From: Stutzerimonas kunmingensis
GTDB lineage: Bacteria > Pseudomonadota > Gammaproteobacteria > Pseudomonadales > Pseudomonadaceae
Direction: 5' to 3'
Assembly (NCBI RefSeq): GCF_002929225.1
Contig: NZ_PISM01000022.1
Location: 248,001 to 312,000 of the forward strand
Length of the DNA stretch: 64,000 bases
Below the pieces are notes generated by a model. It was given only the letters and a program-made list of their open reading frames with translations, was not told where the DNA came from and made no database searches. Every line of letters starts with the position of its first letter. Position 1 is the first letter of the stretch. This document shows positions 1 through 64,000 of the stretch, piece by piece. The position numbers and the translations under genes are program-made.

Positions 1-600
1 GGCGCGATCAGTCGCTATGTTCATGAGTACTCGCAGCGCGACCAGTTCCTCACCCGCCAACTGCTGGGCTGGGTCGCCGAGCACGACGCGCTCAGCGGTC
101 TGGCCAACCGGCGCAGTTATGATCGCGCGCTGCCCCAGCGGATCGCCCAGGCCCGCCGAGACCGGCGCCCGCTGAGCCTTCTGCTGCTCGATCTGGATGA
201 TTTCAAGGCCTATAACGACACCTTCGGCCATCCGGCCGGCGATGCACTGATCCGCGCCTTCGGCGAGCTGCTCGCCGGCTTCGCGCGGCGCCCGCTGGAC
301 GAGGCGGCACGGGTTGGCGGTGAGGAGTTCGCACTGCTGCTGTACAACTGCGACAACGCCGCTGCACAGCGCATTGCCCGTCAGGTGATCAACGCGCTGG
401 CCGCGCTGGATATCAGACATCCGCATGATCCGGCGGCGCGTGTGGGTGTCAGTATCGGGATCGCCACGTTGCAGGACGGCCAGCAGGCCGAGCAGCTCTA
501 TCACTGCGCCGATACCGCGCTATATCAGGCCAAGAGTGGTGGCAAGAATCGCTTTGCCGTCGCGGCCGGGCTACTGCGACCCGAGCCACAGCCTCACTAG
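1..600 (+). CDS. GGDEF diguanylate cyclase, 3' part only
   Basis: The frame is open from the first base, so the start and any N-terminal sensor domain lie outside the window; 199 codons are visible. The fragment is a full GGDEF domain, which makes the second messenger c-di-GMP from two GTP. The active-site motif GGEEF is at visible residues 106-110. An RxxD inhibitory site (RPLD, residues 97-100) lies five residues before it, so product inhibition is expected. The upstream helix contains the conserved LLLLDLDDFKAYND stretch, and the domain ends with the usual SGGKNR. It is followed by a convergent thioesterase gene. The class is near certain; the input signal is unknown. Confidence 0.93.
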   Translation, partial: GAISRYVHEYSQRDQFLTRQLLGWVAEHDALSGLANRRSYDRALPQRIAQARRDRRPLSLLLLDLDDFKAYNDTFGHPAGDALIRAFGELLAGFARRPLDEAARVGGEEFALLLYNCDNAAAQRIARQVINALAALDIRHPHDPAARVGVSIGIATLQDGQQAEQLYHCADTALYQAKSGGKNRFAVAAGLLRPEPQPH

Positions 601-608
601 CGGATGGC

Positions 609-1010
609 TTAGCGGCGCGGTGGCACCGAGCGGGTGCGGCCGCTGCCGTCGATGGCGACGAATACGAAGACGGCTTCGGTGACCTTGCGCCACTCGCTGG
701 ACAGCGGGTCATCACTCCAGACTTCCACCAGCATGCGGATCGAGCTGCGCCCGACCTCCAGCGTCTGGGTATAGAAGGACAGCTGCGCGCCAACCGCTAC
801 CGGAACCATGAACGCCATGCGATCGATGGAGACCGTGGCGACACGGCCGGCGGCCACGCGGCTTGCCATCGCAGTGCCGGCCAGATCCATCTGCGACACC
901 AGCCAACCGCCATAGATATCGCCAAAACCATTGGTTTCCCGCGGCAATGCGGTGAGCTGCAGGGCCAGGTCGCCCTGCGGGATCGGATCTTCCTGTTCGT
1001 ATTCTTTCAT
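609..1010 (-). CDS. Acyl-CoA thioesterase, hot-dog fold (YciA-like)
   Basis: A 133-residue protein of the cytosolic hot-dog acyl-CoA thioesterase family, which hydrolyses acyl-CoA to free acid and CoA. The conserved core is visible: NGFGDIYGGWLVSQMD followed by the helix with MASRVA, including the Asp usually assigned to catalysis in YciA-type enzymes. The downstream strand VSIDRMAFMVPVAVG is also typical. I start at MKEYEQED because this gives the family length; the frame is open 18 codons further upstream. The gene converges with the diguanylate cyclase gene and diverges from pstS. The substrate cannot be read from sequence. Confidence 0.85.
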   Translation of the reverse strand: MKEYEQEDPIPQGDLALQLTALPRETNGFGDIYGGWLVSQMDLAGTAMASRVAAGRVATVSIDRMAFMVPVAVGAQLSFYTQTLEVGRSSIRMLVEVWSDDPLSSEWRKVTEAVFVFVAIDGSGRTRSVPPRR

Positions 1011-1129
1011 TCGGTCGGACTCGCGGCGCGTTGTTGTTCTGGCGCGAAATGCCCGCTCTGGCACGGGCGACGGCGCGAGTATAGCGGCTGTGTTGCGCTA
1101 CAGCGACCGAACCAGGTCAACGGTGCGCT

Positions 1130-1158
1130 TGGTAATCAGATTGTCACACTTGCTTCAT
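1130..1158 (+). promoter_or_regulatory. Pho box upstream of pstS
   Basis: Three 7-base units repeat at 11-base spacing: TGGTAAT, TTGTCAC and GCTTCAT, each separated by 4 bases. This matches the PhoB-binding architecture (CTGTCAT-like units, 11-bp period) about 75 bases before the pstS start. The match is degenerate but in the expected place, so PhoB activation under phosphate starvation is inferred. Confidence 0.7.
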
Positions 1159-1232
1159 AGAGTGTTCACACGGCCTGCAGATACTGGCCCCCGTTCCAAC
1201 ACACTCGAGCACACACCTGCTAGGAGCAAGGT

Positions 1233-2198
1233 ATGAAACTGAATCGTTTGATGGCGGCCCTGACCTTTGTAGCCGCTGGCGTTGGCGCCGCGAGCGCGGT
1301 CGCTGCTGTGGACCCGGCGCTGCCGAGCTACCAGAAGACTTCCGGTGTTTCCGGCAACCTGTCCAGTGTCGGTTCGGACTCCCTGGCCAACCTGATGACC
1401 CTGTGGGCTGAGGAATTCAAGCGCAGCTATCCGAACGTCAACATCCAGATTCAGGCTGCCGGCTCCTCCACCGCGCCGCCCGCTCTGACCGAAGGCACCT
1501 CCAACATGGGCCCGATGAGCCGCCCGATGAAGGACAACGAGATTCAGGCCTTCGAAGAGAAGTATGGCTACAAGCCAACTGCCGTTCCGGTGGCCATCGA
1601 CGCCCTGGCGGTGTTCGTGCACAAGGACAACCCGATCAAGTCGCTGGACATCGAGCAAGTCGACGCGATCTTCTCCAGCACCCGCCTGTGCGGTGGCGAG
1701 AAGGACATCAAGACCTGGGGCGACCTGGGTATGACCGGCGAGTGGGCGGCCAAGCCGATCCAGCTGTTCGGTCGCAACTCGGTATCCGGCACCTACGGCT
1801 ACTTCAAGGAAGAAGCCCTGTGTAAAGGTGACTTCAAGTCGAACGTCAACGAGCAGCCGGGCTCCGCTTCGGTGGTGCAGTCGATCTCCAGCACCCTGAA
1901 CGCCATTGGTTACTCGGGTATCGGCTACAAGACCTCCAGCGTCCGCGCCGTACCGCTGTCCAAGGGTGGCGAGGCTTTCGAGGCCAACGAAGAGAACGCT
2001 CTGGCTGGCAAGTTCCCGCTGGCGCGCTTCTTCTACGTCTACGTCAACAAGGCGCCGAACAAGCCGCTGAGCCCGATCGACGCCGAGTTCCTCAAGCTGG
2101 TGCTCTCCAAGCAGGGCCAGGAAGTCGTGGTCAAGGATGGCTACATCCCGCTGCCGAAGAAGGTGGTCGACAAGACCATGCAGGACCTGGGTCTGTAA
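1233..2198 (+). CDS. pstS: Phosphate-binding protein PstS
   Basis: Periplasmic phosphate-binding protein of the high-affinity PstSCAB importer, 321 residues. The first 24 or so residues form a signal peptide (Lys and Arg, then a hydrophobic core ending in ASAVA). The mature protein has the phosphate-binding signatures SVGSDSL, GPMSRPM and [12 protein letters not shown] expected for the pseudomonad branch of PstS. The ATG is preceded by a good ribosome site (AGGAGCAAGG). It is first in the order pstS-pstC-pstA-pstB-phoU, with a Pho box upstream. Expression should rise when phosphate is scarce. Confidence 0.96.
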
Positions 2199-2244
2199 GA
2201 CCCGCGTGACGGCCGGCGACGTAGCGCGCCGGTCATGCGCAGAT

Positions 2245-2272
2245 GCCCGCCACGCGAAACGCGCTGGCGGGC
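2245..2272 (+). terminator. Strong hairpin between pstS and pstC
   Basis: GCCCGCCA (2245-2252) pairs with TGGCGGGC (2265-2272). Inside that stem, CGCG pairs with CGCG around an AAA loop with one bulged C. It lies 47 bases after the pstS stop. Only a short TT follows, so it may act as a weak terminator or as a 3' RNA stabiliser for the pstS message rather than a full rho-independent terminator. Confidence 0.55.
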
Positions 2273-2289
2273 TTCGTCGCGTCACCTGG

Positions 2290-2318
2290 CTGTAATTTTT
2301 CTGTCACACAGCTTCATT
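2290..2318 (+). promoter_or_regulatory. Pho box upstream of pstC
   Basis: CTGTAAT, four bases, then CTGTCAC (2290-2307) is a near-consensus PhoB box. A third degenerate unit CTTCATT follows at the same 11-base period. It sits 45-73 bases before the pstC start and just after the pstS-pstC hairpin, so pstC can probably be transcribed from its own PhoB-dependent promoter as well as by read-through. Confidence 0.8.
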
Positions 2319-2362
2319 AGATTAGGCGCCCCGAAGGGCCGCTCTGGCCCAGGAGCCCTGGC

Positions 2363-4639
2363 ATGAACGACATGGAAAACATGACCGCGAATTCCGATGT
2401 GCAACGGCTGGACTTCAACACGCCGGCGCTGCAACGCAAGCGCCGCATCCGCGCGCTGAAAGATCACCTGGCGCGCTGGTACGTGTCCATCGGCGGTCTG
2501 GCGGTGCTGGTCGCCATTACCCTGATCTTCTTCTACCTGGCGCAGGTCGTACTGCCAATGTTCCAGGGCGCCGAGCTGGAAAGCCGCGCGGCGCAGCAAC
2601 CGGCCTGGTTGGCCGATGCCGGCGAGCCGCTGCTGCTGGCGGTGGAGGAGCAGAACCAGGTCGCAATGCGCCTGGGTTCCGACGGGCAGGTGCGCTTCTT
2701 CGGGCTGAGCGACGGTGCACTGCTGTCGAGCAAGACGTTGCCGCTGCCAGCCGGCAGCCGTGTCGTCTCGGTGGGGCAGGACACGCCAAGCACACGCCGG
2801 CTGGTGCTGGGCCTGGATAACGGCCAGGCGCTGGTGCTCGAGCACAACTACAAGGTCACCTACCCAAACAATAAGAAGACCATCACCCCCGAACTCGCTT
2901 ATCCCTTCGGTGAGGAGCCGCTGCAGCTCGACCCCGAGGGTCGGCCGATCGATCAGGCCGCCATCAGCCTGAACGGCAAGACGTTGCTCGTTGCCGGCGC
3001 TACCGGCACGGCATTGCACGCTCAGCGCATCGCCAGCAGCGAAAACCTGATGACTGGCGAGGTGACGCTGGAGCAGGAACGCCTCAATCTGCCGCAACTG
3101 GCCGAGCCGATTCGCCAGCTGCTGCTCGACCCGCGGCATATGTGGCTCTACGCAATCAGCGGCAAGGCCAGCGCGGATGTCTTCGATCTGCGCCGCAAGC
3201 AGCTCAATGGTCGCTACAAGCTGGTCGGTGACGGCAGCGAGATCACCACGATCAGCCCGCTGCTGGCGGGCATATCGCTGATGATCGGCGACTCCAAGGG
3301 TGGCATCGGCCAGTGGTTCATGGTGCGCTCCGCCGACGGCCAGGCGGAGCTGAAGAACGTACGCAACTTCAAGCTGGGCAGCAGCCCGATCCGCCAGATC
3401 CTGCCGGAGGAGCGCCGCAAGGGCTTCCTCGCGCTGGATGACGCCGGCAGCATCGGCATTTTCCACAGCACCGCGCATCGCACCTTGCTCAAGGAACAGG
3501 TCGCTGAAGGCGCCGCTTTGGCTGCCATGTCGCCGCGTGCCACGCGCCTGCTGGTGGAGTCGGAGCAGGGTCTGCAGCGCTTCGTGATCGACAACCCGCA
3601 CCCGGAAATCTCCTGGAGCGCGCTGTGGGGCAAGGTCTGGTACGAGAGCTATCCGGAGCCGGACTATGTCTGGCAGTCGACCTCGGCCAATGGCGACTTC
3701 GAACCCAAGCTGAGCCTCGCGCCGCTGGCCTTCGGCACGCTCAAGGCGGCGTTCTACGCGATGCTGCTGGCGGCCCCGCTGGCGATCTGTGCGGCGTTCT
3801 ACACCGCGTACTTCATGGCGCCCAGGCTGCGCAGCAAGGTCAAGCCGATCATCGAACTGATGGAAGCGTTGCCGACGGTGATCCTTGGCTTCTTCGCCGG
3901 CCTGTTCCTCGCGCCGTTCCTGGAAAACCACCTGCCGGGCATCTTCAGCCTGCTGTTGCTGATGCCGGTCGGCATTCTCTTCGCTGCCTGGACCTGGAGC
4001 CGCCTGCCTCAGGCCGTGCGTCTCGCGGTGCCGGATGGCTGGGAAGCCGTGCTGCTGATCCCGGTGATCCTGCTGATCGGCTTCGGCTCGCTGGAAATCA
4101 GCGGCCATCTGGAGAATTGGTTCTTTGGCGGTGACATGCGCCTGTGGCTGTCCAACGACATGGGTATTCCTTTCGATCAGCGCAACGCGCTGGTAATCGG
4201 CCTGGCGATGGGCTTCGCGGTGATCCCGACCATCTACTCGATTGCTGAAGACGCCGTGTTCAGCGTGCCGCGCAGCCTGACGCTGGGCTCGCTGGCTTTG
4301 GGCGCCACGCCCTGGCAGACGCTCACCCGCGTGGTGCTGCTGACCGCCAGCCCGGGCATTTTCTCCGCGCTGATGATCGGCATGGGCCGCGCCGTGGGCG
4401 AAACCATGATCGTGCTGATGGCCACCGGCAACACGCCGATCATGGAAGCCAACATCTTCGAAGGCATGCGCACCCTGGCCGCCAACGTCGCCGTGGAGAT
4501 GCCCGAGTCCGAGGTCGGCGGCACCCATTACCGCGTGCTCTTCCTCGCCGCGCTGGTACTGCTGATGTTCACCTTTGTGATGAACACCCTCGCCGAGCTG
4601 ATTCGTCAGCGTCTGCGTGGAAAGTACGCCAGCCTGTAA
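2363..4639 (+). CDS. pstC: Phosphate ABC transporter permease PstC, long form
   Basis: Inner-membrane permease subunit of the phosphate importer, 758 residues. A cytoplasmic N-terminus rich in basic residues is followed by one membrane helix (about 43-65). A periplasmic domain of about 380 residues comes next, and the usual permease domain begins near residue 450 with several helices and the coupling loop around RSLTLGSLALGATPWQT. Classical PstC proteins are roughly 300-340 residues, so the extra domain doubles the size. The insert is rich in short beta-type segments and looks propeller-like (inference). The start has AGGAG upstream. A Pho box precedes it, and pstA follows after 27 bases. Confidence 0.93.
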   Translation: MNDMENMTANSDVQRLDFNTPALQRKRRIRALKDHLARWYVSIGGLAVLVAITLIFFYLAQVVLPMFQGAELESRAAQQPAWLADAGEPLLLAVEEQNQVAMRLGSDGQVRFFGLSDGALLSSKTLPLPAGSRVVSVGQDTPSTRRLVLGLDNGQALVLEHNYKVTYPNNKKTITPELAYPFGEEPLQLDPEGRPIDQAAISLNGKTLLVAGATGTALHAQRIASSENLMTGEVTLEQERLNLPQLAEPIRQLLLDPRHMWLYAISGKASADVFDLRRKQLNGRYKLVGDGSEITTISPLLAGISLMIGDSKGGIGQWFMVRSADGQAELKNVRNFKLGSSPIRQILPEERRKGFLALDDAGSIGIFHSTAHRTLLKEQVAEGAALAAMSPRATRLLVESEQGLQRFVIDNPHPEISWSALWGKVWYESYPEPDYVWQSTSANGDFEPKLSLAPLAFGTLKAAFYAMLLAAPLAICAAFYTAYFMAPRLRSKVKPIIELMEALPTVILGFFAGLFLAPFLENHLPGIFSLLLLMPVGILFAAWTWSRLPQAVRLAVPDGWEAVLLIPVILLIGFGSLEISGHLENWFFGGDMRLWLSNDMGIPFDQRNALVIGLAMGFAVIPTIYSIAEDAVFSVPRSLTLGSLALGATPWQTLTRVVLLTASPGIFSALMIGMGRAVGETMIVLMATGNTPIMEANIFEGMRTLAANVAVEMPESEVGGTHYRVLFLAALVLLMFTFVMNTLAELIRQRLRGKYASL

Positions 4640-4666
4640 ACCAGATTTCGCAGAAGGTATCGATCC

Positions 4667-6337
4667 GTGAAAAAGGATTCGTTGAACACCTGGGTCAAGA
4701 GCGGCACACCCTGGATCTGGATGAACGCCGGCGCGGTGTCCATCGCCGTGATCATGACTCTGGGGCTGCTGGCGATCATCGCCGTGCGCGGTCTGGCGCA
4801 CTTCTGGCCGGCCGATGTGATTGTCGCCGACTACAGCATGCCGGGCGCCGAGATGCGCGTGCTGGCCGGTGAGGTGGTCCAGGCTGAAGAGGTGCCACGC
4901 GCGCGTCTGGCGGCCAGCGGCCTGCCGGTGAACGTCGAAGGTGGCGAGTTCATGACTCGCGAGCTGCTCAAGGTCGGCAACCGCGAGGTGTACGGCGCGG
5001 ATTTCTCCTGGGTGGTTGGAGAGTGGCTGAGCAATCAGCACACGCCCGCCGAGCTGATGGTGCTGGAGCGTCGTGAGTGGGGCAATTTCTATGGCTACCT
5101 GCTCAACGTGAAGGAAGCCGGCCAGCTGGTCGCCGAGGGAGAAGGCGCCTGGAACGAGTTGCAGGCACGCATCGACCGCGTCGACCAGCTGCACACGCAG
5201 ATATCTCGTATCGAAAAGGTGGAGATCGGCCGCATCAACCACGGCCTCGAGCGTCTGCGCCTGAAGACCCGTCAGCTGGAGCTGAACGATCGCCTGGACG
5301 CGGCTGCCCAGGCCGAGCTGGATGCCGAGCGCGCCCAGTGGGATGCCGAGTACCGGGTGCTGGAAGAAAAGCTGGTCGCCCTGCAGCAGCAGTTCAACCG
5401 CGACAGCATCACCGTGCGCACGGCCGACGGCCGCGAGCAGGAGATCACCCTGGGCAAGGTGGTGCGGGCGTTCCAGCCCAATGCCATGTCGACGCCGCAG
5501 AAGCTGATGTTCTACTTCGCCAAGCTGTGGGAATTCGTCAGCGACGAGCCGCGCGAGGCGAACACCGAGGGCGGCGTGTTTCCGGCGATCTTCGGTACCG
5601 TACTGATGACCCTGATCATGGCGGTGATCGTCACCCCGTTCGGCGTGATCGCCGCGGTATACCTGCGTGAATACGCCAAGCAGGGCCTGCTCACCCGGAT
5701 CATCCGCATCGCGGTAAACAACCTGGCCGGGGTGCCGTCGATCGTCTACGGCGTGTTCGGCCTGGGCTTCTTCGTCTACGTCCTGGGCGGCTCGCTGGAC
5801 CGGCTGTTCTACCCCGAAGCCGCACCGGCACCGGTGTTCGGCACGCCGGGCCTGATGTGGGCTTCGCTGACTCTGGCAATCCTCACTTTGCCGGTGGTGA
5901 TCGTTGCCACCGAGGAAGGCCTGGCGCGCATCCCACGGATGATCCGCGAAGGCTCGCTGGCCCTTGGTGCGACCAAGTCGGAGACGCTGTGGAAGGTGGT
6001 TTTGCCAATGGCCAGCCCGGCAATGATGACCGGCCTGATCCTTGCCGTGGCCCGCGCCGCCGGTGAAGTGGCGCCGCTGATGCTGGTCGGTGTGGTCAAG
6101 CTGGCACCGAACCTGCCGCTCAATGGCAACTACCCCTACCTGCATCTGGACCAGAAGATCATGCACCTGGGCTTCCACATCTACGACGTCGGCTTCCAGA
6201 GCCCCAACGTCGAGGCGGCACGGCCGCTGGTGTATGCGACTGCGCTGCTGCTGGTGCTGGTGATCGCCGCGCTCAACTTCACAGCGATCTACATCCGCAA
6301 CCACCTGCGCGAGAAGTACAAGGCGCTGGATCATTAA
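4667..6337 (+). CDS. pstA: Phosphate ABC transporter permease PstA, long form
   Basis: Second inner-membrane permease subunit, 556 residues, starting at GTG with AGAAGG upstream. One N-terminal helix (about 17-40) is followed by a large insert to about residue 300. The insert includes a charged segment with coiled-coil character (from about residue 165, with QISRIEKVEIGRINHGLERL). The permease domain starts at GVFPAIFGTVLMTLIM and contains the coupling motif EGSLALGATKSETLWKVVLP. Ordinary PstA is near 300 residues, so this pairs with the equally enlarged PstC. It probably forms the PstC-PstA channel energised by PstB. Confidence 0.93.
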   Translation: MKKDSLNTWVKSGTPWIWMNAGAVSIAVIMTLGLLAIIAVRGLAHFWPADVIVADYSMPGAEMRVLAGEVVQAEEVPRARLAASGLPVNVEGGEFMTRELLKVGNREVYGADFSWVVGEWLSNQHTPAELMVLERREWGNFYGYLLNVKEAGQLVAEGEGAWNELQARIDRVDQLHTQISRIEKVEIGRINHGLERLRLKTRQLELNDRLDAAAQAELDAERAQWDAEYRVLEEKLVALQQQFNRDSITVRTADGREQEITLGKVVRAFQPNAMSTPQKLMFYFAKLWEFVSDEPREANTEGGVFPAIFGTVLMTLIMAVIVTPFGVIAAVYLREYAKQGLLTRIIRIAVNNLAGVPSIVYGVFGLGFFVYVLGGSLDRLFYPEAAPAPVFGTPGLMWASLTLAILTLPVVIVATEEGLARIPRMIREGSLALGATKSETLWKVVLPMASPAMMTGLILAVARAAGEVAPLMLVGVVKLAPNLPLNGNYPYLHLDQKIMHLGFHIYDVGFQSPNVEAARPLVYATALLLVLVIAALNFTAIYIRNHLREKYKALDH

Positions 6338-6342
6338 TTGAA

Positions 6343-6424
6343 GCGGCAAGCTCAAGCCACCGGCCTCGGGAGAAACGAGGCGCTGACTTGGGCTTGCAGC
6401 CTGTAGCTTGCAGCTGGCAGCTGC
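6343..6424 (+). repeat. REP-like imperfect palindrome between pstA and pstB
   Basis: The 102-base pstA-pstB gap contains GCGGCAAGCTCAAGCC on the left and several AGCTTGCAGC/GGCTTGCAGC units on the right. They are partly complementary across a GC-rich centre. Repeats built from AGCTTGCAGC units are familiar intergenic elements in pseudomonads. It may shape the message between permease and ATPase genes. Genome copy number is unknown here. Confidence 0.45.
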
Positions 6425-6439
6425 GAACGGAGCGAGCAC

Positions 6440-7267
6440 ATGCAAACCAACACGCATTCCATCGACATCTCGGCCCTCGGCCGCGACAAGCGCAGCCTGA
6501 GCCTGGCCAACGAGCAGGTCGCCATCGAAGTGCCCGATCTGAGCCTGTACTACGGCCAGAAGCAGGCGCTGTTCAACGTCGCGATGAACATCCCCAAGCA
6601 GCGCGTGACTGCCTTCATCGGCCCGTCCGGCTGTGGCAAGTCGACCCTGCTGCGTTGCTTCAACCGCATGAACGACCTGGTCGACGGCTGCCGCATCGAG
6701 GGTGCGATCAACCTCGACGGCACCAACATCTACCGCAAGGGCGAAGACGTGGCCGACCTGCGTCGCCGCGTTGGCATGGTGTTCCAGAAGCCCAACCCGT
6801 TCCCCAAGAGCATCTACGAGAACGTGGTCTACGGCCTGCGCATCCAGGGCATCAAGCAGAAGCGCGTGCTCGACGAGACCGTCGAATGGGCGCTCAAGGG
6901 CGCTGCGCTGTGGGATGAGGTGAAGGACCGTCTGCACGAATCGGCGCTCGGCCTCTCCGGCGGTCAGCAGCAGCGTCTGGTCATCGCCCGCACCATCGCC
7001 GTGCAGCCGGAAGTACTGCTGCTCGACGAGCCGAGTTCGGCGCTCGACCCGATCTCCTCGCTGAAGGTCGAAGAACTGATCTACGAACTGAAGACCAAGT
7101 ACACCATCGTCATCGTCACCCACAACATGCAGCAGGCCGCGCGGGTATCCGACTACACGGCGTTCATGTACATGGGCAAACTGATCGAGTACGGCGATAC
7201 CGATACGCTGTTCACCAACCCGGCCAAGAAGCAGACGGAAGACTACATCACGGGCCGCTACGGCTAG
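6440..7267 (+). CDS. pstB: Phosphate ABC transporter ATPase PstB
   Basis: Cytosolic ATPase that powers the PstCA channel, 275 residues. Walker [10 protein letters not shown] is at residues 61-69, the Q-loop is in [12 protein letters not shown], the ABC signature LSGGQQQRL lies near residue 172, and Walker B plus D-loop is [12 protein letters not shown]. The switch His is in [12 protein letters not shown]. Compared with many PstB proteins it has about 30 extra N-terminal residues, common in pseudomonads. The ATG is preceded by CGGAGCGAG. It is separated from pstA by a repeat-containing gap. Confidence 0.97.
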
Positions 7268-7275
7268 TCTGGCCA

Positions 7276-7353
7276 TGTCAGAGGGCGCCAGGCGGCGTCG
7301 GCGGAACTTGCCGTACAAATCGTACTGTCTGCGTTCCGCCTCCTTGCCTGACA
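7276..7353. repeat. Imperfect inverted repeat between pstB and phoU
   Basis: TGTCAG (7276-7281) pairs with CTGACA (7348-7353), and GGCGGAAC (7300-7307) pairs with GTTCCGCC (7333-7340). Near the centre GTAC-AAATC-GTAC forms a small inner stem. The whole element is about 78 bases and sits 9 bases after the pstB stop. It could be a REP/MITE-like repeat or an RNA structure that limits read-through into phoU. No T-run follows, so it is not a standard terminator. Confidence 0.45.
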
Positions 7354-7452
7354 CACTCTGCCAAAGCCCAGACGGGTTTGCGTGGTACTCATTTTTTCCA
7401 GGTGCGCTGCGCACCAGATCCGCCTAGCGGCAGTCTCCTCGGAGCGAGAACA

Positions 7453-8181
7453 ATGATCAGTAAAGACAGCCACACCCAACACATTTCCCAGCAGTTCAAC
7501 GCCGAGCTCGAGGAGGTGCGCAGCCACCTGCTGGCCATGGGCGGGCTGGTGGAGAAGCAAGTCAATGACGCGGTGACCGCCCTGATCCAGGCCGATTCGG
7601 GCCTCGCTCAGCAGGTGCGCGACGTCGATGACCAGATCAACCAGATGGAGCGCAACATCGACGAGGAGTGCGTGCGCATCCTCGCCCGCCGTCAGCCGGC
7701 GGCCTCCGACCTGCGTCTGATCATCAGCATTTCCAAGTCGGTGATCGACCTCGAGCGCATCGGTGACGAGGCGACCAAGATCGCCCGCCGCGCCATCCAG
7801 CTGTGCGAGGAAGGCGAGTCGCCCAAGGGCTATGTCGAGGTGCGCCACATCGGCGACCAGGTACGCAAGATGGTGCAGGAAGCGCTCGACGCCTTCGCCC
7901 GCTTCGATGCCGACCTCGCGCTGTCGGTGGCGCAGTACGACAAGACCGTCGACCGCGAATACAAGACCGCGCTGCGCGAACTGGTCACCTACATGATGGA
8001 AGACCCGCGCTCGATCTCCCGCGTGCTCAGCGTGATCTGGGCCCTGCGCTCGCTGGAACGCATCGGCGACCACGCACGCAACATCGCCGAGCTGGTGATC
8101 TACCTGGTGCGCGGCACCGACGTGCGCCACCTGGGCCTGGCGCGCATGGCCGAGGAAGTGGAAGGCTCGAAGGAGCGCTGA
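7453..8181 (+). CDS. phoU: Phosphate-specific transport regulator PhoU
   Basis: Cytosolic negative regulator that links the Pst importer to the PhoR/PhoB two-component system, 242 residues. It has the two-repeat three-helix architecture of PhoU, with the metal-binding type motifs around DLERIGDEATKIARRA and the second repeat SLERIGDHARNIAELV. The start MISKDSHTQHISQQFN has GGAGCGAG upstream and gives the normal length. It ends the pst cluster; phoB and phoR are not in this window. The 185-base gap before it holds an inverted repeat and a short perfect palindrome (7401-7415). Confidence 0.95.
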   Translation: MISKDSHTQHISQQFNAELEEVRSHLLAMGGLVEKQVNDAVTALIQADSGLAQQVRDVDDQINQMERNIDEECVRILARRQPAASDLRLIISISKSVIDLERIGDEATKIARRAIQLCEEGESPKGYVEVRHIGDQVRKMVQEALDAFARFDADLALSVAQYDKTVDREYKTALRELVTYMMEDPRSISRVLSVIWALRSLERIGDHARNIAELVIYLVRGTDVRHLGLARMAEEVEGSKER

Positions 8182-8299
8182 TTCGCGGTCGCGGGGCGGG
8201 CAGCGATGTCCGCCCGGCGCCAAAATCTGCGGACAGAGCCGCCGCTGGCGTTGAGGCTCGACCCATCCACCGGCATCGGTTCGCCCGCACGGATGCCGC

Positions 8300-9214
8300 T
8301 CAGGTGCGGATCAGCGCCTCGCTCAGATAATCGATCAGCGCCCGCGTCTTCGGTGGCAGATGATGATTCTGCCGCCACAGCAGCCAGGCCGCGCCCTGGT
8401 ATGAACCGGTGTAGCGCCACTGCGGCAGCACTTCGCGCAAGCGTCCCTCGGCCAGTGCCTGGGCTGCGGTGAAGTGCGGCAGGCAGGTGATGCCAAGACC
8501 CGCCAGCGCTACCTGCAGCCGCGCTTCGCTGTGGTTGCTGATGTAGCGGCCACGCACCGTCACCGTTTCCTGCTGCTCGCCGCGGCGCAGGTGCCAGCGA
8601 TTGTCCCCGGCCGTTTCCCCCAGATACAGACAGCTGTGGCGCAGCAGGTCCTGCGGATGCTGCGGCTCGCCGTGGCGTTGCAGGTAGTCGGGGCTGGCGC
8701 AGAGCAGCTGGCGTACCGGTCCGAGCGGTTTGCCGGCCAGGCCTTCGGGTGGGGTGTCGGTGACCAGTACCAGCAGGTCGAAGCCGTCCTCGATCAGGTC
8801 CGGGCTCTGGTCGCTGATCCGCAGCTGCACATCGACCTCGGGGTAGCGCTGCAGAAAGGCCGGCATCAACGGTCCGACGACGAACTTGCCATAGGCCTTG
8901 GGCACGCTCAGGCGCACCAGCCCGCGCGGGCTGCGCATCAGCCGTTCGCCGATGGCGACGGCGGCGTCGGCCGCATCGAGCATGTCCCGGCAATGCTGGT
9001 AGAACTCCGCCCCGGCCTCGTTCAGCCGCAGCTGGCGCGTCGTGCGTTCCAGCAGGCGCAGTGCCAGAGCCTGCTCCAGCCGGGCCACCTGGCGGCTTAC
9101 CGCCGACGGTGTGCTGCCCAGCCGCCGAGCGGCGCCAGAGAAGCTGCCGGCCTCGACCACCCGCACGAACACGGCCATGTAGGGCAGCAGAGCTGCGCTG
9201 TCATTCGTTCCCAT
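8300..9214 (-). CDS. LysR-family transcriptional regulator
   Basis: A 304-residue LysR-type regulator. The N-terminal winged helix-turn-helix is clear (VVEAGSFSGAARRL, then STPSAVSRQVARLE), followed by the linker helix and an effector-binding domain with GLVRLSVPKAYGK. It is transcribed divergently from an EamA-family transporter gene 88 bases away, the usual arrangement for a LysR regulator and its target. The inducer is unknown. A weak hairpin (CGGCATC at 8271 with GATGCCG at 8292) lies just past its stop. Confidence 0.93.
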   Translation of the reverse strand: MGTNDSAALLPYMAVFVRVVEAGSFSGAARRLGSTPSAVSRQVARLEQALALRLLERTTRQLRLNEAGAEFYQHCRDMLDAADAAVAIGERLMRSPRGLVRLSVPKAYGKFVVGPLMPAFLQRYPEVDVQLRISDQSPDLIEDGFDLLVLVTDTPPEGLAGKPLGPVRQLLCASPDYLQRHGEPQHPQDLLRHSCLYLGETAGDNRWHLRRGEQQETVTVRGRYISNHSEARLQVALAGLGITCLPHFTAAQALAEGRLREVLPQWRYTGSYQGAAWLLWRQNHHLPPKTRALIDYLSEALIRT

Positions 9215-9269
9215 GCGGAACAGGTCCTGTGCTGTTTCGCTGGATTATCGACCGTGGCGGCAGGCCCGA

Positions 9270-9286
9270 CAATCAGCGCCTGATTG
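9270..9286. promoter_or_regulatory. Candidate LysR operator (perfect inverted repeat)
   Basis: CAATCAG-CGC-CTGATTG is a perfect 7+3+7 inverted repeat in the gap between the divergent LysR gene and the EamA transporter gene, 16 bases before the transporter ATG. Position and symmetry fit a regulator-binding site. It could instead form a hairpin in the transporter leader. Confidence 0.5.
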
Positions 9287-9302
9287 GTGCGGGGATTCGA
9301 AC

Positions 9303-10220
9303 ATGAAAGGCACGTCGAGACAGGGGCTGTGGCTGGCCGATGGCATGCTGCTGATGGTGGCGCTGATCTGGGGCAGCAGCTATGCAGTGGCCAAGCAGGC
9401 GCTGCTGTTCTATCCGGTGCTGGGTTTCTTGGCGATTCGCTTCGGCCTGACCTTCGTCCTGTTGCTGCCGCAACTGCGCGGGGTCGGCCGCCGGGCGCTG
9501 CGCCCCGGTCTGCCGTTGGGGCTGGTGATGCTGGCGATCTTTCTCTGCGAGACCTGGGGCGTGATGCTGACCAGCGCCAGCAATGCGGCGTTTCTGATCA
9601 GCCTGTGCGTGGTGATCACACCGTTCATGGAATGGCTGCTGCTGCGCCAGCGGCCGCACAACACGCTGTTCCTCGCCTGCGCGCTGTCGCTGGCGGGCGT
9701 CTGGCTGCTGACCGGCGGGCCGCAGCTGTCGCTCAATCTCGGCGATGCGCTGATGCTGGCCGCCGCATTGCTGCGCGCGGTGCTGGTCTGCCTGACCCGG
9801 CAATTGACGGCCGGTCAGGCGATTCCCGCGCTGGCGTTGACTGCGGTGCAGAGCGGGGTCGTTGCGAGCGGCTGTATCCTTCTCGGCTTGTCTTTGCCTG
9901 GCGAGCTGCCTGCGCTGCCAGGGGAGCCGGCGTTCTGGTTCGCGGCGCTGTATCTGGTGCTGTTCGCCACGCTGTTCGCCATGTACGCGCAGAACCGCGC
10001 GCTGGGGCGCAGCAGTGCAACGCGGGTGTCGCTGCTGATGGGCTCCGAACCGCTGTTCGGCGCGATCATCGCCGGCCTCTGGCTGGGTGAGCGGCTGGGG
10101 CCGATGGGCTGGGCGGGTGGGTCGCTGATCATGCTGGCAACGCTGTGCACCTTGAGCATCGGCCGCCAGCCGGCGCCGAGCACGGCCGGCGATGGTGCAC
10201 CGATCCGTGCCCGTGCCTAG
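9303..10220 (+). CDS. EamA-family (DMT superfamily) inner-membrane transporter
   Basis: A 305-residue, roughly ten-helix membrane protein with two EamA repeats. The first helix contains VALIWGSSYAVAKQ, typical of the RhaT/EamA group, and the second repeat contains ATLFAMYAQNRALGRSSATRVSLLMGSEPLF. Family members export metabolites or amino acids. I start at MKGTSRQGLW, which precedes the first helix; the reading frame runs 30 codons further upstream across the LysR promoter. It is likely controlled by the divergent LysR protein. The substrate cannot be inferred. Confidence 0.9.
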   Translation: MKGTSRQGLWLADGMLLMVALIWGSSYAVAKQALLFYPVLGFLAIRFGLTFVLLLPQLRGVGRRALRPGLPLGLVMLAIFLCETWGVMLTSASNAAFLISLCVVITPFMEWLLLRQRPHNTLFLACALSLAGVWLLTGGPQLSLNLGDALMLAAALLRAVLVCLTRQLTAGQAIPALALTAVQSGVVASGCILLGLSLPGELPALPGEPAFWFAALYLVLFATLFAMYAQNRALGRSSATRVSLLMGSEPLFGAIIAGLWLGERLGPMGWAGGSLIMLATLCTLSIGRQPAPSTAGDGAPIRARA

Positions 10221-10250
10221 CGCGTACGCACGGCGGGGCTTGCAGACCGG

Positions 10251-11624
10251 TCAGCTCTGCCGTAGTTCGGCCTGCAGCTCATCCAGCGCCGCCTGGCGCT
10301 CGCCGTCCTGCAGGCGGGCGCCGGGGTTGAGAGAAGACCACTCGGGATGCGCGCGGCAGCGCTGCAGCGCATCGGGTAGCTTGCCCTCGCGCCAGCCCTG
10401 ATCCTGCGGTGTGGCCAGGCGGATCGCTTCCGTGGCAGCGTGCCCTCGGGTGGCGAGCACGGCGAGCAGCTGGCGTTGGCGCAGGGCGAGCAGGCGCAGC
10501 ACGGCGTCATCGACGCTCAGTTCACGCTGGCCCTTTAGTTTGCCCAGCAGGCGATTGCCATAGTGCCGCGCGGTCTGCGCGCCGCCGCCGGCAAGGGCGC
10601 CGAGCAGTGCCGCCGCGCCGAGGGTGATGCCGCCGACCATCAGGTCGACCCCAGCACCGGCGGCCGCGCCTGCGGCCATACCACTGCCGATCTTCACGCC
10701 CAGCTGCTTGAGTGTTTCCGGATTGAACACGTCGTCGCCCCAGCGGCCGTCGAGCAGTGGCAGGTCGCTTGCCGCCGCCTGCTCCTTGCGGAAGGCGTAC
10801 AGGCGCAGCAGGGCCTCGACGCAGCGCTGCTCGCGGCCGCGCACGGCGTCGTGCAGTTCACGAATGGCGCCGCGCTCCAGTTCCGGCTGTGCGGCCACGC
10901 TGCGTCGGCAGGCGGCGACGTCTACCAGTAGCTCGGCGATCAGCCGCTGGCCGCTGACCAGGCGCGCCGCGGCCTGTGCTTCATGGTCCTCGATCAGCCG
11001 CTGCAGCTTGGGCCGCGCCTGTTCCAGCAGCAGCGCCAGGCTTTCGTACAGCCGGCGCTCGCCGTCCACGGGGGGCGCCACGCTGTCGAAGCGCACCAGT
11101 GCATGCAGGCCGAGACGGGCCAGCGCCTGACGCCATTCCTCCTCGCGATGGCCGGGCTGGGCGACGAAGTTGAGCACCGGCAGCAGCGGCTTGCCGCAGC
11201 CGGCGAGTACCGCCAGCTCGTCCTTGTACTTGGCCAGTACCGGCTCGCGGGCATCAATCACGTAGAGCCCGGCATCGCTGGCGAGCAACTGGCGCAGCAC
11301 CTTGGCTTCCTGCTCGAAGCGCTGGCGCGCCTCGCTGCCGTCGAGAAAGCGTGCGGTTCGCGCCGGGCCGTCGAGGCGTTCGCCGGGGCGCTCCACGCGT
11401 TCCAGGTAATCGAGCAGGGCGATGGCATCTTCCAGGCCGGGGGTGTCGTACAACTCCAGCAGCGCCTCGCCGTCCACCGACAGCCGTGCGCCTTCGACAT
11501 GGCGGGTGGTGCTGGGACGGTGCGAAACCTCGCCGAAGCCTGCATCACGGGTCAGGGTGCGCAGCAGCGAGGTCTTGCCGACATTGGTATGGCCGACCAC
11601 GGCGAGCTTCAGGGCTTCAGTCAT
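10251..11624 (-). CDS. GTPase with DUF3482-like C-terminal region
   Basis: A 457-residue Era/TrmE-like GTPase. G1 is GHTNVGKTS (residues 11-19), a G2-type Thr pair lies in RPSTTRHVEG, and G3 is DTPG (60-63). The expected NKxD G4 motif is replaced by LPVLNFVAQPG, so nucleotide specificity may be altered. A Gly/Ala-rich hydrophobic segment (about 313-349) near the C-terminus could insert into or press on a membrane. The ATG overlaps the end of the upstream membrane-protein gene by 8 bases, implying coupled translation. Family assignment is from memory of DUF3482 proteins; no function is established that I know of. Confidence 0.85.
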   Translation of the reverse strand: MTEALKLAVVGHTNVGKTSLLRTLTRDAGFGEVSHRPSTTRHVEGARLSVDGEALLELYDTPGLEDAIALLDYLERVERPGERLDGPARTARFLDGSEARQRFEQEAKVLRQLLASDAGLYVIDAREPVLAKYKDELAVLAGCGKPLLPVLNFVAQPGHREEEWRQALARLGLHALVRFDSVAPPVDGERRLYESLALLLEQARPKLQRLIEDHEAQAAARLVSGQRLIAELLVDVAACRRSVAAQPELERGAIRELHDAVRGREQRCVEALLRLYAFRKEQAAASDLPLLDGRWGDDVFNPETLKQLGVKIGSGMAAGAAAGAGVDLMVGGITLGAAALLGALAGGGAQTARHYGNRLLGKLKGQRELSVDDAVLRLLALRQRQLLAVLATRGHAATEAIRLATPQDQGWREGKLPDALQRCRAHPEWSSLNPGARLQDGERQAALDELQAELRQS

Positions 11625-13011
11625 GTCCGCTCTCCAGCCAGCCGAGCGGCGTCGTATTGGAATGGGGCAGGCCCAGGGCGTCCAGCGCCTGGTGCCAGTC
11701 ATTCAGACGCGCACTGTCCAGCGCCTCGCCCGGCGGTGCCTGCAGCAGCCAGACCCGTGTCGCCGCGGCACAGCGCGACAGTTCGCCGATCAGCGCCAGC
11801 GTGCCGCGATCCGGCGAGCGTCGGGGGTCGCAGGCGATGGCCAGGCGTGCCGGTGGAAAACGGCTGAGCTGATCGAGTAGCCGCCGGCGCCCCTCGCGAT
11901 CGTCGAGGATGCCGGCATCGGCGATGCCCTTGGATAGAGCCGGTGGCCAGGGGCGACTGCCGTCCAGCTCGATGGCCACCAGCACGGCGCCGGCACTGCC
12001 ATCAAGCTGGGCGCCGGCGCTGGGAGCGTGCAGTTGGGCGGGTGCTGCATCACTGATACCGAGTCGCTCGCTGGGCGGCTGCAGGCGTTCGCGCAGCAGG
12101 CGATAGGCCGGCAGGCTCAGGTCGAGCTTCAACGCGGCACGACCGCGGCGCCAGCGCCACAGGCTGAACCCCGCCAGCAGCAGCCGCGGCAGCAGCCCAT
12201 AGATCAGCAGCACGCCGACCAGCCAGCCGGCCCAGAGCTGGCGGGCACCTTCCAGATCACCGCCGAGCGTGCCGCTGGCGCGGATCTGCCCGGCATCCGG
12301 CACGCTGAAGCCGAGCAGTGCCGGCAGCGCGCCGAGGGCCTGGGTCAGGCCGACGAAGGCGCTTTCACCGAGAATGGTGGTCTCCCAGACGAAGCCATAG
12401 CGCCGCGTAGCCAGTAGCGCCAGTAATGTCAGCATCGAGCTGCCCATCGCCAGCAGCCACAGGCCATGCACGCCGACGCCCAGCAGCCAGCGACCTAGTC
12501 GGCGCTGGTGCAATACGCTCAGCAGCGCTGGTGCCAGTTGCGCGGCGCGGGCGTCGCGGGCGAGCTTTTCGCTCTGCCAGAGCCACAGCCGCCCCAGCGC
12601 ACCGCCGCTGTCGCCAGCGAAGAGCAGGCCGAGCAGCCAGCCAAGCAGGGTCAGCAGATTCAGCCCGAGCAGGCTGCCCAGCGCCCAGAACACATTGACC
12701 GGTCGCTGCCCGTCGCCCAGTGCAGCGAAGGCCAGGCCGGCGCCGGTGAAGACCGCGAGCAGTGCCAGCACGAACCCACCCAGCCGTGCGCCCTGACGCC
12801 AGTGCAGGAGCGCTTCGACCAAGCCATCACGGCGGGCCAGCCAGAGCGCGCGCTGTTCGATCAGGGCCGGCAGGTCGCCGCCTTGGGCGCGGGCCTGGCG
12901 GTTGGCTTCGTCATCCTCCAGCGGCCCGGCATGCTCTTCGCGCAGGCGCACGGCTTCGGTCAGCCAGAGGCGGTCGAGCGTATCGAGATCAGGGGTGGGG
13001 CGGGCTATCAC
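11617..13011 (-). CDS. DUF2868-like membrane protein
   Basis: A 464-residue protein with four clear membrane segments (about residues 75-98, 105-131, 196-222 and 262-288). An N-terminal cytosolic part is rich in Arg and Glu. The soluble C-terminal domain contains VAIELDGSRPWPP and RLAIACDPRRSPDRG. The layout fits DUF2868 proteins, which pair with DUF3482 GTPases in pseudomonads. Its stop lies inside the start of the GTPase gene (8-base overlap), so the two products probably form one complex at the inner membrane (inference). The role is unknown. Confidence 0.8.
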   Translation of the reverse strand: MIARPTPDLDTLDRLWLTEAVRLREEHAGPLEDDEANRQARAQGGDLPALIEQRALWLARRDGLVEALLHWRQGARLGGFVLALLAVFTGAGLAFAALGDGQRPVNVFWALGSLLGLNLLTLLGWLLGLLFAGDSGGALGRLWLWQSEKLARDARAAQLAPALLSVLHQRRLGRWLLGVGVHGLWLLAMGSSMLTLLALLATRRYGFVWETTILGESAFVGLTQALGALPALLGFSVPDAGQIRASGTLGGDLEGARQLWAGWLVGVLLIYGLLPRLLLAGFSLWRWRRGRAALKLDLSLPAYRLLRERLQPPSERLGISDAAPAQLHAPSAGAQLDGSAGAVLVAIELDGSRPWPPALSKGIADAGILDDREGRRRLLDQLSRFPPARLAIACDPRRSPDRGTLALIGELSRCAAATRVWLLQAPPGEALDSARLNDWHQALDALGLPHSNTTPLGWLESGHD

Positions 13012-13065
13012 ACGGCATCTCGCTGGCGGGTCGTGCCTTGAGGATAACCGCTGCCGTGGGGAACG

Positions 13066-13093
13066 GGAAAACGGGGAGCCGTTGCGGCTCCCC
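13066..13093 (-). terminator. Rho-independent terminator after glpQ
   Basis: On the minus strand an 8-bp stem (GGGGAGCC / GGCTCCCC, five-base loop) is followed by GTTTTCCC. It lies 11-38 bases past the glpQ stop and before the start of the DUF2868 gene, so it separates the two transcripts. The T-run is short. Confidence 0.65.
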
Positions 13094-13103
13094 GCTGTGG
13101 CCG

Positions 13104-14219
13104 TCAGTCGGCGTTGCGCAGGCGCACGGCGATGTCGGGCTGGTCGATGAATAGGCCATCGATACCGGCGTCGAGGAAGGTGCGAATCTCCGTTTCACTG
13201 TCGCCGCGTTCGTGGCGCTTGTCGCTGCTGCGCAGGTTGGCCGGGAGGAAGGTGTTTTCCGCGCGGAAGGTGTACGGGTGGACCTTGAGGCCGGCGGCGT
13301 GGGCGGCGGCGACGAAGCCGGTCGGCGTGCCGAGGTTGCCGTTGGCATCACGCGGGATGATGTAGCTCTTCTCCGGACCGACGCCGGCGGCGTAGCGGGA
13401 GATATCCTTGAGCCCGGCCGACGTCGCCATCTGCGCATAGGTCAGCTTGCTGCCGCGCACCTGCTGGTCATACGGCTGGCCGGAGCTGAACAGCTGCACC
13501 AGGCGCAGCTGGGTCAGGCGGCTGAGGGTCTTGAGGTTGTCCACTTCGAACGACTGGATATACACCGGCGCCTGCCGCCCGACGTAGCCGTTGCGCGTAA
13601 GGATGCGCACCAGTGGCTTTTCCATGGCCAGGCCAAGCTGCTGGAAGTGCGTCGGGTGCTTGGTTTCCGGGTACAGGCCGATGCGCCGGCCCTGGCTCAG
13701 CTGCAGGGTTTTCACTAGGTCGATGATTTCCTGCAGGGTCGGGATCTCCAGGCTGCCGTCGAGGCGCGCGTTGCCCGGGCGGGTATCCGGGATACGCTCG
13801 ATGGCGCGCAGGGTCTTCAGTTCGGCGAGGGTGAAGTCTTCGCTGAACCAGCCGGTAAGGGTGACGCCATCGACCTGCTGGGTGCGCTTGCGATCGGCAA
13901 ACTCGGGGCGCTGCGAGACGTCGGTGGTCAGGCCCAGCTCGTTGTCGTGACGGGCGACGATCTGTCCGTCGCGGGTCATCACCAGATCCGGCTCGATGTA
14001 GTCGGCGCCCTGGAAAACGGCCAGCGCATAGGCGGCCAGGGTGTGCTCCGGCAGGTAGCCGCTGGCGCCGCGGTGGGCGATCACCAGCGGCGTCGGCTCG
14101 CCCCGCGCAACCTGGTGTTTCGCGGCGTGTTCATCCGGCGCAGCGAAGCCGGTGAGCGGTAGCAACAGGCTGCAGGCGGTCAGCCAGCGGCGAAGGGAAG
14201 CGGTGGTCTTGCGGGCCAT
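13104..14219 (-). CDS. glpQ: Periplasmic glycerophosphodiester phosphodiesterase GlpQ
   Basis: A 371-residue enzyme that hydrolyses glycerophosphodiesters to glycerol 3-phosphate and an alcohol in the periplasm. An N-terminal signal peptide (MARKTTASLRRWLTACSLLL, ending near GFAA) is followed by the catalytic start VIAHRGASGYLPEHTLAAY with the active-site His. The metal ligands are in YIEPDLVMTRDGQIVARHD. The C-terminal part has GIDGLFIDQPD. Length matches GlpQ rather than the short cytosolic UgpQ. It supplies phosphate and glycerol 3-phosphate from phospholipid headgroups. I looked for a Pho box upstream and did not find a convincing one. Confidence 0.94.
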   Translation of the reverse strand: MARKTTASLRRWLTACSLLLPLTGFAAPDEHAAKHQVARGEPTPLVIAHRGASGYLPEHTLAAYALAVFQGADYIEPDLVMTRDGQIVARHDNELGLTTDVSQRPEFADRKRTQQVDGVTLTGWFSEDFTLAELKTLRAIERIPDTRPGNARLDGSLEIPTLQEIIDLVKTLQLSQGRRIGLYPETKHPTHFQQLGLAMEKPLVRILTRNGYVGRQAPVYIQSFEVDNLKTLSRLTQLRLVQLFSSGQPYDQQVRGSKLTYAQMATSAGLKDISRYAAGVGPEKSYIIPRDANGNLGTPTGFVAAAHAAGLKVHPYTFRAENTFLPANLRSSDKRHERGDSETEIRTFLDAGIDGLFIDQPDIAVRLRNAD

Positions 14220-14403
14220 TTCGGCATCTCCTCGGTTTGGATGTCACAGCCTGAGGCACTTGCATGACCGGACTTTGACGCTGCGGTGCCGCTTGTATTG
14301 CAAAGCGATGAAGCCGACGAACGGCTGACGCTGCGATTTCTGTTCGACTCAATGTGGCCAACAGCGCTGCAGTAAGACACGGCCCTCTGATATTCTCGCC
14401 GCC

Positions 14404-14922
14404 ATGAATCAGACCCGCCTTCCCCTCGCCATGATCGCTGCTCTCGCTGAGCGGCACGTGATCGGGCGTGACAACATCATGCCCTGGCACCTGCCCGCCG
14501 ATCTCAAGCATTTCAAGGCCATGACCCTCGGCAAACCGATCATCATGGGCCGCAAGACCTGGGATTCGCTCGGCCGTCCGCTGCCGGGGCGGCTCAACCT
14601 GGTGGTCAGTCGCCAGGCGGATCTGCAGCTCGACGGCGCGGAAACCTTCACCGACCTGGATGCCGCGCTGGTGCGTGCCGAGCAGTGGGCGCGTGAGCAG
14701 GGCGTCGACGAGCTGATGCTGATCGGCGGTGCGCAGCTGTACGCCCAGGCGCTGGGGCAGGCGCAGCGGCTGTACCTCACGCGTATCGATGCGGCTCCCG
14801 AAGGCGATGCGTTCTTTCCAGAATTCGACGAAGCTGAGTGGCAGTGCGTCGAAAGCCGGCCACATCCGGCTGAGGGCGAGGCACCAGGCTACCGTTTCGA
14901 AACCTGGCAAAAACAGAGCTGA
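14404..14922 (+). CDS. folA: Dihydrofolate reductase
   Basis: A 172-residue cytosolic enzyme that reduces dihydrofolate to tetrahydrofolate with NADPH. It begins with the hallmark MIAALAERHVIGRDNIMPWHLPADL, in which the Asp of PADL is the acidic active-site residue. It continues with KPIIMGRKTWDSLGRPLPGR (NADPH-binding) and LMLIGGAQLYAQAL. Size is normal for a chromosomal FolA. The ATG follows a 184-base gap shared with the divergent glpQ. A -10-like TATTCT lies close to the start, so the leader may be very short. Confidence 0.97.
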   Translation: MNQTRLPLAMIAALAERHVIGRDNIMPWHLPADLKHFKAMTLGKPIIMGRKTWDSLGRPLPGRLNLVVSRQADLQLDGAETFTDLDAALVRAEQWAREQGVDELMLIGGAQLYAQALGQAQRLYLTRIDAAPEGDAFFPEFDEAEWQCVESRPHPAEGEAPGYRFETWQKQS

Positions 14923-15009
14923 CCGGCACCCTCTTCGCTTGATCGGCGCCAAATCTTTCGCGGGCCGCAGCTTCTATGCTGGCCCGTCGCTGTCGTAACG
15001 AGAAATCTC

Positions 15010-15657
15010 ATGCAACCTGACAAATCCGACGCCCCGGAAGCCGAGCGCGTTGCCGCGATCTTCGTCCGCCACCCGCTGTGGGAGGATGGTCTGGCGCTGC
15101 TCACCGGCACCGCGCTGGTCGCCCTTGGCATTGCCTTCTACAGCCATGCCGGGCTGCTCACCGGCGGCACCGTTGGGCTGGCGTTCCTGCTCAAGTACCT
15201 GGCCGGCTGGTCCTTCGGCCCAGTGTTCTTCCTGCTCAACCTGCCGTTCTACGCGCTGGCGATCTGGCGCATGGGCTGGCAGTTCACCCTGCGCACCGTC
15301 TGTGCGGTGGGGCTGGTCTCGCTGTTCGCCGAACTGACCCCGCAATGGGTGCGCTTCGCCGAGCTGAATGTGGTCTACGCCGCTGTGTTTGGCGGGTTCG
15401 CCATCGGCATCGGCCTGCTGATCCTGTTCCGCCATCGCGCCAGTCTTGGTGGGGTGAACATCCTCGCGCTGTTCCTGCAGGAGCGTTTCGGCCTGCGCGC
15501 CGGCACCTTCCAGATGGGTATCGACGCGCTGATCGTCATGGCCGCGGTGTTCGTCGTGCCGGCGGACAAGGTGCTGCTGTCGGTACTCGGCGCCGTGGCG
15601 CTGAATCTGGTGCTGGCGATCAATCACCGCGCCGATCGCTACATGGGCGTCAGCTGA
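15010..15657 (+). CDS. YitT-family (DUF161) inner-membrane protein
   Basis: A 215-residue protein with about five or six hydrophobic helices. The first membrane region contains GTALVALGIAFYSHAGLLTGGTVG, and the motif LLILFRHRASLGGVNILALFLQ matches the YitT family, whose function is unknown. A short charged N-terminus precedes the membrane region. Its last 8 bases overlap the end of the convergent phosphoesterase gene. The start has no strong ribosome site; AACGAGAAATCTC precedes the ATG. Confidence 0.87.
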   Translation: MQPDKSDAPEAERVAAIFVRHPLWEDGLALLTGTALVALGIAFYSHAGLLTGGTVGLAFLLKYLAGWSFGPVFFLLNLPFYALAIWRMGWQFTLRTVCAVGLVSLFAELTPQWVRFAELNVVYAAVFGGFAIGIGLLILFRHRASLGGVNILALFLQERFGLRAGTFQMGIDALIVMAAVFVVPADKVLLSVLGAVALNLVLAINHRADRYMGVS

Positions 15658-16105
15658 GGCTGATCAGCTCGACCTGTGCATCACCGTCGTTCAACTCCAG
15701 CAGCGCCAGGCTGATCGGCAGGCTGAAGCGTCGCGGACCGGCGCTGCCCGGGTTGATGTAGAGCACGCCGTCGCGCCGCTCGACCTTCGGTTTGTGCGAG
15801 TGGCCGGCGATCACCACGTCGATGCCGGCGGCGAGCGGATCGATATCCAGCTGCTTGAGGTCGTGCAGCACGTGCAGGGTGAGACCGCCGATGCGCAGAT
15901 CCAGTCGCTCGGGCAGCTCTAGCGCCCAGTCAGCCGTATCGATATTGCCGCGAATCGCCTCCAGCGGCGCGATGGCGCGCAGCCCGTCGAGCACCTGCGG
16001 TTTGCCGATATCGCCGGCGTGAATGATCTGCGCGCAACCCTGCAGCGCCGCCAACGCCTCAGGGCGGAGCAGGCCGTGGGTGTCGGAGATCAGGCCGATG
16101 CGCAT
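15650..16105 (-). CDS. YfcE/MJ0936-type metallophosphoesterase
   Basis: A 151-residue calcineurin-like phosphodiesterase. The metal-binding blocks of the family are all present: GLISDTHG at residues 4-11, HAGDIG, RGNID and AGHSHKP. I start at [11 protein letters not shown] because it gives the normal family start; the frame continues upstream without homology. Family members hydrolyse phosphodiesters such as bis-pNPP, but the natural substrate is usually unknown. It diverges from the FAD oxidoreductase gene and overlaps the YitT-type gene tail to tail. Confidence 0.9.
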
Positions 16106-16202
16106 ACCGGTTTTCCTTGAAAAGACATCGTTAGGACATCCGACCCTTGGCCGGCCGCTGTGGTTGCGGCAGGCTTGGGACCCTCGGGTCGAGGAGTCTG
16201 GC

Positions 16203-17321
16203 ATGGATCGAGTGGATTGCGTGGTGGTGGGTGCGGGAGTGGTCGGGCTGGCGGTGGCACGCACGCTGGCGCTGGCCGGCCGCGAGGTGCTGATACTGGA
16301 AGCCGAAGCGGCCTTCGGCACCGCTACCAGCGCGCGCAACAGCGAAGTCATCCACGCCGGCATCTACTACCCGCAGGGCTCGCTCAAAGGCCGGCTGTGC
16401 GTCGCCGGGCGCCGCCAGCTCTACGGTTTCTGCGACAGCCATGGCGTGGCCTATCGCCGCTGCGGCAAGCTGATCGTTGCCACCGACGAGGCCCAGATCG
16501 CTGCGCTGGAGCAATTGCAGCGGCACGCGCAGGCCAATGGGGTCGACGATCTGCAGCGTCTGGATGGCCACGAGGTGCTGACGCTGGAACCGCAGCTACA
16601 TGCGCTGGCTGGGCTGCTTTCGCCAAGCACCGGCATCATCGACAGCCACGCGCTGATGCTGGCACTGCTGGGCGATGCCGAGCGCCACGGCGCGGTGCTG
16701 GCGCTGAACGCGTCGGTAACGGCGATCACGGCTGGCAGCGAAGGCTTGCAGGTCGAGGTGGGCGGCGCCGATCCGCTGCAGCTGCTGGCCCGCACCGTGG
16801 TGAACTGCGCCGGGCATGGCGCGCCTATCCTCGCCGCGCGCACCGCCGGGTTGGACCCGGTGGTGCGGCCGCGGCAGTACTTCGCCAAGGGCAGTTATTT
16901 CAGCCTGGCCGGGCGCACACCGTTTCGCCATCTGGTCTATCCGCTTCCGGAGCCCGGCGGGCTTGGCGTGCACCTGACCCTGGACCTGGCGGGTCAGGCG
17001 CGTTTCGGCCCGGATGTGCAGTGGGTCGAGGACCTGGACTACCGCATCGAGCCGGAACGGGCCAATGGCTTCTACGCGGCGATCCGCCGTTACTGGCCGG
17101 GGCTGCCGGACGATTCGCTGCAACCGGCCTACACCGGCATCCGCCCGAAGATCAGCGGGCCCGGCGAGGCGGCCGCGGACTTTCGCATCGATGGCCCGGC
17201 GCAGCACGGTATCGCCGGCCTGGTGAACCTGTTCGGCATCGAATCGCCGGGACTGACCGCCTGTCTGGCGATTGCCGAACACGTCTGCGGGCTGCTCGAC
17301 CCTGAGCCATTGGCGACCTGA
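16203..17321 (+). CDS. FAD-dependent oxidoreductase, L-2-hydroxyglutarate dehydrogenase-like
   Basis: A 372-residue flavoprotein of the DAO family. The N-terminal dinucleotide-binding motif is [18 protein letters not shown] followed by the acidic strand end LILEAE. The block [15 protein letters not shown] is characteristic of the L-2-hydroxyglutarate oxidase (LhgO-like) branch. The C-terminal FAD-contact block is near [12 protein letters not shown] and [17 protein letters not shown] start at [10 protein letters not shown], immediately before the Rossmann strand. Substrate is inferred from family resemblance only; other 2-hydroxy acids are possible. Confidence 0.83.
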
Positions 17322-17419
17322 TCACGCGCTGTCGCACCTGCGTTGCGGCCCGTCCGGGCGGGTAGCACACTGCAACCCGCCGCGATCGGACGGCGCAATC
17401 ACCGGCAAAAGGAATGTGC

Positions 17420-19153
17420 ATGGAACAGACAGGCGAAGCTCGACCGCTGAAAGTCTATCTGGCGGTCGGATTGCTGCAGGGGTTGACGCTCTGGGCGGCC
17501 AGCGAGGCCTGGCCGCACGCTGCTGGCTGGCGCGTGCTGTGCTCGGCACTGCTGGCCTTCACGGTGATTGGCGGCTGGCAGTTGCAGCTGCTCTGGGGCG
17601 ATCTGCGCGCGGCCGGGCGCTGGCGCCTGGTCCTTGCCGCAGCCCTGTTGCCGGCCGTGCTGGCGGGCGGTCTCGCACTGCAGTTCGACCAGCCGCGCTG
17701 GTATTACCTGGGTGAATCCGTCGGCACCCTGCTGCTCTGGAGCAACCTGATCCTGGCCTATGTGCTGACACCCTTCATCCAGGCGCGGGATGTCGATCAT
17801 CGCTGGCGTGTCGACTACGCCGCTCTGTACCGGCATGCCATCAACAACGGCCTGCTGCTGTTCATGGCACTGCTGATGCTGGCGGCGTTCTGGCTGCTGA
17901 TCTGGCTCTGGGCCGGCCTGTTCAAGTTGGTCGGCATCAGGATCTTCTCAACGCTGTTCGAGTCCTCCGGCTTTATCTGGATCGCCAGCGCGACGGTTGT
18001 CGCCATCGGGCTGTGGATCGGGCTGGAGCGCGGCCAGGTGGTCGATGCGCTGCGCAATGTGCTGCAGGCGATGTGTCGCTTCCTGCTGCCGCTGACGGTG
18101 CTGATCCTGCTGCTGTTCGTGGTCTGCCTGCCTTTTACCGGCCTGCAGCCATTGTGGGAGACCCGCCACGCGACGCCGATCCTACTGGCCATGGTGTTCG
18201 CCCATGTCGCGCTGCTCAACGGCGTCATTCAGGATGGCCGGCAAGCGGTGCATTACCCGCGAGCGCTGCGCGTGCTGGTCGACGCCAGCTCCCTGTGCCT
18301 GCCGCTTCTGGCAGGGCTTGCGATTTACGCGCTCTGGCTGCGGATCGGCCAGTACGGGCTCACGCCTGATCGGGTGGTGGCGGTCGGTGCGACGCTGGTT
18401 GCCCTGCTGCATGCGCTGGCGCTGATGGCAGCGGTGCTGCAACGGCGGGATGGATGGCTGGCCGGCCTGCGCCAGAGCAATCCGCTGCTGGCGCTGGTGT
18501 CGGTGGCACTGTTGCTGCTCATGCATTTGCCACCGTTGAGCCCGTTGCAGCTCAGCGCAGCCAACCAGTACCAGCGCCTGCTCGACGAGCAGGTGCCGGC
18601 AGAACGCACCGATCTCGGCGCACTGCGCTTTCAGCTGGGGCAACCCGGTCGCGACCAGCTCGAAAAGCTGCGTCAGCGCGTGGTCGAGCCTGGTCTCGCA
18701 GACGCGCGACGGGAGCAACTGCAGGCAGACCTGCAGCGACTGGACAAGGCCGACAGCTACTGGAACTGGCGACACGAGCACGATATGGCCAATACCGCAC
18801 CGGTGCCCTGGATCGGCGAGCCTCTCGAGGATGCCGGTGGCGCGTTGGCACAGGCCATCGCGACCCAGGGCTGTGACGGGGACTGCGCCCTGTTCGCCGT
18901 CGATCTGGATGACGACAGCCAGCCCGAGGTGCTGCTGCTACGCGGTGCGCGGCAGCGGATCGTGACGGTGCTGGGGCGTGGCGATACCGGTACTTGGCGA
19001 TGGATCGGGCACCTTCGCACGACCGATCAGCAAACCCTCGACGGCGAGACCCTCAAGCAGCAGATCGAGCGTGGCGCTTTGCAGGTGGTAGCGCCGCGCT
19101 TCAAGGCGCTGGAAATCGACGGCATCCGTCTGGAACCGGCGATTACCGAATAG
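17420..19153 (+). CDS. DUF4153-like polytopic membrane protein
   Basis: A 577-residue protein with roughly a dozen hydrophobic helices in its first 380 residues (for example GLTLWAASEAW, NNGLLLFMALLMLAAFWLL). A soluble C-terminal domain of about 190 residues contains PVPWIGEP and the acidic DLDDDSQPEVLLLRG. This matches DUF4153 proteins of pseudomonads. The start at 17420 is chosen because AAAAGGA lies 6 bases before it; an alternative ATG two codons upstream is too close. A bidirectional terminator follows. Function unknown. Confidence 0.82.
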   Translation: MEQTGEARPLKVYLAVGLLQGLTLWAASEAWPHAAGWRVLCSALLAFTVIGGWQLQLLWGDLRAAGRWRLVLAAALLPAVLAGGLALQFDQPRWYYLGESVGTLLLWSNLILAYVLTPFIQARDVDHRWRVDYAALYRHAINNGLLLFMALLMLAAFWLLIWLWAGLFKLVGIRIFSTLFESSGFIWIASATVVAIGLWIGLERGQVVDALRNVLQAMCRFLLPLTVLILLLFVVCLPFTGLQPLWETRHATPILLAMVFAHVALLNGVIQDGRQAVHYPRALRVLVDASSLCLPLLAGLAIYALWLRIGQYGLTPDRVVAVGATLVALLHALALMAAVLQRRDGWLAGLRQSNPLLALVSVALLLLMHLPPLSPLQLSAANQYQRLLDEQVPAERTDLGALRFQLGQPGRDQLEKLRQRVVEPGLADARREQLQADLQRLDKADSYWNWRHEHDMANTAPVPWIGEPLEDAGGALAQAIATQGCDGDCALFAVDLDDDSQPEVLLLRGARQRIVTVLGRGDTGTWRWIGHLRTTDQQTLDGETLKQQIERGALQVVAPRFKALEIDGIRLEPAITE

Positions 19154-19167
19154 TCTGCTGAGCATGA

Positions 19168-19195
19168 AAAAGCCCGACGCGAAGGTCGGGCTTTT
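19168..19195. terminator. Bidirectional rho-independent terminator
   Basis: AAAAGCCCGAC (19168-19178), loop GCGAAG, GTCGGGCTTTT (19185-19195) makes an 11-bp stem with an A-run on the left and a T-run on the right. It sits between the convergent DUF4153-like gene and ilvD and should terminate both. Confidence 0.93.
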
Positions 19196-19220
19196 CATTT
19201 ACAGCGAGCAAGCCTGGCGA

Positions 19221-21059
19221 TCAGCCGTCCAGCATCGCCTTGTTGCGCACCGCACCCTTGTCGGCGCTGGTGGCGAGCAGGGCGTAGGCCTTGAGCGCCG
19301 TCGTCACCTTACGAGTGCGTGGCTGGGCGGGCTTCCAGCCTTTCTTGTCCTGCTCGATGCGGCGGTGGGACAGTTCTTCATCGCTGACCTGCAGCTGGAT
19401 GCTGCGGTTGGGGATGTCGATCAGCACCTTGTCGCCGTCCTGCACCAGCCCGATGGCGCCGCCCGCAGCCGCTTCCGGCGAGGCGTGGCCGATGGACAGG
19501 CCTGAGGTGCCGCCGGAGAAGCGGCCATCGGTGAGCAGGGCGCACTCCTTGCCCAGTCCCTTGGACTTCAGGTACGAGGTCGGGTAGAGCATTTCCTGCA
19601 TGCCCGGGCCGCCCTTCGGGCCTTCGTAGCGAATGATGACGATGTCGCCAGCCTTCACTTCGTCATTGAGGATGCCTTTGACGGCGCTGTCCTGGCTTTC
19701 GAAGATCTTGGCGGTGCCTTCGAAGACGTGGATGGATTCATCCACTCCAGCGGTTTTCACCACGCAGCCATCGAGGGCGATGTTGCCGTAGAGCACGGCC
19801 AGGCCGCCTTCCTGGGAATAGGCATGCTCGACGCTGCGAATGCAGCCTTCGGCGCGGTCCAGGTCCAGGGTGTCCCAGCGGGTCGACTGGCTGAATGCCG
19901 TCTGCGTCGGAATACCGGCCGGGCCGGCCTTGAAGAAGGTGTGCACCGCTTCGTCTTGGGTCTGGGTGATGTCCCACTGCGCGATGCCTTCAGCAAGCGT
20001 CCGGCTGTGCACGGTGGGGACGTCGGTGTGCAGCAGGCCGCCACGGGCGAGCTCACCAAGAATGGAGAAAATGCCGCCGGCGCGGTGCACGTCTTCCATG
20101 TGGTACTTCTGGATGTTCGGCGCGACCTTGCACAGCTGCGGAACCTTGCGTGACAGGGCATCGATGGCGCGCAGGTCGAAGTCGACCTCGGCTTCCTGAG
20201 CGGCGGCCAGCAGATGCAGGATGGTGTTAGTCGAGCCACCCATGGCGATATCGAGCGTCATGGCGTTTTCGAACGCGCGGCGGCTGGCGATGTTGCGCGG
20301 CAGGACGGATTCGTCGCCCTCGCCGTAATAGCGCTGGCACAGCTCTACGATGGTGCGGCCGGCGCGCAGGAACAGCTGCTCGCGGTCGCTGTGCGTAGCG
20401 AGGGTCGAGCCGTTGCCGGGCAGGGCAAGCCCTAAGGCTTCGGCCAGGCAGTTCATCGAGTTGGCAGTGAACATGCCGGAGCAGCTGCCGCAGGTCGGGC
20501 AGGCACTGCGCTCGTATTCGGCGACCTTCTCGTCCGAGGCGCTTTCATCGGCCGCGATAACCATGGCGTCGACCAGGTCCAGGCCGTGGCTGGCCAGCTT
20601 GGTCTTGCCGGCTTCCATCGGGCCGCCTGAAACGAACACCACCGGGATGTTCAGGCGCAGGGCGGCCATCAGCATGCCGGGGGTGATCTTGTCGCAGTTG
20701 GAGATGCAGACAATGGCGTCGGCGCAATGCGCATTGACCATGTACTCCACCGAATCGGCGATGATCTCGCGCGAAGGCAGCGAATAGAGCATGCCGTCGT
20801 GGCCCATGGCGATGCCGTCATCGACTGCGATGGTGTTGAATTCCTTGGCGACGCCGCCGGCCTTTTCGATCTCGCGGGCGACCAGCTGGCCCAGGTCTTT
20901 GAGGTGCACGTGGCCAGGCACGAACTGGGTGAAGGAGTTGGCGATGGCGATGATCGGCTTCTTGAAGTCTTCATCCTTCATGCCGGTGGCACGCCACAGC
21001 GCGCGGGCGCCGGCCATGTTGCGGCCGTGCGTGGAGGTTTTCGAGCGGTAATCAGGCAT
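19221..21059 (-). CDS. ilvD: Dihydroxy-acid dehydratase
   Basis: A 612-residue iron-sulfur enzyme that dehydrates 2,3-dihydroxy-3-methylbutanoate and -pentanoate to 2-keto acids in isoleucine and valine synthesis. The cluster-binding Cys motifs are [14 protein letters not shown] and [17 protein letters not shown]. Family signatures [15 protein letters not shown] at the N-terminus and [21 protein letters not shown] near the C-terminus are intact. Length equals that of the E. coli-type enzyme. It stands alone, with a terminator after it and a long upstream gap. Confidence 0.97.
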
Positions 21060-21557
21060 GACGGTTCCTGCGGCTGATCAGGTAATCGGAGGTATGCGTA
21101 TGGTGAGCAACGCCTGTGCCGGATGCAACGGAGGATGACCGTGCGTTCGGAAGGGGCCGGGTCGAGGCGGGTAGACGCTCGTAGGGCCTGGGCTCAGAGT
21201 CCGCCGTGTGGTGAATGGCGAGATATCACCGATTCTACGCACGTTCCGGCAGCCGGGCCAGGCGGGACGATTGCCGGTCCAGCGCTATCCCGCATGCCAG
21301 CGGCCCGGAGCGGCTGGATAGGGCGTGAGGCCTGCGCATCGGCCGCCTTTTTCGGCGTATGACCGCCGGTCCACTTGACTGGCAGGTCGAGGATCGCTCG
21401 CTAGAGTCCAAACCCGACCGTTTCGCTGGTGACTGCACCTTGTCTTGCCGCTGGCCAGCGAGCGGTCGCCTCGCCATGGGTGCGCGTTCTGCGGAGTAGC
21501 GGGCAGTCGATGATGGGCGAGGCGTCCTTATACCAACGATAAGAACGAGGAATGCAG
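21060..21557. other. Intergenic region between divergent ilvD and a hydrolase gene
   Basis: No convincing gene in 498 bases: the short open frames here lack homology-like features and good start sites. It must hold the promoters of ilvD (minus) and the hydrolase gene (plus). A weak -10-like TAGAAT for ilvD reads on the minus strand at 21237-21232, without a good -35. A CCGGGCC at 21253 and GGCCCGG at 21302 could pair at a distance. Confidence 0.5.
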
Positions 21558-22406
21558 ATGCACAAATTCACACGTCTATACCTGAGCGCCGCTGCTCTGG
21601 TGGCCCTATCCGCAACCGCCGCCGCCGCCCCCCTGCCGGACACACCCGGAGCACCATTTCCCTCGGTTTCGAGCTTCGACAATTCCGGCCCCTACGCCGT
21701 CACCAGTCAGAGCGAAGGGCCGAGCTGCCGCATCTACCGGCCACGCACGCTGGGCCAGGATGGCGTCAGGCATCCGGTCATCCTCTGGGGTAATGGTACC
21801 GGCACCGGGCCGACGACTTATTCAGGGCTGCTGACCCACTGGGCCAGCCATGGCTTCGTGGTGGCCGCGGCGGAAACCTCGAATGCCGGCACCGGGCGCG
21901 ACATGCTGGCCTGCCTCGATTACCTGGTACAGGAAAGCAATCGCACCTACGGCACCTACGTCGGCGTGTTGAACACCGGGCGCGTCGCCACATCGGGCCA
22001 CTCCCAGGGCGGTGGAGGCTCGATCATGGCCGGGCAGGATGATCGCGTGAAGGTCACCGCGCCGATCCAGCCGTACACCATCGGTCTTGGCCATGACTCG
22101 TCGTCGCAGCGCAACCAGCGCGGGCCGATGTTCCTGATGTCCGGGGGTGCCGACACGATCGCCATCCCCTATCTGAATGCGCAGCCGGTCTATACCCGCG
22201 CCAATGTGCCGATCTTCTGGGGGGAAAGGCGCTATGTCAGTCACTTCGAGCCGGTGGGTGATGGCGGGGCTTATCGCGGACCGACGACGGCCTGGTTCCG
22301 TTATCACCTGATGGACGACGAGAGTGCGCGTGGCACCTTCTACGGACGTTTCTGCGGGTTGTGCACCAGCCTGCTGTGGAGCGATCAGCGCAAGGGCATC
22401 GAGTAG
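21558..22406 (+). CDS. Secreted alpha/beta hydrolase, cutinase/polyesterase-like
   Basis: A 282-residue exported hydrolase. An N-terminal signal peptide (MHKFTRLYLSAAALVALSAT, then a run of Ala) precedes a serine-hydrolase fold. The likely triad is Ser149 in GHSQGGGGS, Asp199 in MSGGADTIAIP and His229 in YVSHFEP. The GHSxGGGG nucleophile elbow, the GADTIA Asp and the SHFxP His loop resemble bacterial cutinases and PET hydrolases, though overall similarity looks distant. C-terminal FCGLC could form a disulfide. The start is set by GAGG seven bases upstream of the second ATG. Substrate unknown. Confidence 0.78.
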   Translation: MHKFTRLYLSAAALVALSATAAAAPLPDTPGAPFPSVSSFDNSGPYAVTSQSEGPSCRIYRPRTLGQDGVRHPVILWGNGTGTGPTTYSGLLTHWASHGFVVAAAETSNAGTGRDMLACLDYLVQESNRTYGTYVGVLNTGRVATSGHSQGGGGSIMAGQDDRVKVTAPIQPYTIGLGHDSSSQRNQRGPMFLMSGGADTIAIPYLNAQPVYTRANVPIFWGERRYVSHFEPVGDGGAYRGPTTAWFRYHLMDDESARGTFYGRFCGLCTSLLWSDQRKGIE

Positions 22407-22417
22407 CACCGCACGTT

Positions 22418-22451
22418 GAAACCTTCGCCCGCACTGCCGGGCGGAGGTTTC
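22418..22451. terminator. Long hairpin between convergent genes
   Basis: GAAACCTTCGCCCG (22418-22431) pairs with CGGGCGGAGGTTTC (22438-22451), a 14-bp stem with one G-T wobble and a six-base loop. It lies between the convergent hydrolase and rRNA methyltransferase genes. The T-run is only three bases inside the stem, so efficiency is uncertain. Confidence 0.6.
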
Positions 22452-22482
22452 ATGGCGATACGGTAGGCGCGTGTGCCGCCCC

Positions 22483-23679
22483 TCAGCTGTTGGGCAGGAT
22501 GCGGCAGGTCAGGCTCTTGATGTAGCGGGTTTCCGCGATCGCCGGATGCACCGGATGATCCGGGCCCTGGGCGCCGCGTTCGAGCAGCTGGATATTGCGG
22601 TCCAGATGGCGTGCGCTGCCGAGCAGGATGTTCTGCAGGTGATCTTCTTCCAGGTGCATGGAACAGCTGGCGCTGACCAGGATGCCGTCCTTGTTCAGCA
22701 GGCGCATCGCGGCTTCGTTGAGGCGGCGGTAGGCGGCCTCGCCGTTCTTGATGTCCTTCTTGCGCTTGATGAAGGCCGGCGGGTCGGTGATGACCACGTC
22801 GAAGCGTTCCTCGGCGTTCTTCAGTTCCTTCATCGCCTCGAAGGCATCACCCTCGACGCAGGTCATCTTCTCCGCCACGCCGTTGAGTGCGGCGTTGCGC
22901 TCCACGCCATCCAGGGCGAAAGCCGAGGCGTCGACGCAGAACACCTCGCTGGCACCGAAGGCCGCCGCCTGCACGCCCCAGCCGCCGATGTAGCTGAACA
23001 GATCGAGTACGCGCTTGCCCTTCACGTAGGGCGCCAGGCGCGCGCGATTCATGCGGTGGTCGTAGAACCAGCCGGTCTTCTGGCCCTGCAGCACCGGCGC
23101 CTCGAACTTCACGCCGTTCTCTTCCAGCGCGACCCACTCCGGCACCACGCCGAACGCCGTATCGACGTAACGCTCCAGGCCTTCGGCATCGCGGGCGCTG
23201 GAGTCGTTTTTCCACAGCACGCCGCGCGGCTTGAGCACCTGGACCAACGCCTCCAGCACGGCATCCTTGTTGCGCTCCATGGTCGCCGACGCCAGCTGCA
23301 CCACCAGATGGTCGTGGAAGCGATCCACCACCAGGCCCGGCAGAAGATCGGAATCGCCATAGATCAGGCGGTAGCACGGCTGATCGAACAGGCGATCACG
23401 CAGCGATAGGGCGACCTGAATGCGGTGCACCAGCAATGACTTATCCAGGCTGTGCTTGAGATCGCGTGACAGCAGGCGCGCACAGATCAGGTTGTTCGGC
23501 GATACCCCGACGATGCCCAGCGGCTTGCCGCCGGCGGCTTCGAGTACGGCCTGATCCCCGGCAACGAAGCCCGCCAGCGGCGTGGCCGCGGTGTCCACCT
23601 CGTTGCTGTAGACCCACAGATGGCCGGCGCGCAGGCGGCGATCGGCGTTGGCTTTGAGGCGCAGGCTGGGCAGGGTCAT
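22483..23679 (-). CDS. rlmI: 23S rRNA (cytosine) methyltransferase, RlmI-like
   Basis: A 398-residue SAM-dependent RNA methyltransferase. An N-terminal PUA-like domain (LRLKANADRRLRAGHLWVYSNEV) is followed by the middle domain and a Rossmann methyltransferase domain. The latter has VLDLFSYIGGWGVQAA (SAM loop), VITDPPAFIKRKKD and the likely catalytic Cys in SASCSMHLEED. This is the RlmI/YccW class, which makes m5C1962 in 23S rRNA of E. coli. Length matches (396 in E. coli). The exact modified base is inferred from the family. Confidence 0.88.
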   Translation of the reverse strand: MTLPSLRLKANADRRLRAGHLWVYSNEVDTAATPLAGFVAGDQAVLEAAGGKPLGIVGVSPNNLICARLLSRDLKHSLDKSLLVHRIQVALSLRDRLFDQPCYRLIYGDSDLLPGLVVDRFHDHLVVQLASATMERNKDAVLEALVQVLKPRGVLWKNDSSARDAEGLERYVDTAFGVVPEWVALEENGVKFEAPVLQGQKTGWFYDHRMNRARLAPYVKGKRVLDLFSYIGGWGVQAAAFGASEVFCVDASAFALDGVERNAALNGVAEKMTCVEGDAFEAMKELKNAEERFDVVITDPPAFIKRKKDIKNGEAAYRRLNEAAMRLLNKDGILVSASCSMHLEEDHLQNILLGSARHLDRNIQLLERGAQGPDHPVHPAIAETRYIKSLTCRILPNS

Positions 23680-23780
23680 CGGCGGGGCTCCGGGAAAAAG
23701 ACGGGCATTCTAAACGAGCGGCAGGCCACGCGCGCCGGCGCTGCCGGAAATTCCTCGCAGCGCCCGTCACGCATCACCGG

Positions 23781-24320
23781 TCAGGCGGACAGGGCTTGAA
23801 TCAGCGCCTGGCTGAACGCTGGGATGTCATCCGGCTTGCGGCTGCTGATCAGTTGACCGTCCACCACCACCTCCTGATCCACCCAATCGGCGCCGGCGTT
23901 CTTCAGGTCGTCGGTAAGCGACGGCCAGCTGGTCATGCGCTTGCCCTTGACCAGTCCGGCCGAGATCAGCAGCCAGCCGCCGTGACAGATCACCGCGATC
24001 GGCTTGTTCGCCGCGGCGGCGTCGCGTACCAGCTTTTGTGCGCTTTCGTCGGTGCGAATGGTGTCGGAGTTGACCACCCCGCCGGGCAGCAGCACGGCGT
24101 CATAGTCATTCATATCGAGGTCGTCGAAGGTCTTGTCCACATGAAACTTGCTGGCCGGGGTGGTGTGGTTCCAGCCGGTCACTTCGCCATTCTTGGCGGA
24201 GACGATCTGCGCTGTCGCACCGGCCTTCTCCAGCGCTTCCTGCGGGCCGGTCAGCTCGACCTGCTCGAAGCCGTCGGTCACCAGGATTGCCACGCGCTTG
24301 CCGTTGAGGGATTGGGTCAT
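23781..24320 (-). CDS. DJ-1/PfpI family protein
   Basis: A 179-residue single-domain protein of the PfpI/YhbO branch. The nucleophile elbow is AVICHGGWLLISAG with the conserved Cys, and the family start VAILVTDGFEQVELTGP carries the conserved Glu. GTG-free start: the second ATG is preferred because GGAGG lies seven bases upstream, while the first is only one base from it. Family members act as stress proteins, glyoxalase/deglycase-type enzymes or putative peptidases; activity cannot be fixed here. In PAO1 the gene at this position is named pfpI, as I recall. Confidence 0.9.
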   Translation of the reverse strand: MTQSLNGKRVAILVTDGFEQVELTGPQEALEKAGATAQIVSAKNGEVTGWNHTTPASKFHVDKTFDDLDMNDYDAVLLPGGVVNSDTIRTDESAQKLVRDAAAANKPIAVICHGGWLLISAGLVKGKRMTSWPSLTDDLKNAGADWVDQEVVVDGQLISSRKPDDIPAFSQALIQALSA

Positions 24321-24449
24321 GAGCATGCCTCCGTCTGTCTGTCGGTAACGCTCGCCGAATGCGAGTCACTTGAAATGGGACCCGCATCTCAGCCAAAGTT
24401 CGCCCTTTCGTGCCGATGGCACTTTGCCTTCTAGTCGAGCGTCCCCCTC

Positions 24450-25316
24450 ATGGCCGTTGAACTCTCCGCCGAACAGATCCGCCGGGTGCTGCAAGGCATC
24501 AGCGTGCCGCCGCAGCCGCAGATCATGGTCGACCTGCAGATGGAGCAGGTCATGCCGGTGCCCGATCTGAAAGCCATCGCCCGGCTGATCAGTCAGGACC
24601 CGGGGCTTTCGGGGGCGCTGCTCAAGCTGGTCAACTCGCCGCATTTCGGTCTGGCCAACCGCATCGCTTCCATCCAGCAGGCGGTGAACCTGCTGGGCTG
24701 CAATTCGGTGATCAACCTGATCAATGCGCAGTCGATCAAGGGCGAGATGAGCGACGAGACCATCGTCACGCTCAGCCGCTTCTGGGACAGCGCGCAGGAC
24801 GTGGCCATGGCCTGCCTGACCCTGGCCAAGCGCATCGGCTACCAGTCGCCGGACGAGGCCTACACCCTCGGGCTGTTCCACAATTGCGGCATCCCGCTGA
24901 TGCTCAAGCGCTTCCCCGGCTACATGAGTGTGCTGGAAGAGGCCTACGCCAGCACCGGAGACGGCCAGCGCATCGTCGATATCGAGAATCGCGTGCTCAG
25001 CACCAACCATGCGGTGGTCGGCTACTTCACCGCCAAATCGTGGAACCTGCCGCTGCACCTGTGCGATGCCATCGCCAATCACCATAACGCGCTGTCGCTG
25101 TTCGCCGACGACTCGGGGCGCGACGCGCCGATCAAGACGCTGCTGGCGATCCTCAAGATGGCCGAGCACATCTGCGCCTGTCATCGGGTGCTCGGCGCGC
25201 AGCCGGACGATCACGAGTGGGACCGCGTGTCGCAGCTGGTGCTCGAGTACGTCGGGCTGTCGGAATACGATTTCGTCTGCCTCAAGGAAAGCATCCGCGA
25301 GCTGGGCGTGGGCTGA
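24450..25316 (+). CDS. HDOD domain protein
   Basis: A 288-residue protein consisting mainly of one HDOD domain. The diagnostic block is LISQDPGLSGALLKLVNSPHFGL followed by IASIQQAVNLLGCNSVINL, and later LGLFHNCGIPLML. HDOD proteins are non-catalytic relatives of HD phosphohydrolases that act as signalling or scaffold proteins, often in c-di-GMP and stress pathways. No partner domain (GGDEF, EAL, REC) is fused. The gene lies between the divergent pfpI-like gene and mutM. Confidence 0.9.
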   Translation: MAVELSAEQIRRVLQGISVPPQPQIMVDLQMEQVMPVPDLKAIARLISQDPGLSGALLKLVNSPHFGLANRIASIQQAVNLLGCNSVINLINAQSIKGEMSDETIVTLSRFWDSAQDVAMACLTLAKRIGYQSPDEAYTLGLFHNCGIPLMLKRFPGYMSVLEEAYASTGDGQRIVDIENRVLSTNHAVVGYFTAKSWNLPLHLCDAIANHHNALSLFADDSGRDAPIKTLLAILKMAEHICACHRVLGAQPDDHEWDRVSQLVLEYVGLSEYDFVCLKESIRELGVG

Positions 25317-25373
25317 CGGCCCGGCGCCGGCCTGCTAAGGTCGGCATCCCTTCGCTGTATCCAACGTCCCGCC

Positions 25374-26186
25374 ATGCCCGAACTTCCCGAAGTCGAAACT
25401 ACCCGCCGTGGTATCGAGCCATACCTTGTTGGTCAGCGTGTCAGCCGCGTGCTGGTGCGTGACCGGCGGTTGCGCTGGCCGATCCCGGAAGACCTCGATG
25501 TGCGTCTGTCCGGCCAACGCATCCAAGCCGTCGAGCGTCGTGCCAAATACCTGCTGATCAAGGCCGAGAGCGGCACGCTGATCGTTCATCTGGGCATGTC
25601 CGGAAGCCTGCGTCTGGTTGACTCGGCATTGCCGGCGGCCAAGCACGAGCACGTCGATATCCTGCTGGAGTCCGGCCAGGCGCTGCGCTACACCGATCCG
25701 CGGCGCTTCGGCGCGATGCTCTGGAGCCACGAGCCGCTCGCCCATGTGTTGCTCGCCAGTCTCGGGCCCGAGCCGCTCGGCGAGGATTTCGACGGTGACC
25801 GTTTGTATAGGCTGTCGCGTGGGCGCAGCATGGCGGTCAAGCCGTTCATCATGGACAACGCGGTAGTGGTGGGCGTCGGCAACATCTATGCGAGCGAGGC
25901 ACTGTTCGCCGCCGGGATCGATCCGCGGCGGCCGGCTGGGAGCATCTCGCGAGCGCGTTACCTGAAACTGGGCGAGGAAATCCGGCGGATACTGGCGATG
26001 GCCATCGAGCGTGGCGGCACAACCTTGCGCGATTTCGTCGGCGGCGATGGCAAGCCCGGCTATTTTCAGCAGGAGCTGTTCGTCTACGGGCGGGCCGGCG
26101 AATTCTGCAAGAACTGCGGCGGCACGCTGCGTGAGATTCGCCTCGGTCAGCGCGCCAGCGTGTATTGCGCTCGCTGCCAGCGTTGA
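25374..26186 (+). CDS. mutM: Formamidopyrimidine-DNA glycosylase (Fpg/MutM)
   Basis: A 270-residue DNA repair enzyme that removes 8-oxoguanine and ring-opened purines and nicks the abasic site. The mature protein begins [12 protein letters not shown] after the initiator Met, giving the catalytic N-terminal Pro and Glu. The central block [19 protein letters not shown] and the C-terminal zinc finger [12 protein letters not shown]...YCARCQR with four Cys are intact. It follows the HDOD gene by 57 bases. Length is typical. Confidence 0.97.
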
Positions 26187-26304
26187 GCGGCTGGCGGAAC
26201 TGTGCATGCGTTGACGGCGTTCACGCTCAGCGTGCCCCGGCCACTGCTATAGTGGCCGCCACAACTAAAAATTGCCGCGTTTCGCACATCTGAAGGACCA
26301 CACC

Positions 26305-26646
26305 ATGAATCTGTTCCGCTCTACCGCTGCTGTCTTGGCACTGACCACTGGCCTGCTGGCGCTGCCGGCACATGCGGAGTCGGTCCCGCAGAACGCCAGT
26401 GGTGATCCGATGTACTCCGTAGAAGCGCCCAAGGCCTACTCCATGGTCGGTGACCTGATCATCGCCCGCCCGCTGCTGATCGCCGCGACTGCCATCGGCG
26501 CCGGTGTTTTCGTTGTCAGCCTGCCGTTCACCGCCTTGGGCGGCAACGTCGGCGAGGCTGGCAAGGCGCTGGTCGTCGAGCCGGGCAAAGCGGCGTTCGT
26601 ACGCTGCCTGGGCTGCACCACCAGCGGTTACAACGCCCAGCGTTGA
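26305..26646 (+). CDS. Small exported protein of unknown function
   Basis: A 113-residue protein with a signal peptide ([20 protein letters not shown], cleavage near AHA-ES) and one further hydrophobic segment ([20 protein letters not shown]). The tail ends with a CLGC pair, [16 protein letters not shown]. It therefore probably faces the periplasm with a membrane-anchored centre. I do not recognise a functional domain. A -10-like TGCTATAGT lies at 26246-26254, suggesting its own promoter, and AAGGACC precedes the ATG. Confidence 0.72.
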
Positions 26647-26746
26647 TCGACGTCATCCGCATCGCGACTGGCAGGGCCTGAGCCTTCCGGTCGCGGTGTT
26701 GCTGCAGTAGGCTTCGCCTCCCATCCCGCGCCGCGAAGCCCCCTCC

Positions 26747-28582
26747 TTGAACAGCCGCTTCTTCAAGACATTTCTGCCCATCGTGGGCCTACTGATGTTG
26801 TCCTGGTCGTTCTGGGCTAGTGACGGATGGCTCGAGCTGTGCGCGGGACTCGCCCTGTTCCTGTTCGGCATGCAATGCCTCGAAGAGGGGCTGCGCCAAC
26901 TGGCCGGTAGCAAGCTCGAACAGCTGCTGACGCGCAGTACGGCGACGCCGCTCAAGGGCCTGATGTTCGGCATGAGCGGCACCATGCTGCTGCAGTCCAG
27001 CACGCTGGTCTCGTTGCTCACCATCGCGTTCATCAGCACCGGGCTGATCAAGCTTGCCGGCGGTATCGCCATTCTGTTCGGCGCCAATCTCGGCTCTACC
27101 ACGGGTATCTGGCTGCTGGCACTGGCCGGGCAGAACGTCAGCCTGAGTCCGCTGGCCTTGCCGCTGCTGGTTTTCGGGGTGCTGGCCAGCTTCACCGGCG
27201 ACAAGGGCAAGGCGGCCGGGCGTATCGTGCTCGGCATAGCTTTCATCTTTCTCGGCATCGATCAGATCAAGACCGGTTTCTCCAGCTTCGGTGGCATGGA
27301 CCTGTCGCAGTACCACGCTGGCGGTCTGGCCGGGCAACTGATGTTCGTCGCGATCGGCCTGTTTGCCACGGTGGTGCTGCAGTCCAGCCATGCCACATTG
27401 ATGCTGACGCTGACCGCTTTGGCTACCGGCCAGCTGGATCTCGGCCAGGCGCTGGCGACCGCGATCGGCGCCAATGTCGGCACGAGCGTCACCACTGCGT
27501 TCGTCGGCTCGCTCGGCGGCAACCGCAGTGGTCAGCGCCTGGCGCTGGCCCATGTACTGTTCAACGTGACTACCGCCGTGCTGGCCATCGCGCTGCTGCT
27601 GCCGTTGACCTGGCTGGTCGAGTGGCTGGTCGCGCCGCTCGGCCTGGCTGAAAACCGCCTGATTCAGCTGGCGCTGTTCCATACGCTGTTCAACGCCATG
27701 GGTGTGCTGCTGTTCTGGCCGTGGCAGGCGCAGCTGGCAAACCTGCTGTTGCGCGTGTTGCCCGAGCGAGTCGAACCGACGGTGCTGATCACCGAGCTTG
27801 CGCCTGCTCGACCGGAGGAGCCGACCCGCGCGCGCTACCTGAATGACCGTGCGCTGGACTCCGCGGATGCTGCCGCCAGCGCCGTGGCGCAGGAGCTGCA
27901 GCATCTGGCGCGCCTGAGTCTCGAGGTGATTTGCCATGCCACCTATCTGCCGGTGGACCAGCTGCGCCAGCAGGGACGGATTGACGAGGCGCTGATCAAC
28001 GCGAAGCCCGACGCCCAGGCCCTGGATGCCGAGCGGCTGTATCAGCGGCACATCAAGGGCGTGTATTCCGATCTGCTGACCTTCATGGGGCGTCTGGAGC
28101 TGCCGCTGGACGAGAGCCACCAGGCGTTCTGGTTGAGCTGCCAGGTTGCGGCGCTGCAGCTGGTGGACGCGGTCAAGGATGCCAAGCACCTGCAGAAGAA
28201 CCTCGGCCACTACCTGCGCACCGATGACTCCGCGGCGCGCCAGGCGTATGTCGAGCTGCGTCGGCATTTGCTGGAGTCGTTGCGCGAGATCCGCGCGCTC
28301 AACCACTCGGAGCTGCCCGATGAGCTATGGCGCGAGCGCTTGAACTGGCTGGACGAGCACGCTGCGAAGTTCGATGCGGAGTTTCGCCGGCGCCTGTTCG
28401 AGTCGATCCGCAACCAGAAGCTGGACGGTTTGCAGAGCAGTTCGCTGATGAACGACCTGGGCTACGCCAGCCGCATCATTCAGAGTCTGCGCAACGCCTT
28501 GCTGCTCGGTGAGGGCCATGAGCTGACGCGGCAGCTGCGTCAGCTCGCTGAGGACGAAGGCCCGGTCATTCTGCAGCTGTAA
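26747..28582 (+). CDS. Na/Pi cotransporter family protein with PhoU-like tail
   Basis: A 611-residue membrane protein. Two inverted repeats carry the QSS signature of sodium-phosphate symporters: SGTMLLQSSTLVSLLTIAF and ATVVLQSSHATLMLTLTAL, each followed by GANLGSTTG or GANVGTSVTT. After about nine helices, the last 200 residues form a cytosolic helical region like the PhoU domain found in YjbB/NptA-type proteins. It probably moves phosphate, out of the cell in the case of E. coli YjbB. The frame begins at TTG without a clear ribosome site, so the start is uncertain. Its end overlaps ggt by 17 bases. Confidence 0.85.
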   Translation: MNSRFFKTFLPIVGLLMLSWSFWASDGWLELCAGLALFLFGMQCLEEGLRQLAGSKLEQLLTRSTATPLKGLMFGMSGTMLLQSSTLVSLLTIAFISTGLIKLAGGIAILFGANLGSTTGIWLLALAGQNVSLSPLALPLLVFGVLASFTGDKGKAAGRIVLGIAFIFLGIDQIKTGFSSFGGMDLSQYHAGGLAGQLMFVAIGLFATVVLQSSHATLMLTLTALATGQLDLGQALATAIGANVGTSVTTAFVGSLGGNRSGQRLALAHVLFNVTTAVLAIALLLPLTWLVEWLVAPLGLAENRLIQLALFHTLFNAMGVLLFWPWQAQLANLLLRVLPERVEPTVLITELAPARPEEPTRARYLNDRALDSADAAASAVAQELQHLARLSLEVICHATYLPVDQLRQQGRIDEALINAKPDAQALDAERLYQRHIKGVYSDLLTFMGRLELPLDESHQAFWLSCQVAALQLVDAVKDAKHLQKNLGHYLRTDDSAARQAYVELRRHLLESLREIRALNHSELPDELWRERLNWLDEHAAKFDAEFRRRLFESIRNQKLDGLQSSSLMNDLGYASRIIQSLRNALLLGEGHELTRQLRQLAEDEGPVILQL

Positions 28583-30298
28583 CCGGCTCGCGGCGTGCTG
28601 GCACCATCAGTGCCTGGCCGATGCCGCGCGGGTCGCTGGCCGCCTCGACCGTGCCGCTCGGCTTGTGCCAATAGAGCACCTGCTGGTTGCCGTAGTCGCG
28701 TTCGATCAGCCTGGGCTGGTGGCCGCGCGCGCGCAGGGTGTCCAGCTGTGCCGGGGTGAACGCGTCGGCTTCGTACTGCAGTACGTCGGGCAGGTACTGG
28801 TGGTGATAGCGCGGCACTGCCGGCCAGGCCTGCACCGGTTCGCCATCCAGGTAAGACAGTGCCGAAAGCAGCACCATGCTCGGGATGCGGCTGCCGCCGG
28901 GCGTGCCGAAGGCTGCGAACTCCTCGGCGCTTTCGATGAAAGTCGGGCTCATGCTCGACAGCGGACGCTTGCCGCCGGAGATGGCGTTGGCGCTGCTGCC
29001 CTTCAGGCCATAGGCATTGCTGCCGTCGATGTCGGCGGCGAAATCGTCCATCTCGTCGTTGAGCAGCACACCGGTGCCGGGCACGCTGAAGGCGGCACCG
29101 AACATCATGTTCAGCGATAGCGTCGCCGCCACCGCGTTGCCTTCGGCATCGATCACCGCGAAGTGGGTGGTGTGCTCGCCCTCGCGCCAGCGTGGCGCTG
29201 GCGGCAATACGTTGCTAGGTGTGGCCTGGTCGGGGTCGATGGAGCTGGCAAGCTGGGCCAGATACTGGTCTGACAGTAGACGTCGCTGCGGTGACGCGAC
29301 GAAATCCGGATCGCCCAGCAGACCTCGGTCGCGATAGGCCCGGCGCAACGCCTCGACCACCAGATGACTGCGTTGCAGCGGTTCGGTGTCGCGCCAGGAC
29401 AGGCGTTCGAGAATGCCCAGGCTCTGCGCGAGGATCATGCCGCCGGCTGACGGCGGTGGCGCGCCGATCAGCTCACGACCATTGGCGAGGGTGAAGCGTA
29501 GTGGCTCGCGCTCGACGGTGTGGTAGTCGGCCAGATCCTCCAGCGACCAGATGCCGCCGGCGGCGCGCACGCCTTGCACCAATTTCTTTGCGAACTCGCC
29601 GCGGTAGAAGCCGTCGTGACCGTGCATGGCCAGGCGCTCCAGGGTTTTCGCCAGCTCCGGCTGGCGCAGCAGATGGCCTTCGGCTGGCAGGTCCCCGTCG
29701 CGGAGAAACAGCCGCGCGCTCTCCGGATCGTCACGCAACGCCGCGAGGCGCCAGCCGGCGCGCTGGCGATAGACGGCATCCACCGCAAAGCCGTCGCGGG
29801 CCAGGGCGATGGCCGGCGCCAGGGTGGTCTTCAGGGGCAGGCGGCCGCGCTTTTCGGCGAGCTCGACCAGTGCGGCCGGCGTGCCGGGTATCGCCGCGGC
29901 CAGCGGGCCATTCAGCGAAAGCTCGCGCCGGATCTTGCCGTCGCGCAGGTACATATCCGGCGAGGCAGCGGCGGGTGCGCGCTCGCGGGCGTCGAGGAAA
30001 CTGTGGTGGGGGGATTCGCCGGCTTCGCGCAGCAGAAAGAAGCCGCCGCCGCCAAGTCCGGAGCCGTATGGCTCGACCACCGCCAGGGCGGCGCTGACTG
30101 CAACGGTGGCATCGAAGGCGTTGCCGCCGGCTTCGAGAATGCGCCGGCCAACTTCACTGGCCAGCGGATGGGCCGTGGCGACGGCGCCGTTTGCAAGAGG
30201 GTTGCCCTGGGCCGCGCAGGCGAGCAGCAGGAGGGCGGCGAGACAACCCTGGAGGTCCCTGAGCAGGCGGGTCCTTCGGGTCGGTCGCCGCGAGAGCA

Positions 30299-30299
<1 letters not shown>
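28566..30299 (-). CDS. ggt: Gamma-glutamyltransferase precursor
   Basis: A 577-residue periplasmic enzyme that cleaves or transfers the gamma-glutamyl group of glutathione. An N-terminal export signal with an LLAC tetrad (possible lipobox) precedes ATAHPLASEVGRRILEAGGNAFDATVA. The autocatalytic cleavage site and nucleophile Thr lie in GEHTTHFAVIDAEG (usually NTTHYS in relatives). The small-subunit block PLSSMSPTFIES is present. The ATG shares one base with the ferredoxin stop (TGATG), so translation is probably coupled. Confidence 0.9.
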
Positions 30300-30592
<293 letters not shown>

Positions 30593-30657
30593 TTACGACC
30601 GGGCAATTGTGCCGCATCGCCGGCCAGCGTGCACTCGACGCGGCCCGACGGGCATCG

Positions 30658-32840
<2,183 letters not shown>

Positions 32841-32856
32841 GGATGCCTCCTATCAG

Positions 32857-33387
32857 TCAGACCTTCGGTGGTCCGGGATAACCGCAGTGCGCCCAGGCGA
32901 CGGGGCTGGCGTACCAGGCCATGAGGGTCATCTGCAGCAGCGAGGCATGACCCTGGCGCAGCAGGGCGAGCGAACTGTTCTGCCAGCGCTGCAGGAACGC
33001 GCGTATTTGGTCATCGGAGGCTGCGTCCCAGCTGCTCCAGATTCCGGTCAGCGGCCCGCGGGTCAGTGGCAGGCTGAGTACGTCGAACAGCTGGCGTACC
33101 TGGCTCAGCAGCGCGGGCGACAGGTGGTGCAGGCCCCCGTCCAGGCTGACGAGGGTGGTCTGCACGGCCTGCGGCATGTCACTGGGCGCCGTCGAGCCTT
33201 CCAGTAGCAACGGCGTTAGTCGGCGCAGCATGGGCAGATCGCTGTCACGCAACGCGAAGAAGCCGCTCGCCGGGCTGTCTGCCGAGGCGCTGAGGGTTCG
33301 GCTGAGCAGGCCGCCGCCAGCCAGGATGGCGCCGCCGAGCAGTCCGACCTTGAGCAGGCCGCGGCGATTGAGGGAAATCTCGTGCAT
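32857..33387 (-). CDS. laoB: Tat-signal protein LaoB-like
   Basis: A 176-residue protein beginning with a twin-arginine signal, LNRRGLLKVGLLGGAILAGG, so it should be exported folded. The rest is helical with TPLLLEGSTAPSDMPQAV and LMAWYASPVAWAHCGYPGPP, the size and layout of small partner subunits of membrane-bound dehydrogenases. It sits between the GMC enzyme and the aldehyde dehydrogenase, the same order as PA0365 (LaoB). A role in exporting or supporting LaoA is inferred. The start at 33387 places the RR motif 7 residues in. Confidence 0.83.
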   Translation of the reverse strand: MHEISLNRRGLLKVGLLGGAILAGGGLLSRTLSASADSPASGFFALRDSDLPMLRRLTPLLLEGSTAPSDMPQAVQTTLVSLDGGLHHLSPALLSQVRQLFDVLSLPLTRGPLTGIWSSWDAASDDQIRAFLQRWQNSSLALLRQGHASLLQMTLMAWYASPVAWAHCGYPGPPKV

Positions 33388-33401
33388 TGCTCCAGCTCGC
33401 T

Positions 33402-34814
33402 TCAGCGGATGAACAGCGCATAGATCAGCTTCTGCCACCACCTGCCATAGGGCGGATAGATCAGTCGGGCGGCGTTGAAGCGCTGTTTGATGAACACACC
33501 CTTGGCCTTGCTGAAGGTGAGAAATCCCTCATGGCCGTGGTAGTGCCCCATGCCGGACGGGCCGACGCCACCAAACGGCAGATCGTCCTGGGCGACGTGC
33601 AGCAGGGTGTCATTCAGGCACACGCCGCCGGAGTGGGTGGTTTGCAGCATGCGCTGCTGCTCGCTGCGGTCGTAGCCGAAGTAGTAGAGCGCCAGCGGTC
33701 GTGGGCGCGTGTTGACGTAGGCCAGCGCCTGTTCGAGATCGTCGTAGGGCACGATCGGCAACAGCGGGCCGAAGATTTCCTCCTGCATCACGCGCATGTC
33801 GTCGGTGGTGTTCAGCAGCAGGCAGTGCGGCATGCGCCGTTGCTGCGCCTCGGCGAACAGCGGTACGACTCGCGCGCCCTTGGCCCGCGCATCGTCGAGG
33901 TAGTCCTGCAGTCGCGTCAGCTGACGCGCATTGATGATCGCGGTGTAGTCGGGATTGTTCGCAAGGCTCGGATACAGACGCTGTACCGCCTCACGGTAGG
34001 CACCGATGAAGCCCTCGACACGCTCGCGCGGCACCAGCACATAGTCCGGCGCGACGCAGGTCTGCCCGGCGTTCATGCACTTGCCGTAGGCGATGCGCTC
34101 GGCGGCATCGGCCAGCGGGACGCTGGCCGAGACGATCGCTGGCGACTTGCCACCGAGTTCCAGGGTCACCGGTGTCAGGTTCTCCGCTGCCGCGCGCATC
34201 ACCTCGCGGCCGATGTGCGTCGAACCGGTGAACAGCAGATGATCGAACGGCAGCCGGGCGAAGGCCTGCCCGACCTCTACATCGCCGAGCACCACCGCTA
34301 CCTGATCTTCAGGGAATATCTGCGCCAGCAGCTCCTTGAGCAGCTGCCCGGTGGCAGGCGTCGACTCGCTCATTTTCAGCATCACGCGATTGCCGGCGGC
34401 GAGCGCGCCGATCAGCGGCCCGATGGCCAGATAGAGCGGATAGTTCCACGGCACGATGATGCCGACCACGCCCAGCGGCTGGTAGACCACCCGTGCGCTG
34501 GCCGGCTGGAAGGCGAGGCCGACATGCCGGCGCGAGGGTTTCATCCAGCGCCGCAGGTGACGGCTGGCGTAACGGATGCCGTGCAGGCTGGGCATGATTT
34601 CCGCCAGCAGGGTTTCGTCGGCCGAACGATGCCCGAAATCCGCAGCGATTGCCTCGATCAGCGCCGGTTGATGGCCGGCCAGCACATCGCGCAGGGCGTC
34701 CAGCCAACGCAGGCGATCCTCTTCCGAGGGCATCGGTGCGGCGGTGAAGGCCGCACGTTGGCGGGCGAACAGAGCCTCCATGGTGACCAGCGCTTGCGGG
34801 ATTTCGGCTGACAT
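33402..34814 (-). CDS. laoC: Aldehyde dehydrogenase, LaoC / coniferyl aldehyde dehydrogenase type
   Basis: A 470-residue NAD(P)-dependent aldehyde dehydrogenase. Catalytic Cys is in NAGQTCVAPDYVL, the general base Glu in VTLELGGKSPAIV, and the cofactor loop is LLFTGSTHIGREV. The C-terminal hydrophobic tail (WWQKLIYALFI) is typical of the membrane-associated CalB/fatty aldehyde dehydrogenase branch. First gene of the lao operon, directly behind a sigma70-like promoter with an embedded palindrome. In P. aeruginosa LaoC oxidises long-chain aldehydes. Confidence 0.87.
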   Translation of the reverse strand: MSAEIPQALVTMEALFARQRAAFTAAPMPSEEDRLRWLDALRDVLAGHQPALIEAIAADFGHRSADETLLAEIMPSLHGIRYASRHLRRWMKPSRRHVGLAFQPASARVVYQPLGVVGIIVPWNYPLYLAIGPLIGALAAGNRVMLKMSESTPATGQLLKELLAQIFPEDQVAVVLGDVEVGQAFARLPFDHLLFTGSTHIGREVMRAAAENLTPVTLELGGKSPAIVSASVPLADAAERIAYGKCMNAGQTCVAPDYVLVPRERVEGFIGAYREAVQRLYPSLANNPDYTAIINARQLTRLQDYLDDARAKGARVVPLFAEAQQRRMPHCLLLNTTDDMRVMQEEIFGPLLPIVPYDDLEQALAYVNTRPRPLALYYFGYDRSEQQRMLQTTHSGGVCLNDTLLHVAQDDLPFGGVGPSGMGHYHGHEGFLTFSKAKGVFIKQRFNAARLIYPPYGRWWQKLIYALFIR

Positions 34815-34843
34815 GCGGGCTCCTGATGCGATGTGCTGGAGGA

Positions 34844-34872
34844 TTTCTAGAGTAATTACTCTAAACTGTCAA
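34844..34872 (-). promoter_or_regulatory. Sigma70-like promoter of laoCBA
   Basis: On the minus strand TTGACA (34872-34867) and TAGAAA (34849-34844) are separated by exactly 17 bases. The -35 is a perfect consensus. It lies about 30 bases before the laoC start and points into laoC. The spacer holds most of the TetR-type palindrome. Confidence 0.82.
34848..34863. promoter_or_regulatory. Candidate LaoR operator
   Basis: TAGAGTAATTACTCTA is a perfect 16-base palindrome placed inside the spacer and touching the -10 of the lao promoter. A dimeric TetR repressor bound there would block RNA polymerase. It is also 81 bases before laoR, so autoregulation is possible. Confidence 0.8.
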
Positions 34873-34944
34873 CGAGACGTGCTTACCCGCCTGCTGGCGT
34901 GTACCGTTGCTTCCTTCGCTTCGCCGCCGAGAACTCGCCGCCTC

Positions 34945-35637
34945 ATGGCATCCCGCACCAAGACCCGTGACCGCATCATCGAAGCCAGCCTGGGGCTGTT
35001 CAACGCTCAGGGCGAGCGGAACGTTACGACCAACCACATCGCCGCCCATCTCGGCATCTCGCCGGGCAATCTGTACTACCACTTCCCCAACAAGCAGGCG
35101 ATCGTCGCAGAGCTGTTCGGGCAGTACGAATCGCGTGTCGACCAGTTCCTGCGCCTGCCGCCGGAGCGGGAAATGCAAGTCCAGGACAAGGCGCTTTACC
35201 TCGAAGCGCTGCTGGGCGCGATGTGGGATTACCGATTTCTCCATCGTGATCTGGAAGGCCTGCTGGATGCCAATCCGCAGCTCGCCCAGCGCTACCAGGC
35301 GTTCGCCGGCCGTTGCCTGCGGCATGCCCGGGCGATCTATCAGGGGTTCGTCGATGCCGGCATTCTGCTGATGGATCCCGCCCAGGTTGAGGACATCGCG
35401 CTTAACGCCTGGATCATAATCACGTCTTGGGTGCGCTTCCTTTCCACTAGTGGCATTCGTTCGGACCGGTTGAGCGAGGCCTTGCTGTGTCGGGGTGTTT
35501 ATCAGGTGCTGGTATTGGAGGAGGGCGTTGTCGCCGACGCTGCGCGGGTGAATTATGGCGAGCTGTGTCGGCGGTTTCGGGTGCCGTTAGACGTAACTGT
35601 AAGGGAAGTATGGCACCTGGATTTCGAGCTGGATTGA
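34945..35637 (+). CDS. laoR: TetR-family regulator, LaoR-like
   Basis: A 230-residue regulator. The TetR helix-turn-helix is clear: DRIIEASLGLFNAQGERNV followed by TNHIAAHLGISPGNLYYHF, with the usual Pro, Tyr and His pattern. The C-terminal ligand domain is divergent and rich in Leu, Asp and Trp. Divergent from laoCBA with a palindromic operator between them, as for PA0367 (LaoR). The start MASRTKTRDRI is chosen; the frame extends far upstream across the promoter. Likely a repressor of the alcohol/aldehyde oxidation operon. Confidence 0.9.
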   Translation: MASRTKTRDRIIEASLGLFNAQGERNVTTNHIAAHLGISPGNLYYHFPNKQAIVAELFGQYESRVDQFLRLPPEREMQVQDKALYLEALLGAMWDYRFLHRDLEGLLDANPQLAQRYQAFAGRCLRHARAIYQGFVDAGILLMDPAQVEDIALNAWIIITSWVRFLSTSGIRSDRLSEALLCRGVYQVLVLEEGVVADAARVNYGELCRRFRVPLDVTVREVWHLDFELD

Positions 35638-35763
35638 CATTTAATTGGCGCCATCTGCCGACAGGGTCAACCTTTCATCGGTGATGATGGCATTATGCTT
35701 GTATAGAGCCAGACGCTATGGATTAATACCGGTGGGCGGTAGGTCGTTTATTACGGTGAATCC
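35638..35763 (+). promoter_or_regulatory. AT-rich pel leader region
   Basis: The 126 bases between laoR and pelA are visibly richer in A and T than the surroundings, and so are the first pelA codons. A -10-like TATAGA occurs at 35702-35707 without a good -35. I see no clear FleQ-type box (GTCAATAAATTGAC as known in P. aeruginosa), only GGTCAAC at 35665. It should hold the pel promoter. Confidence 0.5.
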
Positions 35764-38613
35764 ATGTGGATCGTTCAAGTATTTGCCCGTAGGTTGACGG
35801 CAACGGCAATCCGATTTTTTGCATTATTAGGGCCGCACCGTTCGGCGTACGCCATTTTGCTCCATGGTCTGCTGTTAGCCCTGCCTGTTCACGCTGATGC
35901 TAGCTCGACGGCCCGTCCGGGCAGTGTCGCTTTCTGGTACGCCTCCTCTCCGCCGCTGGAAGAACTGGCACAGTTCGAGTGGGCGGTTCTTGAATCTGGC
36001 CATCTCTCACGACGAGACGTGGCGTTTCTTCGCGCTCAGGGCAGTTCGCCCTTTGCCTATCTTTCCGTTGGCGAGTACGACGGCGACCTCTCCGAGGGTG
36101 GCGACGAGATCGCCCGGAGCGCAAGCGAGGTCCGTAACCAGGCCTGGAACAGTCAGGTCATGCAGTTGAGTGCCCCGGCGTGGCGCGAACATCTGCTGGC
36201 TCAAGCCCGAGCCCTCGAGCAGCAGGGCTACGTCGGTCTTTTCCTGGATACGCTGGACAGCTTCCTGCTTTTGCCCGAGGACAGGCGCGAAGCCGAGCGC
36301 GTCGCGCTGCGCGATTTTCTTCGGCAACTGCACCGGGAGCTGCCGGAGCTCAAGCTGATCTTCAATCGCGGGTTCGAAGTACTTCCCGAATTGCCGGGCG
36401 TGGCGAGCGCGGTGGCGGTCGAATCGATTCACGCCGGCTGGGATGCCGGTCGCGGACGTTACCGTGCAGTGCCGCAAGCTGACCGGGACTGGCTCGACAT
36501 CCACCTCGATCCATTGCGTGCCCAAGGCGTGCCGTTGATCGCGATCGATTACCTGCCATCCACACAGCGCGAGGAGGCGCGCGCGCTAGCCGAGCGTCTA
36601 CGTGGCGAGCGTTTCATACCCTTCGTCACCATGCCTGAGCTGGATTATCTCGGGATCAGCACGCTGGAGGTCCAGCCTCGACGCGTTGCGGTGATCTACG
36701 ACCCACGGGAAGGTCCGCTTTCGAGCAACCGCGGTCATATGTTTCTGGGCGGGCTGATCGAATACCTTGGCTATCGGGTCGACTACCTACCAGCTGACCA
36801 GCTGCCGACAAACCCGATGGGCGGGCTCTATGCCGGTATCGTGACCTGGATGACCAATGGCCCGCCGGACGATTCTGCCGCTTTCGACGACTGGCTCGTG
36901 GCCCGGCTCGACGAAGGCGTTCCGCTGGCCATCATGGGAGGGGTTCCCGTGGTCGGCCGGGCAGTACTCAGGCGGTTGGGGATGCGCCACGTTGGCAAGC
37001 CGGCGAAGCCCGGTGTCTCTATCCTCGCGCAGGACAAAACCCTGGTGGGCGGTTTCGAAGCGCCGGTTACGGTGCGAGTTCGCGAGCTGGTAGCGCTCGA
37101 CACGATCGATGGCGAGGCACAGGCAGGCCTGAGCCTGGTCGATAGCGAGCAACGCCGTTACACGCCGGTGGCGACCGGGCCTGCCGGCGGTGTTGCGCTG
37201 ACGCCCTACATCATTGAAGAGGGGCCTGACTACCAGCGCTGGATTCTCGACCCGTTCGTCTTCTTGCAGCGTGCCCTTCGGTTGCCGCCGTTGCCCCGCC
37301 CGGATGCGACCACCGAAAACGGGCGGCGTATCGCGACGGTGCATATCGATGGCGATGGTTTTCTGTCTCGTGCCGAGGTGGCCGGCTCCCCATATGCCGG
37401 TCGCGAGGTGCTCGAGGCGTTCATCGAACCGCATGGGTTGCTGACGTCGGTATCGGTGATCGAAGGGGAAATCGGGCCCAAAGGCCGCTATCCCCATCTC
37501 GCCCGCGAGCTGGAGCCGATCGCGCGTGAAATATTCGCCAATCGTAAGGTCGAGGTGGCCAGTCACAGTTTCAGCCATCCGTTTTACTGGCAGCCGGAGC
37601 GCGCCCAGCTCCGGGAAGGCTTTACCGCCGAGTACGGCATGACGATGGCCATTCCCGGCTATGACAAGCTGGATTTCACACGGGAGGTGGTGGGTTCGAC
37701 GGCCTACATAAACGAGCGGCTGACCACCGCCGACAAGCCCGTGAAGATGATCTTCTGGACCGGCGACGCACTGCCGGATGCGGCTACGATCAAGCTCGCT
37801 TATGACGCCGGCCTGGAGAACGTCAACGGCGGAACGACCATCCTGACCCGCGCGCATCCTTCATTGACCGGGCTATCGCCGCTAATCCGGCCGACGGCCG
37901 GCGGCATCCAGTACTACGCGCCGATCATCAACGAGAACCTCTATACCAATCTCTGGCAGGGGCCCTATTACGGTTTCCGGGGTGTACTCGAGACCTTCGC
38001 GCTGACCGATGCCCCCCGCCGTCTGCGCGGCCTGCATCTGTATTACCACTTTTACTCTGCGACCAAGCAGGCATCGATACGGGTCATGCAGGACATCTAC
38101 CGATCGATGCAGGCCGAACAGCCGATATCGCTCTGGATGAGCCAGTACATCCGACGGATGAATGGTTTGCACCAGTCGAGCCTGGCCCGGCTCGGCGATG
38201 GCCGCTGGCAGATTCGTGGCCTGGATGGGCTCCGCACCTTGCGACTGGATCCAGCGCTCGGTTGGCCGGACCTGCGCCGCTCGCAGGGCGTCGCCGGGGT
38301 TCGCGAACTGCCGCAGGGTCGCTACGTGCACCTGAGCGATGCGCACGCCGTGCTCGCGCTGCGTCCCGAGCGTGACCCCAGGCCCGCCCTGGAGCAGGCG
38401 AACCTGCCGCTGCTGGCCTGGGACTATCTGGATGACGACCGAGTGAAACTTTCCTTCGCGGGAGAAATGCCGCTGCGGTTTTCCGTTCGCGCCAGCGGCC
38501 GCTGCTCGCTGGAAGTTGCGGGCAAGCGTCATGCGGGCGCGAAGGTTCAGGGCTTGTGGCAGTTCGAGCTGGCAGAGACGCGGGTGAGCGATGCGCAACT
38601 CCTCTGCCACTGA
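35764..38613 (+). CDS. pelA: Pel polysaccharide hydrolase/deacetylase PelA
   Basis: A 949-residue periplasmic enzyme of Pel biosynthesis with both glycoside hydrolase and deacetylase activity in P. aeruginosa. An N-terminal hydrophobic export signal ends near LALPVHADA. The hydrolase domain follows (VAFWYASSPP, then AYLSVGEYD), with Glu220 in AVESIHAGW matching the known catalytic Glu of PelA. A middle domain precedes the deacetylase, which has the metal Asp in TVHIDGDGFLSR and two His in ASHSFSHPF. Length equals the PAO1 protein within a few residues. The last 23 bases overlap pelB. The long N-terminal extension leaves the exact start uncertain. Confidence 0.94.
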   Translation: MWIVQVFARRLTATAIRFFALLGPHRSAYAILLHGLLLALPVHADASSTARPGSVAFWYASSPPLEELAQFEWAVLESGHLSRRDVAFLRAQGSSPFAYLSVGEYDGDLSEGGDEIARSASEVRNQAWNSQVMQLSAPAWREHLLAQARALEQQGYVGLFLDTLDSFLLLPEDRREAERVALRDFLRQLHRELPELKLIFNRGFEVLPELPGVASAVAVESIHAGWDAGRGRYRAVPQADRDWLDIHLDPLRAQGVPLIAIDYLPSTQREEARALAERLRGERFIPFVTMPELDYLGISTLEVQPRRVAVIYDPREGPLSSNRGHMFLGGLIEYLGYRVDYLPADQLPTNPMGGLYAGIVTWMTNGPPDDSAAFDDWLVARLDEGVPLAIMGGVPVVGRAVLRRLGMRHVGKPAKPGVSILAQDKTLVGGFEAPVTVRVRELVALDTIDGEAQAGLSLVDSEQRRYTPVATGPAGGVALTPYIIEEGPDYQRWILDPFVFLQRALRLPPLPRPDATTENGRRIATVHIDGDGFLSRAEVAGSPYAGREVLEAFIEPHGLLTSVSVIEGEIGPKGRYPHLARELEPIAREIFANRKVEVASHSFSHPFYWQPERAQLREGFTAEYGMTMAIPGYDKLDFTREVVGSTAYINERLTTADKPVKMIFWTGDALPDAATIKLAYDAGLENVNGGTTILTRAHPSLTGLSPLIRPTAGGIQYYAPIINENLYTNLWQGPYYGFRGVLETFALTDAPRRLRGLHLYYHFYSATKQASIRVMQDIYRSMQAEQPISLWMSQYIRRMNGLHQSSLARLGDGRWQIRGLDGLRTLRLDPALGWPDLRRSQGVAGVRELPQGRYVHLSDAHAVLALRPERDPRPALEQANLPLLAWDYLDDDRVKLSFAGEMPLRFSVRASGRCSLEVAGKRHAGAKVQGLWQFELAETRVSDAQLLCH

Positions 38614-41600
38614 ACCCGTTCGGCTTCTCAGTCCCTGGGCCCTGCTGCTCGTCGGCGGGCTAGTCGTTACCCTGCTGGTCGTCACCTACCATGGCGACGA
38701 GGTCTTCATGCCGAGCGAGCGGCAACCTGATGCCGTCTCGATCAGCTACGCCGAACTGCTGCTGGAAGCCCATCCTGATGACACCAGCTTGCGGCTCAAA
38801 CTCATCGAACAGCTCATTGCCCTCGGCGACCATGTCCGCGCCCGCTCACACGTCTTCAGGCTGAATGAGGCGTCCGGCGATGTCCGCTTTTTCCTAACGG
38901 AGCTGGCCGTACTCGAGGCTCAGGCGACTGAAAAAGCGGTTTCCGCCCAGACCCTCGCGGCGCTGAGTGCCCAACTACGCGGCGTGGTGCGCGAAGGGCT
39001 TAGCCTCGAACAACTGGCCCGGCTTGCCCGCCATGCCTTGGCGGTGAACGACCCGAGCCTGGCCGCGCAGGTCTACCTGGACCTGGCTGAGCGAGACGAG
39101 GCCAGACGACAGCAGTGGTTTGGCGAAGCGGTAACGGCCCACCTCGCCGCTGGCGAAACCGGAACGGCCGCACGCTTGCTGAGCGGAATGATCGCCCGTG
39201 TTGACAGTGCCGATGACCGGCAGCGCTATGTCAGCGAGGCGTTTTCGGCATACCTCGCCGCGGACCAGGGTGAACAGGCAGCGACCGTGGTGCATGCCAA
39301 TCTGGACATCTTGGACGCAGCCGATGGTGCGCTGCTTGAAGCGGCGGTAAAGGCGGGTATCGGCAGCCAGCGGTACGACCTGGCCGCTGAAATCCTGGCA
39401 CGCTGGCGGCTGCTCGATCCCGAAGGCGTGACCGCGCTGCGCAGCGAAATGCAGCTGCGCCTCGCGTCGGGTCAGCTCGAGCAGGCCTGGGAGGTCGGCC
39501 AGCAGCTGGCGAATGTCGCACCGCAGCCCGCCGAGACGCTCGAAACCATGGCCAAGCTCGGCGAATGGACAGGGCGGCCCAGCGAGGCCCTGGAGTACTG
39601 GCTGAAGTTGCTGCAGCAGCAGGATGGTCTGCAGGTGCGGGAGCACGCCTGGCGTCTGGCGGCCCAGCTGTTCGATTTCGATAACACCATCCGGTTGCTG
39701 GCCGGTGCGGGCGAAAGCCGGCAACTGTCCGATGCCGAGCTCGACGCCCTGGTCTACAGCCATGGCCAGCGCGGCACGCCAGAGCAGGCCGAGCGCTGGC
39801 TGCGTCAGTATCTCAGCGCCCATCCGGATCACAGCCTGGCCTGGGAGCGCCTCCAGCAGTTGCTGGAACAGACGCAGCAACTCGAGGCGCAGGTCGCGCT
39901 CTGGGCTGAGCGCGACCGCAGGTTCGGCGTGAGCCTCGAGCAACGATTGGCCTGGGCGCACGTGCATTGGGAGCTGTTCGATTTCCAGGCCGCCTGGGCC
40001 GTGCTCGATGCAGCCGACCGGCAGCAGGTCAGCGAACCCGCCTACTGGCTCTTGCGCGCCGAACTGGCGTGGGACTTGGAGCGTGATGAGGATGCAATGG
40101 AGGGCTATCAGCGGCTCCAGGAACTTGGGGTCGCCAACAGCGATACTGCCGACGAGCGGCTCATCACCCTTTACGAGCGTCACGCTCCGGCGCGGGCGCT
40201 GGACGTCATGATGGCCAGCTGGGAGCGCAAGCGGACCCCGGCGAATCTGACCCGCGCCTTGCAATGGGCGATGCAGCTGGATGACCTGCCACGGTTGCGC
40301 CTGCTGGTCGAGCAAGGCCTGCAGCTACCTGAAGGCGAACGAGTCGGCGCGCTATGGAGCGCCCGCGCCAGGCTCGCGGTGCAGGCGGGTGAACAGGCCG
40401 AGGCCGAGCGATTGCTGGTCGAGGCCGTTGCGCGCTTCCCGCACGCCGACGCGGTCAAGGAGCAGTTGCTCTGGCATTACATCGACACGGGCAACAAGGC
40501 GGCCCTGACCCCGCTGCTGCAGCGCTGGGAGCCGCTCGCGCACAAGCGCAGCAGCCTGTGGCTGCCCTATGCGAGTGGTTACCTGCTGCTCAATCGCAAC
40601 GAACTTGCGCTGCAGTGGTTCGACCGCTTCCTGCGACGCAACCCCGAGGACCTGCTGGTGCAGGCCGCTTACGCCGATGCATTGGACAACGCCGGCTATT
40701 TCGACCGAGCGCTGCGGTTGCGACGCCATCTGGCTGGGCTCTTCGATGGCCGGCCTGCGACGGCGGAGCCGGACACCTATCGGACCTACCTGAGCCTGCT
40801 CAGTGCGGGTGGGGCCGGCATCGAGATGGTGTTGCGCCTGGAGCGGCCCGATGCCCGCCCCATGCTGCAGATCTGGTTCGACCAGTTCAGCGAGCAGCTC
40901 GAGCGGCTCAACCAGCCGGCATTGAAGGACGAATGGCTTGGCTGGGCGCGTCGCAATGGCCTGCGCATCGATCGGTATGCCGAGCTGCAACACGCATTGC
41001 GCGCCCACAATGCCAGCGCGTTGGAGCGCCTGCTCGCCGGCGGCGGGCTCGATCCGGCGCAACGAGTCGAAGCCTTGCAACAGCTCGGTGCGTCCCATCG
41101 GGCGCTGAGCGAAAGTCTGGCGGCGCTTTCGCCGGACCAACCGGACGCGTTGCAACACCAGTTGCGGGGCCAGGCGCTGGCCCTCCAGGCGCGCCACCCG
41201 CAAGGCCTGCAGATCGGCCTGCGCCGGCAGGATTTCGGCACCCTGGAGCTGCGTGGTCAGACGGCGGAGATCGCCCGCCAGTTCGGGCGCGACTGGCATG
41301 CCAGCGCCCTGTTCAGCAGACAGCGGTATTCGGGGCCGGGCCTTTCTGACGCCAGCCCCGGTGTCGAGCGGTCCGCTGAGCTCCAGCTGACCCGCGAGCT
41401 CGGGCCGGCCTGGCTCGGCGCGGCGCTCGAGATCAGCGACCATGACGAAGGCGATCGCCAGGGCGCTGGTGTTTTTGGCGGCCTTCAACTCACCGATACC
41501 GATTCGCTTGAATTTCACGCCGACTGGCATCGCCAGGCTGAGGAGAGCGGCCTGGCTCGTGCACTCGCCCGTCGCGACTCGGTGGGCGTCAGTGCGACGC

Positions 41601-42112
41601 ATGGCCTTACACCCCGTGACCAGTTCAGCTGGTCGCTCGCGCAGCAGCGGTTCAGCACATTGGACGGCGAAGCGCTTGGCCACGGGCGCCAGCTGAATCT
41701 GGAATTCAGTCATGCACTGTTCTTCGAGGGGCCTAGCTGGACACTTCGCAGCGGCCTGAGCCATGCCGCCTATCGGCTGGCGGACGGGCCCTTGCATTCA
41801 GTCCCGCAAGAACCGGCCGATTACCTGCAGGAACGCTTCGGTCAGGTCTATGTCGCCAGCACCTGGCGCCGTGGCTTTCCCGGTGCGTTGAACCGCGAAA
41901 CCGCCCAATACAGCTGGCTGGTCGATGTGTTGGCCGGCTGGCAGTGGACTGAGCAGCAGGTCGGCTACGCGATCAACGCGGGTGTCGGGACGCGGCTGCT
42001 CGGTGACGACGAACTGGCGTTCACCCTGGGGTATCAGTCGGCGCCGCGCAACGGCGACGGCGAGCCAGGAGGCACGCTGAGCCTGACCTACAGCACCCGG
42101 TTCGGGCGCTGA
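38591..42112 (+). CDS. pelB: Pel export outer-membrane protein PelB
   Basis: A 1173-residue protein that moves Pel across the outer membrane. One inner-membrane-type helix (about residues 13-34) is followed by a long series of TPR-like helical repeats (about 50-880), for example ERWLRQYLSAHPDHSLAWERL. The C-terminal 280 residues have alternating beta-strand pattern ending in LSLTYSTRFGR, expected for a porin-like barrel. The TPR region in P. aeruginosa binds PelA. It starts inside the end of pelA, suggesting coupled translation. Confidence 0.93.
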   Translation: MRNSSATEPVRLLSPWALLLVGGLVVTLLVVTYHGDEVFMPSERQPDAVSISYAELLLEAHPDDTSLRLKLIEQLIALGDHVRARSHVFRLNEASGDVRFFLTELAVLEAQATEKAVSAQTLAALSAQLRGVVREGLSLEQLARLARHALAVNDPSLAAQVYLDLAERDEARRQQWFGEAVTAHLAAGETGTAARLLSGMIARVDSADDRQRYVSEAFSAYLAADQGEQAATVVHANLDILDAADGALLEAAVKAGIGSQRYDLAAEILARWRLLDPEGVTALRSEMQLRLASGQLEQAWEVGQQLANVAPQPAETLETMAKLGEWTGRPSEALEYWLKLLQQQDGLQVREHAWRLAAQLFDFDNTIRLLAGAGESRQLSDAELDALVYSHGQRGTPEQAERWLRQYLSAHPDHSLAWERLQQLLEQTQQLEAQVALWAERDRRFGVSLEQRLAWAHVHWELFDFQAAWAVLDAADRQQVSEPAYWLLRAELAWDLERDEDAMEGYQRLQELGVANSDTADERLITLYERHAPARALDVMMASWERKRTPANLTRALQWAMQLDDLPRLRLLVEQGLQLPEGERVGALWSARARLAVQAGEQAEAERLLVEAVARFPHADAVKEQLLWHYIDTGNKAALTPLLQRWEPLAHKRSSLWLPYASGYLLLNRNELALQWFDRFLRRNPEDLLVQAAYADALDNAGYFDRALRLRRHLAGLFDGRPATAEPDTYRTYLSLLSAGGAGIEMVLRLERPDARPMLQIWFDQFSEQLERLNQPALKDEWLGWARRNGLRIDRYAELQHALRAHNASALERLLAGGGLDPAQRVEALQQLGASHRALSESLAALSPDQPDALQHQLRGQALALQARHPQGLQIGLRRQDFGTLELRGQTAEIARQFGRDWHASALFSRQRYSGPGLSDASPGVERSAELQLTRELGPAWLGAALEISDHDEGDRQGAGVFGGLQLTDTDSLEFHADWHRQAEESGLARALARRDSVGVSATHGLTPRDQFSWSLAQQRFSTLDGEALGHGRQLNLEFSHALFFEGPSWTLRSGLSHAAYRLADGPLHSVPQEPADYLQERFGQVYVASTWRRGFPGALNRETAQYSWLVDVLAGWQWTEQQVGYAINAGVGTRLLGDDELAFTLGYQSAPRNGDGEPGGTLSLTYSTRFGR

Positions 42113-42134
42113 TTTCTCACAGGGAGATCCATCC

Positions 42135-42653
42135 ATGTCATTCATCCGTTATCTGGCCGTGCTCGCCGTGGCCATGTTGGCGACCGGCTGCAGCACCTTC
42201 ACCGATCACGATACGGCGACCCTGCCGCGTGAGGCCGCGTGGGGGCTGGTTCCGGTCGTCAATTTTTCGCAAGCCCCGCAGGCGGGCGAGCGGGTCGAGC
42301 AGATCCTGCTTAGCGTGCTGGCCGAGCAGGGCCTGCAGCCGCGGCATTACCCGGTCGCACCTCGGTCGGACCTGCCCATGCTCGACGACCGCAGTCGACT
42401 GGCCGATGCGCTGGCCTGGGCAGCATCGGAGCGGCTCGACTATGTCATCAGCGGCAGCGTCGAGGAGTGGCAGTACAAAAGCGGTCTGGACGGCGAGCCT
42501 GCGGTCGGTATCAGCCTGCAGGTGATCGAGTCGGCGACGGGGCGGGTCGTCTGGAGCAAGAGCGGTGCACGTGCCGGCTGGTCACGCGAGAGCATCGCCG
42601 GTACTGGGCAGAAGGTGTTGCGCGAGCTGGCCGGCGCGTTGCGGCTCGAATGA
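42135..42653 (+). CDS. pelC: Pel outer-membrane lipoprotein PelC
   Basis: A 172-residue lipoprotein. The signal peptide ends in the lipobox LATGC with Cys19 as the lipidated residue. The mature part has the PelC features AWGLVPVVNFSQAPQAGERVEQILL and YVISGSVEEWQYKSG. In P. aeruginosa PelC forms a twelve-subunit ring under the outer membrane that guides the polymer to PelB. GGGAG lies upstream of the ATG. Its stop overlaps the pelD start (ATGATG). Confidence 0.93.
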   Translation: MSFIRYLAVLAVAMLATGCSTFTDHDTATLPREAAWGLVPVVNFSQAPQAGERVEQILLSVLAEQGLQPRHYPVAPRSDLPMLDDRSRLADALAWAASERLDYVISGSVEEWQYKSGLDGEPAVGISLQVIESATGRVVWSKSGARAGWSRESIAGTGQKVLRELAGALRLE

Positions 42654-44026
42654 TGTCCGTCGGATCGGCACACAAGGACTTCACGCTGGCGCCGCGCGCC
42701 GGCGCGGCTGTGTCGTGGCTGGAAACCTGGGTGATCACCGGCCTGGCGATCGGCCTGGGTTACTGGTTGTCCCCCGAAGACCCGCTCATGGTGCAGGCTT
42801 CGTTTCCCTGGCCGCTGATGGCGCCCCTGTTGCTCGGCATGCGCTACGGCTTCATGCGGGGCATGGTCAGCGCGGTGCTGCTGATCCTCGCGCTTATCGC
42901 CTATCACCGCTACGGCGACGGGCTGTACCCGCAGATGCCGGCGTCCTTCATCGTTGGTGTGCTCGTCAGCGGCATGCTGGTAGGGGAGTTTCGCGACATC
43001 TGGGAGCGGCGCCTGGAACGGCTCGACCTGGCCAACGACTACCGCCAGTTGCGGCTCGACGAGTTCACCCGGGCTCATTACATCCTTCGCATCTCTCATG
43101 ACCGTCTGGAGCAGCGGGTCGCGGGCAACGATCAGAGCCTGCGCAGCTCGCTGCTTGGCTTGCGCAACCAGCTGCGCGACCTGCCTCGTGGCGACGATGC
43201 GCTGCGGGCCCTGGCGGAACCGGTCCTGGGTCTGCTGGCCCAGTACGGCACCTTCCGCGCCGCGGCGCTCTATCGGGTGCGCGACGGTGTTGCGCTGCCC
43301 GGCGCGCTGAGTGCCATGGGCGATGTCGCCCCGCTCGACCACGACGACTTGCTCATGCGTATGTGCCTGCAGCGCGGCGAGCTTGTCAGCATCCGCGAGC
43401 ACCTGATCGAGCGAGGCGAGCATCGGCAACATTCGCGTTACCAGCTGTGCGTCCCGCTGAGCGACACCGAAGGATGCTTCCTGGCAGTGCTTGCCATCGA
43501 GCAGATGCCCTTCTTCTCGTTCAACGACCGGGTGTTCGGCCTGCTCGCCATCCTGGCCGGGCACATCGCGGACCTGATCCTGAGCGATCCGGAGCTGCTC
43601 CATCTGCAGGACATGGACAGCCAGCACTTCAGCCAGAACCTCAAGCGCTCGGCCAGCGATGCACGGCTTCACGGGCTCGATGCCAGCCTGTTCGCACTGC
43701 AGGTGAAGGCGTCGGCCAACAGCGACAGGCTGTTGCGCCTGATCGAGGACAGCCGTCGCGGGTTGGATCTGCAGCTCAGGCTGACCGACCAGGACGGCGA
43801 CACCTGCGTGCTGGTGCTGCTGCCCTTGACCTCCGCCGAAGGCGCTCAGGGCTATCTGTTACGCCTCAATACGCTGCTGGGCGAGCGGTTTGGCCAGGGG
43901 CAGACGCTGGACAGCCTGCAGGTTCGGGTGCTGGCGCACGACATCGGCGCGGAATACGGGCAGGAAGCCTTGCGTCATTTCCTCTACAGCGAGTGTGGCT
44001 TGAATGATCAGCAAGTGGCTGTTTAG
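42650..44026 (+). CDS. pelD: c-di-GMP receptor PelD
   Basis: A 458-residue inner-membrane protein that senses c-di-GMP and activates Pel synthesis. Four helices occupy about residues 20-110 (TWVITGLAIGLGYWLS to GVLVSGMLVGEF), then a helical linker, a GAF domain (about 180-320) and a degenerate GGDEF domain. The inhibitory-site motif RxxD is Arg370-Gly-Leu-Asp373, equivalent to Arg367/Asp370 of P. aeruginosa PelD. The catalytic GGDEF is absent, so it binds but does not make c-di-GMP. Two adjacent ATG codons are possible starts. It overlaps pelC and pelE. Confidence 0.95.
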   Translation: MMSVGSAHKDFTLAPRAGAAVSWLETWVITGLAIGLGYWLSPEDPLMVQASFPWPLMAPLLLGMRYGFMRGMVSAVLLILALIAYHRYGDGLYPQMPASFIVGVLVSGMLVGEFRDIWERRLERLDLANDYRQLRLDEFTRAHYILRISHDRLEQRVAGNDQSLRSSLLGLRNQLRDLPRGDDALRALAEPVLGLLAQYGTFRAAALYRVRDGVALPGALSAMGDVAPLDHDDLLMRMCLQRGELVSIREHLIERGEHRQHSRYQLCVPLSDTEGCFLAVLAIEQMPFFSFNDRVFGLLAILAGHIADLILSDPELLHLQDMDSQHFSQNLKRSASDARLHGLDASLFALQVKASANSDRLLRLIEDSRRGLDLQLRLTDQDGDTCVLVLLPLTSAEGAQGYLLRLNTLLGERFGQGQTLDSLQVRVLAHDIGAEYGQEALRHFLYSECGLNDQQVAV

Positions 44027-44993
44027 TGGCGCGCTGCTGTTCGAGCTGAGCAGCTGGGCGGCGTTCCACGAGCGTTTGAGCGTTGCGCAGGCGACATCGC
44101 TGTATCTGGGGGCGCATGCCGCGAGCAGCGCCTTGCTGGCGGCCGGAATCTGGCTGCTCCTGCCTCGTCGCTACAAACTGCCGCTGCCGTGGAGCCCGTT
44201 ATTCATCTTCTGTCTGGCGTTCTTCGTTCCGGTGTTGGGCGCGGTTGGGGTGGCGGCTGCGCTCTTTCCGGCGCTGTACCTGCCCCGGCGTCGGCAGGAG
44301 AAGAGCTGGGACTCGATGGGGCTTCCGGAGTTGCCTTTCCGACCGCAGGAGCGCGGCAAGGAACTAATGTTCAACGACGGCGGCCTGCAGGACGTGCTGC
44401 GTCATGCTCCAGATACGGACAAACGGATGGCCGCGCTGTTCGCTACGCGTCGCATGCCGTCCCGCGAAGCCATCCCCATCCTCAAGCTGGCGTTGCGTGA
44501 TTCGGCTGATGATGTCCGGCTTCTGGCCTATTCGATGCTCGACAAACAGGAAAGTGAGATCAACCTGCGGATCGAGACGGCTCTGCGACAGCTTGCGGTG
44601 GCGGAGGGCGCCCACCGTACGGCATTGCACGATGCCCTGGCGCGCTGGTATTGGGAGCTGGCCTATCTTGGGCTGGCCCAGGGAAGCGTCCTGGACCATG
44701 TCCTGGAGCAGGCGCGCGAGCATGCGCAGCGCACGCTGGACATCCCGGGCAATCCCTATGCGCATGTCCTGGCGGGGCGGATCGCCCTGGAGCAGGGGCG
44801 GCTCGAAACCGCGGCGGACCACTTCTCTCACGCAGAAGCGGCCGGCGTCGGAGTGCCGACACTGGCTCCTTTCCGTGCGGAAATCGCCTTTCTTCAGAGA
44901 CGTTATGCCGAGGTTCGCCAGCAGTTGGCCGCGCTCCCGTCCGAAACCCTGCAGCGTCCGCCTTTCGCTGCCCTTGCGAAGTACTGGTTGTGA
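44004..44993 (+). CDS. pelE: Pel biosynthesis inner-membrane protein PelE
   Basis: A 329-residue protein with two N-terminal membrane helices (KWLFSGALLFELSSWAAF and the region around LPWSPLFIFCLAFFVPVLGAV is a helix-rich stretch). A cytosolic TPR-like helical domain follows (RMPSREAIPILKLALRD, AYSMLDKQESEINLRIE). PelE joins PelD, PelF and PelG in the synthase-transport complex. It begins 23 bases inside pelD and ends just before pelF, in line with a tightly coupled operon. Confidence 0.92.
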   Translation: MISKWLFSGALLFELSSWAAFHERLSVAQATSLYLGAHAASSALLAAGIWLLLPRRYKLPLPWSPLFIFCLAFFVPVLGAVGVAAALFPALYLPRRRQEKSWDSMGLPELPFRPQERGKELMFNDGGLQDVLRHAPDTDKRMAALFATRRMPSREAIPILKLALRDSADDVRLLAYSMLDKQESEINLRIETALRQLAVAEGAHRTALHDALARWYWELAYLGLAQGSVLDHVLEQAREHAQRTLDIPGNPYAHVLAGRIALEQGRLETAADHFSHAEAAGVGVPTLAPFRAEIAFLQRRYAEVRQQLAALPSETLQRPPFAALAKYWL

Positions 44994-44998
44994 CCCTC

Positions 44999-46510
44999 AT
45001 GCGATCCGAAACGCCTATCGCCGATATCTGCCTGCTGCTCGAGGGCACCTGGCCCTATGTGCGGGGTGGCGTGTCCAGTTGGGTGAACCAACTGATCCTG
45101 GGGCTGCCGGACTTCACCTTCTCGGTGGTATTCATCGGCGGGCAGCGAGAGGCTTACGGGGAGCGGCAGTACAGGATTCCGGCCAACGTCGTGCACATTG
45201 AAGAGCACTTCCTGGAAAGCGCCTGGCGTCCGGTCGAGGCGCTCGGCCGGGTCGGGCACGAAGGCGCGGGAGAGACCATGCGGCAGATGCATCGCTATCT
45301 CCACGACCCGGGCATCCAGGACGAAGCGCTCGGCGAAGGCCTGCTCGACACGCTGGCTTCTGGTCGGCTGTGTCTTGAGGACGTGCTGCGCAGCCGATCG
45401 AGCTGGGAGGCGATCACCGAGGGTTACACCCGGCATTGCAGCGACCCCTCGTTCGTCAATTACTTCTGGACACTGCGCACCATGCATGCGCCGATCGTCA
45501 TGCTTTCGCAGGTTGCGGCCCGGCTACCCAGGGCGCGGGCCCTGCACTCGATCTCGACCGGATACGCGGGGTTGCTGGGGGCCGTGCTGCAGCGTCGCTG
45601 GCAGTGTGCGTACATGCTTAGCGAACACGGCATCTACACCAAGGAACGCAAGATCGACCTGGCCCAGGCCAGTTGGATATCCGAAGGCCCGGACGAGGCC
45701 TTGCGTACCGGCTTGGACACCGAGTTCAGCTATATCCGCAACCTGTGGATCCGCTTTTTCGAGCGCATCGGCCTGCTGACCTACCGCGCGGCAGACCCGA
45801 TCATCTCGCTGTACGCAGGCAACCGGCAGCGCCAGATCGCTGATGGCGCGCAACCCTCGCGTACCCGCGTGATCCCGAACGGCATCGCCATGTCGGTCTG
45901 GGCCGATGCGCTGCAGCGCCGCCCAGCGGGGATTGCGCCAGTGGTCGGGCTCGTCGGCCGCGTGGTCCCGATCAAGGACGTGAAGACCTTCATCCGGGCG
46001 ATGCGTGGCGTGGTCAGTGCCATACCGGAGGCCGAGGGTTGGGTGGTCGGGCCCGAGGAAGAGGATCGCGCCTATGCGGCCGAATGCCGAAGTCTGGTCG
46101 CCAGCCTCGGATTGGAAGGCAAGGTGAAGTTCCTCGGGTTCCGGCAGATCCACGACCTGTTGCCCAACCTAGGCCTCATGGTGCTGACCTCGATCAGCGA
46201 GGCCCAGCCCTTGGTGATTCTCGAAGCTTGGGCAGCGGGAACGCCTGTGGTCAGCAGCGATGTCGGTTCCTGCCGAGAGTTGATCGACGGGGCGGCGGAC
46301 GAGTCGCCACCGCTGGGTTGCGCCGGGGAGGTGGTCGCCATTGCCGACCCCCAGGCGACGGCCAGGGCGATCATCGGCCTGCTCGGCAACCCCGAGCGCT
46401 GGCGGGCGGCCCAGGCGGTGGGACTCGAACGGGTGAATCGCTATTACACCGAGGCCCTGATGCTCGATCGTTATCGCAATCTCTATCGCAACGCCACGGG
46501 GAGGCGCTGA
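44999..46510 (+). CDS. pelF: Pel glycosyltransferase PelF
   Basis: A 503-residue cytosolic GT4-family glycosyltransferase that polymerises Pel. The family start ICLLLEGTWPYVRGGVSSWV is diagnostic. The nucleotide-sugar domain carries VVGLVGRVVPIKDVKTFI and the ExxxxxxxE-type block SEAQPLVILEAWAAGTPVV. An alternative GTG start three codons upstream, overlapping the pelE stop, would give 506 residues, nearer to the PAO1 length. No strong ribosome site is seen for either, in keeping with translational coupling. Confidence 0.94.
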   Translation: MRSETPIADICLLLEGTWPYVRGGVSSWVNQLILGLPDFTFSVVFIGGQREAYGERQYRIPANVVHIEEHFLESAWRPVEALGRVGHEGAGETMRQMHRYLHDPGIQDEALGEGLLDTLASGRLCLEDVLRSRSSWEAITEGYTRHCSDPSFVNYFWTLRTMHAPIVMLSQVAARLPRARALHSISTGYAGLLGAVLQRRWQCAYMLSEHGIYTKERKIDLAQASWISEGPDEALRTGLDTEFSYIRNLWIRFFERIGLLTYRAADPIISLYAGNRQRQIADGAQPSRTRVIPNGIAMSVWADALQRRPAGIAPVVGLVGRVVPIKDVKTFIRAMRGVVSAIPEAEGWVVGPEEEDRAYAAECRSLVASLGLEGKVKFLGFRQIHDLLPNLGLMVLTSISEAQPLVILEAWAAGTPVVSSDVGSCRELIDGAADESPPLGCAGEVVAIADPQATARAIIGLLGNPERWRAAQAVGLERVNRYYTEALMLDRYRNLYRNATGRR

Positions 46511-46511
46511 C

Positions 46512-47882
46512 ATGGCCGGTATCGGTTTCGAGCTGCGCAAAATCCTGTCGCGCGATTCCTATACGGCTACGCTCCGCGCCTATGTCTATGCCGGCTTGAT
46601 CAGTTCGGGCCCGTGGGTGCTGTCGATCATCAGCGTGATGCTGATCGGGGTGATGAGTCTTGGAGTGGTCGTGCCGGAGCTGCTGGTGCGCCAGTTCCTG
46701 GTCAGCGTGACCTACCTGATGGCCGCTTCGCTGATCCTTACCGGTGGCGCTCAGCTGTTCTTCACCCGGTTCATTTCGGATCGGCTGTTCGAGAAGCGAC
46801 AGGACTGCATCCTGCCGAATCTGGTGGGCATCCTGCTGATGGTCACGGTGGCTTCGGGTGTGCTGGGATTCGCCTTGCTGAGCCTGGTGTTCGATCAACC
46901 GTTCGGATACCGGCTGCTGATGCTGGCCAACTTCGTCGTGCTGTGCAACCTGTGGCTGACCATCATCTTCCTGTCGGGCATGAAGGCCTACAACCGCATC
47001 CTGCTGATCATGGTCATCGGCTATTCGCTGATGGTGCTGTGCGCCTATCTGCTGCGGTTCATGAAGCTCGAAGGGCTGCTCCTCGGCCTGCTGATCGGGC
47101 ATGCGAGCCTGTTCTTCATGTTCCTGTTCGACATCCTTCGGGAGTACCCGGCCCGGCGGCTGGTGGCGTTCGATTTCCTCGAGCGCCGGCAGGTTTTCCT
47201 GAGCCTGCTGGTCACAGGGCTGTGCTACAACCTGGGAATCTGGATCGACAAGATCCTGTTCTGGTTCAACCCCAGCACGTCGAGTCAGGTGATCGGGCCG
47301 TTGCGTGCTTCGATGCTCTACGACCTGCCGATATTTCTGGCCTACCTAGCGATCATCCCAGGCATGGCGGTGTTCCTCGTGCGCATCGAGACGGACTTCG
47401 CGGAGTGGTATGAGCGGCTCTTCTCGGCCATTCGCGGGGGCGAGACGCTGCAGCACATCGGCCAGCTCAAGCAGCAGATGATCCTGGCGGTGCGTCAGGG
47501 GTTGCTGGAAATCTGCAAGGTCCAGGGCCTGACCGTCGTGCTGCTGTTTCTCGTTGCACCCGACCTGCTCGCCTGGTTGGGGATTTCGGCCTATTACCTG
47601 CCGCTGTTCTACGTCGACCTGATCGGCGTGAGCATTCAGGTCGTGTTCATGGCGCTGCTCAACGTCTTTTTCTACTTGGACAAGCGCCGGATCGTGCTGG
47701 AGCTGTGCCTGATCTTCGTGCTGCTCAATGCGATGTTGACGGTGATCAGCCAGCACATGGGCCCGAGCTTCTTCGGCTATGGTTTTACGCTGTCGGTGCT
47801 GGCGTGTGTTCTGCTGGGGCTGGTTCGCCTGTCCAGCAGTCTCGAGGATCTGGAATACGAAACCTTCATGCTGGGCCGCTGA
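46512..47882 (+). CDS. pelG: Pel inner-membrane transporter PelG
   Basis: A 456-residue membrane protein of the Wzx-like MOP superfamily with about 12 helices. The start MAGIGFELRKILSRDSY is characteristic of PelG. Later blocks include YNLGIWIDKILFWFNP and LVAPDLLAWLGISAYYLPLFY. It forms the inner-membrane channel together with PelD and PelE. It begins one base after the pelF stop. The gene ends two bases from the convergent hydrolase stop, with no terminator visible. Confidence 0.94.
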   Translation: MAGIGFELRKILSRDSYTATLRAYVYAGLISSGPWVLSIISVMLIGVMSLGVVVPELLVRQFLVSVTYLMAASLILTGGAQLFFTRFISDRLFEKRQDCILPNLVGILLMVTVASGVLGFALLSLVFDQPFGYRLLMLANFVVLCNLWLTIIFLSGMKAYNRILLIMVIGYSLMVLCAYLLRFMKLEGLLLGLLIGHASLFFMFLFDILREYPARRLVAFDFLERRQVFLSLLVTGLCYNLGIWIDKILFWFNPSTSSQVIGPLRASMLYDLPIFLAYLAIIPGMAVFLVRIETDFAEWYERLFSAIRGGETLQHIGQLKQQMILAVRQGLLEICKVQGLTVVLLFLVAPDLLAWLGISAYYLPLFYVDLIGVSIQVVFMALLNVFFYLDKRRIVLELCLIFVLLNAMLTVISQHMGPSFFGYGFTLSVLACVLLGLVRLSSSLEDLEYETFMLGR

Positions 47883-47884
47883 AA

Positions 47885-48862
47885 CTAGGCGCCCAACCAT
47901 TGCGGAATACGCCGCTCCAGGTAGTAGCGCGGCCTACGCGGCGTGCCTTCGACAAAGCCGACGTGGCCACCGTTGGCGTGCAGCTCGAGGGCGGTGGTGG
48001 CGGACAGCTCGGCCGGTTCCGGCACGCTGTGGCGGAACACGAAGGGATCATCCTCGGCCTGGATCAGCAGGGTTGGCGTCGTGATCGTCGGCAGGTAGTA
48101 GCGGCTGGAGGCACGGCGGTAATAGTCCTGGGCGTCGCTGTAGCCGTGCAGCGGCGCGGTGAAGCGGCCGTCGAAATCCCAGAAGGTACGCATGCCGTGC
48201 AGTGGTCCGAGGCTCTGCAGGGCACCAAGGTGGTCGAGCAGCCCCTCGCGCTGGAAGCGCTGCTGTTTGTCCCTCACGTAGGCGACCATCGCCTTCATGA
48301 AATGCGCCTGGTAGACGCGGGAGAAGCCGAGGCCGATGCGATCGGCACATTGGTCCAGGCGGAACGGCACGGACACCGCAACCGCCTTGCGCAGCGGGCA
48401 ACTGGCTGCCATTTCGCCCATGTACTTGAGCAGTACGTTGCCGCCCAGCGAGTAGCCGACCGCATGCAGCGGCGCCATGGGCCGGCAGGCCTGCAGATGC
48501 CCGATCACTTCGGCGAGATCATCGCTGGCGCCGGAATGATAGGCGCGCGGCAACAGGTTCGGTTCGCCCGAGCAGCCGCGCCAGTTGATCGCGACGCTCG
48601 CCCAGCCCTGCGCGCTCAGTTGTTGCTGCAGACCGAGCACGTAAAGCGAATTCGACGAGCCGGTCAGCCCGTGTAGCACAAGGACCAGCGGCGCTGTTGC
48701 TTCATGCGGGCCGTGCCAGTCCAGGTCGATGAAATCGCCATCGGCCAGCCACAGTCGCTCACGCCGGCGTTCGAGGCGCGGCGCCTTGCGAAAGAATGCG
48801 TTCCACAGGGTCTGCAGGTGCGGCCCGGGAAGCCACCAGGCGGGTTGGAAGGATTCGGACAC
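47885..48862 (-). CDS. Alpha/beta hydrolase, YheT family
   Basis: A 325-residue cytosolic alpha/beta hydrolase. The YheT-type signature is WLPGPHLQTLWNAFFRK at the N-terminus. The oxyanion part is LVLHGLTGSSNSLY, the nucleophile elbow HAVGYSLGGNVLLKYMG, and the Asp and His are in AEDDPFV and NGGHVGFVEG. Family members are carboxylesterase-like with unknown substrate. In PAO1 the orthologue (near PA0368) follows laoR directly, as I recall, so here pel separates them. Confidence 0.9.
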   Translation of the reverse strand: MSESFQPAWWLPGPHLQTLWNAFFRKAPRLERRRERLWLADGDFIDLDWHGPHEATAPLVLVLHGLTGSSNSLYVLGLQQQLSAQGWASVAINWRGCSGEPNLLPRAYHSGASDDLAEVIGHLQACRPMAPLHAVGYSLGGNVLLKYMGEMAASCPLRKAVAVSVPFRLDQCADRIGLGFSRVYQAHFMKAMVAYVRDKQQRFQREGLLDHLGALQSLGPLHGMRTFWDFDGRFTAPLHGYSDAQDYYRRASSRYYLPTITTPTLLIQAEDDPFVFRHSVPEPAELSATTALELHANGGHVGFVEGTPRRPRYYLERRIPQWLGA

Positions 48863-49034
48863 GGTTGCTCGGGTTCCTCGTTTGCTCCGACGTTAGAGCC
48901 TCGGCGGCGGGAAGAAAAGCACGATGCAGGCGTTGAATGATGCTGGCCGCCTGGCGACTTATGTCTTTGGGGATATGGTCAGCGCCGCCTAAGGGGGGGA
49001 GAGTGACGCGATAGTCTTATCCGGAACCCTGCCC

Positions 49035-49439
49035 ATGACGCTTACCCCCTTCGATCAACTGCTGGCTGCCGCGCGCCAGGAGCGCGAACCCCAGCGCCTG
49101 CTGTTCGTCTTCGTTAGCGCCGAACTGCCCGAGGATGCCACCGAGGCCGAGCGCCAGCGCTTCGAGGAAAACGCCGGCGGCTCGCTGAAACCGGTGCTCT
49201 GCGTCGACAAGCTGCCCGAGGAACTGAGCGACTTCGCCGCGCTGCGTGAAGAGTCCGAGCGCACCGGCGTGGCCTGGGATCTGCTGTTCGCCGCGGCGCT
49301 GCCCGGCCAGGCGGGCATCACGCCGAACGCCGACGAGGCCGAGCAGCCACTGAAGATGATGGTCAGCGCAATCGAGACCGGCAACGTCGGCCGCTTCCTG
49401 GCCTTCGATCGCAACGGTCAGACCGTCGACTTCTACTGA
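49035..49439 (+). CDS. Small conserved protein, function unknown
   Basis: A 134-residue acidic, soluble protein with no signal peptide or membrane segment. It begins MTLTPFDQLLAAARQEREPQ and contains LLFVFVSAELPEDATEAERQRF and LPEELSDFAALREESERTGV. It resembles a small protein conserved in pseudomonads that automatic pipelines sometimes label ribonucleotide reductase subunit alpha. Nothing in its sequence supports that. The stop codon lies in one arm of a short perfect hairpin shared with rsmD. Confidence 0.8.
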   Translation: MTLTPFDQLLAAARQEREPQRLLFVFVSAELPEDATEAERQRFEENAGGSLKPVLCVDKLPEELSDFAALREESERTGVAWDLLFAAALPGQAGITPNADEAEQPLKMMVSAIETGNVGRFLAFDRNGQTVDFY

Positions 49440-49453
49440 AGTCGCCGACTTCA
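49437..49453. repeat. Short hairpin containing both convergent stop codons
   Basis: TGAAGTC-GCC-GACTTCA is a perfect 7+3+7 inverted repeat. Its left arm starts with the TGA of the small protein and its right arm ends with the TCA that is the rsmD stop. No T-run follows on either strand, so it is not a classic terminator, but it could stabilise both 3' ends. Confidence 0.6.
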
Positions 49454-50053
49454 AGCGGCGGGTGCGCTGCGCTCCCACAGCGCGTAGTGCACCTTGCCAG
49501 CCTGCTTCTCCCGATGCAGTCGCCAGTTCCCCGGCAGGCCGAGGCTGGACGGCAGTGCCTCGCTTTCGGTGTAGACCCAGGCGTGCTCGGCCAGCCAACC
49601 CTTTGTCTCCAGCAGCTCGCAGGCCGGTTGCAACAGATTCTTGTTGAACGGCGGGTCGAGGAATACCAGGTCGAAGGCGGTCGGCGTCTGGGTTTCCAGA
49701 TAGCGCAGGGCATCGCTCTGCAGTAGCTGGCCGTGGCCGCAGTTCAGCGTGTCCAGATGCTTGCGCAGGCTGGCGATGGCGTTGGCGTTCACGTCCAGCG
49801 CCAGGGCCATGCTGGCGCCGCGCGACAGGGCTTCCAGATAGATCGCGCCGCTGCCGGTGAACGGATCGAGCACCCGCGCGCCGGATAGGTAGGGTGCCAG
49901 CCAGTTGAACAGGGTTTCGCGCACCCGGTCCGGCGTGGGGCGCAGGCCTTCGGCATCGGGGAAGCTGAAGCGGCGCGAGCGCCACTCGCCGCCGATGATG
50001 CGCAACTGGCCCTGGCCGCCGTGGGCGCTGGGGCGAATGGGTGGATTGGCCAT
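49451..50053 (-). CDS. rsmD: 16S rRNA (guanine966-N2)-methyltransferase RsmD
   Basis: A 200-residue enzyme that makes m2G966 in 16S rRNA. The SAM loop is LDPFTGSGAIYLEALSRGAS and the amino-methyltransferase catalytic motif DPPF is in LVFLDPPFNKN. The N-terminus has the family block LRIIGGEWRSRRFSFPD and the RNA-contact TPDRVRETLFNWL. Its ATG shares one base with the stop of the upstream M16 gene, implying coupling. Confidence 0.95.
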   Translation of the reverse strand: MANPPIRPSAHGGQGQLRIIGGEWRSRRFSFPDAEGLRPTPDRVRETLFNWLAPYLSGARVLDPFTGSGAIYLEALSRGASMALALDVNANAIASLRKHLDTLNCGHGQLLQSDALRYLETQTPTAFDLVFLDPPFNKNLLQPACELLETKGWLAEHAWVYTESEALPSSLGLPGNWRLHREKQAGKVHYALWERSAPAA

Positions 50054-51585
50054 CAGTGCTCCGGAACGCCGCTGGGCTGTTCGACTGGTTTATCGGTGGG
50101 CGGTGGCAGCGGTTGCTGCTCGACGCTGGGGCCGGCGGTGACGATGACGAAGGCGTCTTGCTGCAGATGCTTGTTCATCGCCGTCTTGACCTGTTCGACT
50201 GTCAGCGCCTGCACCTCGCCCATGAAATCCTCCAGGTAGGTCAGCGCCAGGTCGTAGAAGCCGATGCTGCCCAGCTGACCGACGATGTCGGCATTGCTTG
50301 CGGTAGACAGCGGGAAACTGCCGGCGATCTCGCGCTTGCTGCGCTCCAGCTCGGCCTCGGTCGGCCCTTCGGCGAGATAGTCGCGGACCAGCTGCTGCAC
50401 CAGATCCAGTGCGCCATCGGTGAGTTCGGCGCGGGTCTGCATGCTGATCATGAACGGCCCTTCGGCACGCATCGGGCTGAAGCCGGAATAGATGCCGTAG
50501 GTCAGGCCGCGCTTTTCGCGCACTTCTTCCATCAGCCGCGTGCCGAAACCGCCGCCGCCGAGGATCTGGTTGCCCAGATAGAGCGCCGCATAGTCCGGAT
50601 GGCCACGAGGGATGCCGAGTTGGGCCAGCATCAGGTGGCTCTGGTTGGAGGGGAAGTCGATGTGGTGCTTGCCGGCAACCGGAGCCTCGGGTGTCGGCGT
50701 CGCTGGCAGCGCCGGGCCTTCGGGCAGGGCGGCCGAGACGCCTGCGGCCAGGGCTTCGGCCTCTTCGCGGGAGAGGTCGCCGACCAGCGCGATCACGGCA
50801 TTGCCTGCCGCATAGGCGCGGGCGTGGAAGTCGCGCAGCTGCTCGACGCTGATTGCCGGCACCGACTCGGGGGTGCCTTCGCTGGGGTGGGCGTAGGGGT
50901 GATCGCCATAGAGCTGCTCGAACAGCTCGAGGCTGGCGAGCTTGCCGGGGTTCTGCTTCTGGAATTCGAAGCCGGCCAGCAGCTGATTCTTGATACGTTG
51001 CAGCGAGTCCTCCGGAAAGCTCGGCTGGCCGATGACCTGATTGAACAGCGCCAGGGCCGGCTCGCGCTTGTCCGGCGCACTGAGACTGCGCAGGCTGACC
51101 ACTGCCATGTCGCGGTAGGAACCGTTGCCGAAGTCCGCGCCCAGGCCTTCGAAGCCACGGGCGATGGCGCCGACGTCCTTGCCCTCGACACCCTCGTTGA
51201 GCATGGCGTTGGTCAGCAGTGCCAGGCCGGGTACGTCGCCGTCCTGGCTGCTGCCGGCGGAGAAGGTCAGGCGCAGGTCGAACATCGGCAGCTCGCGGGC
51301 TTCGACGAACAGTACCTTGGCGCCTTCGGCGGTCTGCCAGCTCTGGATGTCCAGCTTGCGCCGGGCCAGGGGTTGATCGCCCAGCTCGGCGAGCGATTCC
51401 AGACGAGGTTTTTCCGGCGTTGCGGTCGGCACGGCAGGCTGGGTCGCCTCGCGGGCGACGTCCTGCTTCGCCGGCTCGCCGGGTTGTGGCAGGGCGGTGG
51501 AGCCTTCATCGCAGCCCGCCAGGCCGAAACCGGCTGCCAGCAGCAGGCCGAACAGGCCGTTGCGCAGCGCTTTGCAATCACTCAT
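50053..51585 (-). CDS. M16-family peptidase homologue without zinc motif (lipoprotein)
   Basis: A 510-residue protein of the insulinase (M16) fold, exported as a lipoprotein: signal with LAGC, Cys25 lipidated. The HxxEH zinc site is missing; its place is taken by LALLTNAMLNEGVEGKD. The rest of the fold is present, including ALVGDLSREEAEAL and GGGGFGTRLMEEVREKRGLTYGIYSGF. Such proteins act as the non-catalytic half of a two-protein M16 peptidase. It begins inside the end of the active-type gene (8-base overlap). Confidence 0.9.
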   Translation of the reverse strand: MSDCKALRNGLFGLLLAAGFGLAGCDEGSTALPQPGEPAKQDVAREATQPAVPTATPEKPRLESLAELGDQPLARRKLDIQSWQTAEGAKVLFVEARELPMFDLRLTFSAGSSQDGDVPGLALLTNAMLNEGVEGKDVGAIARGFEGLGADFGNGSYRDMAVVSLRSLSAPDKREPALALFNQVIGQPSFPEDSLQRIKNQLLAGFEFQKQNPGKLASLELFEQLYGDHPYAHPSEGTPESVPAISVEQLRDFHARAYAAGNAVIALVGDLSREEAEALAAGVSAALPEGPALPATPTPEAPVAGKHHIDFPSNQSHLMLAQLGIPRGHPDYAALYLGNQILGGGGFGTRLMEEVREKRGLTYGIYSGFSPMRAEGPFMISMQTRAELTDGALDLVQQLVRDYLAEGPTEAELERSKREIAGSFPLSTASNADIVGQLGSIGFYDLALTYLEDFMGEVQALTVEQVKTAMNKHLQQDAFVIVTAGPSVEQQPLPPPTDKPVEQPSGVPEH

Positions 51586-52930
51586 CACGGGCTTCCTCGG
51601 GCAGAACATGGGCGACGCTCAGGCGGGAGCGGGTGAAATAGGTGCTGGCGGCCTGCTGGATGTCCTCGGGCGTGACCGCTTCCAGCGCGCTCAGCTCCTC
51701 GTCCATCAGGCGCCAGGACAGGCCGACGGTTTCCAGCTTGCCGATGGTGGTGGCCTGCTGGGTGATGGAATCGCGCTCGTAGACCAGGCCGGCGATGACC
51801 TGCGCACGCACGCGCTCGAGTTCATCCGCCGAGGGGGGTGCCTGCTTGAGCGCATCGAGTTCCTGCCACAGGCCGGCTTCGACTTCTTCCAGCGTGCGGC
51901 CCTTCTGCATGTTCGGCGCGGCGCTTAGGACGAACAGGCTGTCGCCGCGGGCATAGGCGTCGTACCAGGCCGAAGCGCTGGTCACCAGTTCTTCACCGCG
52001 CTCCAGCCGCTCCGGCAGGCGCGCGCTGTAGCCGCCGTCGAGCAGGGCGGAAATCAACCGCAGCGCATGCACCTGGCGGGCGTTCTCCTCGGTCGCCAGG
52101 CTCGGTGCGTTGAAGGCCATGAGCAGCGTCGGCAGCTGGGTCTTCACGTGCAGCTTGAGGCGCCGCTCGCCCGGCTCGGCCAGTTCCAGTGGCCGCTTGG
52201 CTGCTGGCACTTCGCGTTTCTCGATGTCGCCGAAGAAGCGCTCGGCCAGTCCGCGGACCTCATCGGCGGTCACGTCGCCGACCACCACCAGGGTAGCGTT
52301 GTTCGGCGCGTACCACTGCTCGTACCAGGCGCGCAGCTCGTCGGCCTGCATGCGGTTGAGGTCGGCCATCCAGCCGATGGTCGGGTTGCGATAGCCGCTG
52401 GCGGGGTAGACGATGGTCTTGAAGCGCTCGTAGGCCAGCGAGCTCGGCTTGTCATCGGTGCGCAGGCGGCGCTCTTCCTTGATCACTTCGATCTCGCGGG
52501 CGAACTCGTCTGGCGGCAGCTTGAGACTGGCCAGGCGATCGGCTTCGAGCTCGAACGCAACGGCCAGGCGGTCACGTGCCAGGACCTGGTAATAGGCGGT
52601 GTAGTCGTCGCTGGTGAAGGCGTTCTCCTCGGCGCCCAGCTCACGCAGGATGCGCGAGGCTTCGCCGGCATCGAGCTTGCGGCTGCCCTTGAACATCATG
52701 TGTTCCAGCGCGTGGGAGAGGCCGGTCTGGCCAGCCGTCTCGTAGCTGGAGCCAACCTTGTACCAGAGCTGGGATACCACTACCGGCGCACGATGATCCT
52801 CGCGCACGATCACTTTCAGGCCGTTGTCGAGGAAGAACTCGTGGGTGGGCTGGCTGTCTGCTGCTGCCAGCAGGGGCAGATAGAGCGCTCCGAGCAGCAG
52901 GGCGGCGGCGCGGCGTAACATCAGAGGCAT
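51578..52930 (-). CDS. M16-family zinc peptidase, active type
   Basis: A 450-residue exported peptidase. The signal peptide covers about the first 25 residues (hydrophobic core, then AAADS). The inverted zinc-binding site HALEH is at residues 73-77 with the catalytic Glu76, and the downstream acidic ligand lies in the helix around AVAFELEADRL. A second M16 domain follows (PNNATLVVVGDVTADEVRGLAERFF). It works in the periplasm, probably as a heterodimer with the next gene product. An in-frame ATG three codons later is another possible start. Confidence 0.92.
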   Translation of the reverse strand: MPLMLRRAAALLLGALYLPLLAAADSQPTHEFFLDNGLKVIVREDHRAPVVVSQLWYKVGSSYETAGQTGLSHALEHMMFKGSRKLDAGEASRILRELGAEENAFTSDDYTAYYQVLARDRLAVAFELEADRLASLKLPPDEFAREIEVIKEERRLRTDDKPSSLAYERFKTIVYPASGYRNPTIGWMADLNRMQADELRAWYEQWYAPNNATLVVVGDVTADEVRGLAERFFGDIEKREVPAAKRPLELAEPGERRLKLHVKTQLPTLLMAFNAPSLATEENARQVHALRLISALLDGGYSARLPERLERGEELVTSASAWYDAYARGDSLFVLSAAPNMQKGRTLEEVEAGLWQELDALKQAPPSADELERVRAQVIAGLVYERDSITQQATTIGKLETVGLSWRLMDEELSALEAVTPEDIQQAASTYFTRSRLSVAHVLPEEARDE

Positions 52931-53159
52931 AGTCGGGACTCGTCCAGTTGGTGTCCGCCACGGCAGACTGGCAGGGCGGCAACACGGCAGCCATGGTACT
53001 GGCGCGTGCGAATCAGGCAAAGCCGGGATATCCGCAGCCGAACCGGCCCTGATGCCGGAACCCGTGCTTAGCGCACCCGCTTTGCGAGGTGCTAGGATAG
53101 AGCCCGTTTGGCCGGCAGCGTGGCTGCCGGCGTATCGCATCCTTGAGAATACCTTCTCC

Positions 53160-54448
<1,289 letters not shown>

Positions 54449-54452
<4 letters not shown>

Positions 54453-55120
54453 TTCGTTTCGAACAGGTCGGCAAACGCTACCCCAACGGCCACATCGGGT
54501 TGCACGAGCTTTCCTTTCAGGTGCGGCGTGGCGAATTCCTCTTCGTCACTGGCCATTCCGGCGCCGGCAAGAGCACGCTGCTGCGCCTGTTGCTGGCAAT
54601 GGAGCGTCCCACCAGCGGCAAGCTGCTGCTGGCCGGGCAGGACCTGTCGCGCATCACCAATGCGCAGATTCCTTTCCTGCGCCGGCAGATCGGCGTGGTG
54701 TTCCAGAATCACCAGTTGCTGTTCGATCGCACGGTGTTCGACAACGTCGCCCTGCCGTTGCAGATTCTCGGGCTCAACAAGCGCGAGATTGGCCAGCGGG
54801 TGATGACCGCGCTGGAGCGCGTCAGCCTCAAGGACAAGGCGCTGCAGTATCCGGCGGACCTGTCCACCGGTCAGCAGCAGCGTGTCGGCATCGCTCGCGC
54901 CGTGGTGCACCGGCCGGCCCTGCTGCTCGCCGATGAACCGACCGGCAACCTCGACCCGCGACTCGCTGCGGAGATCATGGGCGTGTTCGAAGACATCAAT
55001 CGCCTGGGTACCACCGTGCTCATCGCCAGCCACGATCTGGCGCTGATCGCGCGGATGCGTCATCGCATGCTGACCCTGCAACGTGGTCGCCTGATCGGCG
55101 ACGGGGAGGCCAGCCGATGA
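54449..55120 (+). CDS. ftsE: Cell division ATPase FtsE
   Basis: A 223-residue ABC-type ATPase that, with FtsX, activates periplasmic cell-wall hydrolases at the septum. Walker A is GHSGAGKSTLLR, the signature is LSTGQQQRVGIARA (second position Thr instead of the usual Gly), and Walker B is LLLADEPTGNLD. The switch His is in LIASHDLALI. The start overlaps the ftsY stop by four bases (ATGA) and its stop overlaps the ftsX start likewise. Confidence 0.96.
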
Positions 55121-56136
55121 GCAGCGAACGCAATCCCAAGACCAACCCGAGCACGGCCGAGCGCGTCGGCGGTTCGGTGAAGAAGCCGGAGCAGCCGCGC
55201 GGCGACGAGCCGGACTTCAAGACGCTGTTCCACGCCTGGCTGGAAAGTCATCGCGCCAGTTTGGTCGACAGCGTCGGGCGTCTGATCAAGCAGCCGATCG
55301 GCAGCTTCTTCACCTGCCTGGTGATGGCCGTGGCGTTGAGCCTGCCCATGGGCCTGGCGCTGCTGCTGGACAACGTCGAACGGCTCGGTGGCTCGTGGCA
55401 GCGTGCCGCGCAGATATCGCTGTTCATGCAGATTGAGGTGGATGGCGACGCTGGCGAGCGCCTGCGAGACGAGGTTGCCGCCATGCCCGACGTGGCAGCG
55501 GCGGACTGGGTCAGCCGCGAGCAGGCGCTGGACGAGTTCCAGCAGCTGTCCGGGCTTGGCGAAGCGCTCAAGGAGCTGCCGGACAATCCGCTGCCCGGCG
55601 TGGTCATCGTGACACCCGAAGAGGTGGACAAGGACAAGCTCGAAGCACTGCGTCAGCAGCTGGCCGAACTGCCCGGCGTGCAGTTGGCTCAGCTGGATCT
55701 GCTCTGGGTCGAGCGGCTGACCGCTATTCTCAAGCTTGGCGACCGCTTCGTCTTCGGCCTGACATTGTTGCTGGTGGCGACGTTGCTGCTGGTGATTGGC
55801 AACACCATCCGCCTGCACATCGAGAACCGCCGCACCGAGATCGAGGTGGTCAAGCTGGTGGGCGGCACCGATGGTTACGTCCGCCGTCCGTTCCTCTACA
55901 TGGGTGCCATCTACGGTCTGGGCGCTGGCCTGATCGCCTGGCTGCTGCTGGCCTATGGACTGGGCTGGCTGAACGAGGCCGTGGTGAATCTGGCGGGCCT
56001 CTACGGCAGCGATTTCGGCCTGGGAGGCGTTCCGGCCGGTGATGCGTTATCGCTGGTGATCGGTGCGGTGCTGCTCGGCTACATCGGTGCCTGGCTGGCT
56101 GTCGCAAGGCATCTGAGCGAGCTGGCTCCTCGATAA
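55117..56136 (+). CDS. ftsX: Cell division membrane protein FtsX
   Basis: A 339-residue inner-membrane partner of FtsE. A charged cytosolic N-terminus of about 70 residues leads to the first helix (GSFFTCLVMAVALSLPMGLALLL). A periplasmic loop of about 120 residues (ISLFMQIEVDGDAGERLRDE) and three C-terminal helices follow, including FGLTLLLVATLLLVIGNTIRL. The block ENRRTEIEVVKLVGGTDGYVRRPF is the FtsE-coupling region. Typical of the gammaproteobacterial protein. Confidence 0.95.
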   Translation: MSSERNPKTNPSTAERVGGSVKKPEQPRGDEPDFKTLFHAWLESHRASLVDSVGRLIKQPIGSFFTCLVMAVALSLPMGLALLLDNVERLGGSWQRAAQISLFMQIEVDGDAGERLRDEVAAMPDVAAADWVSREQALDEFQQLSGLGEALKELPDNPLPGVVIVTPEEVDKDKLEALRQQLAELPGVQLAQLDLLWVERLTAILKLGDRFVFGLTLLLVATLLLVIGNTIRLHIENRRTEIEVVKLVGGTDGYVRRPFLYMGAIYGLGAGLIAWLLLAYGLGWLNEAVVNLAGLYGSDFGLGGVPAGDALSLVIGAVLLGYIGAWLAVARHLSELAPR

Positions 56137-56174
56137 AATTTCATTTGAAAACAATCACTTGGCAGTTGTGTCAG

Positions 56175-56202
56175 GGAACTTTTCCACAGGCTTGCAGTCT
56201 CA
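56175..56202 (+). promoter_or_regulatory. AlgU/RpoE-type promoter of rpoH
   Basis: GGAACTT (56175-56181), a 16-base spacer, then TCTCA (56198-56202) closely fits the extracytoplasmic sigma consensus GAACTT-N16/17-TCTGA. It lies about 45 bases before the rpoH ATG, giving an envelope-stress input to the heat-shock sigma gene. Confidence 0.78.
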
Positions 56203-56219
56203 TGCGGCAATGCTAAACT
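56192..56219 (+). promoter_or_regulatory. Sigma70-like promoter of rpoH
   Basis: TTGCAG (56192-56197), 16-base spacer, TAAACT (56214-56219). It overlaps the AlgU-like promoter, so the two forms of RNA polymerase would compete or alternate. The -35 matches TTGACA at four of six positions. Confidence 0.6.
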
Positions 56220-56247
56220 GCTGCAGCTTCGTCATTGGAGGTACTGC

Positions 56248-57102
56248 ATGACAACTACTCTGCAACCTGTTCAAGCGCTAGTCCCGGGAGCGAATCTCGA
56301 GGCCTACGTGCAGACCGTGAACAGCCTCCCGCTGCTCACCGTCGAGCAGGAGCGCGAGCTGGCCGGGCGCCTCTTCTATCATCAGGATCTCGAAGCGGCT
56401 CGGCAGATGGTGCTGGCGCACCTGCGTTTCGTCGTTCACATCGCCCGCAGCTATTCCGGCTATGGTCTGGCCCAGGCCGACCTGATCCAGGAAGGCAACG
56501 TCGGCCTGATGAAGGCGGTCAAGCGTTTCAATCCGGAAATGGGTGTGCGGCTGGTGTCCTTCGCCGTACATTGGATTCGCGCCGAAATTCACGAATTCAT
56601 CCTGCGTAACTGGCGCATCGTCAAGGTCGCGACGACCAAGGCGCAGCGCAAACTGTTCTTCAACCTGCGCAGCCAGAAAAAGCGTCTGGCCTGGCTGAAC
56701 AACGAAGAAGTCACCGCCGTGGCCAATAGCCTGGGCGTCGAGCCGCACGAAGTGCGCGAAATGGAAAGCCGCCTCACCGGCCATGACATGGCCTTCGACC
56801 CGGCCGCCGATGCCGACGACGACAGCGCCTACCAGTCGCCTGCGCACTATCTGGAAGATCATCGCTACGATCCGGCCCGCCAGCTGGAAGATGCCGACTG
56901 GAGCGACAGTTCCACTTCCAGCCTGCATACGGCGCTCGAGGGGCTCGACGAGCGCAGCCGGGACATTCTCCAGCAACGCTGGCTGAACGAAGACAAGGCG
57001 ACCCTGCACGACCTGGCTGCCAAGTACAACGTATCGGCCGAGCGCATTCGTCAGCTGGAGAAGAATGCGATGAACAAGTTGAAGGGCTCGATTCAGGCCT
57101 GA
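56248..57102 (+). CDS. rpoH: Heat-shock sigma factor RpoH (sigma 32)
   Basis: A 284-residue alternative sigma factor for heat-shock genes. Region 2 contains [19 protein letters not shown] and [18 protein letters not shown]. The RpoH box typical of sigma 32 is [10 protein letters not shown], and the C-terminal helix-turn-helix is [26 protein letters not shown] lies six bases before the ATG. The AlgU-like and sigma70-like promoters precede it and a strong terminator follows. RNA thermometer control is known for the family, but I have not folded this leader. Confidence 0.97.
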
Positions 57103-57121
57103 TGCTCGTCAGCTGAAAACG

Positions 57122-57158
57122 AATCGCGGGATGCCATTGGCTCCCGCGATTTTTTTTG
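57122..57158 (+). terminator. Rho-independent terminator after rpoH
   Basis: AATCGCGGGA (57122-57131) pairs with TCCCGCGATT (57142-57151), a 10-bp stem with a 10-base loop, followed by a run of T to 57158. It lies about 20 bases after the rpoH stop. Confidence 0.95.
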
Positions 57159-57186
57159 CCTGCCGTTCGCTCGGGGTGCCGCCCGG

Positions 57187-59760
57187 CTATCGAGGCTTGC
57201 TTCTGGCCTGGCGGATGTTGTCTCGCGCCTGTTCAACCGCGACCAGCAGCTGGGCGTTGGTGATCGGCTTGTGCAGCCAGACGATCCCTGCGGGGAACTG
57301 TGCCTGCTCGAACTGGTGCGCGGCGGAGATAACGACGATGGGCAGATCCTGCATCGCCGGTTGATCGCGCAATTCGTCGATAAGCTGCATGCCGCTGCCG
57401 TCGGGCAGGTGCAGGTCCAGTGTCATGGCCTCGTAATGGCTGGCAGCGAGCTTTTCACGGGCCTGATGCAGGCTTTGCACGCGCTCCACGCCGTAGCCGC
57501 CCTCGCGCAGCATCATATGCAGCAGACGGCCGGTGTCAGGCTCGTCTTCGACGACCAGGATTCGCGGCTGGCCGTCGCGGCAGTCCGATTCGGCTGGCGG
57601 TATCTGGATCGGCAGCTCGCACCAGAAGGTGGTGCCCTGGCCGGGTACGCAGTCGAAGCCGACCGTACCGCCCATGCGTTCGATCAGCTCCTTGGTGATC
57701 GCAAGTCCGAGTCCGGTACCGGACTTCTGCCGGCTGTCGGAGGCATCGGCCTGGGCGAACTTCTCGAACACGCGGGAGCGGAACGCCTCGGGAATGCCGG
57801 GGCCCTGGTCGGTAACGCTGATACGAACCTTGGTCCCACGCAGGGAGCTGTGCAGGCGAATCTCTCCGCCCTCGGGGGTGAACTTGACGGCGTTTGAGAG
57901 GAAGTTGCCAAGCACCTGCTGCAGGCGCAGGCCGTCCACCCAGACCAGCACATCGGTCGGATGCTCGAGCGTACAGCGCACGCCATGCTGCTCGCAGAGG
58001 GCCTGGTTGCTCGCCAGCGATTCCTCGAGCAGGTCGCCAAGCGAATGTTCGCGCAGTTCGAACGACATCTTGCCGGCGGCAATCTTTTCCATGTCCAGCA
58101 GGTCGTTGATCAGATGACCCAGGCGCAGGCTGTTGCGGTAGGCGATCTCGAGCATCTGCTGCATGGCTGGAGGCGCTGCCCCGAGCGCGCCGCCGACGAT
58201 CAGTCCGAGCGCACCGCTGATGGAGGTCAGTGGCGTGCGCAGCTCGTGGCTGACGGTGGAAACGAAGTCGTTCTTCATCTGCTCGACGCGCTTGCGTTCG
58301 GTGAGGTCCATCAGCGTGCCGCTGATGCGCTGGGCCATGCCTTGTGGATCGCGCTGGATGTAGCCACGCAGCAACACGGGTACGACGTGGCCGTGCTTGT
58401 GCTGCAGGCGCAGTTCGGTAGTGAAATGATCGACATTGGACAGCATGGTTTGCGCCAGCCGGGCTTTCTGCTGCGCTAGGTCTTCGGCAACCGTCAACCG
58501 CTCCCACAGTTTGAGGTCGCAGGTCAGCTCGTTGGGACGATAACCGAGCATTTCCCAGGCGCGGGGCGAGGCGAACATGCTGCCGGCTTCCAGATCGAGA
58601 TCCCACAGCCCATCGTTGCTGCCTTTCAGGGCCAGCGACAGACGCTCCTCGCTCAAGCGCAGATCGTGTTTGCTCTGACGTATGTGCCGCGTCATCTCGT
58701 TCGCCAGCGCCTGGGCACGGCTATGGCGCAACGCCAATGACGAGGTCAGGAAAAAAACCAGCAGGCTCAGACCGAGCCCCAGGCCGAACACCAGTGCCTC
58801 GTTGGAATGAAAACGCTCGTCGAACTCGGGCCGGCTATCCATGCGCAGCGTCCAGGTCTGGCCGTACAGCTCGAGCTGCTGCAACTGGCTGAAGCGGGCA
58901 CTGCCGGGCTCGGGGGCTTCGCTCGATGCGTACAGCAGGTGTTCCGGCTCTTCACCGGGACTGGCGTAGATATGCAGCGCCAGCGGCAGATCGGCCGCTC
59001 GCAGAATGCCGCGCATCAGATCTTCGACGCGATAAGGGCTATAGACGAAGCCGCGCAGCGCCTGCATGCGCTGCTCCGGCGTCGTCAGCGGCGCGCTCGG
59101 TCGATACACCGGGACATAGAGCAGCACTCCGGCCTGCACCTTGCCGTGGGTTTCCTGCAGAAGCGTTACCTTGCCGGTAATACTCGTTTCGCCCAACTGA
59201 GCCGCGCGTTGCATGGCGCGCCGGCGAGTCGGCTCGGAATACATGTCGTAGCCGAAAGCGGCCAGGTTGCGGCTGAGGAATGGCTCGAGAAAAATGATCG
59301 AGGTGTAGAGTTCCCGCTGACCGGGCGGATGAATGTCGTAATCCGGGTAGCCCTGTGCACGAATGCGTGCGACGTGCGCATCGCGCTCGGCATGCGGGAT
59401 CGCCTGGCTGAAACCGACGCCCTGGATGCCGGGATAACGGTCTGGCAACAGCAAGCGCTCGACGTACGTGCGCCACTGCTCGCGGCTGACATTCTCCATG
59501 GCATCGAACAGGCCGGCGCCGCCGAGCAGGATCTGCTCGTGGTCCCGTAGCCGCTTGCGGATTGCTTCGGTGACCTTCTCGCCGAGCAGCTGGAACTGCT
59601 GCTGGGCCGCGCTAGCCTCGTTGGTGCGCAGACTCTGCCAGACCACCAGTTGGACCAGCAGGGTGAACGCCAGCATTCCCCAGGCAACGCCGTTTCTCCA
59701 GCTGAACAGCTGTCGCAGGCCGTGAGGCTGATTGTGGTGTATCGCTGGATCGCTCATCAT
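57187..59760 (-). CDS. CHASE-PAS hybrid sensor histidine kinase with receiver domain
   Basis: An 857-residue inner-membrane sensor. One helix near residues 18-37 and another near 335-355 bound a periplasmic CHASE domain (RYPGIQGVGFSQAIPHAERD, SIIFLEPFLSRNLAAFGYDM). A PAS domain then contains LWDLDLEAGSMFASPRAWEM. The HisKA box is FVSTVSHELRTPLTS, the ATPase has DQGPGIPEAFRSRVFEKF and GTGLGLAITKELIE, and the C-terminal receiver has its Asp in MTLDLHLPDGSG. No response regulator gene is adjacent. Ligand unknown. Start is the first of two adjacent ATG codons. Confidence 0.92.
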   Translation of the reverse strand: MMSDPAIHHNQPHGLRQLFSWRNGVAWGMLAFTLLVQLVVWQSLRTNEASAAQQQFQLLGEKVTEAIRKRLRDHEQILLGGAGLFDAMENVSREQWRTYVERLLLPDRYPGIQGVGFSQAIPHAERDAHVARIRAQGYPDYDIHPPGQRELYTSIIFLEPFLSRNLAAFGYDMYSEPTRRRAMQRAAQLGETSITGKVTLLQETHGKVQAGVLLYVPVYRPSAPLTTPEQRMQALRGFVYSPYRVEDLMRGILRAADLPLALHIYASPGEEPEHLLYASSEAPEPGSARFSQLQQLELYGQTWTLRMDSRPEFDERFHSNEALVFGLGLGLSLLVFFLTSSLALRHSRAQALANEMTRHIRQSKHDLRLSEERLSLALKGSNDGLWDLDLEAGSMFASPRAWEMLGYRPNELTCDLKLWERLTVAEDLAQQKARLAQTMLSNVDHFTTELRLQHKHGHVVPVLLRGYIQRDPQGMAQRISGTLMDLTERKRVEQMKNDFVSTVSHELRTPLTSISGALGLIVGGALGAAPPAMQQMLEIAYRNSLRLGHLINDLLDMEKIAAGKMSFELREHSLGDLLEESLASNQALCEQHGVRCTLEHPTDVLVWVDGLRLQQVLGNFLSNAVKFTPEGGEIRLHSSLRGTKVRISVTDQGPGIPEAFRSRVFEKFAQADASDSRQKSGTGLGLAITKELIERMGGTVGFDCVPGQGTTFWCELPIQIPPAESDCRDGQPRILVVEDEPDTGRLLHMMLREGGYGVERVQSLHQAREKLAASHYEAMTLDLHLPDGSGMQLIDELRDQPAMQDLPIVVISAAHQFEQAQFPAGIVWLHKPITNAQLLVAVEQARDNIRQARSKPR

Positions 59761-59935
59761 CTTCGTTGCGGTACGCGGTGGTTGACCGATTGGACGCCGG
59801 AGGCCTGGAATCGGTGCCAGTCTGCGGCACTCGAGCCAGTATGCCGCAAAGCCGGTTGCCCGGCTTTCCATGACGGCGAGGTTGACCGTTCTGTCAGCTT
59901 ACCTGCCGTAATGGCCTATTGATATATGCGCCTGA

Positions 59936-61864
59936 TCAGGCTCCGGACGAGCGGCAACTCTGCCCGTAGCGGAGTTCGGCCGCGCGCCAATCGATGTCGC
60001 TGGCAGGCTGCGGTCGTGCAAAGCCGTAGCCTTGGCCATAGTCGCAATTCTGCGCCAGCAGAAACGCCGCCTGGTCTGCAGTCTCGATGCCTTCCGCCAC
60101 GACTTTGAGGCCCAGATTGTGTGCCAGGCCGATGACCGAGCGGGTGATAGCGGCGTCCTCGCGGTCGTCGGGCAGGCCGCGGACGAAGCCCTGGTCGATC
60201 TTCAGTTTGTGCACGTTCATGCGCTTGAGTCGCTGGAGTGACGAGTAGCCGGTGCCGAAATCGTCGATCGCCAGCTGAACGCCGAGTGCGCGCAGGCGCT
60301 GCAGTAGCTCCAGAGCGGCGTCCGGGTCCTGCATCACCGCGCTTTCGGTGATCTCCAGTTCCAGATGGTGCGCCTCTAGCCCGCAGCGGGCCAGAATGGT
60401 GGCGACCTGCAGGTCGAGCTCGCCGTTGCCGAACAGGCGGCTGGAGATGTTCACCGCGATGAAGCCCAGCGGGCGACCCTGGCCAAGCCACTCTCGAGCC
60501 TGATTGCAGGCCTGCTCCAGCACCCAGTGATCGATCGCGCTGATCAGCCCGGTTTCCTCGGCGACCGGAATGAAGATGCCCGGTGCGATCAGGCCTTTCT
60601 CCGGGTGTAGCCAGCGTACCAGTGCCTCGAAACCGGTGATCGTGCCCTCGCGCAGGTCGTAGATCGGCTGAAAGTGCAGGCGCAGCTGTCCTTGCTCGAG
60701 GGCCTGGCGCAATGCGGTGACCAGTTCGACGCGCTGGCGGGCCTGGCTGGTCAGTTCCTCGGAATAAAACGCATAGGTTGAGCGGCCGCTGTTCTTGGCC
60801 TTGAACAGCGCCGAGTCGGCGTTGCGCATCAGCTGTTCGACGTTCTGCACGTCGGTCGGATAGGGGTACAGCACGATGCCGATGCTGGCGCTGCTGAACA
60901 GCTCCTGTCCGGCAATATGGAAGGGTTCGTTCAGTCGGTCGAGAATGCGCAACGCCAGCGAGGTGGCCTTCTCCGCGCCGTAGCCTTCACAGAGCAGGGC
61001 GAACTCGTCACCGCCGAGTCGGCCAAGCGTCATGCCTTCTTCCAGGTACTCGCCCAGTCGCGTGCTGACAGCCTGCAACAGCGCGTCGCCCAGGCTGTGG
61101 CCAAGGCTTTCATTGATGTCCTTGAAGTGATCGAGGTCGATCAGAAGTAATGCACCGCTGCGTCTGTTGGCCCTGGCGCGCTCGAGATCCTGCTTGGCGC
61201 GTTCGGTGAACAGCAGCCGATTCGGCAGCTTGAGCAACGGGTCGTAATGAGCGAGCTGGTCGAGCTCTTCGCGCGAGCGCTTGAGCGCCGAGAGATCGGA
61301 GAACACCGCCACATAATGGCTGAGCTGGCCCTGGTTGTCATGGATGCAGCGCAGGTTCTGCCATTGCGGGTACACCTCGCCATTCTTGCGTCGGTTCCAG
61401 ATCTCGCCGCTCCACTCGCCATGCTCTTTCAGCGCCAGCCACATCTGGTTGTAGAAGGCTGCGTCGTGCTTGCCAGACGCGAAGAGTCTAGGGGTCTGTC
61501 CAAGGACTTCCTCGGTGCTGTATCCGGTGATGCGGCTGAACGCCGGATTGACGTGCACGATGTGTTGGCTTGGATCAGTGACCAGCACGCCTTCCTGAGT
61601 GCTGTCGAAGACTGCGGCGGCCTGCTTCAGGCTGGTTTCCTGGACGTGCTGTGCGCGCTGCTGTTCGTCGAAGCGGCGAAAGTGCTGGCGGCCGAGCAGG
61701 AATATCAGCACGGTGGTAAGCCCCACGAACAGCGCTCCCTTGCCCGTTTGCCAGGTTTGGCTATCGCCTGCAGCGAGGTAGCCGACTAGTGTGTCGCCGA
61801 GGAGAATCCACAGCATGGCCAGGCAGAAGTAGCCCAGACTCAGCCGGACGAGGTAGGTGTTCAT
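59936..61864 (-). CDS. PAS-GGDEF-EAL c-di-GMP protein
   Basis: A 642-residue membrane protein with two N-terminal helices (SLGYFCLAMLWILLGDTLVG and GALFVGLTTVLIFLLG) and a PAS domain (VFDSTQEGVLVTDPSQHIV). A GGDEF domain with intact motif (LGRLGGDEFALLCEG) and an EAL domain with intact EALVRW plus IDDFGTGYSSL follow. Both catalytic motifs look competent, so it may make or degrade c-di-GMP. There is no RxxD inhibitory site before GGDEF. It is on the same strand as mtgA upstream and the hybrid kinase downstream. Confidence 0.95.
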   Translation of the reverse strand: MNTYLVRLSLGYFCLAMLWILLGDTLVGYLAAGDSQTWQTGKGALFVGLTTVLIFLLGRQHFRRFDEQQRAQHVQETSLKQAAAVFDSTQEGVLVTDPSQHIVHVNPAFSRITGYSTEEVLGQTPRLFASGKHDAAFYNQMWLALKEHGEWSGEIWNRRKNGEVYPQWQNLRCIHDNQGQLSHYVAVFSDLSALKRSREELDQLAHYDPLLKLPNRLLFTERAKQDLERARANRRSGALLLIDLDHFKDINESLGHSLGDALLQAVSTRLGEYLEEGMTLGRLGGDEFALLCEGYGAEKATSLALRILDRLNEPFHIAGQELFSSASIGIVLYPYPTDVQNVEQLMRNADSALFKAKNSGRSTYAFYSEELTSQARQRVELVTALRQALEQGQLRLHFQPIYDLREGTITGFEALVRWLHPEKGLIAPGIFIPVAEETGLISAIDHWVLEQACNQAREWLGQGRPLGFIAVNISSRLFGNGELDLQVATILARCGLEAHHLELEITESAVMQDPDAALELLQRLRALGVQLAIDDFGTGYSSLQRLKRMNVHKLKIDQGFVRGLPDDREDAAITRSVIGLAHNLGLKVVAEGIETADQAAFLLAQNCDYGQGYGFARPQPASDIDWRAAELRYGQSCRSSGA

Positions 61865-61988
61865 GGTTGCTCTCGGGTCCGATCCAGATACTGCATAGTC
61901 AAACCCCATCGCACTGGCTGAGCGGGAGGCACGTCATCTCGCACCGGAGGTGCTGCATCCTGCTGCGCCGGTTGTTCTGCATGCTGGT

Positions 61989-62717
61989 TCAGAGCCAGCC
62001 CGGCCACCAGTCCGGGTGGTCCGGTTTGATCCGCTGCAGGTAGTGGCTGCCACCCAGCTGGCGCATCTGTTGCCGAATCCAGGCCGCGCGATTGTTCACG
62101 TGGCTGCCCGGTTTGCCAGCGCTCCACTCTCGCGGGTTGGGCAGCACTGCGGCGAGGAGGCTGGCCTGGCGGGTCGACAGGTACGGTGCACCGGTTCCGA
62201 AGTGATGCTGGGCCGCCGCCTGCGCACCGAAGACGCCATCGCCCCACTCGACGCTATTGAGATAAACCTCAAGGATGCGCTGCTTGGGCCATAAAAGCTC
62301 GATCAGCGCAGTGAACCAGGCCTCCAGTCCTTTGCGCGGCCAGCTGCGGCCGGACCAGAGAAACAGATTCTTCGCCACCTGCTGACTCAGCGTGCTGGCA
62401 CCGCGTAATGAGCCACCGCGCTCATTGTGGCTGAGCGCCGCACGGATTGCTGCGACATCGAAGCCCCAGTGGTCGGCGAACTTCTGATCCTCGGCGGCGA
62501 TCACCGCCATCTTCAGATCGTCCGGCAGCACTTTCCAAGGCCGCCAGCCGCGGGTCAGGTCGATAGTTTCGCCTGTGCGCCATGACTCGATCTTGCGCTC
62601 GATCATCAAAGCGGTGAACGGCGGTGGCACCCAGCGAAACAGCAGTACCAGCAGCGCCGAGAGGCCGATCAGCCAGAGCAGCAGTTTGGAGAGGCGCAGC
62701 AGCAGGTTTCGCAACAT
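61989..62717 (-). CDS. mtgA: Monofunctional peptidoglycan transglycosylase MtgA
   Basis: A 242-residue inner-membrane enzyme that polymerises lipid II into glycan strands (GT51). One N-terminal helix (LLRLSKLLLWLIGLSALLVL) anchors it. Catalytic blocks are AVIAAEDQKFADHWGFD with the first Glu, GGSLRGASTLSQQVAKNLF, and KQRILEVYLNSVEWGDGVFG with the second Glu. I start at MLRNLLLRLSK. A TATAAT -10-like box reads on the minus strand at 62753-62748 with no good -35. Confidence 0.95.
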   Translation of the reverse strand: MLRNLLLRLSKLLLWLIGLSALLVLLFRWVPPPFTALMIERKIESWRTGETIDLTRGWRPWKVLPDDLKMAVIAAEDQKFADHWGFDVAAIRAALSHNERGGSLRGASTLSQQVAKNLFLWSGRSWPRKGLEAWFTALIELLWPKQRILEVYLNSVEWGDGVFGAQAAAQHHFGTGAPYLSTRQASLLAAVLPNPREWSAGKPGSHVNNRAAWIRQQMRQLGGSHYLQRIKPDHPDWWPGWL

Positions 62718-62785
62718 GGCACTTGGTCGTGGGCGAAAAGAGCGGGCATTATAGCGACCGCTAAGGCCATCGACCGGAAATGGCA

Positions 62786-63160
62786 ATGATTCGTGCTTAT
62801 ATCGTCCTTGCCGCGCTGTTCGGCTTGACCGGCGTTGCGCTCGGCGCCTTCGCTTCCCATGCCCTCAAGAGCCAGTTGAGCGCTGCCTATCTCGCGGTGT
62901 TTCAGACAGGCGTGCAGTACCAGATGCTTCATGCGCTGGCGCTGCTCGGCGTCGCGCTTCTTTCGCTGCATCGGCCCAGCCGCCTGCTGGCTGTAGCAGG
63001 CGGCCTGTTCGTCGTCGGTATCTTGCTGTTCTCCGGCAGTCTCTATCTGCTCACCCTCAGTGGAATCGGCAAACTGGGCATGATCACGCCGCTCGGGGGG
63101 ACGTCCTTTCTCGTGGGTTGGCTCTGCCTGGCATTGGCCGGCTGGCGCATACGCGGCTGA
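62786..63160 (+). CDS. DUF423 family small membrane protein
   Basis: A 124-residue protein with four hydrophobic helices. The family signature is FGLTGVALGAFASHALK near the start, followed by FQTGVQYQMLHALALLGVALL and GIGKLGMITPLGGTSFLVGW. This is the YgdD/DUF423 family, of unknown function. The ATG at 62786 is favoured because GGA lies 7 bases upstream; an ATG two codons earlier is too close to it. It diverges from mtgA. Confidence 0.9.
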   Translation: MIRAYIVLAALFGLTGVALGAFASHALKSQLSAAYLAVFQTGVQYQMLHALALLGVALLSLHRPSRLLAVAGGLFVVGILLFSGSLYLLTLSGIGKLGMITPLGGTSFLVGWLCLALAGWRIRG

Positions 63161-63187
63161 GCGGGACGAACGGCCGCGGGCTTCGCG

Positions 63188-63216
63188 TTGGTGGCGTGGG
63201 TGATTCGGGCTAGAAT
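63188..63216 (+). promoter_or_regulatory. Sigma70-like promoter of thiSG
   Basis: TTGGTG (63188-63193), 17-base spacer, TAGAAT (63211-63216). The -10 differs from TATAAT at one position and the spacing is ideal. It is 32 bases before the thiS start. I see no TPP riboswitch in so short a leader. Confidence 0.75.
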
Positions 63217-63248
63217 GCCGTCCCCTTTTCGCAATGGCGGCGAACAGC

Positions 63249-63449
63249 ATGCAGATCCAGTTGAATGGCGAACCCTATGAGCTGCCAGCCGGCGAGTCGG
63301 TGGCCGACCTGCTGGTGCGTCTGGACCTGACCGGACGCCGTCTGGCCGTCGAGCTCAATCGGGACATCGTGCCGCGCAGCGCGCACGCGACTACCGAACT
63401 CAGCGAAGGCGATCACGTCGAGGTGGTGCACGCCATCGGTGGCGGCTAG
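63249..63449 (+). CDS. thiS: Thiamine sulfur-carrier protein ThiS
   Basis: A 66-residue ubiquitin-like sulfur carrier that donates sulfide as a thiocarboxylate to the thiazole ring. It begins [13 protein letters not shown], has [20 protein letters not shown], and ends in the obligatory Gly-Gly (HAIGGG). An in-frame ATG five codons upstream is possible, but the chosen start gives the standard family beginning. thiG follows after 74 bases. Confidence 0.96.
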
Positions 63450-63523
63450 CCGGTCGCGCTCATCCGAAGTACGCCGCCTTGCGGCGCCCAGCCCGCAGCA
63501 ACACGTCCGAACGAGGAATTCCC

Positions 63524-64000
63524 ATGCGCCCAGTTCCGCACGACAAGCCCTTCACCCTGGCCGGTCGCACCTATCAATCGCGCCTGCTGGTCGGCACCGG
63601 CAAGTACAAGGACCTTGAGGAGACGCGTGCGGCCATTGAGGCCTCGGGTGCCGAGATCGTCACCGTAGCGGTGCGCCGCACCAATATTGGCCAGAATCCG
63701 GGCGAGCCGAATCTGCTCGATGTGATCAGCCCCGAGCGCTACACCATCCTGCCGAACACCGCCGGCTGTTTCACTGCCGAGGACGCAGTGCGTACCTGTC
63801 GCCTGGCCCGTGAGCTCCTCGACGGCCACAAGCTGGTCAAGCTGGAAGTGCTGGCCGATCAGAAGACGCTGTTTCCCAACGTGATCGAGACCCTCAAGGC
63901 CGCCGAAGTACTGATCCGGGACGGCTTCGACGTCATGGTCTATACCAGCGACGACCCGATCATCGCTCGCCAGCTGGCCGAGATGGGTTGCATCGCGGTG
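63524..64000 (+). CDS. thiG: Thiazole synthase ThiG, 5' part
   Basis: The first 159 codons are visible; the gene runs off the right edge. ThiG condenses 1-deoxyxylulose 5-phosphate, dehydroglycine and ThiS-thiocarboxylate into the thiazole of thiamine. The start has [19 protein letters not shown], then [13 protein letters not shown], the Schiff-base Lys region [10 protein letters not shown] and [26 protein letters not shown] precedes the ATG. Genes for the rest of the pathway are not seen here. Confidence 0.96.

Follow-up and report, generated by a model that had tools for sequence, protein, structure and literature searches.

The window, by which we mean the whole 64,000-nucleotide stretch of Stutzerimonas kunmingensis DNA that was analysed, carries on its minus strand a two-gene unit (10251-13011) that encodes a polytopic membrane protein of the DUF2868 family and a GTPase with a C-terminal DUF3482 region. 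The explanation we favor, to which we give an even chance of being right, is that the two proteins make up an inner-membrane GTPase module, consisting of a pseudo-GTPase anchor and a GTPase, that stands in for the YcjX/YcjF system. YcjX is a stress protein of E. coli.

The first gene of the pair (11617-13011, minus strand) has a GTG start and encodes the DUF2868 protein of 464 aa, which matched PF11067 with an E-value of 2.2e-104 (349.8 bits; gathering cut-off 26.8). The second gene (10251-11624, minus strand) encodes the GTPase of 457 aa, in which Pfam recognized both DUF3482 (PF11981; E 1.9e-113, 379.2 bits, gathering cut-off 29.2) and MMR_HSR1 (E 1.5e-13, 51.3 bits, gathering cut-off 21.9). 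The longest reading frame of the GTPase starts at 11702, and the ATG at 11624 is the start common to its relatives. The coordinates of the two frames give the overlap of 8 bases (11617-11624, minus strand) reported in the preliminary description, and the two genes are probably translationally coupled. A stop-to-G1 spacing of 23 nt, as in the window, was found in 12 of the 33 loci measured, while the spacing was at most 28 nt in 23 of them and 35-416 nt in the other 10; this count drops the second fragments of L080 and L082 and leaves out G082, G225 and G294.

The preliminary description had expected that neither gene would often occur without the other. Both families scored above cut-off in the identical 36 of 398 genomes of the phylum, as 35 pairs and one fusion, and the closest named loci (the best 80 of 527 confirmed) all carry both genes, adjacent, on the same strand and as separate reading frames. 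Strict co-occurrence, conserved order and frequent overlap bear out the idea of a coupled two-gene system, with the exception that Moraxella prophage records contain the GTPase, and no DUF2868 was found in the two stretches of them that were read. The fusion is a single DUF2868/DUF3482 protein of 720 aa that lacks the GTPase part and its P-loop (genome G225, L062:2103-4265). A search of 17 genomes of its genus recovered, apart from the fusion itself, a single short and weak match (G389, 19.3 bits), and it was therefore given little weight. When neighboring reading frames were clustered across 35 regions of 16-20 kb and the first 24 kb of the window, DUF2868 alone recurred next to the GTPase across many families. 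One cluster of ABC-ATPase neighbors (14 reading frames from 5 families) was discarded, as it appears to mix different transporters.

All 17 sampled genomes of the window's own family (f1) carry the pair, which is a core unit of that family and not a defence island. An anti-phage defence module is accordingly a very improbable reading: PADLOC profiles for LeoA/LeoBC do match the GTPase domain, and copies of the GTPase occur in 14 Moraxella phage records, but besides the constant presence of the pair in its family, a tblastn search of a plasmid collection with the two proteins from the window had hits in just two records, both from Neisseria and about 2.17 Mb long, and no PADLOC family matched DUF2868 at an E-value of 1 or below. 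Despite being so constant in its family, the pair has no function in the literature that we searched on both protein families and YcjX. The earlier term 'undescribed system' therefore stands for its function, but not for the proteins themselves, both of which already are Pfam DUF families.

By fold and motifs the second protein is a TRAFAC P-loop GTPase, for which GTP binding and hydrolysis are predicted. Conservation was assessed in an alignment (A1) of 29 sequences, including that of the window, from 29 of the 36 survey genomes; it leaves out the divergent G082, G225 and G294, as well as G146, G286, G310 and G344, which are close to others. The P-loop, GHTNVGKTS at residues 11-19 (11568-11594, minus strand), conforms to the pattern GHxNxGK[ST]S in 29/29 sequences, DTPG is likewise kept in 29/29, and every sequence thus bears the TRAFAC signature of G1 GxxxxGK[ST] and G3 DxxG. 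A G4 motif of the form [NT]KxD was found within residues 101-200 in none of the 29, although its Asn (N152) is invariant. These counts agree with the earlier description of good G1 and G3 motifs without NKxD. Its expectation that orthologues would retain G1 held throughout the alignment and failed in the fusion of G225; in the divergent relatives G082 and G294, outside A1, the P-loop reads SHTNxGKTT.

With Era-, Der- and MnmE-type TRAFAC GTPases the protein shares G1, DTPG, the TT of G2 and, over residues 1-205, the fold; it differs from them in keeping only the invariant Asn of NKxD and in carrying a glycine zipper within a DUF3482 tail of some 290 residues. MnmE, Der, Era and IF2 are among the best matches of the G domain by sequence and by fold, which would suit a membrane-tethered assembly or translation GTPase (Era-, Der- or SRP-receptor-like) that acts on ribosomes or on the insertion of membrane complexes. 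Nearly all the matches listed, however, cover the G domain alone, as with any TRAFAC GTPase, no RNA-binding domain is among the Pfam matches, and the pair is confined to 36/398 genomes, so that we see very little chance of such a role.

The AlphaFold2 model of the GTPase (mean pLDDT 80.2, pTM 0.80) places the GTPase domain, a helical part, a hydrophobic segment and C-terminal helices in that order. The helical half had no match of its own among the matches listed, which were filled by the G domain. Conservation, hydropathy and pLDDT delimit the glycine-zipper hydrophobic segment at residues 311-351 (10572-10694, minus strand), close to the Gly/Ala-rich stretch at 313-349 noted previously. Seven of its residues (G319, A320, G323, D327, G332, G342 and G346) are invariant in 29/29 sequences, and residues 314-351 have pLDDT values below 50. 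Insertion of this stretch into the membrane, as formerly proposed, is predicted. Weak DUF3482 matches near the zipper (profile positions about 150-210) were also seen in small proteins and were taken as glycine-rich look-alikes.

The same domain order would fit a minimal dynamin-like remodelling machine, in which the GTPase oligomerises on the membrane with the zipper as a paddle or hairpin and DUF2868 is a mere receptor. LeoA/LeoBC and IniA resemble the GTPase in having a domain that matches by GTPase profile, followed by helices and a hydrophobic segment; the PADLOC LeoA profile matched with an E-value of 1.7e-9, and IniA and EHD2 are among the Foldseek matches listed. The match to these proteins is nonetheless limited to the G domain (that of LeoA spans residues 4-196 only), IniA and EHD2 are outranked by IF2, Arl and Ras-type GTPases, the Pfam match to Dynamin_N (E 0.095) is not significant, and the partner in the window is a polytopic membrane protein that has no P-loop. 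We consider a machine of this kind unlikely.

The earlier account of DUF2868 as four membrane helices with a soluble C-terminal domain is matched by four main hydrophobic segments and an alpha/beta C-terminal domain in the AlphaFold2 model (mean pLDDT 84.7, pTM 0.65). From hydropathy and the model, the helices comprise residues 75-100 (12712-12789), 105-133 (12613-12699), 181-202 (12406-12471) and 259-285 (12157-12237), all on the minus strand, and a weaker hydrophobic segment is also apparent by hydropathy at residues 219-237. The loop of residues 203-258 (12238-12405, minus strand) contains a conserved FxWxTT motif and is predicted to be periplasmic, as judged from the K+R counts of the loops.

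The C-terminal domain of DUF2868 (residues 337-464; 11620-12003, minus strand) is probably a P-loop-less relative of the GTPase domain of its partner, that is, a pseudo-GTPase, as judged from profile comparison; the preliminary description did not mention this likeness. No Walker A motif was present in any of 31 aligned sequences (alignment A2, 31 of the 36 survey genomes, leaving out G058 and G207 for their overlong reading frames, and G082, G225 and G294). HHalign aligned DUF2868 residues 325-464 with GTPase residues 1-205 at a score of 38.6 (pairwise P 1.1e-5, probability 82), compared with 8.5-11.8 for other parts of DUF2868 against the GTPase domain. Profiles of other GTPases, labeled from sequence and length, reached 10.8-15.9 (Der, Era, EngB and IF2) and 23.5 (MnmE) against the same C-terminal domain, and a mixed set reached 23.6. 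The order alpha2-beta4-alpha3-beta5-alpha4-beta6-alpha5 fits both models, with a beta6 of merely two residues in DUF2868.

Against this relationship stands the reading that the two proteins are indeed a coupled membrane GTPase pair, but that the C-terminal domain of DUF2868 is Rossmann-like (for example TIR-like) and unrelated, with a convergent likeness to the GTPase and with clade history behind the absence of YcjX. A VIA fold search gave a TIR domain as top match (Z 10.1), with EngB at Z 9.0 and other Rossmann folds at 7-8; since a TIR domain does no worse than EngB, fold by itself does not single out a GTPase. A Foldseek search with DUF2868 returned no match at an E-value of 0.001 or below. 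When sequences were compared singly, six remoter homologues of the partner (10.2-21.4) scored no better than other GTPases (10.2-19.5), and the window's own partner alone stood out (28.5). The Halomonas-type subfamily was weak (13.3, 16.4 and 17.9), with a clear register in one of three, and the HHalign probability fell to 33 when full-length profiles were compared. On the other side, none of 400 column shuffles, which preserve composition, reached the observed score (mean 10.8 and maximum 24.0 in the first 200, maximum 19.8 in the second 200). Overlapping registers within GTPase residues 87-175 were obtained from the full set and from five subsets of its rows, each of which scored above its own 60 shuffles, two of them narrowly (20.0 versus 18.6 and 21.9 versus 21.6). 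We regard an unrelated domain combined with clade history as doubtful, but with an appreciable chance of being correct.

The distribution of YcjX bears on the second half of that reading. YcjX occurs in 162/398 genomes of the phylum and in 0 of the 36 with the pair (Fisher 2.5e-9, a statistic that, like the others on exclusion, ignores kinship and treats as independent samples genomes that are not); 200/398 carry neither. In the order sample the pair was found in 68/214 genomes and YcjX in 39/214, with an overlap of 0 above cut-off, and by genus the figures are 32/102 and 19/102, again with an overlap of 0 (p 3e-4). Counted by family in the phylum, exclusion reaches p 0.028, which favors clade history, but three families (f5, f8 and f9) each hold both systems, in different genera and never in one genome. 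The genome of the window itself had no DUF463 or DUF697 match. PspA, used as a control, showed no association with the pair, as it was present in 32 of 68 pair-bearing genomes where 27 were expected (p 0.14). That the pair and YcjX were never found above cut-off in one of the sampled genomes hints at one common membrane job.

The two systems are similar in the length of the GTPase, YcjX (DUF463, PF04317) being comparable to the GTPase of the window. A reading frame of 342-402 residues directly follows the GTPase in 14/18 YcjX loci and is a putative YcjF (DUF697), assigned by position and end motif without Pfam confirmation. The GTPase gene comes first in YcjX/YcjF and second in the DUF2868/DUF3482 pair, and HHalign comparisons of YcjX or the putative YcjF with the pair found no similarity past G1-G3.

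In the mechanism that we propose for the YcjX/YcjF-replacing module, the topology, the physical complex, the nucleotide cycle and the function are all predicted. DUF2868 would act as a membrane anchor of four helices whose two ends are cytosolic, and its C-terminal domain would descend from a GTPase domain related to that of its partner, with loss of the P-loop. It may recruit and regulate the DUF3482 GTPase, with G-domain-like pairing as the likeliest means, and whether the helical part and zipper of the GTPase engage the membrane or the anchor helices would depend on its nucleotide state. The job of the module would probably be the still undefined one of the non-homologous YcjX/YcjF, perhaps envelope or membrane maintenance under stress. 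The earlier suggestion of a stress-response or membrane-remodelling module gains indirect support from the mutual exclusion with YcjX, but none from PspA or from promoters. Patterns for sigma-32, sigma-54, AlgU, PhoB and sigma-70 each occurred in 0/67 upstream regions of 150 nt (from 67 of 81 loci), a scan of little power because the sigma-70 pattern was also found in 0/67 and expectations were 0-1.1.

More tentatively, and with the sense that it is rather unlikely in full, we suggest that the pair amounts to a GTPase that was duplicated and split. Of the two copies, one would be catalytic, with a zipper that enters the membrane, and the other, P-loop-less and fused to four helices, would serve as receptor or regulator, perhaps completing in trans the base recognition of a partner that has no NKxD; the pair would have been swapped with YcjX/YcjF, in either direction, several times in Gammaproteobacteria. 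The pseudoGTPase domains of p190RhoGAP are eukaryotic and part of a GAP. They resemble DUF2868 in being GTPase-like domains inside a larger protein (PMC5593906). DUF2868, unlike p190RhoGAP, is a membrane protein, and the target of its regulation would be the GTPase of the neighboring gene.

If the pair does replace YcjX/YcjF, two unrelated protein pairs would converge on one membrane task, and swapping the pairs between laboratory strains would make that task testable. To our knowledge, it would be uncommon in bacteria for a membrane-anchored pseudo-GTPase to be paired with a GTPase to which it is related in sequence. If the split-GTPase reading is true, comparing the pair with YcjX/YcjF would define a conserved membrane function.

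The DUF2868 membrane protein (464 residues, minus strand, 11617-13011; Pfam E 2.2e-104) and the GTPase with DUF3482 and MMR_HSR1 domains (457 residues, minus strand, 10251-11624; E 1.9e-113 and 1.5e-13) are encoded by genes that, as first described, overlap by 8 bases. A longer GTPase ORF from 11702 does not begin at a shared start, and the equivalent of the ATG at 11624 opens most relatives. The pair lies between a GDPD-family gene (minus strand, 13104-14219) and an EamA transporter gene on the opposite strand (plus, 9213-10220). An inverted repeat followed by T, seen by eye, separates the GDPD gene from DUF2868, so the two genes are probably transcribed as a separate unit. The closest named relatives, at 100-96% identity, belong to the P. 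stutzeri group within Pseudomonas and Stutzerimonas. In the literature, the domains are listed as P. aeruginosa hypothetical proteins, HP14 and HP15, whose gene numbers are adjacent (PMC12864544), as one of many Pfam markers ('Ligand') in a Salmonella severity predictor (PMC12440251), and as an indel marker (PMC10797017), and one or other name occurs in PMC6413534. PMC7159879, which concerns DO-GTPases, in part paired paralogues thought to act as dimers, names neither DUF3482 nor DUF2868.

The two genes are closely linked. In a survey of 398 genomes of the phylum, the same 36 exceeded the cut-off for DUF3482 and for DUF2868; every one of the 17 genomes sampled from the window's family is among them (none stands among the non-matches, listed by kinship). 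Among the best 80 of 527 named loci, all 80 carried both as adjacent, separate ORFs on the same strand. Measured in 33 loci, the spacing between the DUF2868 stop and the codon for G1 equalled the window's in 12 and was at most 28 nt in 23, with 35-416 nt in the remaining 10. Separate genes were found in 35 of the 36 genomes and a fusion in one (G225), whose 720-residue ORF (locus L062:2103-4265) combines membrane helices of DUF2868 with the glycine zipper of DUF3482 and lacks the P-loop domain; no second fusion like it was found in 17 genomes of that genus. The neighbour comparison revealed no further gene recurring beside the pair across many families. Nor does the pair resemble a defence island.

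The coupled system proposed in the preliminary description is supported in these genomes and loci; 14 Moraxella phage records containing the GTPase gene count against strict linkage. In these M. catarrhalis records the gene sits within the phage sequence or on its margin. DUF2868 was not found in the two stretches read, from phages Mcat22 (L194:5965-7365) and Mcat17 (L195:5917-7362), and querying the phage collection once with a DUF2868 protein from genome G074 also returned none for the Moraxella records. The gene is either a phage-borne copy or a host gene adjoining a prophage. Both genes occur in the unverified, unannotated record of Pseudomonas phage Y10 (OQ572411.1, 7259-32623; GTPase 79% identical to the window's), which may contain bacterial chromosome. 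A profile search also placed them side by side in NZ_CP119142.1, which is listed as a plasmid of Neisseria gonorrhoeae but whose 2.17 Mb size suggests a mislabelled chromosome.

The good G1 and G3 motifs and missing NKxD noted earlier in the GTPase extend to all 29 aligned sequences, with identity to the window's down to 24%: all 29 have GHxNxGK[ST]S, and so keep G1, together with both G2 threonines, DTPG, the G4 Asn, D180 of 'FDxV' and the main residues of the glycine zipper. A divergent subfamily of the pair (genomes G294 and G082) has SHTNxGKTT in place of GHxNxGKTS. In an AlphaFold model built on the 29-row alignment (mean pLDDT 80), residues 1-205 fold as a GTPase domain of the TRAFAC class, matching an IF2 model at VIA Z 16.8 and Era at 16.4, and the helical half found no match of its own in the fold comparison. 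The glycine zipper (314-351) has pLDDT below 50, which might fit a segment needing a membrane or partner, but also mere disorder. Weak matches to the zipper part only (G054:C3:275535-275687 and G130:C42:108108-108524) are probably unrelated glycine-rich proteins.

The four membrane helices and C-terminal domain first ascribed to DUF2868 agree with four strong hydropathy segments and a modelled alpha/beta domain at 337-464 (pLDDT mostly 84-90 over 341-460). The conserved FxWxTT motif sits in the loop after helix 3. K+R exceeds D+E in two of three would-be cytosolic stretches (7/3, 9/4, and 10/14 at the N-terminus), from which we infer an N-in, C-in topology. Read side by side, the alignments suggested that the C-terminal domain tracks beta4-alpha3-beta5-alpha4 of the GTPase, with an invariant Trp in each (W439 and W164). 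HHalign later returned the same alignment, at pairwise P 4.5e-4 and probability 33 for full lengths (DUF2868 371-449 with GTPase 102-174), and pairwise P 1.1e-5, probability 82 and score 38.6 for the domains alone. When the columns of the DUF2868 domain were shuffled, in two sets of 200, the highest scores were 24.0 and 19.8; the reversed domain scored 11.2, and four other DUF2868 stretches 8.5-11.8. Other GTPase profiles, of only 2-9 sequences, scored 10.8 (Era), 11.7 (Der), 12.8 (IF2), 15.9 (EngB), 23.5 (MnmE) and 23.6 (mixed). Among single sequences, the window's partner scored 28.5 and other GTPases 10.2-19.5. The signal depends on the profile and on the clade of the window itself rather more than on the individual homologues, since six more distant partner homologues scored only 10.2-21.4 singly. 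Registers overlapped between the full set and five subsets of rows, each of which scored above its 60 shuffles. Rows from Pseudomonadaceae alone gave 28.3 against a shuffle maximum of 17.1, rows from outside that family 21.3 against 16.4, and the two crossed subsets exceeded theirs narrowly (20.0 vs 18.6; 21.9 vs 21.6). The Halomonas-type subfamily was weak (13.3, 16.4, 17.9). The domain lacks a Walker A motif in all 31 sequences. Foldseek gave the model no match at E 0.001, and in VIA a TIR domain outscored EngB (Z 10.1 against 9.0; 3.0 A over 117 against 4.2 A over 127), so that the predicted structure alone is not decisive. We consider the domain probably a pseudo-GTPase.

The pair and YcjX, the DUF463 GTPase, were never found together over the cut-off in either sample. 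YcjX occurred in 162 of the 398 phylum genomes, none of which is among the 36 with the pair (Fisher p 2.5e-9, tree not modelled). Of the families in the sample (87, as inferred from how they are numbered), one, f9, fell in both sets (p 0.028, tree not modelled); in it 11 genomes have YcjX and a different genome has the pair. In 214 genomes of the order, partly common to the phylum sample and scored by DUF3482 alone, DUF3482 occurred in 68 and YcjX in 39, with overlap 0 against 12.4 expected; by genus, the counts were 32 and 19 of 102, with 0 against 6.0 (p 3e-4, tree not modelled). Families f5 and f8 have both kinds, in different genera. The control protein PspA showed no exclusion pattern in the same 214 genomes: it occurred in 32 of the 68 with the pair (27 expected; p 0.14, tree not modelled) and in 16 of the 39 with YcjX (15.5 expected). 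Two exceptions fall below the cut-off. In G703, which carries DUF3482, a YcjX fragment matched at 24.1 bits (G703:C245:2278-2445); it contains two stop codons and may be a decaying YcjX or a chance match. In G593, which carries YcjX, DUF3482 matched partially at 22 bits.

The degenerate G domain of DUF2868 would most likely contact the GTPase and hold it at the inner membrane, and GTP binding would move the helical tail and glycine zipper toward, and perhaps into, the membrane. Such a nucleotide cycle might serve the stress role outlined in the preliminary description. Because HHalign found nothing beyond G1-G3 in common between the pair and either YcjX or the putative YcjF, the relation to YcjX, if real, would be functional: the pair is not a member of the YcjX family and may work like one.
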